The translations under genes were made by a program, and so were the position numbers. From an uncultured Chloroflexales bacterium (lineage in GTDB: Bacteria > Chloroflexota > Chloroflexia > Chloroflexales > Chloroflexaceae), in assembly GCA_937918935.1 (NCBI GenBank), contig CAKZSI010000042.1:1-54887 (forward strand): DNA of 54,887 nt, in the 5' to 3' direction. Below the pieces are notes generated by a model. That model ran no database searches and was not told the origin of the DNA. It saw only the letters and a list, made by a program, of their open reading frames with translations. Shown here one piece after another: positions 1 through 54,887 of the stretch. Every line of letters starts with the position of its first letter. Position 1 is the first letter of the stretch.

Positions 1-1
1 A

Positions 2-253
2 ACGACAACGCCCAACCCCATGGCGCACATATCCCCGCGCGCAGGTTCATTGGGCGCCATCATTCGTTCGTACAAATCCGCCGTGTCGCGCTGGTGCGCC
101 CAAAATGGATACTCCGAATTTGGCTGGCAGGCGCGGTTTTACGACCACATTATCCGCAACGAAACCGACTTACAAAACATTCGTCGCTATATTCTCGAAA
201 ACCCGTTACGATGGGAAGACGACCGAAACCACCCTGAAAATCTGTGGATGTAA
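2..253 (+). CDS. REP-associated tyrosine transposase (IS200-like), C-terminal part
   Basis: The reading frame is open to the left window edge, so only the C-terminal part of about 80 residues is present; the family is normally about 150-200 residues. The text YKSAVSRWC, then FGWQARFYDHIIRN, then IRRYILENPLRWEDD is typical of the C-terminal end of the Y1 (HUH) single-strand transposases linked to REP palindromes (RAYT proteins). The catalytic His-hydrophobe-His motif and the tyrosine would lie outside or near the missing part, so activity cannot be judged. The stop lies 4 bases before the ATG of the hsdR remnant. Family knowledge: RAYTs move or maintain short palindromic repeats. That is relevant here because such repeats crowd the adjacent gene, but no direct link to these repeats is shown. 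Confidence 0.7.
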   Translation, partial: TTTPNPMAHISPRAGSLGAIIRSYKSAVSRWCAQNGYSEFGWQARFYDHIIRNETDLQNIRRYILENPLRWEDDRNHPENLWM

Positions 254-336
254 CCCTATGGACATCTCCGAACATGCCTTCGAGACCTATATCGTCAACC
301 ATCTGGTCGCCGTGCATGGCTATCTGAATCGGAGCG

Positions 337-388
337 GTAGTACAGACGTTGCATCGCAACGTCTCCAGGTAGCGCCGCAACGTCTCTC
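337..388. repeat. Degenerate palindromic repeat inside hsdR 5' end
   Basis: Contains CAGACGTTGCATCGCAACGTCT, an interrupted form of the palindrome seen at 1456 and 1548, followed by a further half copy (GCAACGTCTCT). It is translated in frame at the place where HsdR proteins usually have a short charged linker, so it looks like an insertion tolerated by the frame. Confidence 0.6.
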
Positions 389-1447
389 CCCCGATTGCCT
401 CGATTGGGAACTGACCCTCTCCTTCATCACCGCCACCCAGCCCGACACCTGGCGCGACCTGGAAAAACAGCACGGCGCGCAGGCGGTGGAAAAGTTCAAG
501 CGCCGCCTGGTGCGCGAAATCGAGCGGCGCGGCACGCTGGACGTGCTGCGGCGCGGGGTCAAGGATTCGGGCTGTTACTTCCAACTGGCATACTTTGCCC
601 CCGCCACCAGCCTCAACCCGGCGCATCAGGCGCTCTACGGCAAAAACATCCTCTCGGTCATCTGCCAGTGCCGGTACAGCGCGGTCGAGACCAAAGACGC
701 CCTCGACCTGGTTATCTTCCTCAACGGCTTGCCCCTCTTCACCCTCGAACTCAAGAACAAACCCACCGGTCAGACCGTAGCGAATGCCCGCGCGCAATAC
801 GCCAAAGACCGCGACCCTGAAAACGAGCCGCTGCTGCAATTCCGCCGCTGTCTGGCGCATTTTGCCGTGGATGATGATGAAGTCTGGCTGACCACCAGAC
901 TGGAAGGCGTGCGCACCCGCTTTGTACCCTTCAACCGCGGCTATAACGGCGGCGCGGGCAACCCGCCCAACCCCAATGGCTACGCCAGCGCCTACCTGTG
1001 GGAAGACCTCTTCGCCCCCGCCAGCGTGCTGGAACTGGTGGGCAGTTTCGTGCATGTCGAAAACGGCGACCAGCCCGCTCGTCTGATTTTCCCGCGTTAC
1101 CATCAGCGCGATGCAGTGCGAAAACTGGTGGCGCACGCCCGCCAACATGGCGCCGGGCATCACTATCTCATCTAGCACAGCGCTGGCAGCGGCAAGAGCA
1201 ACACCATCGCCTGGCTGGCGCACCGCCTGGCGTCGCTGCACAACGACCAGAATCAGCGCGTCTTCAGTTCGGTCATCGTCATCACCGACCGCCGCGTGCT
1301 CGATAGGCAACTGCAAAACACCGTCCGCCAGTTCGAGCAGGTACCGGGCGTGGTCAACGTCATTGACCAGGACAGCGCCCAACTCGCCGAAGCCCTCAAC
1401 CGCGGTGCAGACATCATCGTCAGCACCCTGCAAAAATTCCCCTTCGT

Positions 1448-1496
1448 GTTGGATCGTGTAGAGACGTTGCATGCAACGTCTCTACACCGATCCAAC
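1448..1496. repeat. Perfect 32-bp palindrome with extended arms, in hsdR
   Basis: The core 1456-1487 is a perfect inverted repeat: GTGTAGAGACGTTGCA followed directly by its reverse complement. Arms GTTGGATC (1448-1455) and GATCCAAC (1489-1496) extend it with one bulged base at 1488. Two more half copies (GATCCAACGTC) follow to about 1518. The insertion causes the second lesion (frame change) in hsdR. Confidence 0.9.
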
Positions 1497-1547
1497 GTCG
1501 CTACACGATCCAACGTCTCAACGAACCTTTGCCGTTATCGTAGACGA

Positions 1548-1571
1548 AGAGACGTTGCATGCAACGTCTCT
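1548..1571. repeat. Second palindrome copy, inside the DEAH box of hsdR
   Basis: AGAGACGTTGCA followed directly by its reverse complement, identical to the core of the copy at 1456. It separates the codons for Asp-Glu from the codon for His of helicase motif II and keeps the frame. Confidence 0.9.
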
Positions 1572-2353
1572 ACACTCCTCGCAGACCAGCGAAGCCAACA
1601 AACGGCTCAAAGAAGTCCTGCGCGCCGAATCGCTGGAAAAAGCCGAGCAGTTAGATGGCGCAGCCGAAGCTGGCGAACCGAGCGGCGAAGACCTCATCAA
1701 CCAGAGCATGGCGGCGCGCGGGCGTCAGCCCAACCTGAGTTTCTTCGCCTTCACTGCCACCCCCAAGCAAAAGACGTTGGAATTGTTCGGCATCGAACAG
1801 CCCGATGGCGCCTTCCGCCCGTTCCATCGCTACACCATGCGGCAAGCCATCGAAGAAGGTTTCATCCTTGATGTGCTGCAAAACTACACCACCTACGAAA
1901 CCTACTTCAACCTGCTCAAAAAAGCCGCCGAAGACCCGCGCATCGAAAAGAGCAAAGCCTTCAGCCTGCTCAAACGCTGCGACAGCCCGCACCGCCTTAC
2001 CATTGCGCAAAAGACTGCCATAATGGTCGAGCATTTCTGGGAAACCACGCGCCACAAAATCCCCGATGCACATGGCGTCGGGCAGGCAAAAGCGATGGTG
2101 GTTGCTGCCAGCCGCCTGCATGCCGTCTTGTATAAACAAGCCTTCGACGCCTATCTGAAACAACAGGGCTACCCCATCCGGGCGTTGGTGGCGTTCTCCA
2201 GCGTAGTGCAGTATCACGGCCTGGATTACACCGAAGCGGGCGTGAACGGTTTCCCCGAACGGCAGACCGCCGAACGGTTCAAGAAGCCCGAATACCGCTT
2301 CCTCATCATCGCCGAAAAGTTCCAGACCGGCTTCGACCAGCCGCTCTTGCAAA

Positions 2354-2545
2354 GAAAAAGGCATTCCTTCATTTCAGAAACTTGTTGCTCGAGGTAATGT
2401 ATTGGAAGGATATAAGGCGCAATATCAATTGTTAGAGGCACATAATGTAACACCTTCCGAGTTTGAAAGCAAGGTGGCCTCCCTTGCACCAGAAGCGACA
2501 GTTGATGGATACCTCATTTTACAACCTGCTGAGAGTGTTATTTAA
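2354..2545 (+). pseudogene. AT-rich C-terminal coding remnant, unrecognised (possible gene-cassette ORF)
   Basis: From 2360 to the TAA at 2543-2545 there is an open frame of about 61 codons, reading GIPSFQKLVARGNVLEGYKA and ending in GYLILQPAESVI. Base composition is much more AT-rich than hsdR and everything downstream, so the junction at about 2354 marks foreign DNA joined to the truncated hsdR. There is no start codon with a ribosome site, so it is probably the 3' end of a lost gene. I do not recognise the protein. A candidate attC site begins 11 bases after the stop, the layout of an integron gene cassette. The alternative is that it is the fortuitous 3' end of any transferred gene. Confidence 0.4.
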
Positions 2546-2555
2546 AACTAAAAAT

Positions 2556-2686
2556 GCGGCCCAACATCGCTTCAAGCCCGACGCGGCTTCGCCGCCTGCA
2601 ATCGGAGGGGAAGCGCACACAACCAGGTCTGCTGTTGAGGGTACGGCGTCGCTTCGCGGCACGGCTGAACCCCACCGTTGGGCCGC
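2556..2686. other. Candidate integron attC recombination site
   Basis: The ends are exact inverted repeats, GCGGCCCAAC (2556-2565) and GTTGGGCCGC (2677-2686). They contain GCCCAAC and GTTGGGC, which match the attC outer consensus RYYYAAC/GTTRRRY. Just inside, TTCAAGCC (2571-2578) faces GGCTGAA (2663-2669), complementary except for one unpaired A, like the extrahelical base of attC inner boxes. The interval holds further small hairpins. The 125-bp length between the outer boxes is within the known attC range. No integrase gene is in the window, so this would be a lone site. Confidence 0.5.
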
Positions 2687-2720
2687 TCTACCGTAGAAGC
2701 CTGTGCCACCATCACCGCTC

Positions 2721-2750
2721 TTGACCGCCGGTATAACTTCGGGTTATACT
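2721..2750 (+). promoter_or_regulatory. Promoter with overlapping palindromic operator of the toxin-antitoxin pair
   Basis: TTGACC (2721-2726) and TATACT (2745-2750) are 18 bases apart. The perfect inverted repeat GTATAAC-TTCGG-GTTATAC (2731-2749) covers the -10 region, the usual place for autorepression by an antitoxin. Confidence 0.7.
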
Positions 2751-2757
2751 GACCGCT

Positions 2758-2994
2758 ATGAAGACCGCTATTTCTATTCCAGATGCCTTGTTTAAGGCTG
2801 CGGAAGAGTACGCTCGTGCGCACGGCCTGTCGCGCAGCGAGCTGTATGCCCGCGCGCTTCAGATCTATCTCCAAATCCAGCAAAGTGAGCAGATTACTGC
2901 CGCTCTCGATCAGGTCTATGCAGAAGAAACGAGCGCACTCGATCCGATATTCAAAGCGACACAGCGGCGTATGCTTGCCGGGGACGATTGGTGA
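2758..2994 (+). CDS. Antitoxin, ribbon-helix-helix type (MazE/CopG-like)
   Basis: A 78-residue protein. The N-terminal segment MKTAISIPDALFKAAEEYAR, followed by GLSRSELYARALQIYL, is a ribbon-helix-helix DNA-binding fold: a short beta strand, then two helices. The C-terminal part (about residues 45-78) is acidic to polar and would wrap the toxin. It is expected to dimerise on the palindrome at 2731-2749 in its own promoter and to neutralise the toxin encoded next. Its stop overlaps the start of the toxin gene by one base (TGATG), so the two are translationally coupled. The pair lies directly after a candidate attC site, a common place for toxin-antitoxin cassettes. Which RHH subfamily it belongs to is not certain. 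Confidence 0.85.
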   Translation: MKTAISIPDALFKAAEEYARAHGLSRSELYARALQIYLQIQQSEQITAALDQVYAEETSALDPIFKATQRRMLAGDDW

Positions 2995-3332
2995 TGCAAC
3001 GCGGTGATGTGTGGTGGGCAAACCTTCCCGACGCCGCTGGTTCAGGCCCCGCCTTTCGTCGCCCGGTGCTGCTCGTTCAAGCCGATTCGTTTACGCGCAG
3101 TCGTATCGCGACGGTCGTCGTTGCCGTCATCACCACTAACCTGCGTCTCGCCGCAGCACCGGGGAATGTCTTGCTGCATGCACGTGAGTCGGGTTTGCCC
3201 ACAGACTCTGTGATCAACGTTTCGCAAATCATCACCCTCGACAAGACGGATCTTGATGCGCAGGTCGGACAGGTATCCGCCACAACGCTCGCCGACGTCG
3301 ACCAGGGCTTGCGCCTGGTACTTGACCTGTAG
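2994..3332 (+). CDS. mRNA interferase toxin, MazF/PemK family
   Basis: 112 residues from ATG 2994; a TTG six bases upstream is a less likely start because the ATG overlaps the antitoxin stop. MQRGDVWWANLPDAAGSGPAFRRPVLLVQAD is the MazF/PemK beginning, with conserved GDVWW, Gly-Pro and RRPVLLVQ. Later come VVVAVITTNLRLA and SVINVSQIITLDKTDL, the family's dimer and active-site strands. Family role: a sequence-specific endoribonuclease that cleaves free mRNA when the antitoxin is lost. No truncation is seen. The stop codon lies within the first of three 29-nt repeats (3328-3356), so whatever placed those repeats abuts the gene exactly. Confidence 0.9.
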   Translation: MQRGDVWWANLPDAAGSGPAFRRPVLLVQADSFTRSRIATVVVAVITTNLRLAAAPGNVLLHARESGLPTDSVINVSQIITLDKTDLDAQVGQVSATTLADVDQGLRLVLDL

Positions 3333-3475
3333 GCTCCCGTAACGCAGGGGAACTACGTGGACAATCCCACGCCGCCAGTCACGAGATGTGTAGGCTCCCC
3401 TGACGTAGGGGAACTACGTGGCCGGTGGCGACGATCACGACGCCATGGCAGGCTCCCCTGACGTAGGGGAACTAC
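3328..3475. repeat. Three 29-nt repeats with 32- and 29-nt spacers (CRISPR-like geometry)
   Basis: Copies at 3328-3356, 3389-3417 and 3447-3475. The core is AGGCTCCCCTGACGTAGGGG followed by AACTAC. Copies 1 and 2 differ at 3 of 29 positions, copies 2 and 3 at 2. Each contains a small hairpin (CCCCT/AGGGG). Read on the minus strand the unit begins GTAGTTCCCCTACGT, resembling the GT-x-TTCCCC...GGGG form of type I-E CRISPR repeats, and the 61-nt period fits 29+32. Spacers are unrelated except that both begin GTGG. No cas genes are present. Confidence 0.6.
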
Positions 3476-3509
3476 CCTGAACCGTCTCCTCTCCCGAATG
3501 CTGAACACC

Positions 3510-3782
3510 ATGGATACCAGTCACCCCTGTCCCTTGTGCGGCGCGGCGACGCCCTTCGCCCCGCGTTACCCGCGCGCCGTCTGCCCGCAATGTGCCGCGC
3601 AGGCTTGCGATTCGCAAGGCCGCCCACTTGCTTTCTATAACGAAGGCATGGGTGGCGGCTTTTACGCTATCCTGCGCGAAAGCGGTCAGCCATATCCTTC
3701 ACATGAGAGTTTCATTCGCGGCAGGCGCTGTTATGCCGAGGAAGCCCGCCTGGGCGGCATCCTGATTCAAGTTGTGGATTAG
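3510..3782 (+). CDS. Small zinc-ribbon protein, unknown function
   Basis: About 90 residues from ATG 3510 (MDTSHPCPLCG); an ATG at 3498 is also possible, and neither has a clear ribosome site. One CPLCG near residue 5 and one CPQCAAQ-C near residue 30 form a four-cysteine zinc ribbon. The rest (FYNEGMGGGFYAI, SHESFIRGRRCYAEEARLGG) is a conserved short pattern known from uncharacterised bacterial proteins. There are no membrane segments and no signal peptide. The gene stands alone between the repeat cluster and the RNA methyltransferase, whose start lies 58 bases on. The function is not known to me. Confidence 0.65.
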   Translation: MDTSHPCPLCGAATPFAPRYPRAVCPQCAAQACDSQGRPLAFYNEGMGGGFYAILRESGQPYPSHESFIRGRRCYAEEARLGGILIQVVD

Positions 3783-3839
3783 CAGAAAACGTTCTGTTGC
3801 GTGCGACCGCCAGGCTGCCAGACAATTGACCTCACCCCC

Positions 3840-4574
3840 ATGGACCAGGTCATCACCGTGCTTCACCGCCCCCGCGATGTGCGCAACATCGGCGCTGTGG
3901 TGCGGGCGCTGAAGAATATGGGCTTCCACCGCCTGCGTCTGGTGCAGCCGCCGCCCTTTGACCCGGCGGACCTCACCGTGGTCGCCCATCGCAGTGAGGC
4001 CCTGCTGGCGGGCATCGAGGTCTATGCCGATCTCGACGCTGCCCTGGCCGACGTGCGCTATGTCGTCGGCACCAGTGAGCGGGCGCACCCCGATCGCCCC
4101 ATGCGCGCCGATGTGCGCCCCTTCGCCGCCGAACTCGTCGCTCGCGCTGTAAGCGCCGGTCCGGTGGCGTTGCTCTTCGGCCCCGAGAATCACGGCCTCG
4201 ACAATGCCGCCCTCGACCGTTGCCAGGCTGTGCTGACCCTGCCCGCCGATCCCGCTTACCCCTCGCTAAACCTGGCCCAGGCCGTCTTGCTGACCCTCTA
4301 CGAGTTGCGGATGGCCGCGGCGGGGCCGTTGCCCCCGCTGCCGTCGCGCTCGCCTGCCACCGCCGCGGAACTGTCCGCCACCTTCGAGGCCCTTGCTGCC
4401 GCTGTCGAGGCCGTCGGCTTTATCAAGTCCGGTGAGGGCGCCGCGGTGCTGCGCCGCCTGCGCACCCTCATCACCCGCGCCGAGCCTGACCGCCGCGAGG
4501 CGGCCTTGCTGGCCGCCTTTGCTCGTGAAGTCGTCTATGCCCTCCAACGTCGCGCGGGGAAGGAAGATTCGTGA
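3840..4574 (+). CDS. RNA 2'-O-methyltransferase, TrmH/TrmJ (SpoU) family
   Basis: 244 residues from ATG 3840; a GTG 39 bases upstream would add residues with no family match. The SPOUT signatures are present: [20 protein letters not shown] near the start (asparagine and arginine of motif 1), [10 protein letters not shown] near residue 120 (motif 2), and [16 protein letters not shown] near residue 140 (motif 3, trefoil-knot SAM site). A C-terminal helical extension of about 85 residues resembles that of TrmJ, which methylates the ribose of nucleotide 32 in tRNA. The exact target is inferred and could be another tRNA or rRNA ribose. It converges with the polymerase gene, with 16 bases between the stop codons. 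Confidence 0.85.
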
Positions 4575-4590
4575 TCGATGCCTTGCAGAT

Positions 4591-6339
4591 TCATCTCCCT
4601 TTCCTCTGCGCCCGCTCCAGCAGGCGCTCGAGCGGCCAGGTGTTTACCACGCGCTCCGCGGAGGCCCAGCCACGGCGGGCGGTGAGCACGCCCAGGCGCG
4701 TCCAGACCAGTTCGTCGGGATGGTGCGCGTCGCTGTTGATCGCCAGAACGACCCCCAGTTCGAGCGCCCGACGTACATAGGCTGCATCCAGATCGAGCCG
4801 GTCGGGGCCGCTATTGATCTCCAGGATCGTACCGTGCTCCGCGGCGGCGCGGAACACCGCTTCCATATCCAGGTCGGCGCCGGGCCGCCGGTTGAGGATG
4901 CGTCCGGTCGGATGGCCGATGATGTCCACGTGCGGGTTGGCGATGGCCCGCAGCAGACGGGCAGTGATCTGCTCGCGGGGCTGCCGCAGGCTTACGTGAA
5001 GCGAGGCCACCACCAGGTCAAGCGTGGCCAGGACCTCGTCGGGTAGCGCCAGTGCGCCATCAGTTGTTATGTCCACTTCAACCCCGTGGAGCACGCGAAA
5101 GGATGCGCCGCGGGCATTCCACTCGGCGTTGACTGCGGCAACCTCGGCGGCCTGTTCGTGCAGTCGGGCCGCGTCGAGGCCGCCGGTCACCCCCAGGTAG
5201 GCGCTGTGATCAGTGATGGCGATGTAGCGCAGCCCGCGGGCCACGGCGGCGGCGGCCATCTCGGCGATAGCCGCGCGCCCATCACTCCAGCGGCTGTGCA
5301 TGTGCAGATCGGCCAGCAGCGCCTCAGGGGGGATCAGGTCCGGCAGACGCCCGGCCGCTGCGGCCTCGAACTCCCCGGCGTCTTCCCGCAACTCCGGCGG
5401 GATCCACGGCAACCCCAGGGTGGCGTAGACCTCTTCCTCGCTCGCGCAGGTGATCAGCGAACCATCGGGGCGGGCGAAGCCCTGTTCGGAGAAGCTGTAG
5501 CCGCGTTCCTGCGCCAGCCGGCGTAGATGGATGTTGTGTTCCTTGCTGCCGGTGAAATGCTGCAACGCACTGCCCCAGCGCTCCGGGGCCACCACCAGCA
5601 GGTCGGCGCGCAGGCCGTTATGGAGCAGCACCGAGGCCTTGACCTCGCCCTGCCCGAGGATACGGGCCACCTGCGGCAGGGCCGTGAACGCCCGGGTGAC
5701 CGCGGCGGTATCCTCGGCGGCGGCCAGCAGATCAATGTCGCCCACCGTCGGGCGACCGCGGCGCAGACTGCCGGTGTAGGCCAGACGCGGCACGGCAGGC
5801 AGCACAGCGCGCAACTCGGCCAGCAGCAACTCGGCCGTGGCTAGCGCCGGTCCGAGCAGGGTGCGTTGCTGCCCCTCGGCCAGCGTGGCCAGGCCCTGGC
5901 GGATACGCTCCTCGCTCTTCGGGCCGAAGCCCTTGAGGGTCCGCAACCGGCCGCTCTCCACCGCCAGCCGCAGATCTTCGAGGCTGGCGATCCCCAGTTC
6001 CCGGTAGAGCCGACTCGCCCGCGTGGGGCCGAGATCGGGCACCCGCAGCATGTCGAGCACGCCGTCGGGCACCTCGGCGCGCAACCGCTCGGCGAGCGGC
6101 AGGGCGCCGGTGTCGAGGATCACCCCGATCTTCTCGGCGATAGTCTTGCCAATGCCAGGGATCTCCTCCAGCGCGCCACGGGCGCGATAATCCGCCAGCG
6201 GCATGCGCAGATCGGCGATCGCCTCGCCCGCCCGCCGGTAGGCCAGCACTCGAAAGCGATCCTCGCCGAGGATCTCCATGCGGTCGGCAATCTCCAGAAA
6301 AATGTCCGCAATGTCGCGGTTCGAGAGGGCCCGGGTCAT
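4591..6339 (-). CDS. polX: DNA polymerase/3'-5' exonuclease, PolX family (Pol beta-like plus PHP)
   Basis: 582 residues from the ATG at 6339 (MTRALSNRDIADIF); an upstream ATG would add 17 unmatched residues. N-terminal helix-hairpin-helix repeats bind DNA: EIPGIGKTIAEKIG, VPDLGPTRASRLY and LKGFGPKSEERI. The polymerase site is GSLRRGRPTVGDIDLL with the paired aspartates, and a third Asp in GLRADLLVV. The C-terminal PHP phosphoesterase domain shows its metal ligands in order: ADLHMHSRWSDG, ITDHS, GVEVDI, ASLH, IIGHPTGR and INSDAHH. Family role: gap-filling base excision repair with an Mn-dependent 3' exonuclease. The length is normal for bacterial PolX. Confidence 0.95.
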   Translation of the reverse strand: MTRALSNRDIADIFLEIADRMEILGEDRFRVLAYRRAGEAIADLRMPLADYRARGALEEIPGIGKTIAEKIGVILDTGALPLAERLRAEVPDGVLDMLRVPDLGPTRASRLYRELGIASLEDLRLAVESGRLRTLKGFGPKSEERIRQGLATLAEGQQRTLLGPALATAELLLAELRAVLPAVPRLAYTGSLRRGRPTVGDIDLLAAAEDTAAVTRAFTALPQVARILGQGEVKASVLLHNGLRADLLVVAPERWGSALQHFTGSKEHNIHLRRLAQERGYSFSEQGFARPDGSLITCASEEEVYATLGLPWIPPELREDAGEFEAAAAGRLPDLIPPEALLADLHMHSRWSDGRAAIAEMAAAAVARGLRYIAITDHSAYLGVTGGLDAARLHEQAAEVAAVNAEWNARGASFRVLHGVEVDITTDGALALPDEVLATLDLVVASLHVSLRQPREQITARLLRAIANPHVDIIGHPTGRILNRRPGADLDMEAVFRAAAEHGTILEINSGPDRLDLDAAYVRRALELGVVLAINSDAHHPDELVWTRLGVLTARRGWASAERVVNTWPLERLLERAQRKGR

Positions 6340-6459
6340 TGCACTGCGCCTTTCGCTGCGCGGGAAGCGAACCTGGTTGTATGCTACCACGTTCTGGGAT
6401 CAGAAGGGGGCAACCAGCCTGCCCCATCCTCCTGTCCGGGCGAAAGATGTTCGCCCCTC

Positions 6460-6587
6460 AGTAGTCTGTACAGTAGGTTTCGTAGCATTTCCCAGCCTCC
6501 CCCGTTGGGGAGGCGCCGGACTCCCTCCCCCGGCGGGGTAGGGTTGGGGAGGTTGCCGCTCACTAAAGACGTTGTGTACAGACCACT
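6460..6587. mobile_element. MITE-like element, copy 1
   Basis: The ends AGTAGTCTGTACA (6460-6472) and TGTACAGACCACT (6575-6587) are inverted repeats with one mismatch. The body (GCATTTCCCAGCCTCCCCCG, then GGGGTAGGGTTGGGGAGG) matches the element at 21555-21680 over its length. No coding content. It sits just upstream of dprA. Confidence 0.7.
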
Positions 6588-6644
6588 CAAGGCCTTGCGT
6601 ATCCTCAGGCGGCCTGGAACGGTACATGCGAAGGAGGAATCTGC

Positions 6645-7733
6645 ATGTACCCTGCTCACACCCGCTACTACCTCGGCTTCAACCTGGTGCCAGGGCTGGG
6701 ACCGGCGCGTCTGGCGCGCCTGCTTGCCCACTGCGGCTCACTGGAGCACGCCTGGCACGCCGATGCCTTCGACCTCGCCGCCGCCGGCGTGGACGCACGG
6801 ACCAGCGCGGCGCTCATCGCCACGCGGGAACGGGTTGACCTCGACCGTGAACTGGAGCGCGCCGAACGGCTCGGCGTCACCTTGCTGAGCATCGAAGACG
6901 CCGGCTATCCCCGGCTACTGCGCGAGATCCCCGGCGCCCCGCCACTGCTCTACGTTCGCGGCGCGCTCACCCCCGCCGACGAATGGGCTATGGCCGTGGT
7001 GGGCACCCGCTCGCCGACGGCCTACGGTCGCGAGGCTGCGCGGCATCTGGCCGGCGACCTGGCGCGCGCCGGCATCACCATCGTCAGCGGGCTGGCGCTG
7101 GGGATTGACGCGATCGCCCATGCCGCGGCGCTCGAGGCCGGGGGACGCACCGTGGCGGTGCTCGGCTGTGGGGTGGATCGACCCTACCCCGAACGCCACC
7201 GCGAACTGGCAGAACGCATTATCAGCCAGGGCGCTCTGGTGAGCGACTACCCGCTGGGCGCCCTGCCCGCCGCAGCCAACTTCCCCCCACGCAACCGCAT
7301 CATCAGTGGCCTGAGCCACGGCACGCTGGTGGTGGAGGCCGGTGCGCGCAGCGGCGCGCTGATCACCGTCGAGTTCGCGCTAGAGCAGGGACGCGACGTG
7401 CTGGCCGTGCCGGGGTCGATCTTCTCCCGCCAGAGCGAAGGCTGCCTGCAACTCATTCGCAACGGCGCCGCCCTCGTCGCCAGCGCCAGCGACGTGCTCG
7501 CCGCCCTCGATCTGACTACCGCCAGTGCGCACTGTGAGGCGCGCATCGAACTGCCTGCTGACCCGGTCGAAGCGGCGCTCCTGGCCGAGCTGAGCTACGA
7601 ACCACGTCACATTGACGAACTCGGACGGGCCGTCGAACTTCCGGCCCCCACCGTCGCCGCGGCGCTGGCCCTGTTGGAACTCAAGGGCCTGGCGCGGCAG
7701 GCCGCGCCGATGCAGTACGTGCGGACGCGCTAA
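6645..7733 (+). CDS. dprA: DNA processing protein DprA (Smf)
   Basis: 362 residues; the ATG at 6645 has a good ribosome site (AAGGAGGA, 9 bases upstream). A helix-hairpin-helix-like N-terminal segment (NLVPGLGPARLARLL) is followed by the Rossmann-type DprA core from about residue 110 to 290. Core motifs are VVGTRSPTAYGREAA, TIVSGLALGIDAIAHAAAL, VAVLGCGVDRPYP, NFPPRNRIISGLS and VVEAGARSGALIT. The C-terminal 55 residues look like the winged-helix end. Family role: loads RecA on incoming single strands during natural transformation. The gene is single, with a MITE-like element and possible promoter region upstream. Confidence 0.95.
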   Translation: MYPAHTRYYLGFNLVPGLGPARLARLLAHCGSLEHAWHADAFDLAAAGVDARTSAALIATRERVDLDRELERAERLGVTLLSIEDAGYPRLLREIPGAPPLLYVRGALTPADEWAMAVVGTRSPTAYGREAARHLAGDLARAGITIVSGLALGIDAIAHAAALEAGGRTVAVLGCGVDRPYPERHRELAERIISQGALVSDYPLGALPAAANFPPRNRIISGLSHGTLVVEAGARSGALITVEFALEQGRDVLAVPGSIFSRQSEGCLQLIRNGAALVASASDVLAALDLTTASAHCEARIELPADPVEAALLAELSYEPRHIDELGRAVELPAPTVAAALALLELKGLARQAAPMQYVRTR

Positions 7734-7854
7734 ATTGATTTTGGATTTGTGGCGTCACGGGGAGACCTGGCAATGATACGCATCGCCATATCAGGAAAGC
7801 GCGTAGGGCGATTGCAGCAGGTCCTGGAACTCGCTTCAAAAATCCAAAATAGCA

Positions 7855-8328
7855 TCAGCGGTCGAAATACGCCTCGGCGCGCCCGGTGAAGGCATCGCGC
7901 AGCATGCGCCGCGTGCGCGGCAGAAGGGGTGGCAGATGATCGGGCAGGAAGAAGCCTACGTTGACATTCTCGTGACCGGTGGGGTGCAACTCGCCGCCAA
8001 CGATGCGCGCGGCGAAGAAGATGGCCAGGATCTGCGACTGGTCGCCGTTAGGATAGGTCCAGTGGAAATCGGAGCCGGTGTAGACGCCGATCAGCCGTTC
8101 GGCCTCCAGCACCAGGCCGGTCTCCTCCTGCACCTCGCGGGTCATGCCGCGCGCCGGCGCCTCGTCGAGGCCAATGGTACCCCCCGGCACGTCCCACAAC
8201 ATCACATCGGCGCGCCGGCAGAGCAGGATACCACCCTGATCATTACGGGCAAAGGCGCTCGCGCGCACCTGCAGGATGCGCTGGTGCCCGACATAGCTGC
8301 GCAGCCAGCGGGTATACTTAATGGTCAT
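7855..8328 (-). CDS. Nudix hydrolase
   Basis: 157 residues. The Nudix box G-x5-E-x7-REVQEETGL is intact, within GGTIGLDEAPARGMTREVQE, so a Mg-dependent pyrophosphohydrolase acting on a nucleoside diphosphate derivative is expected. The substrate cannot be told from the sequence. YTGSDFHWTYPNGDQSQILAIFFAAR shows the ADP-ribose/MutT-like strand pattern. It is the last gene of a minus-strand operon: its ATG overlaps the stop of the SUMF1-domain gene by 4 bases (8325-8328), implying coupled translation. Confidence 0.9.
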   Translation of the reverse strand: MTIKYTRWLRSYVGHQRILQVRASAFARNDQGGILLCRRADVMLWDVPGGTIGLDEAPARGMTREVQEETGLVLEAERLIGVYTGSDFHWTYPNGDQSQILAIFFAARIVGGELHPTGHENVNVGFFLPDHLPPLLPRTRRMLRDAFTGRAEAYFDR

Positions 8329-9140
8329 ACCTTGCTCCCTTCGCGCGCCAGGCTCACGGCCAGGCGAAAACCGGTAAACTCGTTCCGCACGGTTGGCGGC
8401 AAACGAAAGCGACAGGCGCAGCGGGTATAGCCGTGGGGATTGGCATAACAGCCACCGCGCATGATCCGGCGCCCGGGCGCCACCAGGTCCTCGCGGCCAT
8501 CGTCAGGACGGTAGGGGTAGGGACGGTCGAGGCTGGCGGTCCACTCCCAGACATTGCCGGCCATATCGAGCAAACCATAGGGGCTTGCGCCTGCCGGGTA
8601 TGCGCCCACCGGCGTGGTGGCGCCCGGCCCGCCATCGCGGGTGTTGGCGCAATGGGGGGCAAACACCTCGCCCCAGGGAAAGGTACGCCCGTCGCTGCCA
8701 CGGGCGGCGTGTTCCCACTCGGCTTCAGTGGGCAACCGCGGCCCGCCGCGCACCGCGAGGGGGTTGCCGACCACATCGCGGAAGGTGACGGACTGCTGCC
8801 GGAGCCAGTCGCAGAAGCTCCGCGCCTCATCCAGGCTTATGTCAACCACAGGATGGTCCAGCCGCCCTGCGGGCGGCGTGGCCCCGCGCCAGGCCAGCGG
8901 CGCCGGGGCCCCGGCGCCGGTCACGAAGGCCGCATACAGGGCGTTCGTGACCGGTACCTCCGCAATGGCAAAGGCCGGCAGCAACACCTCGTGCCGGGGG
9001 GCCTCTTCGCGGTAGCTCTCGCGGGTGCCGCCATAGCGTCGCGCCAGGTCGCTGAGGTCCGCCTCCGGCGTGCCCATCAGGAATGGAACAGCGGGGACCA
9101 CCACGAAGGCCGGGAGTGGCAGATCAGGTGTTGCATCCAT
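8325..9140 (-). CDS. SUMF1/formylglycine-generating-enzyme-like domain protein
   Basis: 271 residues, almost all one SUMF1 (FGE-sulfatase) domain: VPFLMGTPEAD, VPVTNALYAAFV, HPVVDISLDEARSFCDWL, RLPTEAEWEHAARG, GLLDMAGNVWEWTAS, RIMRGGCYANPHGYTRCACRFR and NEFTGFRLA. The two catalytic cysteines of true formylglycine-generating enzymes do not appear in their usual places; the corresponding stretch reads YANPHGYTRC. A binding or structural role is therefore more likely than sulfatase activation. No signal peptide. It overlaps the upstream gene by 17 bases and the Nudix gene by 4, inside a four-gene operon. Confidence 0.88.
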   Translation of the reverse strand: MDATPDLPLPAFVVVPAVPFLMGTPEADLSDLARRYGGTRESYREEAPRHEVLLPAFAIAEVPVTNALYAAFVTGAGAPAPLAWRGATPPAGRLDHPVVDISLDEARSFCDWLRQQSVTFRDVVGNPLAVRGGPRLPTEAEWEHAARGSDGRTFPWGEVFAPHCANTRDGGPGATTPVGAYPAGASPYGLLDMAGNVWEWTASLDRPYPYRPDDGREDLVAPGRRIMRGGCYANPHGYTRCACRFRLPPTVRNEFTGFRLAVSLAREGSKV

Positions 9141-9738
9141 AAATCCGGTTCAGCCGCGCCAGTTCGCGGTCATAGACCGTTACCGCGAAGTGGTCAATGC
9201 TGGTCACGCCCTGCAGGGCGTCATAGCCTTTCACCAGAAACTCGTGGGCCGCCTCCATACCCAGCAGGCGCGCCAGCAGCCGCGAACGGTGCAGCCCGAT
9301 CCCCAGCAGGTGCGAGCGCGAGAGGCGGAACACATTGTACAGGCTGCTGCGCACGAGTTCGAGTTGTTTCAGGCGGTCGTCATAATTGTTGGCGAGATAG
9401 TAGAAACGCTCGTAGGTTGCTTCATCAAAATCGGCGCCAACCTTGTGCTCCAGCATCATCAGCGCCAGGCCATCGTCGAGGCGATTGGTCAGGTTGAGCA
9501 ATTCAAGCACTTCTTCCACATCGCGCAGGCGCACGCCCGGCAGGGCATGAATAAACTGATGCAGCCGGCGTGCGCCCCGATCGCGCTCGGTGAAGTCGCG
9601 GGGGCCGTAGATCTCGTTGAAGAAAAACTCGCCAACCGGTTCGTACTGCGGAATCTCGGCCAGGTCACGGTAATCGCGGCGGAGACGATTGGACTGAAAG
9701 ATCTGGAGCGCGATACGGTACTGTTTGAACGTGCTCAT
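9124..9738 (-). CDS. Conserved hypothetical protein (FFNEIYGPRDF family)
   Basis: 204 residues, soluble, mostly helical by eye. The segments LRRDYRDL, YEPVGEFFFNEIYGPRDFTERD, RRLHQFIHALPGVRLRDVEEVLELLNLTNRLDD and ATYERFYYLANNYDDRLKQL recall uncharacterised proteins found in several bacterial phyla. I cannot name a function. It is second in the minus-strand operon, 12 bases after the stop of the giant TPR membrane protein, and overlaps the SUMF1 gene by 17 bases. The tight packing suggests the four products act together. Confidence 0.7.
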   Translation of the reverse strand: MSTFKQYRIALQIFQSNRLRRDYRDLAEIPQYEPVGEFFFNEIYGPRDFTERDRGARRLHQFIHALPGVRLRDVEEVLELLNLTNRLDDGLALMMLEHKVGADFDEATYERFYYLANNYDDRLKQLELVRSSLYNVFRLSRSHLLGIGLHRSRLLARLLGMEAAHEFLVKGYDALQGVTSIDHFAVTVYDRELARLNRIYGCNT

Positions 9739-9750
9739 AGAACTCGGGCA

Positions 9751-12700
9751 TCAGGTCAGGCGGCTGATCTGATCGCGGGCCTTACTGGCGAAGTAGCTGT
9801 TCGGGTCGATGCTGATGACAGTCTGGTAGGCGCTAATGGCATCAGCGGTACGTCCCAGATCCTCAGAAACCAGGCCGATAAAGAAGACCGCATCCACATA
9901 GTTGACATTCAGTTCGAAGGCGCGACGAAAACTGTTGAGGGCGGGTTCGAGACGCCCCTGCGCGTAGTGGGCCCGCCCCAGCCAGTAATGCGCCTCGGGG
10001 AAGTTCTCCTGCAGACGAATGGCGCGTTGCAAATCCCGGATGGCCCGATCCTCGCGACCCGCCTGCATGAACAGCATGGCCCGCCGGTAGAAGGTTTCGG
10101 GGATGCGGTCATTGGCGCGGATCGAGGCGTCGTAGGCCGCTCTGGCCTCAGCCGTCTGACCGAGTTCCTGGTAGAGCTTGCCCTGGAACAGGAGGGCCTC
10201 GGCGTAGTCGGCACGCTGCTCCAGGGCGCGTTGCACTGCTTCGAGGGCCACGCCGATGTCGCCGCGGGCGCTCTGCAGTTGCGCCAGACCCAGATAGGCC
10301 TCAGGAAAGACCGGCTGCAGCTCCAGGGTGCGCTGATAGGCTGCGGCGGCGCCCGCGTAATTGCCCTGCCGTAGCAACCCCTCGGCCAGCCAGAACTGCG
10401 CCAGCGGGTCGTCCTGGCCGCCGGGGAAGTTCGCCGCGGTCTGAAAATAACTGGTCGCGACGCCCCAGTTCCCCTGGCCCACAGCGATCAGTCCCAGGCC
10501 AAGCTGCGCCGAAATGAGTGTGGGATTGACCTGCAGCGCCTGGGTGTAACTGCTCACTGACGACTCGAAATCGCCGCTCAGGCGTCGTACATCACCCAGG
10601 GTCACCAGGGCCTCGGCGCGGAGCAATGCCTGGGCGGGGTCGCCGGGGTCGGGGGTCAGGGCCAGCACCGCATTCGCGGCGTCGGCGGCGCGCGGCAGTT
10701 GTCTGGCTGCGAAACTGGCCCGGCTGAGGCGGTGCTGGTAGGCCGCCTCGCCCGGTCGCAGGGCCACTGCCCTGGCGTAGGCTTCCAGGGCCAGGTCATA
10801 CTGCTCCTGGGTCATAACGGCGTCGCCAATCGCGACCAGCTTCTCCGCGTCGTCAATGCCGTGGTCAAGGGCGCGGCGATACTCCTGCACCGCCCCTCGC
10901 GGATCGTTCAGCGGGCCGTAGTAGAGGTCGGCCAGGGCCAGACGCGCGGCGACGTTGCCTTCATCGGCGCGCACCGCCTGCCGGAACAGCCGTTCGGCGG
11001 TTTGATAGTCGTTCTCCGTAACGGCCAGCCTTCCCAGCGCGAGTAACGCGGGGGCCGAACGCGGGTCGAGGTTCAGGGCGTCGGTATAGGCGTCACGGGC
11101 GGCATCGGGGCGACCGGCGGCTTCGTACAACTGGCCAAGTTCTACGGCCGCGACGGCGCTGGACGGGCTGTACCTGGTCAGAATGTCCTCGGCTTCGGGG
11201 TAGAAGTCCGGGCCCATCTGCCGCAGGGTGCGCGCCAGGTCCACGGCGCTCTGCGGCGACGGGCGCTGATCGAGCAGCACACGGCGCTGCGCCACGGCGC
11301 CCTGCAAGTCGCCCTGGGCCTCAGCGATGGCGGCCAGTTCCACACGCGCGGGGAAAAAGGCATTGTTGCGCTCCAGCGCGAGCGTGTAGCGTTCGATGGC
11401 CCGTGGCAAATCACCGCGAGCGCGAGCGACCGCACCCTGGCCAAAGTAGCCCTCGGGCGCCTGGGGCGCCAGTTGCAGCGTCTGAGCATAGGCCTGTTCA
11501 GCGGCGTCGAGATTGCCCAGGAGGCGGTGGGCGCGCCCGATGGCCGCGCTGATCCGCGGGTCGCCTGGACGCCGCTGCTGCAAAGCCTCAAGGGCGACCA
11601 GGTACGGCGGGCGCGGAGTTGCGGCGGCGAACAGCGCCCCCAGACCCGAGCGCGCCCGCGGACGGGTGCGAGTCTGTTCCATTTCCACGACTGCCTGGTA
11701 GAAGCGTTGCCGATCGGCGTTCAGCCTGGCCCGTTCGGCCTGGCCGCTCCCAACGAACCCGGCCTCGCCGGAGCGAGCGCCGTCGGCGATAGCGCGCTGG
11801 CGCCACTGCGTCACCTCACGGGCGCTCCCATCAGCGGCCTGGTCAAGGCCGGCCCGCGCATCGGCCAGGTCGGCGAACGGCACAGCCGGGCTCACCTCCA
11901 ACTCCCAGAGCAGTTGGCCCTGGGCATCCATGCGGCGGGCCAGGTCGAGCAGAGCGTTCTCCTCGCTCAGGGCAGCCTCCACGCGCTGCCGGTACATCGG
12001 GCGATAGACCGGGGCCACTATCTGGCTGTCGGGATCACGCGCGCGGCGGGCGGCCTCGAGCGCGGCGGCGGCCTCGTCGAGCTGCCCGTTTTCGCGGTAG
12101 GCCGTGGCCAGGGTCAACAACAGGGGGGCATGGGCGGGCAACAGGTTACGCGCCTGCTCCAATTCGATCCTCGCATCGCCCGGACGGTTCTCGCGCAGGG
12201 CCTGCAACGCCAGATTGACGCGCAACTCACCCAGATCCAGTCCCTGGAGCAGCCGTACCGCCTCGGCGAAGGCGCTGAGGGCAGCCGGATCGCCACCATC
12301 CAGGAGCACCGCGCCAAGGTTGTTCGCCAGCAGGGCCTGTTCATCCGCGGGTTCGCTCAGCGCAAGGCGGTATTCCTCAGCCGCAGCGGTATAGGCCCGG
12401 CGCGCCCAGAGCACATTGCCGCGCAGGGCGCGCGGCAGCGGCGCGCGCAACTCCGGGTAGTCCTCCAACAACCGTCCAAGTGCAGTGAAGGCCCGATCGG
12501 CCTCGCCCCGGGCATAGGCGTGCAAGGCGAGGATCAGCGGGGCCAGCGTGGCCCGCCCGTTGATCGGCGCGCGGGCCAGCGTATAGCTCCGCGGCATCGC
12601 GAAGCGGCCCAGGTACCCATCCCAGCCATTGGGCGCATACGGTCCGGTGGGTTGGTAGATCAGGCGTGGCTGAAGCGAGGGGCTGTCGAGGATGGCGCCT

Positions 12701-13233
12701 GGCTCGACCTGCCCCCAGATCAGAATGTCGGCATCGAGGGCAGTGGCCAGTTCCAGGGCTTCCTGGGCCGTGGCGGGGCGGCGCTCGACCAGGCGCGTGG
12801 TGATTGCCCCCTGCGAGATCTGCTCGATCTCGCGGACAAGGGTGGCGGCAACATTGCGACCTGTTTGCCCATCACCGCCATCGTCGAAGGGGGCCACCGC
12901 CACGATGAAGCGCGCAGCCGGGGGAACAAACAGCGGGCTCAAAAGTAGGTAGAGGGCCACGCCGACCACCAGCGTGAGCAAGGCAACCACGCCCCAGCGC
13001 CAGGGCGGCTGTCCGGCCAGCCACTCACGCCAGCCATGGCGCCCCTCGGGCTCGGGCAAGGCGGCGATCGTGGCCCCGTTCTCCTCGCGCTTCTCAAGGT
13101 CAACGACAGTGGTATCTTCGGCGGCGCGGCGATGCTTGCGCACCGACGCGCACCAGCGATAGGCCAGTACCAGGAGGCCAACGATACAAAGCCCCAGCAC
13201 AAGGATAGCGGCAAGGAGCAGCAGGTTCATCAA
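9751..13233 (-). CDS. Large membrane-anchored TPR-repeat protein
   Basis: 1160 residues. An N-terminal membrane helix (about residues 4-26) precedes a polar region and a second helix (about 80-102, VVALLTLVVGVALYLLLSPL). Then comes an alpha/beta domain at about 105-200 (FIVAVAPFDDGG, ADILIWGQ) resembling the TolB/FlgO-type N-terminal fold. The rest is a long array of tetratricopeptide repeats with the canonical A-x-YxxAL-x8-A pattern (for example AEQAYAQTLQLAPQAPEGYF and AVQRALEQRADYAEALLFQG). The repeats probably face the cell exterior and serve as a scaffold; orientation is inferred. It is the first gene of the operon with the unknown, SUMF1 and Nudix genes. ATG codons at 13233 and 13230 are both possible starts. 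Confidence 0.88.
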   Translation of the reverse strand: MMNLLLLAAILVLGLCIVGLLVLAYRWCASVRKHRRAAEDTTVVDLEKREENGATIAALPEPEGRHGWREWLAGQPPWRWGVVALLTLVVGVALYLLLSPLFVPPAARFIVAVAPFDDGGDGQTGRNVAATLVREIEQISQGAITTRLVERRPATAQEALELATALDADILIWGQVEPGAILDSPSLQPRLIYQPTGPYAPNGWDGYLGRFAMPRSYTLARAPINGRATLAPLILALHAYARGEADRAFTALGRLLEDYPELRAPLPRALRGNVLWARRAYTAAAEEYRLALSEPADEQALLANNLGAVLLDGGDPAALSAFAEAVRLLQGLDLGELRVNLALQALRENRPGDARIELEQARNLLPAHAPLLLTLATAYRENGQLDEAAAALEAARRARDPDSQIVAPVYRPMYRQRVEAALSEENALLDLARRMDAQGQLLWELEVSPAVPFADLADARAGLDQAADGSAREVTQWRQRAIADGARSGEAGFVGSGQAERARLNADRQRFYQAVVEMEQTRTRPRARSGLGALFAAATPRPPYLVALEALQQRRPGDPRISAAIGRAHRLLGNLDAAEQAYAQTLQLAPQAPEGYFGQGAVARARGDLPRAIERYTLALERNNAFFPARVELAAIAEAQGDLQGAVAQRRVLLDQRPSPQSAVDLARTLRQMGPDFYPEAEDILTRYSPSSAVAAVELGQLYEAAGRPDAARDAYTDALNLDPRSAPALLALGRLAVTENDYQTAERLFRQAVRADEGNVAARLALADLYYGPLNDPRGAVQEYRRALDHGIDDAEKLVAIGDAVMTQEQYDLALEAYARAVALRPGEAAYQHRLSRASFAARQLPRAADAANAVLALTPDPGDPAQALLRAEALVTLGDVRRLSGDFESSVSSYTQALQVNPTLISAQLGLGLIAVGQGNWGVATSYFQTAANFPGGQDDPLAQFWLAEGLLRQGNYAGAAAAYQRTLELQPVFPEAYLGLAQLQSARGDIGVALEAVQRALEQRADYAEALLFQGKLYQELGQTAEARAAYDASIRANDRIPETFYRRAMLFMQAGREDRAIRDLQRAIRLQENFPEAHYWLGRAHYAQGRLEPALNSFRRAFELNVNYVDAVFFIGLVSEDLGRTADAISAYQTVISIDPNSYFASKARDQISRLT

Positions 13234-13376
13234 AGCGGCTCCATCCCGGCGGAACCAGGGCCCGCTCGGGTCCAGACGCTCCTGCCCTTATTGTAAGGGG
13301 TTTTTCGTGGAGATCAAGTTGTATTACCTGATCCGTCTGTGGAAGGAATGGTCAAAGCGCTTACATCCGTGAGCAA

Positions 13377-13409
13377 GGCCGAAGCACTGGCTGTGCCAAT
13401 GCTTCGGCC
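13377..13409. repeat. 33-nt hairpin repeat, copy 1
   Basis: GGCCGAAGCA and its partner TGCTTCGGCC close a hairpin. Copies of exactly the same length occur at 25776-25808 and 44568-44600. This copy lies 33 bases past the stop of the GGDEF gene. Confidence 0.8.
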
Positions 13410-13441
13410 CAACACTCCGGCAACAAAGCTCAGACGAAACG

Positions 13442-14398
13442 CTATGGCCCGACCCAGTAGGGCGAACCATCGGCGGGATCAACCGCGTAGGCGCTGCGGC
13501 GGTAGCGCTTGGCCACCTGTTTCATGGAGGCGGCCCGGCGACTGAGATCCTCAGCGTCGTGGGACGGCCCGGCGTGATGAACGATCCCGCCAATCGCCAC
13601 GCCCATCAGCGGGAAACGCCGCCAGTTGCCGTCGCGGTCGCGGGCCTCCAGATAGCCGCGGGCCAGTTCTTCACCCTCGTAGAGCTTTGGCACGATCCCT
13701 TCAAAGCGCGCGATAATATCGCGGCATATCGCCCGCGTTTGCTCTGGCGGGCAGAGAATGGCGAAGTCATCGCCGCCGATGTGGCCAAGAAATGCGGCGG
13801 CCGCCTCACGGCGGGTCACCTGACGCAGCACCGTGGCGAGTTCGCGGATGGCCATGTCACCGCGGGCAAAGCCGTAGAAGTCGTTAAAGGCCTTGAAGTT
13901 GCCCAGATCGGCGTGGAGCATGGTGAAGGCAACCCGTCGGCGAAGGTACTGTCGGATCTCAGCGACAAGCAGCGTGTTGCCCGGCAGACCGGTCAGCGGG
14001 CTATGCACCGGGTGACGCGCGGCCCGGCGCAGGTGACTGCGGATCCGCGCCACCATCTCGGTTCCGATCACCGGTTTAGTGACAAAATCGTCGGCGCCGT
14101 TCTCGAAGCCCTTCACCAGATCGCGCGGGGCGCCCCGAACACTGACGATGATGATCGGCAGGTGCGCGGTACGGGTATCGTTGCGCAGTTGGCGCAGCGC
14201 CTCGTAGCCGTCCAGATTGGGCATCACCAGGTCAATGAGAATCAGGTCCGGCAGATGCTCCTGGGCCAGGCGCACCAGCGTGTGCCCATCGTGGGCGACG
14301 AGAACGGCAAAGCCTGCCTCAACCAGCAACAGGGACATCAATTGGCAGAACTGCCGGTCATCATCGCCAATGAGAATGGTTTGAGGCATTTTAGCCAT
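13442..14398 (-). CDS. Response regulator with GGDEF diguanylate cyclase domain
   Basis: 318 residues from the ATG at 14398 (MAKMPQTILIGDDD). The receiver domain (1-120) has the acidic pair DDD at 12-14, phosphoacceptor Asp56 in LILIDLVMP, and Lys in VTKPV. The GGDEF domain (about 130-310) carries ADLGNFKAFNDFYG (metal Asp) and the signature variant GGDDF. The RxxD product-inhibition site that normally lies before the signature is absent (EAAAAFLGHI). If active it would make cyclic di-GMP on phosphorylation, but the variant signature leaves that open. No partner kinase is adjacent. It follows the dehydrogenase gene by 44 bases on the same strand. Confidence 0.9.
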   Translation of the reverse strand: MAKMPQTILIGDDDRQFCQLMSLLLVEAGFAVLVAHDGHTLVRLAQEHLPDLILIDLVMPNLDGYEALRQLRNDTRTAHLPIIIVSVRGAPRDLVKGFENGADDFVTKPVIGTEMVARIRSHLRRAARHPVHSPLTGLPGNTLLVAEIRQYLRRRVAFTMLHADLGNFKAFNDFYGFARGDMAIRELATVLRQVTRREAAAAFLGHIGGDDFAILCPPEQTRAICRDIIARFEGIVPKLYEGEELARGYLEARDRDGNWRRFPLMGVAIGGIVHHAGPSHDAEDLSRRAASMKQVAKRYRRSAYAVDPADGSPYWVGP

Positions 14399-14442
14399 CT
14401 TATCGCCCCCCGAGTTTCGGGGTTTGAGACATGCTTTGGAGG

Positions 14443-15408
14443 TCATGCATCAGCGCCTTCCGGCCGTATCCGTAACAGCACTTTCATCGCTCCCCGAGCC
14501 GCGGCGAAGGCCGCGATGCCATCGCGCAGGTCATAGCGCGCGCTGATCAGCGGCGCGGTTTCGATCAAGCCGCGCTCGAGCAGGCGCAGGGCCGGCGGGA
14601 ACGGGCCGCACCGCGAACCGATCAGGGTGATTTCGTCCACGACAAGCATGGTCAGGTTCAGTTCGGAGGGGGCGTGAAAGGTGCTCTTCAGCACCAGACG
14701 CCCCCGCGGCCGCACCAGGGCGCGGGCCGTGGTCAATCCGGCGGGCTGCCCGGTGCAATCAACCACTACATCGAACCGCTCGCCGGCCACCTCTGCGGCG
14801 CTGACGCAGCGCGCTCCCTGGCGGCGGTAGAGATCCCAACGTTCCGGATGCCGCCCCACCAGCGTCACCGCGCAACCCGGGAGCCGCACGACCTGCGTGA
14901 TCATCGCCCCGAGCTTCCCATCACCGACCACCGCAACCTGGTCGCCAGGGCGTAGATGGCACTGCTCCAGGATTTCCAGCGCGGCAGCCAGGGGTTCCAC
15001 CCATACCGCCTGCTCATCGCTGATCGTTTCGGGCACGGCATGCAGACAGTGGATCGGCAGCGACACCAGGTCGGCCATTGCCCCATCGCGCCGGTCAATG
15101 CCCAGAGTAGTCCGCTGCGGGCAATGGGTATGATCACCACGCCGGCAGGTCGGGCATTGCATACAGGCCGCGTTGATCTCACCCACCACGCGCCGCCCGA
15201 TCCACGCCGGATCCTCACAGGCCGCCACCGTGCCGACAAACTCATGGCCGAGGACCCCGCGAAAGCCCATGTAGCCGCGGGTGATCTCGATGTCGGTGTT
15301 GCAGATGCCGACCAGATGAGGACGGATCAGCGCCTCGCCAGGAACAAGAGGGGGCTCAGGATAGTCTGTCACGAAACGGAGCGTTCCGTCGAAGAGCAAT
15401 GCACGCAT
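14443..15408 (-). CDS. Zinc-dependent alcohol dehydrogenase-like protein (MDR family)
   Basis: 321 residues from the ATG at 15408 (MRALLFDGTLRF follows a second Met). The GroES-like part has VGICNTDIEITRGYMGFRG, then GHEFVGTV with the catalytic-zinc His-Glu. The structural zinc lobe is MQCPTCRRGDHTHC. The Rossmann domain shows QVAVVGDGKLGAMITQVVRL, with the usual glycine pattern slightly altered. It is shorter than the common 340-380 residues but complete. The substrate is unknown; the family includes sorbitol and threonine dehydrogenases. A -10 sequence lies upstream on the same strand. Confidence 0.88.
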   Translation of the reverse strand: MRALLFDGTLRFVTDYPEPPLVPGEALIRPHLVGICNTDIEITRGYMGFRGVLGHEFVGTVAACEDPAWIGRRVVGEINAACMQCPTCRRGDHTHCPQRTTLGIDRRDGAMADLVSLPIHCLHAVPETISDEQAVWVEPLAAALEILEQCHLRPGDQVAVVGDGKLGAMITQVVRLPGCAVTLVGRHPERWDLYRRQGARCVSAAEVAGERFDVVVDCTGQPAGLTTARALVRPRGRLVLKSTFHAPSELNLTMLVVDEITLIGSRCGPFPPALRLLERGLIETAPLISARYDLRDGIAAFAAARGAMKVLLRIRPEGADA

Positions 15409-15486
15409 ACGCATCTCGATCCGTATGCAGACGTCTAATACCGCGTCATGGCGTCGAACAAGTTGCTTCATTGGAGATTTTTGTGG

Positions 15487-15492
15487 ATTATA
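15487..15492 (-). promoter_or_regulatory. Possible -10 element of the dehydrogenase gene
   Basis: The minus strand reads TATAAT here, with TTGCGT 19-20 bases further upstream, about 80 bases before the start codon. The -35 match is weak. Confidence 0.35.
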
Positions 15493-16040
15493 CTATAAGT
15501 TATGACAGATGACGCAACCCGAGTTTGCGGCGGTCGGGTGCGGCGTAGGCGCAGCCCTCCTGGCTGCCCCTACGCACCCTGGAGGGTCGTCACGGGCGCT
15601 CGGGGATCCAGACTGTTGCCGGCAGGGTCGCGGTCGTGGGGGTTGCATGCAACCTATGACCCCACACGTGCGGCGGTCAGGTCTATGTCAAAACCGCTCA
15701 CCGCACCTGAACCTCACCCCCTCAGGCCGCCTTTCCATCAAGCCGGGAGAGCAGAACAGGCATCAGAATGTCACAGGTGATCGCTATCACTCATGGAGAA
15801 GGGGAAAAGGGGTGGGGGCCTGCAGCCAGGTCTTTGACATAGCCCTGGCCGCACCCGGGGATCGAGCAAGGTCGGTCTTCTCCCACGGCGAGGTTTGGGG
15901 CGGCGTAGCCGCCCGGGGGATGATGCTTCGGTGGTTGGGCGGTGCAGCCGCCACAACCAGCGAAACAACCGGGGTCTGGGGCTTGCCCCTGGAGGTTGCA
16001 AAGGCCCCGCCGCGCCGGTTGGCGCAGGAGAAATGAACCC
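15493..16040. other. Repeat-rich intergenic region upstream of fmt
   Basis: No convincing gene. It holds a hairpin at 15536-15579 (GGGTGCGGCGTAGGCGCAGCC facing its near complement). It also holds a segment at 15796-15860 (GGGGCCTGCAGCCAGGTCTT core) that recurs in altered form at 20385-20443, and GC-rich inverted repeats at 15897-15960 (GGCGGCGTAGCCGCC). Frames of about 175 and 196 codons cross it on both strands but resemble no protein and are full of repeat sequence. Confidence 0.55.
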
Positions 16041-16982
16041 ATGCGACTGATTTTTTTGGGCAGCCCGGCCTTCGCCGTCCATCCCCTGGAGGCCCTGGTC
16101 GCCGCCGGCCACACCATCGCCGCGGTCATTACCCAGCCGGACCGGCCGGCCGGGCGCGACCGGCGTCTGACGCCGCCACCGGTCAAACTGGCTGCCGAAC
16201 GCCTGGGGTTGCCCGTGCTCCAGCCTGCCACCCTCCGCGACCCGGATGTCGTCGCCCGGTTGGCCGCTCTGCACCCCGAGGCGGGCATTGTGGCCGCCTA
16301 CGGCGAGATCCTCCGCCGCAACGTGCTGGCCATCCCACCCCTTGGCTACCTGAACGTGCATCCCTCGCTACTACCCCGGCATCGCGGCCCCACCCCGGTG
16401 GCCGGGGCCATCCTCGCCGGCGATCAGGAGACCGGGGTGAGCATCATGCTACTCGACCCGGGGATGGACAGCGGACCGATCCTGGCCCAGAGCGTGGTTC
16501 CACTACCGCCCGATGCCCGGGCCGGTCCGCTGACCGACGAACTGTTCCGCCTCGGAGCGCGCCTGCTGGTCGAAACCCTGGCGGCCTACGCCTCCGGCAC
16601 GCTCACCCCCGAACCTCAGGATCACAGCCGGGCTACGGTCACCCGCATGCTCAAAAAAGAAGACGGCCAGATTGACTGGTCGTTGCCGGCGGTGCAGATC
16701 GAACGTATGACCCGCGCCTACGACCCCTGGCCGGGCGCGTATACGCAGTGGCGGGGCCAGACCCTGCGCCTCCTGCGTGCGGCCGTGCGGCCCGAGCCGC
16801 CGGGGGCAGCCCCTCCGGGGACCCTGCTCGGTCGCGGTTCGGAAGGCGGGCCGCTGGTGGCCACGGGCCAGGGCGCCCTGGAACTGCTTGAGGTGCAACC
16901 CGCCGGGAAGCGCCCTATGCCCGGCGCTGCCTGGCTCCACGGCCTGCAGGACGCGAGCGGACGTTTCGATATCCACCACTAA
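16041..16982 (+). CDS. fmt: Methionyl-tRNA formyltransferase
   Basis: 313 residues from ATG 16041, with CAGGAG 11 bases upstream; the open frame extends further 5' but only through repeats. The N-terminal Rossmann-like transferase domain starts RLIFLGSPAFAVHPL. The catalytic set is NVHPSLLPRHRG (Asn and His near residue 105) and the Asp in LLDPGMDSGPIL. The C-terminal tRNA-binding domain begins near residue 205 (TRMLKKEDGQIDW). It formylates initiator Met-tRNA, using 10-formyltetrahydrofolate. The initiator tRNA itself is encoded at the far right of this window, and a folate enzyme at 42805. Confidence 0.97.
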   Translation: MRLIFLGSPAFAVHPLEALVAAGHTIAAVITQPDRPAGRDRRLTPPPVKLAAERLGLPVLQPATLRDPDVVARLAALHPEAGIVAAYGEILRRNVLAIPPLGYLNVHPSLLPRHRGPTPVAGAILAGDQETGVSIMLLDPGMDSGPILAQSVVPLPPDARAGPLTDELFRLGARLLVETLAAYASGTLTPEPQDHSRATVTRMLKKEDGQIDWSLPAVQIERMTRAYDPWPGAYTQWRGQTLRLLRAAVRPEPPGAAPPGTLLGRGSEGGPLVATGQGALELLEVQPAGKRPMPGAAWLHGLQDASGRFDIHH

Positions 16983-17129
16983 CGCAATGCGTCAGTTGGT
17001 CTTGCAGAGCCACCACAATTCTCGTATAATCGGCACCAGGACCCACGGAAAAGCGCGCACAGCAACACGCTCGGGCCAGCCGTATGGTCCGCGGGGGCGG
17101 GTGCGCCATAGCTTCAGGGGAACAAGCCA

Positions 17130-17564
17130 ATGGCCTACTTCAAGGACGAAGCCGAACTGCAGCAGATCCTTGGCGCGCTCTTTGACCAGTTGAAAACTGA
17201 TGCTCAGGTTGCACCCAAGATCTCCGAGGCCAAGATCATCATTCGCTGGATCTACGACGAACCTAAAGGCGTGGTAACAATTGATGCGGCCCATCCCCCC
17301 ACTCAGCCAGGGGCGTACATTGATGTCATCTGGGGCGAATCGCCTCTCAAGCCGGATGTCGAGATGAGCATGAAGGCCGACGTTGCCCATCGCTTCTGGC
17401 ACGGCCAGGTCAATCTGATGGCCGCCCTGACCCGCCGCCAGATCATTGCCAAAGGGCCAATCCCCAAGATCCTGAAACTGCTTCCCGCCGTCGAACCCGC
17501 CTACACCTTGTATCCGAAGCTCCTGCGCGAAATGGGCCGCGAGGATCTGGTGCTGAAGAAGTAA
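17130..17564 (+). CDS. SCP2 sterol-carrier-like domain protein
   Basis: 144 residues with a ribosome site AGGGGA before the ATG. The fold pattern is that of SCP2 lipid-binding domains: an N-terminal helix, VVTIDAAHP..GAYIDVIWG strands, EMSMKADVAHRFWHGQVN, and LTRRQIIAKGPIPKILKLLPAV at the C-terminal side. Family proteins bind hydrophobic ligands such as acyl-CoA or lipids; the ligand here is unknown. There is no signal peptide. It lies 147 bases downstream of fmt, probably with its own promoter (TATAAT-like text at about 17024). Confidence 0.8.
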   Translation: MAYFKDEAELQQILGALFDQLKTDAQVAPKISEAKIIIRWIYDEPKGVVTIDAAHPPTQPGAYIDVIWGESPLKPDVEMSMKADVAHRFWHGQVNLMAALTRRQIIAKGPIPKILKLLPAVEPAYTLYPKLLREMGREDLVLKK

Positions 17565-17628
17565 CGCCGTTCGCTCGACGCCCCCCATGCCGGCGCGACC
17601 CGCAGGTCGTGCCGGCACCGTCCAGATC

Positions 17629-18213
17629 ATGCCGACGAGCAACAGCGAGATGTACGACCGTGGTGTCCGTGACGCCGTCAATGACGAACTGAACCCGTTC
17701 TACTACCAGCACTACTATTACTATCGCAAAGGCTACGACGATACCCGCCGCCAGTTCCGCCGCCGGCAACGCCGCATATCCATACCGGTCGGCATAGTCA
17801 TTGCGCTGCTCGTCCTGGGCGCGGCCGGCGCCCTGTACTGGTGGTCCGCGCGTCCATCTGCCGCGCCGGTTGCGCCCCTTGCCACCGACGCCCCACCCCT
17901 GGTTCCTACCCCCGTGCCAACCAGGGCGCCCACGCTGACGCCGTCGCCCACGCTCGTGGCGCCTGCGCCCGCCGGGCTGGCCCCGGGTGCGCGCGCGCGG
18001 GTGACCAACCTGGGCGGCGCCGCGTTGCGCGCCCGCACCGCCCCCGGGCTATCCAGCCCGGTGACTGCGCGCATCCCTGAAGGCCGTGAAGTGACGGTGC
18101 TCGAAGGCCCGGTCGAGGCCGATGGTTATGTCTGGTGGCGCGTCGAAGCCGCCGAGGGCGCCGGTTGGGTGGCCGAACGTTCGCCCGAGGGCACGGTGTT
18201 TCTCTCACCATAA
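17629..18213 (+). CDS. Membrane-anchored SH3-domain protein
   Basis: 194 residues from ATG 17629 (MPTSNSEMYDRGVRDAV); an ATG at 17587 would add residues encoded by a repeat. A tyrosine-rich cytoplasmic N-terminus (FYYQHYYYYRKGYDDTRRQFRR) precedes one membrane helix at about residues 50-72. A Pro/Thr-rich stalk (PTPVPTRAPTLTPSPT) follows, then a bacterial SH3 domain (VTNLGGAALRARTAPG, YVWWRVEAAEGAGWV). SH3 domains of this type bind cell wall or surface polymers. Its last 88 bases overlap the convergent acyltransferase gene. Confidence 0.8.
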   Translation: MPTSNSEMYDRGVRDAVNDELNPFYYQHYYYYRKGYDDTRRQFRRRQRRISIPVGIVIALLVLGAAGALYWWSARPSAAPVAPLATDAPPLVPTPVPTRAPTLTPSPTLVAPAPAGLAPGARARVTNLGGAALRARTAPGLSSPVTARIPEGREVTVLEGPVEADGYVWWRVEAAEGAGWVAERSPEGTVFLSP

Positions 18214-18854
18214 GGCCCGCGCCACGCCTCGGGCAGCATCGCCGCGATACGGTACATCATGTCGGCGGTCAGTTGCTCCATCTGGTCGGGCGGGATCTGA
18301 CCATCGGGAAACGGCGCGACGGTGTATGGCTCGCCGAGCCGCAGCAGGACGGGCCTGCGCCTGAGGGTTCCCCGCAGGCCGTGCTCCGTCCCCTGGATCG
18401 CGCAGGGAACGATAGGCACGCCGGCCTGCATCGCCAGGCGCAGGGCGCCGCCACGCCCCGGCTGCAACACCCCCGTGCGGCTGCGATGCCCCTCCGGAAA
18501 GACCAGCAGCACCGCGCCGTTCCGCAGCGCCCGGGCCGCCGCGTCGAGCGCCGCGGCGTCGCTCTTCCCCCGCTGAATGGGAATCACGTGCATCCAGCGC
18601 AGCAATCGGCCCACCAGCGGATTGCGGAACAACTCGGCCTTGGCCAGCCAGGAGAGCCGGTAGCGTAAGGGCAGCAGCGTGCCGATCACGGGGATGTCCA
18701 TCCAGTGAATGTGGTTCATCACGATGACCATCCCCCCCGCCGCGCGCGGGGGCAGGCGCTCCAGGCCCTCGACCCGCCAGCGAAACCAGCCGATCAACCG
18801 GCAGAAGTTCGTGAAGATGTAGAGTAGCGTGTAAACAACAGCAACAAACATCAC
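18126..18854 (-). CDS. 1-acyl-sn-glycerol-3-phosphate acyltransferase-like protein (PlsC)
   Basis: 242 residues. The acyltransferase motifs are present: NHIHWMD (HX4D, near residue 48), IPIQRGKSD, FPEGHRSRTG and VPIVPCAIQGT. There is an N-terminal hydrophobic helix. Family role: transfer of an acyl chain to lysophosphatidate on the inner membrane surface in phospholipid synthesis. The C-terminal tail of about 28 residues is low-complexity (Ala/Ser/Gln) and lies in the 88-base overlap with the convergent SH3 gene, so the true stop may once have been earlier. Confidence 0.9.
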   Translation of the reverse strand: MMFVAVVYTLLYIFTNFCRLIGWFRWRVEGLERLPPRAAGGMVIVMNHIHWMDIPVIGTLLPLRYRLSWLAKAELFRNPLVGRLLRWMHVIPIQRGKSDAAALDAAARALRNGAVLLVFPEGHRSRTGVLQPGRGGALRLAMQAGVPIVPCAIQGTEHGLRGTLRRRPVLLRLGEPYTVAPFPDGQIPPDQMEQLTADMMYRIAAMLPEAWRGPYGERNTVPSGERSATQPAPSAASTRHQT

Positions 18855-18927
18855 GGCTCCGGTGGAGATGCTAAGACAGCGTTGACATCCCGGGAAGGGC
18901 GCGGGGAGGTGTGACCTCTCGGCGTTG

Positions 18928-19365
18928 TTACAGATTCACCCCAAGGCCAAAGCGGTACACCAGTTGCCCTCCCAGCCAGCCACCCACCACCAGGAGCAAC
19001 GCCCCGATGGCGTGGAGACGCAGATAGCTGCGACGGGCCGTGGCATCGGCGAGCAGATCGGGGCGCCGCCGCCGGTGCAGCAGGGCCTGCCCATATACGA
19101 TCAGCGCCGCGATATTGACGAAGGCATGGGCGTTGACCCAGCCGGCCAGGGCGCGGGGCGCATCAGGACCAATCAACTGCCGTGCGGCGTCGAAGGCCCC
19201 GCTGAGCGCCGCAACCACCCCGGCCACCCAGCCGGCCAGCAGACAATGATAGGCGCTCGTCTCCCAGGCAGACTCACCCCGGCGCAGGGCGATCAGAGTG
19301 AACAACCCGCTCACCAGCAGCAAGGCGATGGGAAAATGGACCGTGAACGGGTGCAGCGCGCTCAT
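18928..19365 (-). CDS. DUF2231-type four-helix membrane protein
   Basis: 145 residues with four hydrophobic helices. It begins MSALHPFTVHFPIALLLVSG, matching the HP-x-x-VHFPIAL signature of the DUF2231 family. It includes conserved WETSAYHCLLAGWVAG, NAHAFVNIAALIVYG and RLHAIGALLLVVGGWLGG. The family's function is unknown; the histidines suggest haem or metal binding, which is inference. It stands alone, with about 110 bases to the next minus-strand gene. Confidence 0.82.
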   Translation of the reverse strand: MSALHPFTVHFPIALLLVSGLFTLIALRRGESAWETSAYHCLLAGWVAGVVAALSGAFDAARQLIGPDAPRALAGWVNAHAFVNIAALIVYGQALLHRRRRPDLLADATARRSYLRLHAIGALLLVVGGWLGGQLVYRFGLGVNL

Positions 19366-19479
19366 ACGTCAGGGATTATAGCACGCCGCGCCGCCCGCGG
19401 GTGGCGCCAGGGCCAATGCAGCCTGAGAGGAGTCGAAACCTGTCCGGCGCGGCACTAAGGCGTGAGCGTCACCAGGCGC

Positions 19480-20088
19480 TCACCGTTCTTCGATGCGGGC
19501 ATGCCCCCCGGTAGCGGTCTCCAACGCAGCCACAATCACCAGGTATGCATCCACGGGCACTTCAACCTCCAGACGCACCTCAACCCCAAACTCCTCGCCG
19601 GTGATCATCGCGCCCGCCTGCTCGAGGGCGCGACGGGCCGCGCCATAGGCCTCGTAGCCAATCCATGCCGTCAGGCGCCGCGCGGGGATGCGTTCGCCAC
19701 GTGGCAGGACAGCCAGCACCGCCTTCACCGCATCGCCATAGGCCCGCACCAGGCCGCCCGTGCCCAGCAGCGTGCCGCCGAAGTAGCGCGTCACTACCAC
19801 GACCACGTCGCCAAGGCCTGACCCGCGCAGCACTGCCAGCATTGGGCGCCCGGCCGTGCCCGCCGGTTCGCCGTCATCGCTCATCCCCGCGGTCACACTC
19901 GACCCATGGCCAACCAGAAAGGCGTAGCAGTGATGGCTGGCCCCCGGTAATTCCTGCCGGATCGCGGCAATAAAGGCCTTCGCCGCCTCCACGCCGGGCG
20001 CCGGTCCCGCCGTCGCGACGAAACGCGAATTGACGACCAGCAGTTCGGCGCGCGCCCTGCCGGCTGGAATGGGGTAGCGTGACGTCAT
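19480..20088 (-). CDS. YigZ/IMPACT family protein
   Basis: 202 residues from the ATG at 20088 (MTSRYPIPAGRARAEL). The UPF0029/IMPACT core is complete: NSRFVATAGPAPGVEAA, GASHHCYAFLVG, MSDDGEPAGTAGRPML, VVVVTRYFGGTLLGTGGLVRAYGDA. The second, smaller alpha/beta domain covers about 140-202. The family is associated with translation control, but its biochemical role in bacteria is not settled. A palindromic -10 region lies upstream. Confidence 0.9.
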   Translation of the reverse strand: MTSRYPIPAGRARAELLVVNSRFVATAGPAPGVEAAKAFIAAIRQELPGASHHCYAFLVGHGSSVTAGMSDDGEPAGTAGRPMLAVLRGSGLGDVVVVVTRYFGGTLLGTGGLVRAYGDAVKAVLAVLPRGERIPARRLTAWIGYEAYGAARRALEQAGAMITGEEFGVEVRLEVEVPVDAYLVIVAALETATGGHARIEER

Positions 20089-20143
20089 ACTGCGCTGATG
20101 AGGATCCGAGTCCTTCCAGGCTTCACCTGTCGCAATGTCCATC

Positions 20144-20161
20144 CAGTATACTACTATACTG
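20144..20161 (-). promoter_or_regulatory. Palindromic -10 region upstream of the YigZ-family gene
   Basis: CAGTATA-CTAC-TATACTG is a perfect inverted repeat. On the minus strand it contains TATACT (20145-20150), a plausible -10 about 57 bases before the start codon. Confidence 0.4.
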
Positions 20162-20565
20162 ATCCGGGTGCAGGGGGTTCAGGCCTACGTTAAGGTCGCT
20201 CACCAGGCCGGAAACCCCCTCCACCGTCTAACGGAGAGGGGCGAGCTTCTCAGGTGCAGGGGTTTCCGGCACATCCTCCCGTCCCATTTGCCATCCGCGG
20301 CATTGAGGAGAGGGGGCAGGGGGTTGAAGGTCGTAAGCGCGCTGGAATGCCGAAAACCCCTTCTCCTCGAAAAACCCTGTACCTGAGAAGAGGGGGGTAG
20401 GAGGGTGAGGACCTTCAGCCAGGACCTTGACGTGGCCCCGGGGGCTAATGCGACGTCTTGCGGGCCAGCCCCAGGCTTCAGATGTTGCGGAGGGCTGCGC
20501 CCTGCCAGGAAAACTCGCTAGAGCATGCGCGCGGTACGCGCAGACATAAGATGGAGGGAACAGCC
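20162..20565. other. Repeat-rich intergenic region upstream of the DUF1028 gene
   Basis: No credible gene. G- and C-rich tracts repeat each other (GGCCGGAAACCCCCT, CGAAAACCCCTTCTCC and CAGGGGGTTGAAGG). The stretch 20385-20443 resembles 15796-15860 upstream of fmt. A minus-strand frame of about 215 codons here is low-complexity and resembles nothing. Confidence 0.5.
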
Positions 20566-21456
20566 ATGCCGGTGCTTGCCACGTTCTCGGTTGTGGCCCG
20601 TGATCCCACGAATGGCGACCTGGGCGTCGCCGTGCAATCGAAGTTTCTGGCCGTTGGGTCGGTTGTGCCCTGGGCGCGCGCGGGCGCGGGCGCCCTCGCG
20701 ACCCAGGCGCTGGCCAACATTCGCTACGGCCCCGACGGGTTGGCGCTGATGGCCGAGGGCCTGAGCGCTGCCGAAACGCTCGCGCGTCTGTTGCAAGAGG
20801 ACCCGGGCCGCGATCAGCGCCAGGTGGGCCTGGTTGATGCCCGCGGTGGCGTAGCGGCCTACACGGGCTCGGCATGTATGCCCTGGGCCGGCCATCGGCT
20901 CGGCGCGGGCTATGTCGTACTGGGCAACATCCTCGCCGGGCCGAGGGTTGTCGAGGCTATGGCCGAGCGTTTCGAGACCGCGCGGGGCGAACTGGCCGAG
21001 CGGTTGGTGCTGGCCCTGGCCGCCGGTGAGGGGGCCGGCGGCGACCGGCGCGGTCGCCGGTCGGCGGCGCTCTACATCGCTCGCGCTGGCGGCGCCTACG
21101 GTGGCAACTTCGATCGCTACGTTGACCTGCGCGTGGACGACCATCCCGACCCCCTCGCTGAACTGGATCGGCTCCTCCGTCTCCACCGCTTCTATCTCAC
21201 TGCTCCTGACCCGGCCACCCTCGTTCCACTCACCCCCGAACTGACCCGTGAGATCCAACTCGTTCTTAACACCATGGGCTACTACAGTGGCCCGACCGAT
21301 GGCCGCTTCGAGACCCTCACCCGCACCGCCCTGGAAACCTACGGCGGAATCGAAAACCTGGAGATGCGCCTCACCGGCCTGGATCGGGGGCTGATCGATC
21401 CGCTTGTACTGGAGTACATGCGCCGGCAATGCAACGAACGACCCGGGGGCGCCTGA
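20566..21456 (+). CDS. DUF1028 protein with C-terminal peptidoglycan-binding-like domain
   Basis: 296 residues; ATG 20566 follows GGAGGGAA at good distance. The N-terminal domain to about residue 205 is DUF1028 (Ntn-hydrolase-like): TFSVVARDPTNGDLGVAVQS, ALATQALANIRYGPDGL, RDQRQVGLVDARGG, GYVVLGNILAG and DLRVDDHPDPLAELDRLL. The end (LTREIQLVLNTMGYYSGPTD, TRTALETYGGIENLE) is a peptidoglycan-binding-like three-helix unit, a combination known in this family. No signal peptide is visible, so a wall role is doubtful. The reaction is unknown. Confidence 0.85.
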   Translation: MPVLATFSVVARDPTNGDLGVAVQSKFLAVGSVVPWARAGAGALATQALANIRYGPDGLALMAEGLSAAETLARLLQEDPGRDQRQVGLVDARGGVAAYTGSACMPWAGHRLGAGYVVLGNILAGPRVVEAMAERFETARGELAERLVLALAAGEGAGGDRRGRRSAALYIARAGGAYGGNFDRYVDLRVDDHPDPLAELDRLLRLHRFYLTAPDPATLVPLTPELTREIQLVLNTMGYYSGPTDGRFETLTRTALETYGGIENLEMRLTGLDRGLIDPLVLEYMRRQCNERPGGA

Positions 21457-21554
21457 GGCGCCGGGCGAGCCGCACCCGGCGCCGATGCAACGTGCGCCGC
21501 CTGCGGCGAGTCATCGGGCAACGCCGCCGCCCCACGGACGTTGCGCAAGGCGTT

Positions 21555-21680
21555 AGTAGTCTGTGAACGAAGGTTCCTTGCATTTCCAACCTCCCCCGTT
21601 GGGGGAAGGAGCTGAACTGCCCGCTGGGGGAGAGTTGGGGAGGGGGCGGAGTTACCGAAAAACGTAGTTCACAGAGAACC
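21555..21680. mobile_element. MITE-like element, copy 2
   Basis: The ends contain TCTGTGAAC (left, 21560-21568) and its complement GTTCACAGA (right, 21667-21675). The body matches the element at 6460-6587 (GCATTTCCAACCTCCCCCGTT; AGAGTTGGGGAGG). Length is 126 against 128 bp. It ends 30 bases before the cbiM -10 site. Confidence 0.7.
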
Positions 21681-21709
21681 TGGCCTTCTTACTTTTCTCA
21701 TCCATCGGG

Positions 21710-21715
21710 TATAAT
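21710..21715 (+). promoter_or_regulatory. -10 element of the cbiMQO operon
   Basis: TATAAT, with only a weak -35 (CTTACT at 21688). It gives a leader of about 160 bases containing GC-rich inverted segments but no cobalamin-riboswitch core that I can see. Confidence 0.45.
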
Positions 21716-21881
21716 ACACTTCACAGCCCTTGCGTGCACAACGAGCCTGCGTGGCGGCAGCGGGCGGGAGCCTGCGGCCCCCGCGCCCTTGCACGTTTTG
21801 ACGCGCCAAGAAACCGCGCCGGAACGCGGCCCTGCAAACGTCTCGTTGTAATCCGATGCGTGAAGTCTCAAGGAGGAGCGT

Positions 21882-22892
21882 ATGCTGGTGCAAGCCCTTG
21901 GTCAGGCCATGCTGCTGGGGATGCACATTCCGGACGGCTTTCTCTCCGCACCGGTGGCCCTGCTGTGGTGGGTGCTGACCATCGCCGCGCTGGCCGTCGC
22001 CGTGCAGCGCCTGCGGGGCTTCGACGAACGCCGGGTTCCCCTGATGGGGGTGATGGCGGCCTTCATCTTTGCCGCCCAGATGCTCAACTTCCCCGTGCTC
22101 GGCGGCACCTCGGGCCATCTCCTCGGCGGTGCGCTCGCGGCGTTACTGCCTGGCCCCTGGGCGGGAATGCTGGTGATGGCCTGCGTGATCGCGCTCCAGG
22201 CGCTGCTCTTTCAGGATGGCGGCCTCCTGGCCCTGGGCGCGAACGTGTTCAACATGGGTGTGGCCACCACCCTGGCGGGCTATGGCGTAGGGATGCCCCT
22301 GATCCGCGCCGCTGGCGGCAGGCCCTGGGGCCTGATCGTCGCCGGCTTTGTGGCCGCCTGGCTCTCGGTGATGCTCGCCGCCTTCCTGACCTCGCTGCAA
22401 CTGGTGCTGTCGGGTCTCTCCGCCGCGGTGGTCTTCCCCGCCATGCTCTTTGTCCACGCCTTCATCGGAGTCGGCGAGGGGCTGATCACCGTCGCCGCCC
22501 TGGCCTTAGTTGCCACCACGCGGCCCGATCTCGTGCCCGCCCTCGCCGGCAGTCTCGACGCCCGCGCCCTTGGCCGGGCTATGAGCCGCGGCGCCATGCT
22601 CACCGTGACGTTCATCGGCCTGGCCATCGCCGTCGGGTTGGCCCTGCTCTCACCGCTTGCCTCGGCTGACCCCGATGGCCTCGAGCGCGTCGCCGAGGAC
22701 CACGGGTTCATCGAGCGCGCCCTGGACCCGGCCTACAACCTGCTGCCCGACTATACCATCCCCGGCCTCAACGGGCCGCTCTCCACTGTGCTCTCCGGGG
22801 TGATCGGCCTCCTCATCGTCTTCGCCCTGGCCTACGGCATTATGCTCCTGATCCGCGGTCGCCAGGAGTCGGGGCAGGAGACAACGAGGTAA
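21882..22892 (+). CDS. cbiM: Cobalt/nickel ECF transporter substrate-binding subunit CbiM with fused CbiN/PDGLE part
   Basis: 336 residues; ATG 21882 follows AAGGAGG. The metal-binding start MHIPDGFLS lies at residues 14-22, behind a short leader (MLVQALGQAMLLG). In this family the Met-His of MHIPDG must be the mature N-terminus, so the leader must be removed or translation must begin at 21921. There are six or more membrane helices, with conserved NFPVLGGTSGHLLGG, NVFNMGV and FVHAFIGVGEG. From about residue 265 the sequence ADPDGLERVAEDHGF and a last membrane helix form the PDGLE (CbiN/NikN-like) part, fused to M. It takes up Co2+ or Ni2+ with CbiQ and CbiO. Confidence 0.93.
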   Translation: MLVQALGQAMLLGMHIPDGFLSAPVALLWWVLTIAALAVAVQRLRGFDERRVPLMGVMAAFIFAAQMLNFPVLGGTSGHLLGGALAALLPGPWAGMLVMACVIALQALLFQDGGLLALGANVFNMGVATTLAGYGVGMPLIRAAGGRPWGLIVAGFVAAWLSVMLAAFLTSLQLVLSGLSAAVVFPAMLFVHAFIGVGEGLITVAALALVATTRPDLVPALAGSLDARALGRAMSRGAMLTVTFIGLAIAVGLALLSPLASADPDGLERVAEDHGFIERALDPAYNLLPDYTIPGLNGPLSTVLSGVIGLLIVFALAYGIMLLIRGRQESGQETTR

Positions 22893-22985
22893 CGCTGCTC
22901 TGGCATTTCGCCTCCGAGGGGAGGTATGTGGCACTGCTTCCAGCGAGGGCTTGCCGGCTCATCGGGAGAACGCTACAATACAGCC

Positions 22986-23783
22986 ATGGCGCTCGCATCG
23001 TCTCTCGACCCGTATGTTGACCGGGCCAGCCCTGTTCACGCCCTCGATGCGCGAGTGAAGCTCGCGCTCACCCTGGCGCTGGTGCTGGCCCTGGCCCTCG
23101 TCCCCGCAGGGCGCTGGCTGGCCCTGGCAACCATCGCGGCCCTGCTCTGGTGGGCGATTCTTCGCTCAGCGGTTGGCCCCGGCCTCATCCTCCGGCGCGC
23201 CTTCATCGCGGCGCCGTTCGCCCTCGCCGCTATGACCCTGGCCTTTACCCGCCCCGGCGCGCCGGTCGTCACCCTGTCCCCTGGTCCTCTGACCATTACC
23301 ATCACCGATGCCGGCCTGGTCGCGTTCGTGGCGGTGATCCTCAAGACCTGGCTCTCGGTGCAGGCCGCCCTGCTGCTCATGGCGACCAGTCGCTTCACCG
23401 AGGTGCTTGGCGCGCTGCGCTCCCTCGGCCTCCCCTCGATGCTGGTGGCAATGCTCGGCTTCGCCTACCGTTACCTGTTCGTGCTGGTTGACGAGGCCGA
23501 ACGCCTGCTCCGCGCTCGCGAGAGTCGCGCCGCCGCCCTGCCGGGGCGCCGCACGGGCGGGACCATCGCCTGGCGCGCCGAGGTGCTCGGCGGTATGGTC
23601 GGGACGCTCTTTCTGCGCGCCTATGAGCGCAGCGAGCGCATCCACGCGGCCATGCTCTCGCGCGGCTACACCGGCGAGTGGCGCAGCCTGCCTGCCCGCC
23701 CCCTCACCAGCGGCGAGCAAGGGCTGCTGATCACCGGCGCCGCCCTGCTCGCCGCCATTGTCTGGCTGGCCCACTGGCGTTGA
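22986..23783 (+). CDS. cbiQ: ECF transporter transmembrane subunit CbiQ (T component)
   Basis: 265 residues from ATG 22986 (MALASSLDPYVDRASPVHAL). The pattern D-x-R-x-K-L-A-L-T near residue 20 and several membrane helices are typical of CbiQ. The coupling helices carry Ala-Arg-Ala-like segments RLLRARESRAAALPGRR and ERSERIHAAMLSRGY. They contact the ATPase. It lies between cbiM (93 bases upstream) and cbiO (10 bases downstream). Together these three genes make a complete group I cobalt or nickel importer, which fits the cobalamin need of the 3-hydroxypropionate cycle (methylmalonyl-CoA mutase) and of bacteriochlorophyll synthesis; that link is inference. Confidence 0.93.
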   Translation: MALASSLDPYVDRASPVHALDARVKLALTLALVLALALVPAGRWLALATIAALLWWAILRSAVGPGLILRRAFIAAPFALAAMTLAFTRPGAPVVTLSPGPLTITITDAGLVAFVAVILKTWLSVQAALLLMATSRFTEVLGALRSLGLPSMLVAMLGFAYRYLFVLVDEAERLLRARESRAAALPGRRTGGTIAWRAEVLGGMVGTLFLRAYERSERIHAAMLSRGYTGEWRSLPARPLTSGEQGLLITGAALLAAIVWLAHWR

Positions 23784-23793
23784 AAGCACCCTC

Positions 23794-24552
23794 GTGAGCG
23801 CCTCCCTCGAACCACGAACCCATCCATCGCCCTCCCTCTCCCTCCCCCCTCCACTGCTCGAACTGCGCGAGGTGCGCTATGCCTATCCTGACGGCACCCC
23901 GGCCCTGCGCGGCGTCTCCCTGCGCCTCGCCGCAGGCGAGAAGGCCGCCCTGGTAGGGCTCAACGGCGCGGGCAAGAGCACCCTCCTCCTACACCTGAAC
24001 GGCCTCCTGCGCTCCACCTCCGGCGCCGTGCTGGTGGAGGGCGCTCCGGTCAGCAATGCCACCCTGCGCCACGTCCGCGCCCGGGTAGGTATGGTCTTTC
24101 AGGACCCCGACGACCAGCTCTTTTCGCCGACCGTGTTTGATGACGTCGCCTTCGGGCCACTTTACATGGGTATGGCCGAAACCGAGGTGCAGGCCAGAGT
24201 GAGCCGGGCGCTGGAGCAGGTGGGCATGAGCGGCTTTGAACGGCGCATGCCCCACCATCTCAGCCCGGGGCAGCGCAAACGGGTCGCGATCGCGACCGTC
24301 CTGGCCATGGATCCGGTGTTGCTCGCCCTCGACGAGCCCTCCTCCGGCCTCGACCCCCGCGGCCGGCGCGGCCTGATCGCCCTGCTGCGCGCCCTGCCCC
24401 AGGCCATGCTCGTCGCCACCCACGACCTGGCCATGGTCGCCGAGGCCTTTCCGCGGGTGATCGTGCTCAACGAGGGGCTGGTGGTCTACGACGGCCCCGG
24501 CGCCCCCCTGCTCGCCGATACCGCCCTTATGGAACGGTATGGCCTCCGGTGA
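23794..24552 (+). CDS. cbiO: ECF transporter ATP-binding subunit CbiO
   Basis: 252 residues from GTG 23794; a TTG further upstream would overlap cbiQ. A Pro/Ser-rich lead (about 20 residues) precedes the ABC domain. Walker A is GLNGAGKST, the Q-loop MVFQDPDDQLFSPTV (typical of energy-coupling-factor ATPases), the signature LSPGQRKRV, Walker B LLALDEPSSGLDP and the H-loop ATHD. It powers Co/Ni uptake through CbiM and CbiQ. It converges with the next minus-strand gene with only 3 bases between the stop codons. Confidence 0.95.
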   Translation: MSASLEPRTHPSPSLSLPPPLLELREVRYAYPDGTPALRGVSLRLAAGEKAALVGLNGAGKSTLLLHLNGLLRSTSGAVLVEGAPVSNATLRHVRARVGMVFQDPDDQLFSPTVFDDVAFGPLYMGMAETEVQARVSRALEQVGMSGFERRMPHHLSPGQRKRVAIATVLAMDPVLLALDEPSSGLDPRGRRGLIALLRALPQAMLVATHDLAMVAEAFPRVIVLNEGLVVYDGPGAPLLADTALMERYGLR

Positions 24553-24555
24553 TGC

Positions 24556-25668
24556 TCAGCGCCTGGGCGGCGTGTTCGTTGGCGCGGGGGTCGGCGCCGG
24601 CCCCTGGCGCAGCAGGTCGCTAAGACGGCGCACATCGGCCCAGTTCGTCTCGCTGGCGGTCGCGGCAACCGGCGTGTACAGCGTGTCGAGGGCAAAGACC
24701 TGCACCGCGAAGCGCTGGCCGGCAACATTGATGATGCGGCTCTCGTCCAGCGGCGCGCCAAGGGGCCGCCCGGCGTGGGCTTCGCTCAGCATGTAGTTGT
24801 GAAAGGCCCAGGTGGGATGAAACTGCACATCGGAGGCCAGAAAGGTCTCCGCGACCAGGGCCAGCTCCAGCGAGCCCTCATACGCCCGTAACGACGGCTC
24901 GCCGATGACCCGACCTGACCAGGCCGCCACCTGCCGCCGGATGGCCCCGATGTACGCCGTCGGCACGTTTCCATCCGACTGGGGCGCGTAGACCGGCACG
25001 GCCTTCTCGACCGTATCCATGCCTCGATTGATGTAGCCGAGGATCAGTTCGCACCAGTCGCGCACCCCGTCCTGCCAGGTATGGTAACGGGCAAAGCCCT
25101 GCACCACCCCGGGGGAGCGTTCGGCGCGGATGGCCCGCCGTTGCATGCCCCAGTTCCGCAGATCGCCCCGTGCACAGGCGCCGGTGGTGCAGTACTGCGA
25201 CTCGTGCTGGAAGAAGGCCAGCGCCACCGCCGGATCCAGGCCGTAGGCCACGATGATGCTGTAGAGTTCATCGGCGTGCGGCGCGGCGGGCGAGCCGGCA
25301 GCAGCGAGGATCTGGCTGAAGGCCCCCTGCGAGATGCGCGGCGCCGATTTGAAGCTCAACCCGCCCTGCGCCTGGGCCACTGGCGTGAACAGGTACCACG
25401 CTCCGGCCAGCGCGCCCGCCAGGATCAGCGCCAGCACCGCCAGGCGCCAGCGTTCGCGCTGGAGCAGCGGCGCCAGGCGCAACACCAGCAGCCCGCCCGC
25501 CACCCAGCCCATCGCTATCGCCACGCGGGCCGCCTGCCCGGCCGTCAGCACCTCCAGCATCAGCAGCGGTGGCAAACTCAGCCCCGTCAGCAGCAGCGCG
25601 GTAAGCGCCAGCGGTTCAACCCGCGCGCGCCAGACGGTCCACAGCCACGTCCATGAGTAGCGTTGCAT
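24556..25668 (-). CDS. Membrane-anchored glucosaminidase/lysozyme-like protein
   Basis: 370 residues. Three or four hydrophobic helices fill residues 15-100 (LALTALLLTGLSLPPLLML, RVAIAMGWVAGGLLVLRL, LAVLALILAGALAGAWYLF). An extracytoplasmic domain from about 105 to 290 contains LYSIIVAYGLDPAVALAFFQHESQY with a glutamate in FQHES, then GDLRNWGMQ and FARYHTWQDGVRDWCELILGY. This is the pattern of glucosaminidase/lysozyme-fold enzymes, so peptidoglycan cleavage is likely. A Pro/Thr tail ends the protein. It was possibly acquired for wall remodelling; the substrate is not proven. Confidence 0.72.
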   Translation of the reverse strand: MQRYSWTWLWTVWRARVEPLALTALLLTGLSLPPLLMLEVLTAGQAARVAIAMGWVAGGLLVLRLAPLLQRERWRLAVLALILAGALAGAWYLFTPVAQAQGGLSFKSAPRISQGAFSQILAAAGSPAAPHADELYSIIVAYGLDPAVALAFFQHESQYCTTGACARGDLRNWGMQRRAIRAERSPGVVQGFARYHTWQDGVRDWCELILGYINRGMDTVEKAVPVYAPQSDGNVPTAYIGAIRRQVAAWSGRVIGEPSLRAYEGSLELALVAETFLASDVQFHPTWAFHNYMLSEAHAGRPLGAPLDESRIINVAGQRFAVQVFALDTLYTPVAATASETNWADVRRLSDLLRQGPAPTPAPTNTPPRR

Positions 25669-25775
25669 CGCGCCCCTCCAGCTTTCGTCTCGTGTGTCGT
25701 TGGAGCGTAGTATACAGGCAACTCGTGACTTGTGCTATCCCTATGCGCAGCAGCGCGCGATATTGTAAGGAGTAA

Positions 25776-25808
25776 GGCCGAAGCGCTGACGCTGCCGGTG
25801 CTTCGGCC
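25776..25808. repeat. 33-nt hairpin repeat, copy 2
   Basis: GGCCGAAGCG...TGCTTCGGCC, the same length as the copies at 13377 and 44568. It lies between divergent genes. The rest of the 25669-26006 gap shows TATAC-like text at about 25710 and nothing coding. Confidence 0.8.
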
Positions 25809-26006
25809 GTACCGGGCCAGGACCGGCCGGTCGTGTAACCAGAGATGTCCCGGCGTGTGGTAGCATAAGATGAGGTTAACCTGTCCTGCCGCGGCGCTCC
25901 ATCGGCAATTTCAAATCCGTGATCACCAATCACAATCGCGTACACACCACGCCCAGTTGGCAACCAGAAAACCACAATCAAGAATCTGCAATGTGACACC
26001 GAGTCT

Positions 26007-26522
26007 ATGCCGATCGTCACCGTCACCACCACCTATCTTGAACTGCCGACCCGCGAGCACTTCCGCCCGGCCTTCAGCACCGATCCCGAGCTGCGGATCA
26101 TCGAGGCCCGCGAGCCGCTGCCCGCCTTCTATCGCTTTCTGTACCGCGCCGTCGGCGAGCCGTACCACTGGATCGACCGGCTCGCCTGGAGCGATGACCG
26201 CCTCGGCAGCTATCTGGCGCACCCGAACGTCTCGCTGCTGGTGCTCTACCTGCGCGGCACACCGGCCGGCTACATCGAACTGAACCACGAGTCGGAGGAA
26301 CCGGGCGCCGAGGTGGCCTACTTCGGGCTGTTTCCACCCTTCCATGGGCGCGGCTATGGCCGGCACCTGCTCTCTTCCGGCGTGCAGCGCGCCTTCGCCG
26401 ACGGCGCCCGGCGCGTCTGGGTGCATACCTGCACCCTCGATGGACCCTACGCCCTCGCCAACTACCGGGCCCGTGGGTTCACGCCCTACCGGGTGGTCAC
26501 CCATGAGCAGAACATACCGTGA
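26007..26522 (+). CDS. GNAT-family N-acetyltransferase
   Basis: 171 residues. The acetyl-CoA loop is seen in FPPFHGRGYGRHLLSSGVQRAF (motif A, Q/RxxGxG/A as RGYGRH, near residue 113). The preceding strand is AEVAYFGLF. ANYRARGFTPYRV is the usual C-terminal motif B region. The N-terminal half (EPYHWIDRLAWSDDRLGSYL) matches a subgroup of putative acetyltransferases with a conserved YHW motif. The substrate is unknown. It is a single gene, upstream of a REP-like element and the propionyl-CoA synthase promoter. Confidence 0.85.
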   Translation: MPIVTVTTTYLELPTREHFRPAFSTDPELRIIEAREPLPAFYRFLYRAVGEPYHWIDRLAWSDDRLGSYLAHPNVSLLVLYLRGTPAGYIELNHESEEPGAEVAYFGLFPPFHGRGYGRHLLSSGVQRAFADGARRVWVHTCTLDGPYALANYRARGFTPYRVVTHEQNIP

Positions 26523-26527
26523 AGGAC

Positions 26528-26597
26528 GAGGGCCTCGCCCTCCCAGGCATACCCTGGTGACATCGGATGGCAGGGGGTGGGGAAACCAGATTGGCCC
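26528..26597. repeat. Two-part REP-like element, copy 1
   Basis: Part A is GAGGGCCTCGCCCTCCCAGG (26528-26547). Part B is GGGGAAACCAGATTGGCCCC (26578-26597). The same pair in the same order occurs at 46084-46150 and 50451-50509. Confidence 0.65.
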
Positions 26598-26677
26598 CCC
26601 GCGCCGATCGAAAGGAGGCACAAGCACTGTATCCCCTACCCACCAGAACGGGTAGGCGTCTCCCGCCCAAGTCACCC

Positions 26678-26706
26678 TTGACGAAGTGCGTCATACCGGT
26701 TACGCT
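26678..26706 (+). promoter_or_regulatory. Promoter of propionyl-CoA synthase
   Basis: TTGACG (26678-26683), 17 bases, TACGCT (26701-26706). The text AGTGCGTC-x6-GTTACGCTA within it recurs nearly unchanged in the two promoters at 40.5 and 40.7 kb. Confidence 0.6.
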
Positions 26707-26811
26707 AGCCTATAGTCCCCTTTGTTCATCGCGTCACAACCGACGCGAGCCTGGAAGTGTCGGAACGATGCGACACCCGGTAGGTGTAGTATTGAAAGTG
26801 GAGGCTTACCG

Positions 26812-29800
26812 ATGATCGAGGCCGCGCACCTCGCCCCCCCTCGCGCGCCGCGCACAAACCCCATCCGCTCCCGAACCGATTGGGAGGCCCAACGCCGCGC
26901 TTTTCTGGCCGATCCCGGCGGATTTTTCAGCGCGATCGCCCGCGGCGCGATCCACTGGTACGATCCGGCCCTCAAGGCCTGGATTACCTGGGACGAGTCG
27001 GAAAACCGCTGGACCGGGCTGGACGCCGCGACCGGCGCCCCGGTCGATGTGCCGTATGGGGCCGAGCATCAGCCCTGGGCGCGCGCCTTCAACGCCGACA
27101 ACCCGCCCTTCTATCGCTGGTTCGAAGGCGGTCTGACTAATGCCTGTTTTAACGAAGTTGACCGCCACGTGCTCCTTGGCTATGGCGACGAGTGCGCCCT
27201 CGTCTTCGAAGGCGACCGCTGGGACAACTCGCTCAACGGCGGGCGTGGTGGGCCGGTGACCGAAGAGAAGGTCACCCGCAAGCGCCTGTTGCTCGAGGTA
27301 GTCAAGGCCGCCCTGGTGCTCACCGGTCTCGGTCTCAAGCAGGGTGATCGCATCGCCCTCAATATGCCCAACATCCTCGACCAGATCTACTACACCGAGG
27401 CGGCCAAGCGCCTGGGCATCATCTACACCCCCGTCTTCGGCGGCTTCTCCGACAAGACCCTCAGCGACCGCATTCATAACGCTGGCGCCCGTGTGGTGAT
27501 CACCTCCGATGGGGCCTACCGCAACGCCCAGATCGTGCCTTATAAGGAGGTTTATACCGACCAGGCGCTCGATAAGTTCATCCCCGTTGAGACGGCGGTG
27601 GAGATTGTCGAGCAAACCCTCGCCAGACTGGGTATCAAGCCCGAACACGCCAGCAAGATCGTCACCACGGTGCAGGCCACCATCGCCGAGGACATCACCG
27701 TCGAGCGTTCCGATGTGATGCGCGGCGTCGGCAAGGCGCTCCAGGAACTGAGCGGCCTCGATGTCGCCGTGCAGTCCCAGATCCGCACCACTGTCGCCAA
27801 GGCGCTCGTGGCTTCGCCGCCCCGCGTCGAAGCCGTGATCGTGGTCAGGCATACCGCCCAGGAACTCCTCTGGCGCCCCGAGCGCGATCGCTGGAGCCAC
27901 GAACTGACCGCCCAGGCCCTCGAGCAGATCCTGACGACCGCTCGGGCCAACGGCCTCGCTGTCAACTCCGAGGCCGACCTGCTCGCCCTGCCCGTCAAAC
28001 AGTTCTACTCTGTCCTCAGCAGCCTGGCCCCCTGCACCCCCGTGGACGCCGAGTACCCGATGTTCATCATTTATACCAGCGGGAGCACCGGCAAGCCCAA
28101 GGGCGTCGTACACGTCCACGGCGGCTACGTGGCCAGCCTGGTCCATACCATGAAGGTCAGCTTCGACGCCGAGCCGGGTGACACGGTCTTCGTCGTCGCC
28201 GATCCGGGCTGGATTACCGGCCAGAGCTATATGATCACCGCCAGCCTGGCCAGCCGCTGCACCAGCATCTTGCTCGAAGGCTCGCCGGTCTTCCCCAGCG
28301 CGGGCCGCTTCGCCAGCGTCATCGAACGCAACAAGGTGCAGGTCTTCAAGGCCGGCGTCACCTTCCTCAAGTCGGTGATGACTAATCCCCAGAACGTGGC
28401 CGATGTGCAGCAGTACGATATGAGCTCGCTCCGCGTCTGCACCTTCTGCGCCGAGCCGGTCTCGCCCGCGGTCCAGCAGTTCGGCATGGAGATTATGTCG
28501 CCCCAGTACATTAACTCGTACTGGGCGACCGAGCACGGCGGGATCGTCTGGACCCACTTCTACGGCAACGATGATTTCCCGCTGCGCCCTGATGCGCATA
28601 CCTACCCCCTGCCCTGGATCGTCGGCGATGTCTGGGTGGCCGAGACACCGCCAGAAGGCGGCGAGCCGGTCTACCGCCCGGCCGATCTGGAGGAGAAGGG
28701 CGAGATTGTCATTACCGCCGCCTATCCCTACCTCACCCGCACGATCTGGGGCGACGTGCCCACACTGGAGACCGCTGTGCGCGGCGAGCGCCCCTTGAGC
28801 GATTGGCGCGGCGATGCCGAACGCTTCGTGAAGACCTACTGGCGGCGCGGCCCGAATGGCGAGTGGGCCTACGTCCAGGGCGACTTCGCGATGAAGTACG
28901 CCGATGGCTCGTTCACCCTCCACGGCCGTTCCGACGATGTGATCAACGTCTCCGGGCACCGCATGGGCACCGAGGAGATCGAGGGCGCCATCCTCCGCGA
29001 TAAGCAGATCACCCCCGACTCGCCCGTCGGCAACTGCATCGTCGTCGGCGCACCCCATCGGGAGAAGGGCCTTACTCCCGTCGCCTTTATTCTCACCGCC
29101 CCTGGCCGCCGCCTCACCAGCACCGACCGCCGGCGCCTCGATGACCTGGTGCGCAATGAGAAGGGCATGGTCGCCGTTCCCGAGGATTATATCGAGGTCT
29201 CGGCCTTCCCCGAGACGCGCAGCGGCAAGTATATGCGCCGCTTCCTGCGCAACCTGATGCTCGATGAACCCCTGGGCGATACCACTACCCTGCGCAACCC
29301 TGAGTCGCTCGATGAGATCCGCCAGAAGATTGATGAGTGGAAGCGCAAGCAGAAGCTCTCCGACGAGCAGCAGATCTTCGAGCGCTATCGCTACTTCCGC
29401 ATCGAGTACCACGCCATCACCGCCGGCCCGCGCGCGAAGGCCGCCGAGGCCGTCAAGCGCCTGGCGATTGTGACGATCACCAACCCGCCCGTCAACGCCC
29501 TTAACGAGCGCGCCCTCGACGAATTGAACACCATTGTCGATCACCTGTCACGCCGCGAGGACGTCTTCGCTGTGATCTTTACCGGCCAGGGCACGAAGAG
29601 CTTCGTCGCCGGCGCTGATATTCGCCAGTTGCTCGAAGATATCCACACGGTTGAGGATGCCATCGCCCTGCCCAACAACGCCCACCTGGCCTTCCGCAAG
29701 ATCGAGCGCATGGATAAGCCCTGCGTCGCCGCCATCAACGGCGTGGCCCTCGGCGGCGGTCTCGAGTTCGCCCTGGCCTGCCACTTCCGCGTCACCGACC

Positions 29801-32301
29801 TGCACGCCGAGTTCGGCCAGCCCGAGATCAATCTGCGCCTGCTCCCTGGCTACGGCGGCACCCAGCGCCTCCCGCGCCTGCTCTACAAGCAGAACAATGG
29901 CACCGGCACCCTGCGCGCCCTCGAGATGATCCTCGGCGGACGCACCATCACCGCCGAGGAGGCTGCCGAAATTGGCCTGGTTGACGTCCTTGCCACCGAT
30001 GCCCAGGATTGCCTGAGCGTCGCCAGCGCCCTGGTGCGCGAGTACGCCACCGGCAGCGGCGTCCTCAAGGAGGCCTTCGAGCGCCGCAAGGCCGCTATTG
30101 CCGCCTGGGAGGAGCCCCAGCCCCACTTCGTCAAGGACGAACTCAACGCCATCATCCAGAACCCGCGTATCAAGCGTATCGTCGCCCAGGCGGCCACCGC
30201 CGGCCGTAGCAAGGCCGTCGAGCGCGCCCTGGAAGCCATTCGCTACGGCTTCGAGCACGGCCTCGAGCAGGGCCTCGCCCGTGAAGCGCGCCTCTTCGCC
30301 GAGGCCGTCGTTGATCCCGAGGGCGGCAAGAAGGGCATCCAGGATTTCATGGACAAGCACTCGGCGCCGCTGCCCACGCGCCGGACCCTGGTTACCCCGG
30401 AGCAGGAGAAGATGTATCTCGAAACCGGCCAGCTCCTGCCCATCGGCTCGCCCTTCTTCCCTGGCGTCACCCCCATTCCCAACTGGCAGTATGCCCAGGG
30501 GGTCATCCGCGACCCCGAGACCGGGGCAGCCATCCTGGGCGATCCCAGGGATGCCGAGCGGCAGATCATCATTCCGGTCGAACATCCTGCACCCAACCAG
30601 GCCCTGCTCTACATCCTCGCCAGCGAGGTCAACTTCAACGACATCTGGGCCATTACCGGCATTCCAGTCTCGCTCTTCGATGAACACGACCGCGACTGGC
30701 ACGTCACCGGTTCAGGTGGCGTGGCCCTCGTCGCCGCCGTGGGCGAAGAGCTGCGCAAGGAAGGCCGCATCAAGGTCGGCGATCTGGTGGCGATCTACTC
30801 CGGCCAGAACGACCTGCTCTCGCCCATGGTCGGTCTTGACCCCATGGCCGCCGATTTCGTCATCCAGGGTTACAACACGCCCGATGGCTCGCACCAGCAG
30901 TTCATGCTGGCCCAGGCGCCCCAGTGTATGCCGCTGGCCCCGGATATGTCGCTGGAGGCGACCGGGAGCTTTATGCTCAACCTCGGCACGGCCTATCGCG
31001 CCCTCTTCACCACCCTGGCCATCAAGCCCGGCAAGAGCATCTTCATCGAAGGCGCCGCCACCGGCACCGGCCTCGACGCGGCGCGCTCGGCGGCCCGCAA
31101 CGGCCTCAATGTGATCGGCATGGTCTCCAGCGAGGCCCGCGCCAAAACCTTGCTCGAAGCCGGTGGCAAGGGCTTTATCAACCGCAAGGACCCCTCCATC
31201 GCCAGCATCTTCACCCGCATCCCTGCCGATCCGTCGCAGTGGGCTGAGTGGGAGAAGGCCGGCGAGCCGTTGCTGAATATGTTCCGCGCTCAGAACAATC
31301 ATCACCTCGCCGACTACGCCATCTCCCACGCTGGCGAACAGGCCTTCCCGCGCAGCTTCCAGCTCCTCGGCGAACCGCGCGACGGTCACATCCCCACCCT
31401 CACCTTCTACGGGGCCAGCTCGGGCTACCACTTCACCTTCCTCGGCAAGCCTGGCCACGCCAGCCCCGAAGAGATGATGCGCCGCGCCGGCCTCCGCGCC
31501 GGTCAGGCGGTGCTGATCTACTACGGTGTCGAAGGTGATGGCGCCCTGGAAGATGAGCCCGGCCTCGAGGCCATCGAAGCCGCTCGCTCGATGGGCGCGC
31601 GGATCGTAGTCGTGACCTACACCGACGCCCAGCGCGAGTTCGTCCTCAGCCTCGGCTTCGGCGCGGCCCTCCGCGGCGTGGTCAGTATCGAAGAACTGCA
31701 CCGCCGCTACGGCGAGGACTTCGACTGGCCCCGCACGATGCCCGACCTGCCCGACTCCAAGACCGATCCCGAAGGTCTGAAGGAGGCCATCCGCCGTTTC
31801 AACGATCTCACCTTCAAGCCCCTGGGCAGCGCCGTGGGCGTCTTCCTCAGCAGCGCCGACAACCCCCGCGGCTATCCCGATATGATCATCGAGCGCGCCG
31901 GCCACGACGCGCTTAACGTCAGCGCCATGCTGGTCAAGCCCTTCATCGGGCGCATCGTTTACTTCGAGGAGTTGGGCGGGCGGCGCTACTCGTTCTTCGC
32001 CCCGCAGATCTGGATGCGCCAGCGCCGGATCTACATGCCCACTGCCAACATCTGGGGCACCCACCTCTCGAACGCCTACGAGATCCTGCGCCTGCTCGAT
32101 GAGATCAGCGCCGGCCTCCTCTCCATCACCGAACCGGTCTTCGTCGAGTGGAAGGATCTCTCCGAGGCCCACCAGGCCATGTGGGAGAACCGCCATGCCG
32201 GGGCCACCTACGTCGTCAACCACGCCCTGCCCCGCCCCGGCCTGAAGACGAAGGACGAATTGTACGAAGCCTGGGCCGAAATGCTGCGTGAGCGCGCATA
32301 G
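26812..32301 (+). CDS. pcs: Propionyl-CoA synthase (trifunctional)
   Basis: 1829 residues from ATG 26812 (ribosome site GTGGAGG), close to the length known for Chloroflexus. It converts 3-hydroxypropionate, CoA, ATP and NADPH to propionyl-CoA in the 3-hydroxypropionate bi-cycle of autotrophic CO2 fixation. The acyl-CoA synthetase domain covers about residues 1-870, with ATP loop YTSGSTGKPKGVVHVHGG (about 420) and the catalytic Lys in SGKYMRR (about 805). The enoyl-CoA hydratase domain covers about 880-1190: SFVAGADIRQL and NGVALGGGLEFALACH, the oxyanion hole. The enoyl-CoA reductase domain runs from 1190 to the end: MDR type, nucleotide site FIEGAATGTGLDAARSAARN, near 1411. It stands alone, with its own promoter and terminator. 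Large antisense open frames over it are shadows. Confidence 0.98.
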   Translation: MIEAAHLAPPRAPRTNPIRSRTDWEAQRRAFLADPGGFFSAIARGAIHWYDPALKAWITWDESENRWTGLDAATGAPVDVPYGAEHQPWARAFNADNPPFYRWFEGGLTNACFNEVDRHVLLGYGDECALVFEGDRWDNSLNGGRGGPVTEEKVTRKRLLLEVVKAALVLTGLGLKQGDRIALNMPNILDQIYYTEAAKRLGIIYTPVFGGFSDKTLSDRIHNAGARVVITSDGAYRNAQIVPYKEVYTDQALDKFIPVETAVEIVEQTLARLGIKPEHASKIVTTVQATIAEDITVERSDVMRGVGKALQELSGLDVAVQSQIRTTVAKALVASPPRVEAVIVVRHTAQELLWRPERDRWSHELTAQALEQILTTARANGLAVNSEADLLALPVKQFYSVLSSLAPCTPVDAEYPMFIIYTSGSTGKPKGVVHVHGGYVASLVHTMKVSFDAEPGDTVFVVADPGWITGQSYMITASLASRCTSILLEGSPVFPSAGRFASVIERNKVQVFKAGVTFLKSVMTNPQNVADVQQYDMSSLRVCTFCAEPVSPAVQQFGMEIMSPQYINSYWATEHGGIVWTHFYGNDDFPLRPDAHTYPLPWIVGDVWVAETPPEGGEPVYRPADLEEKGEIVITAAYPYLTRTIWGDVPTLETAVRGERPLSDWRGDAERFVKTYWRRGPNGEWAYVQGDFAMKYADGSFTLHGRSDDVINVSGHRMGTEEIEGAILRDKQITPDSPVGNCIVVGAPHREKGLTPVAFILTAPGRRLTSTDRRRLDDLVRNEKGMVAVPEDYIEVSAFPETRSGKYMRRFLRNLMLDEPLGDTTTLRNPESLDEIRQKIDEWKRKQKLSDEQQIFERYRYFRIEYHAITAGPRAKAAEAVKRLAIVTITNPPVNALNERALDELNTIVDHLSRREDVFAVIFTGQGTKSFVAGADIRQLLEDIHTVEDAIALPNNAHLAFRKIERMDKPCVAAINGVALGGGLEFALACHFRVTDLHAEFGQPEINLRLLPGYGGTQRLPRLLYKQNNGTGTLRALEMILGGRTITAEEAAEIGLVDVLATDAQDCLSVASALVREYATGSGVLKEAFERRKAAIAAWEEPQPHFVKDELNAIIQNPRIKRIVAQAATAGRSKAVERALEAIRYGFEHGLEQGLAREARLFAEAVVDPEGGKKGIQDFMDKHSAPLPTRRTLVTPEQEKMYLETGQLLPIGSPFFPGVTPIPNWQYAQGVIRDPETGAAILGDPRDAERQIIIPVEHPAPNQALLYILASEVNFNDIWAITGIPVSLFDEHDRDWHVTGSGGVALVAAVGEELRKEGRIKVGDLVAIYSGQNDLLSPMVGLDPMAADFVIQGYNTPDGSHQQFMLAQAPQCMPLAPDMSLEATGSFMLNLGTAYRALFTTLAIKPGKSIFIEGAATGTGLDAARSAARNGLNVIGMVSSEARAKTLLEAGGKGFINRKDPSIASIFTRIPADPSQWAEWEKAGEPLLNMFRAQNNHHLADYAISHAGEQAFPRSFQLLGEPRDGHIPTLTFYGASSGYHFTFLGKPGHASPEEMMRRAGLRAGQAVLIYYGVEGDGALEDEPGLEAIEAARSMGARIVVVTYTDAQREFVLSLGFGAALRGVVSIEELHRRYGEDFDWPRTMPDLPDSKTDPEGLKEAIRRFNDLTFKPLGSAVGVFLSSADNPRGYPDMIIERAGHDALNVSAMLVKPFIGRIVYFEELGGRRYSFFAPQIWMRQRRIYMPTANIWGTHLSNAYEILRLLDEISAGLLSITEPVFVEWKDLSEAHQAMWENRHAGATYVVNHALPRPGLKTKDELYEAWAEMLRERA

Positions 32302-32331
32302 TCCGGTCCGCATCAGCTAGCGCCGCCTCAT

Positions 32332-32374
32332 GCGCCGGGACGCCCCGTGGGGGCGTCCCGGCGCGTTTCTCTCT
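32332..32374 (+). terminator. Intrinsic terminator after propionyl-CoA synthase
   Basis: A perfect 15-bp stem, GCGCCGGGACGCCCC and its complement, with a 3-base loop (GTG), followed by GTTTCTCTCT. It begins 30 bases after the stop codon. Confidence 0.9.
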
Positions 32375-32529
32375 AGATACTTGCTGATCTTAACAATTAG
32401 TCCTGCTAAACGTTCTCCATCATATGGTTGCACCCAGGTAATATTCCTGGCCTATGCTTGGAATAACACCAACCTGTCAGCGCTGCCAAGGATGGCGATG
32501 GATAACTAACAACCCTCACGGAGGGCGCC

Positions 32530-33861
32530 ATGGCATTACGCTCCCTGCTTCGTCTGCACAACAGCCTGCCTTTGCACCAGCGCCTGCGCCTGGCTTTTGG
32601 TGGGCTTGCATTCCTGGTGCTCACCCTGACCATCGCCGCTCTGATAGGCATCGGGTACATCCAATCCACGGCACGCAGGGCCATCCAGACTGAGTCACGC
32701 CTTAGCCGGCTCGCCAATGACGTGGCTATGAACGTGCAGATCGCCCGTCGCTACGACCAGAGCTATTTTCTGCACTTCGAGCATCCTCAACAACGCGACG
32801 AGTTCGTTCAGTTGTGGTCAATTGCTATGCTCGATCTGGATCGCGCAATTACGACCTTCGCCGAGACTGTCAGTACTGAAACCGACCAGCGCCAGGCTCA
32901 CCTGTGGAGAACCTCCTTTGACTTCTACTATCAAGGGTTCCAGCGCATTACTCAAGCCGTCAGAGAGGGGGAGATTCAAGCCTCCCAGGAAGCGGTGCGT
33001 CGCTTCGCAGTCTACCAACCCAATATTCAATTCCTCTCTGATCTTTCTCTCAAGGTCGCTCACAACAAAGCTGCTCAAGCTGAACAGGCCGGTCTGGAGG
33101 CGGAACGATCGGCAAACATCGTCAGGACCGTCTTTGAGCTGCTTGGCACCGCGGCGGTGCTTCTTGCTCTGGTCTCGAGCTTGATCCTGCCCTATCGTCT
33201 GACCCGCCCGCTCGCGCGCTTGAACCAGGCAGTTCAATCGCTTTCAGAGGGTGATCTGTCGGCCCGCACTGGCCTCGACGGCGCTGATGAGCTTGGCCGG
33301 TTAGGCCTGGCCTTCGATCATATGGCAGCAATGATCGCTCAGCGTACTGCCGAGTTACAGGCCCAGTTCGCCATCGCGGAGGAAGCCCGCCGCCAGGCCG
33401 AGGAGTCCCGCAGCGAGATAAGCAGGCAACTGGAGACTATCACTGCCCAGCAAGAACTGATTCGCGAGATAAGCGTGCCGGTGCTCCCCGTCCGTGACGA
33501 TGTGCTGGTGATGCCGCTTGTCGGCACCCTCGACAGCGGGCGCCTGGCCCAGGCCCAGGACCGCGCCCTTCAGGCCCTTGAATGCCGAAACGCCAGCTAC
33601 CTCATTCTTGACGTGACCGGCGTACCGGTGGTTGACACCCAGGTGGCTGACGGCCTCATCCGGATCATGCAGGCTGCCCGTCTCCTCGGCGCGCGGGCCA
33701 TTCTTGTCGGCATTCGGCCTGATGTAGCCCAGACGATTGTCGGCCTTGGCATTGATCTGAGCAGCATTACCACCTACGCCTCGCTCCAGAGCGGCATTTC
33801 CACTACCCTGAGCTCGGGCGTGATGGCGCCCCTGACGGGCACACCCGCTCCAGCCAGATGA
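32530..33861 (+). CDS. Membrane HAMP-STAS signalling protein
   Basis: 443 residues. A first membrane helix (about 20-43) precedes an extracytoplasmic helical sensor of about 150 residues. A second helix follows at about 200-222, then a HAMP domain ([20 protein letters not shown]), a coiled coil ([20 protein letters not shown]), and a STAS domain from about 320 of the RsbR/stressosome type. The STAS domain begins [40 protein letters not shown] holds the usual phosphorylation site region, with Asp-Thr in place of the common Asp-Ser/Thr. It has no kinase domain, so it probably passes a signal to partner-switching proteins elsewhere. The STAS tail overlaps the convergent transferase gene by 59 bases. 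Confidence 0.88.
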
Positions 33862-34834
33862 TACCGACTACTCCTGTCGCGGCCAGAGCGCTTGCCACGA
33901 TATATGCTTCCACCGGGCGGGCCTGGGTAAGATACACCCCCACCAGCCCGCAGGCCCCGGCCAGCAGGTAACAGGTCAGCACTGCCTCGCGTCTGGTAAG
34001 CCCCAGAGCGTGCAAGCGGTGCGAAAGGTGATCCTTCCCCGCTGTTGTGAAGGGATTCACCCCCCGCCGCAGCCGCCCCACTACCACCAGGGCCGTGTCG
34101 AAGATCGGCAGCGCCAGCACGCACACCGGCACCATCCAGGTGACCAGCGGGGTGTTCCCCAGAAAGCGCAGCTTGATCGCCAGGGCCGCCAGCACGAAGC
34201 CGATGAACAGACTACCCGCATCGCCCATAAAGATCGTCGCCGGGTTCAGGTTATAGCGCAGGAAGCCCACACAGGCCCCGATGAGCGCCGCCGCCATTGC
34301 CCCCACCAGCACCTGGCGCGGCGTGTTCATCGCCGCAAGCAGCAAAAAAAAGGCCGCCGCGATCGTTGCAACCCCGCCCGACAACCCGTCCATGTTGTCG
34401 AGAAAGTTAAGCGCGTTGGTGATGCCCACCACCCAGACGATCGTCAGCACCCAGTTCAGCCAGGGCTGAGGAAAGAGCTGCACCTGCGTGCCGCCCAGGA
34501 CCAGCACCGCCCCGGCCATCACCTGCCCGCCCAGCTTGGCGAGCGCCCCCAGCCCCCAGCGATCATCGGCGAAGCCGAAAAGCGAGATCAGCGTGGCCCC
34601 GAGCAAGATCCCTACCAGTTCACGGATGTAGAACCGGTCACCGAAAAGCAGCAGCGCAGTGACAAAAGCCGCATAGATCGCCGCCCCGCCCAGCAGCGGC
34701 ACGGGCGCGATGTGCATGTCCCGCGTTCGCGGAACGGACACTACCCCGGCACGCAGCGCCACCCGGCGCATCAACGGCGTGGCGACCATCGAGAAGGTGA
34801 GCGCGACCAGGGCGATCAGCGCAATCTGGATCAT
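33803..34834 (-). CDS. MraY/WecA-type undecaprenyl-phosphate sugar-phosphate transferase
   Basis: 343 residues with about ten membrane helices. Conserved cytosolic loops are [27 protein letters not shown] (Asp-Asp metal site), [15 protein letters not shown] (catalytic Asn and Asp), [12 protein letters not shown] and [14 protein letters not shown] (the HSHRL carbohydrate loop). The His-rich loop places it with WecA/TagO rather than MraY. The likely reaction joins GlcNAc-1-phosphate (or a similar sugar) to undecaprenyl phosphate, the first step of surface glycan synthesis. The neighbouring O-antigen-ligase-like protein (107 bases upstream, same strand) supports a shared role in envelope polysaccharide. 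Confidence 0.92.
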
Positions 34835-34941
34835 AACCCTTTCACCACTGGCTGCCCATCACGATCGGGCTTTTTTAGATTGCGGATGTGTCGCGGCGGC
34901 TTCACATGCCATGGGAGTGTTGTACCCAATCCAGAATCGCC

Positions 34942-37900
34942 CTACCCTCCCGCCCGCGCCTGCTCGATCAACTCGATCAGACGCCGGGTGACGGCGATCT
35001 CCTCTTCTGTTGCGGGCTGAGCGCGCAGCGCCTCCAGCGCCCGCCGCGCCTCGGCCAGCGCCTCGTCGTAGCGCAGCGTGTCGCTCAGCACTATCGCGTA
35101 GTTGCGGCGGTAGTTCGTCTGGGCCGGTTGCAGCTCGGCGGCGCGCCGGTACGGCTCCACCGAACCGCGCATGTCCCCCCCCCGCACCGACAACAGACCG
35201 GTGGCACTGTAAAGCAGGGCCACCTGCCGCCGTAACGTCTCGATGTCGGCCCCCGGCGCCTTTCCTGCCTGGGCGGCCGCCAGACGCTCCTCCTGCTTCG
35301 CCGCGGAGCGCGCGTAGGCGTCACGCAGTTGGATCAGCAGATCCGGACGCCCGGCCAGATCGTCGGCGATGCGCTCGATGGAACCGGCCACCAGTGTTCC
35401 CGACAACTCGATGGCTTTGACATAGGCCGCTACCGCCGCTTCGGGATCGTTGTGCTGGAGGCGCGCCAGGTCGCCCTGACGCACATACGTGTCGGCGTAG
35501 CGCGGGTCGAGTTGTTCGGAGTAGCGCAGCAACTCGGCGGCCTGCTCGTAGAACTGGCGCGCCTGTTCCTCGTTGCCATTGGCCGCGTAGTAGTCACCGG
35601 CGGAGATGGTCACGCCGGCCCGCTCGTTGAGCAACGTCACATCGCGGGGCGCAATCGGCGTCACGCGCTCGTACCACTGCAGCGCGGCGCTCAACCGGCC
35701 CGGATCGTAGCTCCAACTGTACCAGTAGCTGTTGAGACGTCCGAGATTGGCGAAATGATCCTTGTTCAGCGGGTTCAGGCTGTGGGCACGCAGCAACACC
35801 GCTTCGGCGTAGCTCATCATCTCCATCGGCCGGGTGCGCTCGACAAAGCTGACGACAGCCTGCTGGCCATTGAGGTTGAGCAAGTGATTTATGTCAACTT
35901 TCGCCGGGGCCTCGCCCGGCGGCACGCCAGCGACGCGCAGCGCGTCGGCGACGCCCATCAACGTGCGCCCCAGGTGCAGGTAGTAGAAATCTTCGCCGGG
36001 ATTGCTGCGCACCGTCTGGAGGTATTCGTCAAGCGCCTGCACCGCCCGGTTCAGGTCCAGGTCGCCCTCGCTCAACCCCTGGCCCTGCTGGAAGTGCATA
36101 TCGGCAACGATGGGGGCCGCGTTGAAGCGCCAGACTGCGCCAGGGGTCAACGCGGCGATCAACCCCAGGGCCAGCCATGACCCGAGGCTCGGCGCGGCGG
36201 CGCGCGCCGATTGGCGCGGCGCTCCGGCGCGGCTGGCGCCCTTGCCCGCCGGCGCGGGCTGACGCCGCTTTCCGCCCTGGGTGTTGTCGCGCGCCACATT
36301 CGCGCTTCCCGCCTCTCCAGACGCCAGCGACGGCTCAACCGGCGCTAGCGACAGGGAATACTGGCCCGTCACGGCCCCGCCGGTCACGACCAGGGCCAGC
36401 ATCACCCAGAACATCATCAGGGTCGAAACGATGGGAATGCCGGTCAACCCTTCGACCACGTGGGCGACGATGGCGCTCAGACAGGCGATAAAAAATACCT
36501 GCCAGCGCCACTCGTCGCTCGCGCGCATCAGGCGCCAGGACAAAGCCACAGCGCTGAACACCAGGAACAGGTAACTCACCAACCCGAGCAGCCCCCTGGT
36601 CACCAGTTCGTCGAGCAAAGCCTGGTGCGAGCGATCCGGCGAGGCCCCACGCGCCTCGACATTCGCCAGCGAGGGCGGATAGAAGCGGTTGAAGGCCACG
36701 AACATGCTCTCCGGCCCCCATCCGACGAGCATGCGCCGCCAGTCACTGGTGATCAGCGCCATTGCCCCCGTGGCCGGGTGTTCGTCGCCGAACCAGATCA
36801 AGCGGCGCACGAGGCCAGTACCCTGGTCCACTTCCAACAATCGTCCCATCCGGCCCAGATAAGGAACCTCGCGCAGTTGCTGAAACAACGGGGCCTGGGA
36901 AAGATTGAAGATCAGCAAGAAGATCGCCCCCAGCGTCGCCACGGCGATCCAGCCGCTCAGCAGCGCGCGCAGGCGCCACACCTGGACGCCGCTGCCCGCA
37001 ACCCGCGCATGGCGCATCGCCTGCCACAGCAGCAGCGAACAGAAGACGAATAGCCCCGCCCCCAGCCCCAGCCATGGGCCACGGCTCTGGGTGAAGAAGA
37101 TCGCCGCCAGGAGCACCAGGGCAGCGACCCCGGCCTCGGCGGCCAGCCAGCGGCGCCAGAGGCGCGAAGGCTGCTCCGGCAGGCGTGGCAGGGCATGGGC
37201 CAGGGTATAGGCGCCCAGCGCCAGCAGCACCCCCAGGGCCAGCCAGAGCCACCAGTCGAGCGCGTGCCCTCCCGTGCTCGGGCTCACAAAGACCTGCAAT
37301 CCGGCGCTGGCCGTGGCCGCGAACTGCGCCCCCAGAGCGAGCAGGTAGCCGAGCAGCAGCAGTACCGGCCACCAGGGCAGCCGCGCTCCCGCACGTTCGT
37401 AGCCGATCGTCAACAGCCACCACAGGGCCGTAGCACAGACAACCGCGCCCGGCAAGGCCCACCAGTAGCGAAAATCAACCGTGCGTACCGCAGCCCCGAA
37501 CTTGATCAGTGCCAGCACCAGCAGCAGCCCGGCGCCGAACAGCAGCGTCCGGGTGAGCGCCCAGAGCCACTCGTTGCGCGGGTGGACCGACGCGGGCGCC
37601 GTTCGCGCGGCGCTCCCCTCGGCCACCAGCCGGTAGAGCGCCAGGGGCACAACCATAATCATGTAAGCCGCGACAAAGATCGAGTTGCCCATGGTCGAAG
37701 CCACGCGGGTGATCACGTCGCCGCGCCAGGGCAGCGGATCGAGCCCCAGATGTTGCAGGACCCCGTAGCCAGCCACGGCGAACCCCGCGGCCATGCTCAC
37801 GGTGATGACACGCTCGGTCTGCTCCGCGCGGCGCAGGGTAGCGACCATCGCCACGAAGAGGGCAATGTACGACAGGTGGGTCAGCGTGCCCTGCATACGC

Positions 37901-38271
37901 TGGTAGGAACCCCAGAAACTGATACCCGGGACGATCGACAGCGCCGTGGCCAGGAGGTAGACCAGAGCGTAGAGCAGGACCGGCACGGCCAGGGGCAACG
38001 CCGCGATACGCCGCCATAGCGCAGGGGCGTTTGCCGGCGCCGTTTCGTTGACGGGGCGCGGTTCGCGCGAGACCAGGGCGTCGAGCCAGCGGATGAGCAC
38101 CGCGGCGATGGCGACCAGCGCCAGCGAACGGAGCAGTGCGGCCTTATCCGGCTCGAAGTGGCGCGCCGAGTAGAGATTGAAGACGATCGGTACTGTGGTC
38201 AGCGCGAGCACCCAGCAGGCTTCGGTTACCCGCGCCGACCATCGGCCGATCGTTGTCCGGGGTGGCATCAT
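34942..38271 (-). CDS. O-antigen ligase/polymerase (Wzy/WaaL-like) membrane protein with TPR domain
   Basis: 1109 residues. The N-terminal part to about residue 650 has a dozen or more membrane helices and a large loop. FFTQSRGPWLGLGAG, near residue 395, is the Wzy_C/WaaL signature, and WGPESMFVAFNRFYPPSL and RSHQALLDELVTRGLLGLVSYL follow, with the conserved His of ligases. A basic linker (GGKRRQPAPAGKGASRAG) and a helix lead to a C-terminal helical domain from about 720 with TPR units (NLGRLNSYWYSWSYDPGRLS, DTYVRQGDLARLQHNDPEAA, EPYRRAAELQPAQTNYRRNY). It is likely to polymerise or transfer lipid-linked glycan outside the membrane. Co-strand with the WecA-type gene. Confidence 0.88.
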   Translation of the reverse strand: MMPPRTTIGRWSARVTEACWVLALTTVPIVFNLYSARHFEPDKAALLRSLALVAIAAVLIRWLDALVSREPRPVNETAPANAPALWRRIAALPLAVPVLLYALVYLLATALSIVPGISFWGSYQRMQGTLTHLSYIALFVAMVATLRRAEQTERVITVSMAAGFAVAGYGVLQHLGLDPLPWRGDVITRVASTMGNSIFVAAYMIMVVPLALYRLVAEGSAARTAPASVHPRNEWLWALTRTLLFGAGLLLVLALIKFGAAVRTVDFRYWWALPGAVVCATALWWLLTIGYERAGARLPWWPVLLLLGYLLALGAQFAATASAGLQVFVSPSTGGHALDWWLWLALGVLLALGAYTLAHALPRLPEQPSRLWRRWLAAEAGVAALVLLAAIFFTQSRGPWLGLGAGLFVFCSLLLWQAMRHARVAGSGVQVWRLRALLSGWIAVATLGAIFLLIFNLSQAPLFQQLREVPYLGRMGRLLEVDQGTGLVRRLIWFGDEHPATGAMALITSDWRRMLVGWGPESMFVAFNRFYPPSLANVEARGASPDRSHQALLDELVTRGLLGLVSYLFLVFSAVALSWRLMRASDEWRWQVFFIACLSAIVAHVVEGLTGIPIVSTLMMFWVMLALVVTGGAVTGQYSLSLAPVEPSLASGEAGSANVARDNTQGGKRRQPAPAGKGASRAGAPRQSARAAAPSLGSWLALGLIAALTPGAVWRFNAAPIVADMHFQQGQGLSEGDLDLNRAVQALDEYLQTVRSNPGEDFYYLHLGRTLMGVADALRVAGVPPGEAPAKVDINHLLNLNGQQAVVSFVERTRPMEMMSYAEAVLLRAHSLNPLNKDHFANLGRLNSYWYSWSYDPGRLSAALQWYERVTPIAPRDVTLLNERAGVTISAGDYYAANGNEEQARQFYEQAAELLRYSEQLDPRYADTYVRQGDLARLQHNDPEAAVAAYVKAIELSGTLVAGSIERIADDLAGRPDLLIQLRDAYARSAAKQEERLAAAQAGKAPGADIETLRRQVALLYSATGLLSVRGGDMRGSVEPYRRAAELQPAQTNYRRNYAIVLSDTLRYDEALAEARRALEALRAQPATEEEIAVTRRLIELIEQARAGG

Positions 38272-38325
38272 AATAAGAAGGGAAGGCCGCGGCCAACGAG
38301 CGTACCGGGCCGTTCGCGAGGATGA

Positions 38326-40119
38326 CTATACCGGGGCGACACTGCCGCGCCGGCTGGCCCCCGAACTCGATGGTCCCTGGCGCCGGTCTTTCCACTGCGC
38401 CGCGCGCAGGAGGATCTCGCGCGCGTTGGCCCGGCTGTGTTCACTCGAGGCGCCATCGAGCATGGCGGCAATTTCATCAATACGCTGGCTCTCGTCGAGA
38501 TGGGTGACGCTGGTGCGGGTGCGTTCGCCGGCGATCTCCTTACGGATGTGAAAGTGCGCATCGGCAAACGCGGCCACCTGCGGCAGGTGGGAGATGCAGA
38601 TAACCTGATGGTTCTCGCTGATCGTCCAGAGCCGCTGGCCCACAACGTGACCGGCGCGACCGCCAACCCCGACGTCAATCTCGTCGAAAATCAGGGTGGC
38701 GACTTCGTCCACCCGTGACAGGATCGACTTCAGCGCCAGCAGCAGGCGCGCGCTTTCGCCACCCGAGGCGATCTTCGCCAGCGGTTTGAGCGGCTCGCCG
38801 GGGTTGGGGGCAATCAGAAACTCCACCCGATCGATCCCGGTTCGGTCACAGGCGAGGCGGCGACCGTACAGCGGCACACCATCAGGATCATCGGCGTGCT
38901 GCACCTGGACCGCGAAGCGCACATTCGGCATGGCCAGATCGGTCATGGCCTGCTCGATCTGGCGCGCGAGTTCATCACCAACCAGGCGGCGACGGCGCGA
39001 CAGTTCACCGGCCAGTTCGGCCAGTTCCGCGAGGGCCACGGATTCTTGCTGCAGCAGGTCCGCAATATGCTCCTCGCTATGGGTCAGCTTTTCGATTTCC
39101 GCCTCGGCGCTGGCAGCACGGGCGATGACCTGGGCCAGATCGCCGCCGTACTTGCGTTGGAGATCGCGCAGCACGGTCAGGCGATCCTCGATCGCCTCGA
39201 GGCGCCCGGGTTCAAAATCAAGCCCGAGGCGATAACCGCGCACTGCCGCGGCCAGATCCTCCAGTTGGTAGTGCAGATCGCTGGCCGTGCCGGCCATAGC
39301 CGTCACCGCGGGGTCAAAGCGGGCCAGTTCCTCGAGATTCGCGGCAACGCGCGCCATCGCCTCGACTACCGAGAGCGCGGCGGAGCGACCGCTCTCGCGC
39401 CCCTCGTAGAGGGCGGCATAGACATCGTTGGCAAGGCCGGTAATACGTGCCGCGTTCTGCATCACCGTCCGTTCGCGCAGGAGTTCGCCCTCTTCCTCGG
39501 GGCGCGGTCGGGCGGCGCGCACGTCCTCCAGCAAGTAACGCAGTTCCTCGATGCGCTGCTGGCGGCGGGCCTCGCCGCGACGCAACTCGGCGAGTTCCTC
39601 GCGCAGTGCGCGCAGGCGGGCCACCTGGACGGACACCTGCTCGCGTAGCACGAGCAGATCGCCGAAGCGGTCGAGCAGATCGAGGTGGGTGCGGGTATTG
39701 AACAATGACAGCCCTTCGTGCTGCCCATGGATATCCAGCAGCCGCCCGCCAATCTCGCGGAGCACGCTCAGGCTCACCGCCTGACGGTTCACCCGGGCCA
39801 CGCTCCGGCCCGTCTCGGCGCTGATCTCGCGGGTGAGGATCACCTGCTCTTCGCCGTCGTCGAGCAGACCGTAATCCTGGAGCAGGGGCAGCGCGCGCGG
39901 GCAATCCTCCAGGCTAAAGACCCCCTCGACGCGCGCGCGGGGGCAACCGGCGCGCACGAAGGAAGGATCGGCCTTCTCACCGCGCAGCGTCCCCAGCGCG
40001 TCGATAATAATCGACTTTCCCGCGCCGGTCTCGCCGGTGAGCACGTTAAAGCCGGTGTCAAAACGCAGGTGCAGCCGATCGATGATCGCAAAGTCGCTGA
40101 TCTGCAACTCAAGCAGCAT
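38326..40119 (-). CDS. recN: DNA repair protein RecN
   Basis: 597 residues. SMC-like ATPase: Walker A GETGAGKS at residues 29-36, preceded by the RecN start LLELQISDFAIIDRL. A central coiled coil (about 150-370) is rich in Arg, Glu and Ala. The signature is KIASGGESARLLLALK, Walker B LIFDEIDVGVGGRAG, followed by ICISHLPQVAAFAD with the switch His. It helps hold and repair double-strand breaks. The length is slightly above the usual 550-570, through a C-terminal tail of low-complexity Ser/Gly/Arg. It is 54 bases upstream of the ligase-like gene on the same strand's reading, but probably independent. Confidence 0.95.
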   Translation of the reverse strand: MLLELQISDFAIIDRLHLRFDTGFNVLTGETGAGKSIIIDALGTLRGEKADPSFVRAGCPRARVEGVFSLEDCPRALPLLQDYGLLDDGEEQVILTREISAETGRSVARVNRQAVSLSVLREIGGRLLDIHGQHEGLSLFNTRTHLDLLDRFGDLLVLREQVSVQVARLRALREELAELRRGEARRQQRIEELRYLLEDVRAARPRPEEEGELLRERTVMQNAARITGLANDVYAALYEGRESGRSAALSVVEAMARVAANLEELARFDPAVTAMAGTASDLHYQLEDLAAAVRGYRLGLDFEPGRLEAIEDRLTVLRDLQRKYGGDLAQVIARAASAEAEIEKLTHSEEHIADLLQQESVALAELAELAGELSRRRRLVGDELARQIEQAMTDLAMPNVRFAVQVQHADDPDGVPLYGRRLACDRTGIDRVEFLIAPNPGEPLKPLAKIASGGESARLLLALKSILSRVDEVATLIFDEIDVGVGGRAGHVVGQRLWTISENHQVICISHLPQVAAFADAHFHIRKEIAGERTRTSVTHLDESQRIDEIAAMLDGASSEHSRANAREILLRAAQWKDRRQGPSSSGASRRGSVAPV

Positions 40120-40188
40120 AGGCTATAGCGAACATCCGAGCGTGATTCTCGCCACGCTGTGCATTGTACCATAGCCGCTCGCGGCAGG

Positions 40189-40297
40189 GCAATGCCTCCG
40201 CGGTGGCGGGGGGGGCGGTGCAACCCAGACGGCAAGCACGTCATACTTCTTGCCAATAAGCAATGCATCCGCAGTGGCGGGGGGGGCGGTGCAACCC
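40189..40297. repeat. Tandem pair of 38-nt direct repeats
   Basis: 40189-40226 and 40260-40297 are alike at 36 of 38 positions (GCAATGCCTCCGCGGTGGCG, eight G, CGGTGCAACCC). Their starts are 71 bases apart. Unique text with TACTTCTTGCC lies between them. Confidence 0.85.
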
Positions 40298-40522
40298 CTG
40301 CCTCCGGCGAAAGGATCAGGGCAGCGTAGCCGCCAACATCAACGGAACACACCTGGTTTGGGGCACGTCCCAGAGATGCTGCAACAGCCCTGCGGCGGTA
40401 GGTCCCTCCGGAGATATACCGCATTGACTTCCCTCAGAGTTGCGGGGGAGCAGCCTTCCCACACCCCTGACGGAGGGGCAAAGATGTCACGCATCAGGCG
40501 AGCAAATGAGACCAGAGTCGGA

Positions 40523-40551
40523 TAGCGCAGTGCGTCAAAATCTGTTATACT
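40523..40551 (+). promoter_or_regulatory. Promoter 1 of a pair
   Basis: TAGCGC (40523-40528), 17 bases, TATACT (40546-40551), with the box AGTGCGTC between. Near-identical to promoter 2. No coding sequence follows for about 280 bases. Confidence 0.55.
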
Positions 40552-40610
40552 ATATGCGTCGGTTCGGCAACGACGCGACAGACGTGCCGGGCCACTCCCC
40601 TCTTTATCCC

Positions 40611-40678
40611 CCTGTCGCTCCCCTCACTCACCCCCAGCGGCTGCCGCAAGGCAGCCGCTCGCCACATGGCGCGACAGG
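40611..40678 (+). ncRNA. Candidate structured RNA between two promoters
   Basis: The outer stem CCTGTCGC (40611-40618) pairs with GCGACAGG (40671-40678). Inside, a perfect 10-bp stem AGCGGCTGCC/GGCAGCCGCT (40636-40659) is closed by the GNRA loop GCAA. The left arm spacer is pyrimidine-rich. A transcript from promoter 1 would carry it. No uridine-run terminator is seen, so it may be a leader element rather than a free RNA. Confidence 0.35.
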
Positions 40679-40708
40679 TTGTGACGATGCCGCTATCCAT
40701 AACCCCCT

Positions 40709-40737
40709 AGCGCAAGTGCGCCGAAGCCGTTATACTA
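40709..40737 (+). promoter_or_regulatory. Promoter 2 of a pair, for the J-like gene
   Basis: TAGCGC (40709-40714), 17 bases, TATACT (40732-40737), with box AGTGCGCC. The start codon of the next gene is about 95 bases on. Confidence 0.55.
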
Positions 40738-40832
40738 TAGCTCGTGCTCCCACCGGGCGCGATTATGTGGAAAAGTCCCATCACCATACGCGATTACAAC
40801 GGTGGAGTAAGCGACTGGCGAGGAGGTAAGGT

Positions 40833-41282
40833 GTGCTAAAGCCGGAAGAACTTCCGTCGACTCTGGAAGGTTGTACCCAGCGTGAGTATGAGCAACTCCG
40901 GCGGGAGCTCGCCGAGGCCCACGCGCTGAACCGCGGGCTGCGGCGTCAACTCGAAAAGGCACTCTCGGCTGCCAATGAAGCGCAGCGTGCCCACGCCAAG
41001 ATGGTCGCCACCCTGACGGAGACGATGCGTGAGAATACCTCCCTCGCCCACGAACGCGACATCTGGCGCGCCCGCGCCCAGCGCCTCGAAGCCGGGATGG
41101 CGCCCGAGCCCCAGGTTCCGCAGCGGGTCCTCGATATCAGCAGTCTGGCAGGGCAACTTAGCGAAGATGAGATCAACGCCATCCGCAAAGCTATGGCGCG
41201 CCTGCATCACCCCGATGTCGGGGGCGACCCGGAGCGTATGAAAGCCTGGAACGCCGCTCTTGATCGGATCTGCGGCTCGTAG
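40833..41282 (+). CDS. Coiled-coil protein with C-terminal J-domain-like segment
   Basis: 149 residues from a GTG start preceded by AGGAGGT. Residues 10-90 form a coiled coil (YEQLRRELAEAHALNRGLRRQLEKALSAANE, in heptads). The last 45 residues (LSEDEINAIRKAMARLHHPDVGGDPERMKAWNAALD) look like the HPD-containing half of a J domain: a helix, His-Pro-Asp, then a helix. A J domain stimulates DnaK ATPase, but this one lacks the first helix, so partner binding is uncertain. No nearby chaperone gene. Two near-identical promoters lie upstream. Confidence 0.72.
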   Translation: MLKPEELPSTLEGCTQREYEQLRRELAEAHALNRGLRRQLEKALSAANEAQRAHAKMVATLTETMRENTSLAHERDIWRARAQRLEAGMAPEPQVPQRVLDISSLAGQLSEDEINAIRKAMARLHHPDVGGDPERMKAWNAALDRICGS

Positions 41283-41338
41283 TGGAAGAGAGGAAGACAC
41301 GGGGCCGTCGCAGCACAGTGCTCGCGTAGCCTCTGTCA

Positions 41339-41800
41339 TTACCGATTGTCGGACTCGAGCTCCTCACTCAGCCCGGCACGCAGTTTCTCCAGCAGCGCCC
41401 GTAGTTGTTGCTGCTCCGCTGGATCGAGCAGACCCATGCGCCGCTCTACCGCGGCGTCATGCAAGCGCATGGCCTCATCGCGCAACGCCAGGCCGCGCGG
41501 CGTCAGCAGCAGACGCTGGGCGCGCCGATCGTCGGGATCGGGCGTCCGCCGTACCAGCCCATGCGCCTCCAGGCGATCGACCAGGCGCGTGATCGTGCTC
41601 TTCACACAGAGCAGTTCCGCACCGATGTCGGTCAAACGGCGACCCTGGGCCGTGTCGAGACGCTGGAGCACCGAAAATTCCAGCGGCGATAGATTGACCT
41701 TCTGGAGCACACGCCGATCGCCATCATCGAGAAGAACGTAAATGTCGTGAATGAGCCGGTGCTGCTCGTGGGCAATCGAGGGCGCTACGGGTGGGGACAT
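41339..41800 (-). CDS. MarR-family transcriptional regulator
   Basis: 153 residues from the ATG at 41800 (MSPPVAPSIAHEQH); an ATG 18 bases upstream is possible. A winged helix-turn-helix covers about 45-115: LSPLEFSVLQRLDTAQGRRL, DIGAELLCVKSTITRLVDRLEAHGLVRRTPDPDDRRAQRLLLTPRG, with the DxRxxR wing. Flanking helices form the dimer. The family usually represses its own and divergent genes and releases DNA on binding small ligands. The perfect palindrome in its own promoter is the likely operator, and two membrane-protein genes are divergent from it. Confidence 0.93.
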   Translation of the reverse strand: MSPPVAPSIAHEQHRLIHDIYVLLDDGDRRVLQKVNLSPLEFSVLQRLDTAQGRRLTDIGAELLCVKSTITRLVDRLEAHGLVRRTPDPDDRRAQRLLLTPRGLALRDEAMRLHDAAVERRMGLLDPAEQQQLRALLEKLRAGLSEELESDNR

Positions 41801-41826
41801 AGGCTTAACCCTCGGCAATGCAATAG

Positions 41827-41870
41827 TTGCAATTGCAAGCGATTATAGAGAACCCGATCCGGCGCGTCAA
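41827..41870 (-). promoter_or_regulatory. MarR gene promoter with palindromic operator
   Basis: On the minus strand TTGACG (41865-41870), 17 bases, TATAAT (41842-41847). Just downstream, at the expected transcription start, lies the perfect 12-bp palindrome TTGCAATTGCAA (41827-41838). A bound repressor there would block its own transcription and could affect the divergent operon at 41990. Confidence 0.75.
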
Positions 41871-41989
41871 GGCGTGGAACGGCAACCAACAGTTGACACC
41901 GCTCCTCGTGACGGGTAGAATGGAGGAGCGTTTTCTGAAGAATTGTTTAGATTTGGATAGGTTTGTGGGGGATCTAGAAGGGTTTGGGG

Positions 41990-42439
41990 ATGGTGCAACT
42001 GGCCGGGTTCTGGATGGCCCTCGCCACGTTTCTGGGGATCTGGTGGGGACACGTTGGCGTGCGCTGGCTTGAGGCCCACACTGTGCGGATCGGTCCGCCC
42101 GCGCTGATCCTGACGATCGCCGGGTTGGGGCTGAACCTCTACGCCCTCTTCGCCCCCACACTCACCCTGGCGGGTGTTAGCAGCATCATTGGCGTGACCT
42201 TGCTGTGGGACGCCTTCGAGTTGTTCCGGCAGGCGAAACGGGTGCGCAAAGGACACGCGCCGGCCAATCCCGCCAACCCGCGCCACGCCGCTTACCTGGC
42301 TGCTGGTGGTTCGGCCACCACGGCCGACTTGCTTGACCGCGAGCCAACCGGTCGCCCCGTTACGCCACAACCATCGCCGTGGCGCCCAACTGAACGCCCG
42401 TCGGACGTTTATCGCCCATCTTCGGCCAGCACCGACTGA
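41990..42439 (+). CDS. DUF4491-like membrane protein 1
   Basis: 149 residues from ATG 41990. Three membrane helices (about 5-25, 36-58 and 63-80) are followed by FELFRQAKRVRKGHAPANPANPRH, which recalls the DUF4491 ending ELxxQxxRVxKGWF-NP. The remaining 45 residues are a proline- and serine-rich tail. It is first in a run of three genes (15 bases to the next), divergent from the MarR gene. The family's function is not known to me. Confidence 0.65.
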   Translation: MVQLAGFWMALATFLGIWWGHVGVRWLEAHTVRIGPPALILTIAGLGLNLYALFAPTLTLAGVSSIIGVTLLWDAFELFRQAKRVRKGHAPANPANPRHAAYLAAGGSATTADLLDREPTGRPVTPQPSPWRPTERPSDVYRPSSASTD

Positions 42440-42454
42440 AGGGAGCGCCAGCCA

Positions 42455-42790
42455 ATGCACTGGGGTGGAATTGCCCTCGGCCTGTTCAGTTTCGGCATCA
42501 TCGGCTTCGGCTTCTTCTGGGTCATCCGCATGGAGTACCACCTGGGCTATCTCTGGTGGCCCTACCCTCTGGCCCTCGGCGTGCTGTTGATCCTCGGGTC
42601 GCTCTTCATTGCCAATCCCGGCTGGTCGGCCCTCCTCGGCATCACCGGCGCATCGTTCATCTGGGGCGCCACCGAGTTGAAGGAGCAGGCCGTGCGGGCC
42701 GAGCTTGGCTGGTTCAAGTTCAACCCGCGCCGTAAGCCCGATCCGCCATTCGCCGAACTGATCCGCAAGATCAAGGCCCCGCATCTCTGA
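42455..42790 (+). CDS. DUF4491 family membrane protein 2
   Basis: 111 residues with three membrane helices: ALGLFSFGIIGFGFFWVI, WPYPLALGVLLILGSLFI and SALLGITGASFIWG. It ends ELKEQAVRAELGWFKFNPRRK, the clear DUF4491 signature. It is related in layout to the gene just before it, so the two look like an ancient duplication or a heterodimer. It is followed after 14 bases by the folate gene. MarR control through the palindrome at 41827 is inferred. Confidence 0.75.
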   Translation: MHWGGIALGLFSFGIIGFGFFWVIRMEYHLGYLWWPYPLALGVLLILGSLFIANPGWSALLGITGASFIWGATELKEQAVRAELGWFKFNPRRKPDPPFAELIRKIKAPHL

Positions 42791-42804
42791 GGTGAAGCGA
42801 AACC

Positions 42805-43440
42805 ATGGACGGGCGAGTCTGGGAGGGCGAAGCCCTCCCAACAACATCCTCTCTCAAGCGCGCGTTGCGACGCCAGGCCAGTGCGCGCCGCAACGCAATT
42901 GACGATCACGCCGAGCGCAGCGCGGTGATCTGCGCCCGGCTTGCCGCCCTGCCGATCTTTCAGGCTGCCGCTGCCATCCACTGTTACCTGCCCATTCGCT
43001 CCGAAGTGGACACCCGCTTCCTGATCGACGCTGCACTGGCCGCAGGCAAAGCCGTGGCCGTGCCTGTGGTGACCAACGACCATCACCTCGATCATAGCTG
43101 GATCGACCGGCTTGACACCGAAGCGTTTGTCATCGGTCCCCATGGCACCCTGCAACCGCGCGCCATGCGCCCCGCCGCGCCCGGAAGTTGGGACCTGACC
43201 GTGGCGCCTCTGCTGGCCTTCGACCGCGCCGGCTATCGCCTCGGGTACGGCAAGGGGCACTACGATCGCTTGCTGGCGCAGACGCGCGGCGTGAGCATCG
43301 GGGTGGCCTTCGCTGTCCAGGAAGAGCCCTGCCTTCCGCACGAGACCCATGACGTGCCCCTGGACATCATCGTTACTGAGTACGACATCATTCAGCGACA
43401 CCCCGGTGCGGCTACGGCCCTCCGCGACGGTCAGGGATAG
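42805..43440 (+). CDS. 5-formyltetrahydrofolate cyclo-ligase
   Basis: 211 residues. Family motifs: KRALRRQASARRNAI at the start of the real domain, IHCYLPIRSEVDTR, VPVV, LTVAPLLAFDRAGYRLGYGKGHYDRLLA (ATP and folate site) and PHETHDVPLDIIVTE. It uses ATP to turn 5-formyl-THF to 5,10-methenyl-THF. The first 17 residues (MDGRVWEGEALPTTSS) are extra, and residues 6-12 are encoded by a REP-like palindrome (42821-42839). The insertion evidently kept the frame. The alternative is that translation begins further in. Last gene of the MarR-divergent run. Confidence 0.93.
   Translation: MDGRVWEGEALPTTSSLKRALRRQASARRNAIDDHAERSAVICARLAALPIFQAAAAIHCYLPIRSEVDTRFLIDAALAAGKAVAVPVVTNDHHLDHSWIDRLDTEAFVIGPHGTLQPRAMRPAAPGSWDLTVAPLLAFDRAGYRLGYGKGHYDRLLAQTRGVSIGVAFAVQEEPCLPHETHDVPLDIIVTEYDIIQRHPGAATALRDGQG
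42821..42839. repeat. REP-like part-A palindrome inside the cyclo-ligase gene
   Basis: GGGAGGGC-GAA-GCCCTCCC, a perfect 8-bp inverted repeat, the same unit as at 50451-50469. Confidence 0.85.
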
Positions 43441-43448
43441 ACCTCTAA

Positions 43449-44468
43449 CTACGGCGCCCAGGCCAGGCCCGAGTCGGCGTCAATCCCCAGACCGCTGGTT
43501 AACCGGCGCGATAGACCGGCAGACAGCGCGCCACCGGGTTCTTTCGTGAGTTCGGCGATCCAGAGGTCAAAACCCGGCTCGCCCGGAGCAATCGCCAGAA
43601 ACGCCAGCAGGCGTCCATCAGGTGAGACCACCGGCGCCCGCGCCGCACCCTGATCAGTGAGCCGCACCGGAGCGCCTCCAGTGACGGGGAGCGCAGAGAT
43701 ATCGGTGCGCCCATTCTGGGGCGCGGCAAACACAAGCCAGCCCCCATCAGGCGAGAGGGCCGGATCATAACTGCCCTCGGGCGCCCCTGTGAGCGCCTCG
43801 ACACGCCCGCTGACCAGATCCAGGCGATACAACTCCTGGCGTCCGGTTGGGCCGCTACCGGCAAGGGTAACGATCAGTCCTGTCCCATCGGCAAGAAACA
43901 CGCTGCGCCCCACACTGACCTCACCATCGCCATAGGCCGGCAGCGGCGCGCCAGGGCCCACCGGCAACAGCATCAACTCCAGGGTGGCGTCGGCCAGGGG
44001 ATCGCCGGCGGGTGGCCGGGTCTGCATCGCTACCGCCACACGCATGCCGTCGGGCGACCAGGCAGGGTAAAAGGCCCAGCGACTCTCGGCGACGCGGGCC
44101 AGGCTGTTTGGGGGCGCCTGCGAGCCATTGTCGGTGAGGCGGGTAAGGGGTTGCCCCGTGCCATCGGCCAGCCACACATCGCTGAAGCTGTTGTCGCGCA
44201 CGATGTAGGCGATGCGCTCACCCGCCGGGTCCCAGGCGGGCTGGAAGGCTGCGCCAGCGCCGAGCAACGGCGCGGCCTCGCGCCCACGCCACTGCCAGAT
44301 CACCCCCTGGCGCACGAACAACAACCGGCCGGGCAAAGCATCACCACGCACCGCCGGGTTCGCGCCTGACGCCTCAGGGCTGTCCGCCCCCCTGCTACAA
44401 CCAGCGCTGAATATCGCCAGCGGCAGGATCAGTAAAACCGCCACTATTGTCGTGTACAACCTGTGCAT
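43449..44468 (-). CDS. Lipoprotein with TolB/WD40-like beta-propeller
   Basis: 339 residues. A signal sequence ends in the lipobox FSAGC (Cys near residue 24), so it is lipid-anchored outside the membrane. At least five propeller blades follow, each with the pattern xPAWSPDGxRVAV (PAWDPAGERIAYIV, YPAWSPDGMRVAVAM, DPALSPDGGWLVFAA, APVVSPDGRLLAFLA). These are the DPP6/TolB-type PD40 repeats. Role unknown; such proteins bind other proteins or sugars. It converges with the folate gene with 8 bases between. Confidence 0.85.
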   Translation of the reverse strand: MHRLYTTIVAVLLILPLAIFSAGCSRGADSPEASGANPAVRGDALPGRLLFVRQGVIWQWRGREAAPLLGAGAAFQPAWDPAGERIAYIVRDNSFSDVWLADGTGQPLTRLTDNGSQAPPNSLARVAESRWAFYPAWSPDGMRVAVAMQTRPPAGDPLADATLELMLLPVGPGAPLPAYGDGEVSVGRSVFLADGTGLIVTLAGSGPTGRQELYRLDLVSGRVEALTGAPEGSYDPALSPDGGWLVFAAPQNGRTDISALPVTGGAPVRLTDQGAARAPVVSPDGRLLAFLAIAPGEPGFDLWIAELTKEPGGALSAGLSRRLTSGLGIDADSGLAWAP

Positions 44469-44480
44469 GGGGGAGAGTTT

Positions 44481-44499
44481 GAGAGGGCTGGGCCCTCCC
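44481..44499. repeat. REP-like part-A palindrome, degenerate
   Basis: GAGAGGGCTGGGCCCTCCC, between the lipoprotein start and the lipid kinase end. Confidence 0.55.
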
Positions 44500-44567
44500 A
44501 GGATAACGCTGCTTCGTCCGGTCGTTGAGCGAGAGGGTGCATCGGCTCGCCCCCCGCCCCGTTGCAG

Positions 44568-44600
44568 AGCCGAAGCATCTGCTGCGCCAGCGCTTCGGCC
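44568..44600. repeat. 33-nt hairpin repeat, copy 3
   Basis: AGCCGAAGCA...GCTTCGGCC, the same length as copies 1 and 2. The flank ACAAAGCTCGGAC also resembles ACAAAGCTCAGAC beside copy 1. It lies 21 bases beyond the stop of the lipid kinase gene. Confidence 0.8.
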
Positions 44601-44621
44601 TTACAAAGCTCGGACAGGGTA

Positions 44622-45593
44622 CTAGAAACGACCGGAGCGCCACGCGAGACGACCCCTGCGGCTCGGCGGCGACGCCTCCAGTGCGGGCTTCTGCTGCAGT
44701 AGATCCTCGGGCAAATCTGGCGGCAACAGGGCGCGCAGGGCGCCCGGCGCCACCTCGAAGGTCATCGGCGTGAAGCCGATCGGATCGCCGTCCACCTGGA
44801 CCGGCAAGGGCGGCCTGGCGGCCACCGTGAGCACCCGCACGCGGTAGTACTGGATCTCCGGATCGTGGCCCTGGCGGCGACCAAGAATGGCGAAGAAGCT
44901 GCGCAGGGCGCTGAGACCATTTTCGCCCTTGATAACGCACACGTCAAGCAAGCCGTCATTAATGCAGGCGCGATGGGTGATTTTCACCAATCCACCATAG
45001 AGCTGGGTGTTCCCCACCACTACCATCAACACACGACCACGGAGCGGACGCCCATCGAGCGTCAGGCGCGCCCGGGCCCCACGCACACTGAGCACCTGTT
45101 CGATCCCCCGCCACACGTAGGCCAGGGCGCCAAAGCGACGCTTCTCGGCAGGGCGCACACCGGCAGTGATGGCCGCATCAAAGCCGATGCCCGCCATAAG
45201 CAGGAAATAGCGATTGCCGGCGCGGCCCAGGTCGATCGGGTGGGGCTCCCAGTCAAGGATCGCCGCCGCGGCGGCGCGAGGTTGCAGGGGCAGGCGCAAC
45301 TCGCGCGCCCAGACGTTCATGGTCCCCAGGGGCAGCGGGGCCAGGGCCGTGTGTGAACCGACCAGGCCATTAATCACTTCATTGATTGTGCCATCGCCTC
45401 CGGCGGCCACTACCAGGTCGAAGCCCCGCTCGGCCGCCAGGCGGGCAAGGCGCTGCCCGTCGCCCGCGGCGAGGGTTGGCTGCACTTCAACCTGCCACCC
45501 GGCTTCGCGCCAGACGGCTGCGGCAGCGGCCAGTTCGCTTTCCAGCGCTTCGGCCTGGCCCGCGCTCGGGTTAAACACGAGCATTGTGCGCAT
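44622..45593 (-). CDS. Diacylglycerol kinase family lipid kinase (YegS/DgkB-like)
   Basis: 323 residues from the ATG at 45593 (MRTMLVFNPSAG); a longer open frame upstream is intergenic. The catalytic domain has FNPSAGQAEA, LVVAAGGDGTINEVINGL (the GGDGT nucleotide motif), LAPLPLGTMNVWARELRLP and the NxxxxGFDA motif in LLMAGIGFDAAI. The C-terminal domain is beta-rich (NDGLLDVCVIKG). It phosphorylates diacylglycerol or a related lipid at the membrane. No operon partner. Confidence 0.9.
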   Translation of the reverse strand: MRTMLVFNPSAGQAEALESELAAAAAVWREAGWQVEVQPTLAAGDGQRLARLAAERGFDLVVAAGGDGTINEVINGLVGSHTALAPLPLGTMNVWARELRLPLQPRAAAAAILDWEPHPIDLGRAGNRYFLLMAGIGFDAAITAGVRPAEKRRFGALAYVWRGIEQVLSVRGARARLTLDGRPLRGRVLMVVVGNTQLYGGLVKITHRACINDGLLDVCVIKGENGLSALRSFFAILGRRQGHDPEIQYYRVRVLTVAARPPLPVQVDGDPIGFTPMTFEVAPGALRALLPPDLPEDLLQQKPALEASPPSRRGRLAWRSGRF

Positions 45594-45819
45594 AGTTTCG
45601 CCGTAGAGCCGGAAGAACAACGTGTGGCAGTATACCATACGCTTTCGCCGTTTGTAGCGTTGGGACCTCTCGACGGGTGTGACGTAGCGTCCGCTCCCCC
45701 TCGACTGGCGGCTGATGATCATCGCCGGGCGGACCGTTACGTACCTGTTGGGGACGGTTGGGACGCTGCCTCGCCCTCGAGGCTGGCGCGGCGTTCTCGA
45801 ACCGGCAAGCGCGCGGCCT

Positions 45820-45867
45820 GCCGCATCAGGATGCGCCGCCGGGCCATCTGGCGCATCCTGATGCGGC
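45820..45867. repeat. Perfect 18-bp inverted repeat
   Basis: GCCGCATCAGGATGCGCC (45820-45837) and its exact complement (45850-45867) with a 12-base loop. There is no T run on either side, so it is not a usual terminator. It lies in a 620-base gap between the lipid kinase and recombinase genes that is otherwise without a credible gene. Confidence 0.9.
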
Positions 45868-46083
45868 AAATGCCATCTGTGGGATCATGTGTCCCGCTAC
45901 GAGCCGCGGTTGACACTACCCCACCTTTACGGTACCATACGCCCCATTCCGCACCCCTGGGCGGCCTGTGCCGCCCGCGTGCCGCACTACCGGCACAGGA
46001 TACGGTCTGGCTGCGCAATCGGCTATGTTATAGTTCAGGGGAGGCACGGCGAGCCTTCCCCCTGCCCTGGCCCACGGGAGAGT

Positions 46084-46150
46084 CCGGGAGGCGTGGCCCT
46101 CCTTGACCCTTCCCCCTCTGGCAGTGGCGTGGGGAAACCAGGGTTTCCCC
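46084..46150. repeat. Two-part REP-like element, copy 2
   Basis: Part A, CCGGGAGGCGTGGCCCTCCT (46084-46103), is imperfect. Part B is GGGGAAACC-AG-GGTTTCCCC (46131-46150), a perfect 9-bp inverted repeat. It lies 65 bases before the recombinase start. Confidence 0.75.
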
Positions 46151-46214
46151 GCCTTTCTTACAATTGACTGTCGGCCGTTTTGATCTCATCTCTTAGTGGG
46201 CAAAATAGGAACAT

Positions 46215-47168
46215 ATGCAAGAGCAAGTCGATCAGTTTCTAGAGTACCTGGCGGCGGAGCGTGGCACATCCACTAATACCATCGCCGCCTATCGTACCGA
46301 CCTCGACCAACTCTGCGCCTATCTGCGCGACCAGAACCTGAACGAGTGGCAAAGCGTCACTTCCGATCACGTGCTGGGCTTCATGTTGTACCTGCGCGAA
46401 CGGCGCTACGCCAATTCAACGATCGCCCGCCGTACCGCGGCGCTAAAGTCGTTCTTCGGCTACCTCACCGAGCAGCATCTCATCGCAAACGACCCCACCC
46501 GGCGCATCGACTCACCCCGGGTGGATCGCTATCCACCCAGGGCCCTATCCCAGCATCAGGTCGACGAATTGCTCGAATTACCCCTGCGCTCTTCCTCACC
46601 TGAGGGCCTCCGGGATAAGGCGATGCTCGAACTCCTCTACGCCACCGGGCTGCGCGTCAGCGAACTGGTGGCGTTAAACGTCTCGGATGTGTTGATCGAG
46701 CAGGGGTCCGTCCGCTGCGCGGGGCGGGCCGGCCGCGAACGGATCCTGCCCCTTGGCGAAACCGCGGTGACCGCTCTTGAGGAATATCTGGACACGGCGC
46801 GGACGCGCCTGCTGCACAATGGCAGCCAGCCGACGGAGGCGCTCTTCCTGAACCATCGCGGCAAGCGGCTCACCCGCCAGGGGCTGTGGCTCATTCTTAA
46901 AGGATATGCCGAAGAGGTGGGGCTCCACGATCTTACCCCCCATACCCTCCGCCATTCCTTTGCGGCTCACCTGCTCGAAAACGGCGCCGAACTGCGCGAG
47001 GTGCAGGAACGCCTTGGTCATGCTTCACTCTCCACTACCCAGATCTACACCCAGTTGCCCGATGGTTCGCCTACCCAGCGCCGGCCCACGCGGCCAGGCG
47101 AACCCGGCCAACGCAATGGCCAGCACTCCGGGGTGTACGAGGAGGTGCTGGTCGAGGAAGAGGAATAA
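46215..47168 (+). CDS. xerC: Tyrosine site-specific recombinase (XerC/XerD family)
   Basis: 317 residues. The N-terminal SAM-like core-binding domain (1-100) reads VDQFLEYLAAERGTSTNTIAAYRTDL. Catalytic residues: Arg in YATGLRVSELVAL, HTLRHSFAAHLL (His and Arg), LGHASLSTTQIYT (His and the nucleophile Tyr). The strand where family members have GKGxKERxVP reads GRAGRERILP, so the usual catalytic Lys is Arg. A C-terminal tail of about 38 residues is polar then acidic (EEVLVEEEE), longer than in XerC or XerD. Probable role: chromosome dimer resolution. No att site or phage genes are near, which favours a housekeeping Xer over an integrase. Confidence 0.85.
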   Translation: MQEQVDQFLEYLAAERGTSTNTIAAYRTDLDQLCAYLRDQNLNEWQSVTSDHVLGFMLYLRERRYANSTIARRTAALKSFFGYLTEQHLIANDPTRRIDSPRVDRYPPRALSQHQVDELLELPLRSSSPEGLRDKAMLELLYATGLRVSELVALNVSDVLIEQGSVRCAGRAGRERILPLGETAVTALEEYLDTARTRLLHNGSQPTEALFLNHRGKRLTRQGLWLILKGYAEEVGLHDLTPHTLRHSFAAHLLENGAELREVQERLGHASLSTTQIYTQLPDGSPTQRRPTRPGEPGQRNGQHSGVYEEVLVEEEE

Positions 47169-47281
47169 GCGCCCCTCCTGATAATCAGGCTATCCAGTGA
47201 CGTTCCGGTAGGATAAAGCCCTTCCTGAACCTCCCACAGGCCGGGGGGCCGGGAATCGGTGAAATATCGCCTGGCCTGTGG

Positions 47282-47287
47282 TATACT
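47282..47287 (+). promoter_or_regulatory. -10 element of the glycyl-tRNA synthetase leader
   Basis: TATACT, with weak -35 text (GTGAAA at 47259). It begins the T-box leader transcript. Confidence 0.45.
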
Positions 47288-47299
47288 TATGGTATCAAT

Positions 47300-47530
47300 C
47301 TGACGGCAATGATCCGGAGGAGTATCCCGCACGCCGGCATCCAGCGAACCGGGAATGGTGCGAGCCCGGTGGCACGGTGCGGGGGAAAGGCGCCGGGGAG
47401 CCGCTGCTGGAGCGCCCCGCGCTCCTTCTGAATGAGGTGAGCGTGCGCCCGGTGCGCCGCTAACTGGGGTGGAACCGCGCGTCGCTGTGATGCGTCCCCA
47501 GGCGATGGTCAGTCGCCTGGGGTTTCTTAT
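47300..47530 (+). promoter_or_regulatory. T-box leader (tRNA-Gly sensing) of glycyl-tRNA synthetase
   Basis: The T-box core GGGGTGGAACCGCG lies at 47466-47479. Upstream, stem I is visible: CCCGCAC with its partner GTGCGGG, an AGTA-type bulge (GGAGGAGTATC), and a distal hairpin CCGGG..CCCGG enclosing AATGGTGCGAG. GGC at 47371-47373, followed by A, is a plausible specifier for glycine. The attenuator hairpin is CCCCAGGCGA/TCGCCTGGGG (47496-47522), then TTTCTT. Uncharged tRNA-Gly should stabilise the antiterminator and allow synthesis of the synthetase. Confidence 0.88.
47496..47528 (+). terminator. T-box attenuator terminator
   Basis: A perfect 10-bp stem with loop TGGTCAG, then TTTCTT, following the T-box core. 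It forms when tRNA-Gly is charged. Confidence 0.85.
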
Positions 47531-47585
47531 TGCCCCGGGCCAACACGAGCGACCAGCACCGCCACCTGCTCACAGGAGAGATCGT

Positions 47586-49202
47586 ATGACCGCCACGAGC
47601 CTGGATCAAATCGTATCGTTATGTAAACGTCGAGGCTTTGTGTTCCCCGGCAGCGAGATCTACGGGGGGCTTCAGGGGATCTACGACTATGGCCCCATGG
47701 GGGTTGAACTGAAAAACAACCTCATCACTGAATGGTGGCGCGCCAATGTCTACGAGCGCGATGATATGGAGGGCCTCGATGCAGCCATTCTCATGAACCG
47801 CCTGGTGTGGAAATATTCGGGTCACGAAGAGACGTTCAACGACCCGCTGGTAGATTGTCGTGTCTGCAAGAGCCGCTGGCGCGCCGATCATATTCATGGC
47901 CGCTGCCCAAACTGCGGCTCGACCGATCTCACCGAGCCGCGGCCCTTCAATATGATGTTCAGCACGCAGGTCGGCCCTGTGGCCGATAGCGGCGCCCTGG
48001 CCTACCTGCGCCCTGAAACTGCCCAGGGTATCTTCGTCAATTTCGCCAATGTGCTGGCAACCACCAGCCGCAAGCTGCCCTTCGGCATCGCCCAGGTGGG
48101 CAAGGCGTTCCGCAACGAGATCAACCCGCGCAACTTCCTCTTTCGCGTGCGCGAGTTCGAGCAGATGGAGATCGAATACTTCGTGATGCCCGGCACCGAC
48201 GAGGCCTGGCACCAGCAGTGGCTCGAGGATCGCCTGCGCTGGTGGGAAAACGTCGGCGTGCCCCGCGAGCGCATCACCATCTATGATGTGCCCCCCGAGG
48301 AACTGGCCCACTACTCCAAGCGCACCTACGATCTGATGTACCGGTATCCCGACCTTGGCGCCCAGGAGATCGAGGGCATTGCCAACCGTACCGACTACGA
48401 CCTCGGCTCGCATTCGAAGGATCAGGCCAGCCTGAATCTGACCGCGCGCGTGAATCCAAACTCCGACAGTACGGCGCGCCTGACCTACTTCGATCCCGAG
48501 CGCCGGCAACACGTGGTGCCCTACGTGATCGAGCCTTCGGCTGGCGTGGGGCGTGCCATACTGGCGGTGCTCTGCGAGGCCTATGCCGAAGAGATGACCA
48601 AACCGCCGCCCGCAGAGAAGGTGCAGGTCGTGGCCGACGCCCTGAGCGCCTTTCTCAAATCTGTGGGCCGAAGTGAGAAACTCCAGCCTGAGGCGCGTGA
48701 CGCCCTGCTTGCCTATGGCGAGGCCATCGGCAACAACCTGCCTGAGCGTATGCCAGAGGTGGAGCCGCTGCTGGCCATGCCCGGCGCCGACGCCATTGAA
48801 CTGGGCAAGAAGTTGCGCGGCCAGGCCCAACCGCTCATCGACGAGCACTTCCGCACCGTCCTGCGCCTGCGCCCCCGCCTGGCGCCGGTAAAAGTGGCCG
48901 TTTTTCCCCTCAAACGCAACCACGACGCCATGGTCGAAACGGCGCGGCGCATCCGCAGACATCTCCAACTGGAACTCGGCGCGCGGACGGTGTACGATGA
49001 CACCGGTGCTATCGGCAAACTCTACCGCCGCCAGGACGAGATTGGCACGCCCTATTGCATTACGGTGGACTTCGACACCCTCGGCGAGGGCAAGGAGCCG
49101 GCGCTTACTGACACCGTGACGGTGCGCGACCGTGATACCATGACCCAGGAACGTGTGTCCATCGCCGACCTGCCGCTCTACCTGCGCGAGAAGTTACACT
49201 AA
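47586..49202 (+). CDS. glyS: Glycyl-tRNA synthetase (single-chain, class II)
   Basis: 538 residues from ATG 47586 (CAGGAG upstream). Motifs: [22 protein letters not shown] at the start, a zinc-ribbon ([15 protein letters not shown]), [37 protein letters not shown] (motif 2), [25 protein letters not shown] (motif 3) and the anticodon-binding end [12 protein letters not shown]. The dimeric eukaryote/archaea-like type is also used by many bacteria. Between motif 3 and the anticodon domain is an added helical stretch of about 75 residues ([20 protein letters not shown] onwards), not seen in the Thermus type. It is controlled by the T-box leader and is followed 3 bases later by a small gene. Confidence 0.97.
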
Positions 49203-49205
49203 GAA

Positions 49206-49565
49206 ATGGACGAAGGACGCTTTGCCATTCCCACGCGGATCTACCTCACGGCGACGCAACGGGCCAGACTGCTGCGTTTGCTGGAGCACGCCGATCGCGA
49301 CCTGGACGACCTGTTGAGCGAACTGGTCGTGGCCTACCTGGAGACGCAGGCGGAGCCGCCCTCGCCGCCGCCCGAACCTTCCGATGCGCTCGATGCGGCC
49401 CTGCGCCAACGCAAGGCCGAGTTGCGCCGCCTGCGTCCAAAGCTCCACGATCCCCACAACCCGCCACCGGTCTGGCTTCGGCAAATGGCGGCGGATCTGG
49501 AGCAGGAGATCGCGCGCCTGGAGCGCGAACGCGCCAGCCTGGCCCCGCGCAAGCGCGAGGAATGA
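49206..49565 (+). CDS. Small coiled-coil protein, unknown function
   Basis: 119 residues. The first part (RFAIPTRIYLTATQRARLLR and HADRDLDDLLSELVVAYLE) looks like a short ribbon-helix-helix-like or helical segment; a Pro-rich linker follows (QAEPPSPPPEP). Then comes a long charged helix (LDAALRQRKAELRRLRPKLHD and ADLEQEIARLERERASLAPRK) likely to form a coiled coil. It starts 3 bases after glyS, so it is probably cotranscribed under the T-box. Conserved function unknown to me. Confidence 0.68.
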   Translation: MDEGRFAIPTRIYLTATQRARLLRLLEHADRDLDDLLSELVVAYLETQAEPPSPPPEPSDALDAALRQRKAELRRLRPKLHDPHNPPPVWLRQMAADLEQEIARLERERASLAPRKREE

Positions 49566-49637
49566 GAGCCCGCCAGGCAAGGGGGCGTAACCTCGCAGGG
49601 GCGGCGTTTTCTGACAAGCCCTGTGGTGGCCGCAGCT

Positions 49638-50420
49638 ATGGCAAAAACACGCCTTGACCAACTCCTGGTCGCGCGTGGACTGGCCGAGACGCGCAGCAAG
49701 GCCCAGGCCCTGGTCCTGGCCGGAAGCGTGCGCGTGGCGGGCCAGCCAGCAACCAGACCGGGCATCATGGTAGACGAAGACGCCACGATCGAAGTAACCG
49801 CGGCGCTCCCCTATGTCAGCCGCGGGGGCTACAAACTGGCTCATGCCCTCGACGTCTTTAAACTAAACCCGACAGGGCTGGTAGCGCTCGACGTCGGCGC
49901 TTCCACCGGCGGCTTCACCGACGTCCTGCTCCAGCGGGGCGCCACGCACGTCTACGCCGTGGACGTGGGCTACGGCCTGCTCGACTACCGCCTGCGCTCC
50001 GACCCGCGGGTAACGGTGCTTGAACGGACCAACATTCGCCATCTGCAATCCCTACCCGGTGGGGTCATCGCTGATTGTGCGACCATTGACGTCTCATTTA
50101 TCTCTCTGAAACTGGTGTTGCCCGTGGTGCGCCGGCTCGTAGCCGCAACTGGCTGGATCGTGGCGTTGATCAAGCCGCAATTCGAGGCTGGCCCGGAGCA
50201 GGTGGGCCGCGGCGGGGTCGTGCGCGATCCTGCCGTCCACCGGGCCGTGCTCCGCGAGGTGCTGGTAACGGCCGCGGAACTGTGCCTGCCCCCGTGCGGC
50301 CTGACCCGTTCCCCAATTACCGGACCGGCGGGAAATGTCGAGTTTCTGGCCTGGTTGCAACCCGGCGGTTCGCCGCTCGATGTGGAAACGTTGGTGCGGG
50401 TGGGTATGACAGAAGACTGA
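49638..50420 (+). CDS. tlyA: TlyA-family rRNA 2'-O-methyltransferase
   Basis: 260 residues from ATG 49638 (MAKTRLDQLLVARGL); a GTG-like start 15 bases upstream is less likely. The N-terminal S4 RNA-binding domain (1-60) precedes an FtsJ/RrmJ-like methyltransferase domain: YVSRGGYKLAHALDVF, ALDVGASTGGFTDVLLQRGA (SAM), VYAVDVGYGLLDYRLR, TIDVSFISL and ALIKPQFEAG (Lys and acidic residues of the catalytic tetrad). TlyA methylates 16S and 23S rRNA ribose. It follows the small coiled-coil gene by 72 bases and may belong to the glyS transcript. Confidence 0.93.
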   Translation: MAKTRLDQLLVARGLAETRSKAQALVLAGSVRVAGQPATRPGIMVDEDATIEVTAALPYVSRGGYKLAHALDVFKLNPTGLVALDVGASTGGFTDVLLQRGATHVYAVDVGYGLLDYRLRSDPRVTVLERTNIRHLQSLPGGVIADCATIDVSFISLKLVLPVVRRLVAATGWIVALIKPQFEAGPEQVGRGGVVRDPAVHRAVLREVLVTAAELCLPPCGLTRSPITGPAGNVEFLAWLQPGGSPLDVETLVRVGMTED

Positions 50421-50450
50421 CGTGGAAAGGGGTCTGGGATGGAGGGGTCC

Positions 50451-50509
50451 GGGAGGGCGCAGCCCTCCCACGAAGACCCGTGTTCATGCGGGGGAGACCA
50501 GGTTTCCCC
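50451..50509. repeat. Two-part REP-like element, copy 3
   Basis: Part A GGGAGGGC-GCA-GCCCTCCC (50451-50469, perfect 8-bp repeat); part B GGGGAGACC-A-GGTTTCCCC (50491-50509). It covers the gap between convergent tlyA and the next gene and overlaps the last codons of the latter. Confidence 0.85.
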
Positions 50510-51050
50510 GGGGCCCTGTATCGCTCGCCGGTGCGCCCGGCTGAACCTCGGCGGCGCCGACGAAGGCGGGGCCGGTGTAGACCAGCCGATCGTCCTGCCA
50601 CCGGGCCAGATCCACAGCACACAGCCAGGCCACGATGGTATGCGCACGCCGGCCAGCGGTGCTGGCGGCGAGCGGCGCCAACTGTTGCAACGCCTCGGCC
50701 AACCCCTGCCGATCCAGACCGTCACACGCGCGCAGCCTGGTGATAATCGAGCGGGTCGGCTCACGCTGGAGCAGTAACCGGCGCAGGAAGGTGCGCTGCT
50801 CGACCCGATTGCTGCGAACGAAACTCCGACCGAGGGTGGTGAGTTGCGGCGCTTCTCCGGGTCCGCCTTCGGTCACCAGGCCGAGAATACGCGCCGCCTG
50901 GGTGTAGTAGTGCCCCTGGCGCGGCACCTTCATCCCAATGTAGGCTGCGATCTCCTCAGTACTGTGACGGCCCCGCGCGATCGCCTCGGGCACCCGCGCC
51001 ACATCCCAGAGTTGATCCGCCTGGGGAATATCGGCCGTATCCAGGCTCAT
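50484..51050 (-). CDS. Winged-helix-like protein, unknown function
   Basis: 188 residues from the ATG at 51050 (GGAGG upstream). RHSTEEIAAYIGMKVPRQGHYYTQAARILGLV looks like a helix-turn-helix followed by LTTLGRSFVR, the end of a wing. The PRQGHYYTQAARILGL string is the same pattern as in domains found next to AAA ATPases and restriction-associated proteins. The C-terminal half is helical (GLAEALQQLAPLAASTAGRR) with a second HTH-like segment (AHTIVAWLCAVDLARWQDDRLVYTG). The tail overlaps REP-like part B, so the last residues may come from the repeat. DNA binding is likely; targets are unknown. Confidence 0.68.
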   Translation of the reverse strand: MSLDTADIPQADQLWDVARVPEAIARGRHSTEEIAAYIGMKVPRQGHYYTQAARILGLVTEGGPGEAPQLTTLGRSFVRSNRVEQRTFLRRLLLQREPTRSIITRLRACDGLDRQGLAEALQQLAPLAASTAGRRAHTIVAWLCAVDLARWQDDRLVYTGPAFVGAAEVQPGAPASDTGPRGNLVSPA

Positions 51051-51147
51051 CCCTGCCCTCCCGCGTCGAACGAACATCTGTTTGTATCTTAATCCGCATG
51101 GAGGATTTGTCAAGCCCTGCCTTACACGAGGACAGAACCCCAACGAC

Positions 51148-51180
51148 CACCCCCTCGCGCCCCGGAGGCGCGAGGGGGTG
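51148..51180. terminator. 14-bp hairpin, likely terminator of the secreted-protein gene
   Basis: CACCCCCTCGCGCC and its exact complement with loop CCGGA, 27 bases after the stop of the minus-strand gene. There is no strong T run, so it may be a weak or Rho-independent variant. Confidence 0.6.
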
Positions 51181-51206
51181 CGTTACCGGTTCCGCGCCCG
51201 TTTTCC

Positions 51207-52772
51207 CTACCGGATCACAAACGGCGCCACCGCCGTAAACTCACTCCACTGGCCGTAGAACACCATCGAGGAAGTCCCCGGCGGCAGATCGCGACTGGTG
51301 AAGTTGACCGTCAAGGACCCGTCATCATCGGCGCGAAGGGTGTTGACAGCAACGACACGACCATCAGGCAAGTTGTACCAGACTCCCACCGGCTCACGCG
51401 GGACGAAGATCGGGCTTGCGAACCTGAACACCGCGCCCGCCGATCCCGCCGCTGGCTCGACCACCATGGCGTAAGTAGGACTGCCCTGTGCGGCGGGACC
51501 TACCGGGATCAGGAAGAGATTACCCTGACTGCGACCGCCTCTGCCGCCGTCCGTCCAGCGGAGTTGCACCCGGCCAGTGATAGTAGCTCCCTGTCGCGCG
51601 TTCTCGCGCACCACGAAGCGAATAGTTCCTCGCGTGCGCCCGGAACGGGTACCCAGCAGACCGCTGCGGATCACCAGCGAATCGCGGTTGACGGCTGCCA
51701 CCCACGTGGTTGGGACATCGAAGCTCGCATCAACCACTTGCAGGAGATCCGGATCGAACGGAAAGATGATCTCGGTGCTGCTTGCGGCGCCCCTTCCGAT
51801 GTTCGTGATCACGATCTCGAAGGCAATGATAGATCGTGGCGCCACGAACAGATTGAACGACGGACGGGTGACAACCCAGACATCAGCAGGTTCCGGGGAC
51901 AACTCAAGCGCCGGTGGCCCGATCCCCACGTCTTCGGCCAGGCCAAAGGCTCCCAGCAGGCTGACCGTCTCGCTGGCGCCGGGAGCGACCGTCCGGTCAT
52001 ATTGCAGACCGGCTGCCGTATCATGGAAACTCGAATTGATCGTGTTGTCGAAGCCTGGCCCAGGCGCACCATTGGCGCCGCCAATCCGGTTCCAGAAGGT
52101 GCTATAGAAAGCTTCCTGATAGGCGGTCGGCGGGGTGACAGGAATGAAGACCTGAACCGAGCGCTGATCCTGCGAGAGGGCGCCTACTGCGCCGGTGGGC
52201 GGATCAAAAAAGCCAAAGCCGGAATCGAGGACGTTCCCCGGGAAGTTGAGGTAGAGATCAGCGCCGTGAAAAATGCGCACGTTGCGGCTGGCCGATGATG
52301 TATTTCTGGCCGTGATCTCGACCCGGTACCGTGGCTCCCCATTCACATAGGTCGTTACCTGAGAGATGCGCACGCCGGAGGTCCCGGCATCCACCTCGGT
52401 TACGATCCTGAAGGGATCGGCCGCGGTACCTGAACCTGTCACCGGACCATTGGATACTGGCGTGAACGGACGCGGGGCAAACGCGCCGCCCGCTGGCGGC
52501 GTACTGCCGTAGACAACCCCATCTACCTGAACAAACGTACCTCCGGCGGTATTTCCGTAAAATTGATTGCGCCCGTCAAAATTCACCGCCATGGCCAGGG
52601 TATCCAGCACCGTTACCGTCAGGGGCGCACCGTTGATCGTCTGACCGGGAGCCTGCGCTGGAGCAGGGCCTCCCTCTCCTTTGCTTTGCGCCATCGCCAC
52701 GGGAAGCGTCAACCCGGCCATCATTACGTGCAGCACTACCATCACAACCAGAGTCACACGTCTGTAGAGCAT
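51207..52772 (-). CDS. Large secreted protein, unknown function
   Basis: 521 residues. A signal peptide with hydrophobic core VTLVVMVVLHVMMAGLTLPV is cleaved near AMA-QS (about residue 28). The mature protein is beta-rich with many Gly, Pro and Thr: an N-terminal half resembling choice-of-anchor or fibre-like domains (VNFDGRNQFYGNTAGGTFVQ, DLYLNFPGNVLDSGF), then a cohesin-like or DUF11-like sandwich (AFEIVITNIGRGAASSTEIIF). It ends APFVIR without a membrane anchor. No catalytic motif recognised. A stand-alone gene, with a hairpin after it and a long AT-rich gap before it. Confidence 0.75.
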   Translation of the reverse strand: MLYRRVTLVVMVVLHVMMAGLTLPVAMAQSKGEGGPAPAQAPGQTINGAPLTVTVLDTLAMAVNFDGRNQFYGNTAGGTFVQVDGVVYGSTPPAGGAFAPRPFTPVSNGPVTGSGTAADPFRIVTEVDAGTSGVRISQVTTYVNGEPRYRVEITARNTSSASRNVRIFHGADLYLNFPGNVLDSGFGFFDPPTGAVGALSQDQRSVQVFIPVTPPTAYQEAFYSTFWNRIGGANGAPGPGFDNTINSSFHDTAAGLQYDRTVAPGASETVSLLGAFGLAEDVGIGPPALELSPEPADVWVVTRPSFNLFVAPRSIIAFEIVITNIGRGAASSTEIIFPFDPDLLQVVDASFDVPTTWVAAVNRDSLVIRSGLLGTRSGRTRGTIRFVVRENARQGATITGRVQLRWTDGGRGGRSQGNLFLIPVGPAAQGSPTYAMVVEPAAGSAGAVFRFASPIFVPREPVGVWYNLPDGRVVAVNTLRADDDGSLTVNFTSRDLPPGTSSMVFYGQWSEFTAVAPFVIR

Positions 52773-52959
52773 GATAAGTGTCCGTTCCTATCTGATTACG
52801 GATCGACCGACACGACAAGCGCGACTCAGGACGCAGACAGAACAGGCTTCTACCGAATGAATAGCCAGGCGAAGCATCAGGCCCAGGTTTCCCGATACGA
52901 CCTCCTTTATCCAGGTTATTTGCCTGAAAGCATTGATGTCTAAAGTAACAAAAACTTTT

Positions 52960-53136
52960 TCGTTTGTCAAATAAATAAACAAGAATGTAGTAATTGTACA
53001 ACCCATCTTCCTACTACAATCAAGGCGCGCCAAACTTTGATATTTTTAAGCTTGCAATTTTAGATCTGCTTACAGCATAAGAATTCGCTTAAACACTACA
53101 GATTCGGGCCTGGCTTGAACGCCAGGTCTTTTTTTC
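52960..53136 (+). other. AT-rich intergenic stretch ending in an orphan terminator
   Basis: 52900-53100 is far more AT-rich than its surroundings and contains no credible gene. It ends in a plus-strand terminator. It may hold a small transcript or the trace of inserted DNA. Confidence 0.35.
53108..53136 (+). terminator. Orphan intrinsic terminator
   Basis: The hairpin CCTGGC..GCCAGG with loop TTGAAC is followed by seven or eight T. No plus-strand gene lies upstream for more than 2 kb; the nearest is the minus-strand secreted protein. Confidence 0.75.
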
Positions 53137-53179
53137 GTATACTACCCGTTACTGTATCTGTCTGCATACTACCAGGCGA

Positions 53180-53280
53180 TAGTGGAGACGACATAAAGAC
53201 CTGACCGGCAGGCACACAGACCTTCCCCGTGCACGCTGCCGAGTCCAGGCGTCTGCCTGTCAGATCTCAGATGCAGTCTT
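53180..53280. repeat. ~100-bp repeat upstream of the SDR gene
   Basis: GATAGTGGAGACGAC at the left, GCTGCCGAGTCCAGGCGTCT further on, then TCTCAG. It resembles 54305-54396 in the same order and spacing. Its structure is not recognised. Confidence 0.5.
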
Positions 53281-53443
53281 TTTTCAATTGTCTGGCAATA
53301 AAGAACTCGAACGGCCCGGTCACCGCGGCGGTCACTTACAGCAGCGCGCGGGGAACCTGCTCCCCGCTCTCCTCCAACCGACGCTGTTTACGTCAGACCT
53401 GATGCGGCTTCACCGCACAACGACAGGATACAGAGGGGGTCCC

Positions 53444-53462
53444 GGGAGCATGCAGCCCTCCC
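53444..53462. repeat. REP-like part-A palindrome, degenerate
   Basis: GGGAGCATGCAGCCCTCCC, within the 50-70 bases before the SDR start. Confidence 0.6.
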
Positions 53463-53512
53463 AAAGCTGCCCCTCCACGGTCCAATGTTACATCAGTGAA
53501 GGAACCAGACGT

Positions 53513-54295
53513 ATGAGTGAACTGGCGCTCGATGGAAGAGTGGTCATCATTACGGGGGCGAGTCGTGGCATTGGCAGGGCCACGGCGCTGGAACTGGCGC
53601 GCCGCGGGGCAACGGTGGTAGCCACAGTGCGCACCACGGAGGCAGCCGAGGAACTGGGCGAGGAACTGGCCCGGGTGAACGACCTGGGCTGGGCGCCGAT
53701 CTGTGATGTACGCAGCTACAGCCAGGTACGGGCCGTGGTCGAAGGCAGCCTGGAGCGGTTTGGACGGCTTGACATTCTGGTGAATAACGCCGGGATCATC
53801 GAACCGATCGGCTTTCTCGACGCGGTCGATCCAGAGGCATGGGCCACCGCGATTACGGTAAACCTGGTGGGCGCATTTCATGGCTGCCGGGCGGCGCTGC
53901 CGGTCATGGTACACCGGGGCGGCGGGGTGATCATCAACATCAGTTCGGGTGCGGCAAGCACGCCACGCGAGGGCTGGAGCGCCTACTGTGCCGCCAAGGC
54001 AGGCATGGCCATGCTGACCCGGTCGATCCGGCTGGAATTTGGCGAACGCGGTATTCGGGCCTACGGTTTGCGCCCGGGCGTGGTTGACACCGACATGCAG
54101 GCCACCATTCGGGCCTCGGGCATCAACGCCATCAGCCGGTTGCGCCGCGAGGACCTGGCCGATCCACGCATTCCAGCGCGGGCCGTAGCTTACCTCTGCC
54201 ATCCCACAGCGGCTGACCTGGCCGGCCAGGAAATCGATATCCGCGACCCCGCCTTTTGTAGCCGCGCCGGCCTCGATGAGACCAGTGGATCGTAG
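53513..54295 (+). CDS. SDR-family oxidoreductase
   Basis: 260 residues from ATG 53513; a longer open frame upstream is intergenic. A classic short-chain dehydrogenase: TGASRGIGRA (NAD(P) loop), CDVRS, NNAGII, the catalytic Ser in ININISSGAAS, YCAAK (catalytic Tyr and Lys) and RPGVVDTDM. The Arg near VATVRTTE suggests NADP preference, a weak inference. The substrate is unknown; close families include 3-oxoacyl-ACP reductases and sugar dehydrogenases. It is flanked on both sides by copies of a repeat of about 100 bp. Confidence 0.92.
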   Translation: MSELALDGRVVIITGASRGIGRATALELARRGATVVATVRTTEAAEELGEELARVNDLGWAPICDVRSYSQVRAVVEGSLERFGRLDILVNNAGIIEPIGFLDAVDPEAWATAITVNLVGAFHGCRAALPVMVHRGGGVIINISSGAASTPREGWSAYCAAKAGMAMLTRSIRLEFGERGIRAYGLRPGVVDTDMQATIRASGINAISRLRREDLADPRIPARAVAYLCHPTAADLAGQEIDIRDPAFCSRAGLDETSGS

Positions 54296-54304
54296 CCACC
54301 CACC

Positions 54305-54396
54305 GATAGCGGAGATGACGCCAGGACCTGTCAGGGAGGCCCGCGGGCTTTCCCTCTTGATGCTGCGGAGTCGTAGCGCCTACCCGGCAGGTCTCA
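54305..54396. repeat. ~100-bp repeat downstream of the SDR gene
   Basis: GATAGCGGAGATGAC at the left, GCTGCGGAGTCGTAGCGCCT further on, then TCTCAC, matching the element at 53180 in order and spacing. It lies between the SDR stop and the rRNA terminator. Confidence 0.5.
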
Positions 54397-54436
54397 CATA
54401 TTTAGCAGCTACTGGAGAGGAAGCGGCCTCCAGAAC

Positions 54437-54471
54437 AAAAAAGGTCGGAGGTGATACAATCACCCCCGACC
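54437..54471 (-). terminator. Terminator of the rRNA operon
   Basis: Minus strand: GGTCGGGGGTGAT, short loop, ATCACCTCCGACC, then TTTTTT. It begins just after the 5S gene. Confidence 0.9.
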
Positions 54472-54483
54472 CTATGATGGTAG

Positions 54484-54598
54484 CGTGCGTGGACCTACGT
54501 TCCCAGGGCTCAAACCCCAGTATCATCGGCGCTGCGGCGTTTCACGACCCGGTTCGGGATGGGACGGGGTGGGACCACCGCGCTCAACACACACGCAC
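54484..54598 (-). rRNA. rrf: 5S ribosomal RNA
   Basis: The minus strand contains the 5S signatures TCCCATCCCGAACCGGGTCG, GCCGATGATACTGGGG and CCCTGGGAACGTAGGTC. Helix I is GTGCGTG (5' end at 54598) with CACGCAC (3' end at about 54485). The 5' end follows the CCA of the tRNA with no gap. Confidence 0.93.
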
Positions 54599-54673
54599 TG
54601 GTAGCGGCGGCAGGATTCGAACCTGCGACCTTCGGGTTATGAGCCCGACGAGCTGCCACTGCTCCACGCCGCG
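54599..54673 (-). tRNA. tRNA-Met(CAT), initiator type
   Basis: The cloverleaf runs from 54673 (CGCGGCG acceptor) to the encoded CCA at 54599-54601. The anticodon CAT lies in the stem GGGCT-CAT-AACCC, whose three G:C pairs mark initiator tRNA. TTCGAAT is the T loop. Position 1 is C and position 72 is U, so the first pair is open, as in bacterial initiators (usually C-A). Confidence 0.93.
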
Positions 54674-54750
54674 CCGTACCAACCGCACATCCTCAGATTG
54701 TTCCAGGTAACGCGCACACTCGCCAAAACACCGCGCATCAGTTGGTAGGG

Positions 54751-54887
54751 AAGCCCTCGACTGTGCGCACGCCTGACCTGCACGTGTCGCCACGCGTCCA
54801 GTGGGCGCCGCTCAACCCAGTCATCTCCTGGGAGTCTTACCTGGCTAGACCAGCGAGAGCACTCATCTTGAGGCGCAGTTCCCACTT
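54751..54887 (-). rRNA. rrl: 23S ribosomal RNA, 3' end (partial)
   Basis: On the minus strand from the window edge: AAGTGGGAACTGCGCCTCAA, then GATGAG, GTAAGACTCCCAGGAGATGA, TTGAGCGGCGCCCACTGGAC and AGTCGAGGGCTT. These correspond to the last conserved helices of bacterial 23S rRNA. The 5' part lies beyond the right edge; the exact 3' end is placed by similarity at about 54751. Confidence 0.9.

Follow-up and report, generated by a model that had tools for sequence, protein, structure and literature searches.

The Locus and Its Features

The window, meaning the whole stretch of DNA analysed here (54,887 nt), is the entire contig C42 of an uncultured Chloroflexales bacterium whose genome comprises 85 contigs and 4.60 Mb. 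Near the start of this contig, a broken restriction gene runs up to an AT-rich coding remnant, which is followed by a probable attC site, a toxin-antitoxin unit and a chromosomal RNA methyltransferase gene. The features are as follows:

258..2347, + strand: broken hsdR-like gene (type I restriction), placed by open reading frames and profile matches and cut off near 2347
2351..2545, + strand: AT-rich coding remnant, the final 64 codons plus stop codon of the gene for a protein of about 390 aa
2559..2683, + strand: attC site, very probably genuine, located with our own covariance model (R1, 20.5 bits) and an arm-and-stem scanner, letters checked
2570..2578, + strand: L'' box, CTTCAAGCC, with an additional A at 2574 or 2575 as the likely extrahelical base
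2579..2662, + strand: variable terminal structure, 84 nt, with poor self-complementarity beside the L boxes
2663..2670, + strand: L' box, GGCTGAAC, found by scanner and pattern search, letters checked
2678..3346, + strand: apparent toxin-antitoxin cassette whose own attC cannot be recognised
2731..2749, + strand: palindrome GTATAACTTCGGGTTATAC, likely the operator or promoter of the pair
2758..2994, + strand: antitoxin gene, 78 aa, at best ribbon-helix-helix-like
2994..3332, + strand: MazF/PemK-family toxin gene, 112 aa (PF02452, 89.3 bits, E 2.3e-25)
3801..4574, + strand: TrmJ/YjtD-family RNA methyltransferase gene, chromosomal flank (TIGR00050, 151.7 bits, cut-off 167.15)

The hsdR-like gene carries a stop codon at 1173-1175. 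HSDR_N matches 258-1172 with 51.8 bits, and SWI2_SNF2 matches 1471-2394 with 21.7 bits, below its cut-off of 26.7; the end of the gene near 2347 is placed tentatively from an HsdR motif. Two exact copies of a 22-bp palindrome, GAGACGTTGCATGCAACGTCTC, lie within the broken gene (1461-1482 and 1549-1570), and among 310 loci this palindrome is found only in those spanning the same stretch of the broken hsdR. A fragment of a REP-associated tyrosine transposase lies at the contig start, at 20-253 (NF047646, 40.9 bits, cut-off 80).

The coding remnant has a GC content of 40.5% compared with 65.2% for the window, a value equally low in 0.3% of 195-bp windows, which agrees with the foreign composition attributed to it in the earlier note. 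Its best relative by tblastn is a protein of a Candidatus Chlorohelix plasmid (61.8% identity over 55 aa, E 1e-14), and relatives occur in 11 of the 82 genomes of the order, its own included (E<=0.01). The Chlorohelix protein matches the PADLOC model JukB over residues 14-155 (79.5 bits) and adjoins helicases that match defence models. Because the window keeps only the end opposite to the JukB-matching region, the function of the remnant is something we can only infer. The loci of the remnant's relatives, searched with short flanks, showed no attC, and the gene has thus not been seen as a cassette elsewhere. The stop codon of the remnant (TAA, 2543-2545) precedes the attC site by 13 nt, where 11 had been counted before. 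A gene stop about 13 nt ahead of an attC is usual for cassette genes. With its stop at this distance, the remnant is probably the 3' end of an upstream cassette, the front of whose gene would have disappeared when it became fused to hsdR.

The Probable attC Site

The site is 125 nt long and is bounded by the outer arms GCCCAAC (2559-2565) and GTTGGGC (2677-2683), which are complementary at 7/7 positions and match the attC arm motifs RYYYAAC and GTTRRRY exactly. When lengthened to GCGGCCCAAC and GTTGGGCCGC, i.e., out to 2556 and 2686, the arms are complementary at 10/10 positions. Within them, CTTCAAGCC and GGCTGAAC form the inner stem expected of an attC, with 7/8 pairs and, in the 5' box, a single additional A, and the spacers between the arms and the inner boxes measure 4 and 6 nt. 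The arm motifs, length, inner complementary boxes and unpaired A reported in the earlier note are therefore all borne out. Relative to the attC sites of congeners, the site in the window carries an additional C behind L'' and altered inner boxes.

Covariance model R1 was trained on 20 attC sites adjoining integron integrases in named genomes, a set that excluded the window and its family. Variable loops were masked in the alignment, and eight rows were given one N of padding to hold the register. These 20 sites were retained from 35 collected: L115, L131, L140, L148 and L152 were removed by hand and others by spacer limits, while most of the L118 sites and the L100 sites were omitted, several having been misplaced by MAFFT and others being near-duplicates. 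This model, blind to the site, gives it 20.5 bits (E 0.005) in a search of 220,843 bases made up of the window and 11 chosen loci. There were 14 matches at E<=10 in these bases: 12 fall at loci that hold an integron integrase or what is left of one, another lies in the congener locus G025:C3 (L073), and the last is the site itself. With filters off, the score is strand-specific, at 20.5 bits on the + strand against 5.4 bits on the - strand.

A further 1,717,744 bases of the genome were searched with R1, which together with the window and contig C63 amounts to 1.80 of 4.60 Mb (39%). Zero matches were found in 1,350,483 of these bases, and the other 367,261 yielded just one 33-bp palindrome, matched on both strands (19.9 and 14.4 bits) and too short to be taken as an attC. 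Thus, R1 found no second attC in the 1.80 Mb scanned. A covariance search over the whole genome is uninformative, as it scored 150 of 2,775 candidates and missed the known site itself. When the whole genome was searched by pattern, the 3' half of the site matched only the window site, and the 5' half had no match. Across the family the 5'-half pattern is noisy, matching in 32 of 41 genomes and also when run backwards as a control, so only its same-strand clusters in G025:C3 (five) and in the congener contig G024:C114 (four) were used, as hints. Rfam contained no relevant family, and a pattern scan of viral contigs gave no match.

The Toxin-Antitoxin Unit

The two genes of the unit overlap, the antitoxin stop and the toxin start sharing the sequence TGATG. 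The antitoxin shows matches to RHH_1, VapB and DUF6364, and none to MazE/AbrB in the profile search; all of its family matches fall below the cut-offs. Of the mazEF-type pair proposed earlier, the toxin half stands as a member of the MazF/PemK family, while the antitoxin is ribbon-helix-helix-like at best. A palindrome similar to GTATAACTTCGGGTTATAC precedes the pair in relatives as well.

Relatives of the toxin are present in eight of the 41 family genomes, its own included (E<=1e-15), and in none of the four congeners at that threshold. G031, which belongs to another genus, has a copy that shares 93.7% identity with the unit across 668 bp (window 2679-3346), and this block of homology starts no more than 2 nt from the predicted attC cross-over, where the 5' boundary of a cassette would lie. 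The motif GTTRRRY precedes the antitoxin start by 81 nt in the window, by 79 nt in locus L305 and by 77 nt in L310. It is absent at that distance from six of the nine toxin loci, which suggests that several copies lost the boundary or moved otherwise.

In a third genus, the pair on contig C85 of genome G016 is flanked, as read by eye, by two attC-like sites; the one before it ends in GTTAGGTGGC, and the one after it begins with the complementary GCCACCTAAC. R1 gives the upstream site no more than 7.8 bits (E 2.1) and no score to the downstream one, which is about 250 nt long; another site about 1.1 kb upstream reaches 31.6 bits (R1). On contig C1 of the same genome, the pair follows sequence resembling the region ahead of the main integrase of G016 (best piece 82% over 89 bp). 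G015 has a look-alike directly after the toxin (6.7 bits) and an upstream site of 20.8 bits (both R1). Past 2683 in the window, R1 found no attC after the toxin on the + strand at E<=10. Judged by these sequence features, the toxin-antitoxin unit appears to be a cassette.

Two further observations concern the surroundings of the pair. In locus L303 (G031:C150), the 94% identical pair directly follows an apparent tRNA gene, and its start carries GCGCCCAACATGGGCCGC, which looks like attC arms minus the hairpin (both by eye). In the window, an imperfect tandem repeat of about 77% identity, with units like GTAGGCTCCCCTGACGTAGGGGAACTACGTGG, occupies 3328-3475 just past the toxin.

Integron Integrase and attC Sites in Related Genomes

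The genome carries an integron integrase on contig C63, an intact 324-aa ORF that matches TIGR02249 with 485 bits (cut-off 265). It has R, H, R, H and Y at the columns conserved in the family (IntI-type), which we take to be the catalytic residues, and is 92% identical to its nearest named record, from a "Chloroflexota bacterium" MAG. The search for an integrase and further attC sites in the genome thus produced the former on C63 and, in the 39% scanned, no second example of the latter. No integron integrase was found on C42 itself. A Xer-type tyrosine recombinase at 46257-47054 (tyrosine recombinase family, 307.8 bits, cut-off 279) was rejected as an integron integrase, its TIGR02249 score of 105.8 bits being far below the cut-off. 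Ahead of the C63 integrase lies an attI-like region, followed by an AccI-like endonuclease and a methylase that runs off the contig end. This endonuclease and its type II-like methylase (L013, 5840-8267) adjoin attI and are likely the first cassette; R1 revealed no attC beside them.

An integron integrase scores above the cut-off in 18 of 41 family genomes, and attC sites are present in three of four congeners (G024, G025 and G026). In G026, the same integrase with one stop is accompanied by an attI-like region and by cassettes that terminate in attC sites scoring 18.2 and 33.8 bits; the stronger of these two sites has GCGGCCCAACATCG and CACCGTTRGGCCGC in common with the window site. In G025, an integrase with its middle deleted precedes three reading frames (an Argonaute, one of 187 aa and one of 147 aa), and an attC stands behind every one of them; these sites score 16.3, 13.4 and 14.3 bits in that order with filters off, and default filters find only the last. 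The arm GGCGGCATAAC of the Argonaute cassette can pair with GTTATGCCGCC, the 5' end of that same cassette, which is what a cassette should show. This gene encodes a long prokaryotic Argonaute (L072 9576-11726 on G025:C2; PADLOC pAgo 917.8 bits, Pfam Piwi 67.1 bits) and is the first cassette, lying between the attI-like site and the attC at 11735-11814. G024 has an attC of 25.0 bits (R1), and no attC was seen in the stretches of G027 that were read.

Downstream of the toxin-antitoxin pair, a 94-aa ORF precedes the TrmJ gene at 3801, and DNA similarity to G025 on the TrmJ side begins at 3803. Upstream of TrmJ, G025 has one attC of 23.2 bits (R1), a second with perfect arms that was found by the scanner only, and eroded look-alikes recognised by eye and by pattern. 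The presence of attC sites or look-alikes before TrmJ in both genomes indicates cassette debris there in two species. In G027, what precedes TrmJ are, by eye, apparently ordinary genes and an AbrB/MazF-like pair. Because the integrase remnant and TrmJ of G025 sit on separate contigs, we do not claim that C63 runs directly into C42.

Interpretation and Alternative Explanations

Taken together, the observed anatomy, the model score, the integrase gene, the homology boundary at the cross-over and the attC arrays of congeners speak strongly for a genuine, partly worn integron attC that joins an upstream cassette remnant to a toxin-antitoxin cassette. With an attC-like site and an integrase in the same genome, this bacterium appears to have traded genes by integron capture. 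The earlier suggestion of integron-borne DNA therefore holds, and the outcome named beforehand as speaking against it, a failing attC score with no such sites or integrase in the genome or its relatives, did not occur. The layout is that of cassettes, as had been proposed. Rather than a lone cassette, it is a junction of two, with only the 3' end preserved upstream and no recognisable attC behind the toxin-antitoxin cassette.

Integron integrases bind the folded bottom strand of attC and recombine at G^TTRRRY. From what is known of integrons, an integrase such as that on C63 would recognise the site in this form, and recombination at G^TTRRRY would allow cassettes to be inserted, excised or shuffled. 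It is plausible that the C63 integrase made the arrangement on C42, and that the array later decayed as the upstream cassette became fused to hsdR and the next attC was lost. Counting against the attC reading, the fold with the attC pairs enforced makes up 2.3% of the ensemble, compared with 11, 17, 23, 37, 79 and 79% in six other attC sites. In our reading, the site is real and starting to decay, as seen in the extra C after L'', the inner-box changes and the weak fold.

A wider reading, which we put forward tentatively and rate a little below an even chance, is that chromosomal integrons are maintained in this Chloroflexota family and carry defence modules from one genus to another, with the window as a second, decaying outpost. 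It draws on the integrase in 18 of 41 genomes, the Argonaute as first cassette in G025 and the 94% unit shared across genera. The first cassette of the genome under study is itself probably an AccI-like restriction-modification pair. If the integron interpretation of the site is right, a deep-branching bacterial lineage beyond Pseudomonadota possesses an intact integrase together with an attI-like site, attC sites and a cassette common to different genera, some of its cassette genes being of defence type, and cassette traffic could then be followed in that lineage. The worn site would offer a natural case of attC decay for comparison with better-preserved relatives.

A variant of the main reading is off-target capture, in which the integrase would have inserted the cassettes at a secondary position of the chromosome, close to TrmJ, so that no integron with an integrase of its own ever had its array at the C42 locus. 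As a joint claim, this comes near to being an even proposition and falls just short of it. It is favoured by G025, where two separate long contigs carry the integrase remnant (C2) and TrmJ (C3) and attC sites lie near both, and by the ordinary genes seen by eye ahead of TrmJ in G027. However, a rearranged or split array would look identical, and C63 and C42 each end at assembly gaps. It also counts against the off-target variant that a complete attC ahead of the toxin-antitoxin unit implies another cassette before it, and hence the arrival of no fewer than two.

Very improbable, by comparison, is a chance inverted repeat or a terminator-like intergenic hairpin with no relation to integrons. 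The arm-and-stem score of the site, 33.99, ranks top in the window, and 100 Markov-shuffled windows produced 17 hits of at least 32 and three of at least 34, i.e., 0.03-0.17 per shuffled window; given these chance hits, this score alone is suggestive only. The fold is similarly weak. The bottom strand, whose folding had been proposed as a check, has a folding-energy z of -1.14, with 28 of 200 shuffles folding equally well, and the top strand has a z of -1.76, with 10 of 200 equally good. Folding energy by itself does not make the site stand out. Against chance stands the covariance model, which is more specific than the arm-and-stem score: the scanner gave seven hits in 1.35 Mb of the genome's other DNA, and R1 supports none of them. 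The flanks in common with the G026 attC, the integron integrase within the same genome and the fact that toxin-antitoxin homology begins at the cross-over point also argue against a chance repeat.

Least probable of all, and hardly to be entertained, is a REP-type palindrome mobilised by a tyrosine transposase of the REP-associated kind. Part of such a gene does lie at 20-253, but REP elements are dispersed repeats, and a DNA search of the whole genome with the site recovered, apart from the site, no more than five weak matches, each 16-34 bases long (E 0.024-0.55).

Comparison With Known Integron Systems

The window shares with the attC sites and cassettes of chromosomal integrons the arm motifs, the spacers, an inner stem with an extra base, a nearby gene stop, a strand-specific model score and an integrase in the genome. 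It differs from them in having a single site, no integrase on the contig, a partly eroded inner stem and loop, and incomplete neighbouring cassettes. Integrons have been recorded in this phylum before, as Chloroflexi integron integrases were already listed in 2008 (PMC2426708) and Chloroflexota appears within later lists of integron-bearing phyla (PMC8618304, PMC9668308). An Argonaute cassette is not named in the titles and abstract openings of the papers matched on integron cassettes and defence, which makes for a weak negative.

An attC without a neighbouring integrase also brings the window close to CALINs and to single attC sites that lack an integrase. CALINs are described in PMC8618304 and PMC9668308; PMC8618304 counts off-target insertion and intI loss among the ways in which they arise, and PMC9668308 defines them by at least two attC sites less than 4 kb apart. 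The window differs in that it has one attC (at E<=10, with one full-score site around it), and G025:C3, beside the same TrmJ gene, is closer to a CALIN than the window is.

Toxin-antitoxin systems are named in PMC8618304 among the common functions of integron cassettes, so that both integrons in Chloroflexota and toxin-antitoxin cassettes are already known. Compared with integron toxin-antitoxin cassettes, the unit in the window is distinguished by its Chloroflexota host, by the combination of a MazF-type toxin with an antitoxin that is ribbon-helix-helix-like at best, and by an attC of its own that is not recognisable. What it shares with them is a two-gene unit that appears to be carried as a cassette.
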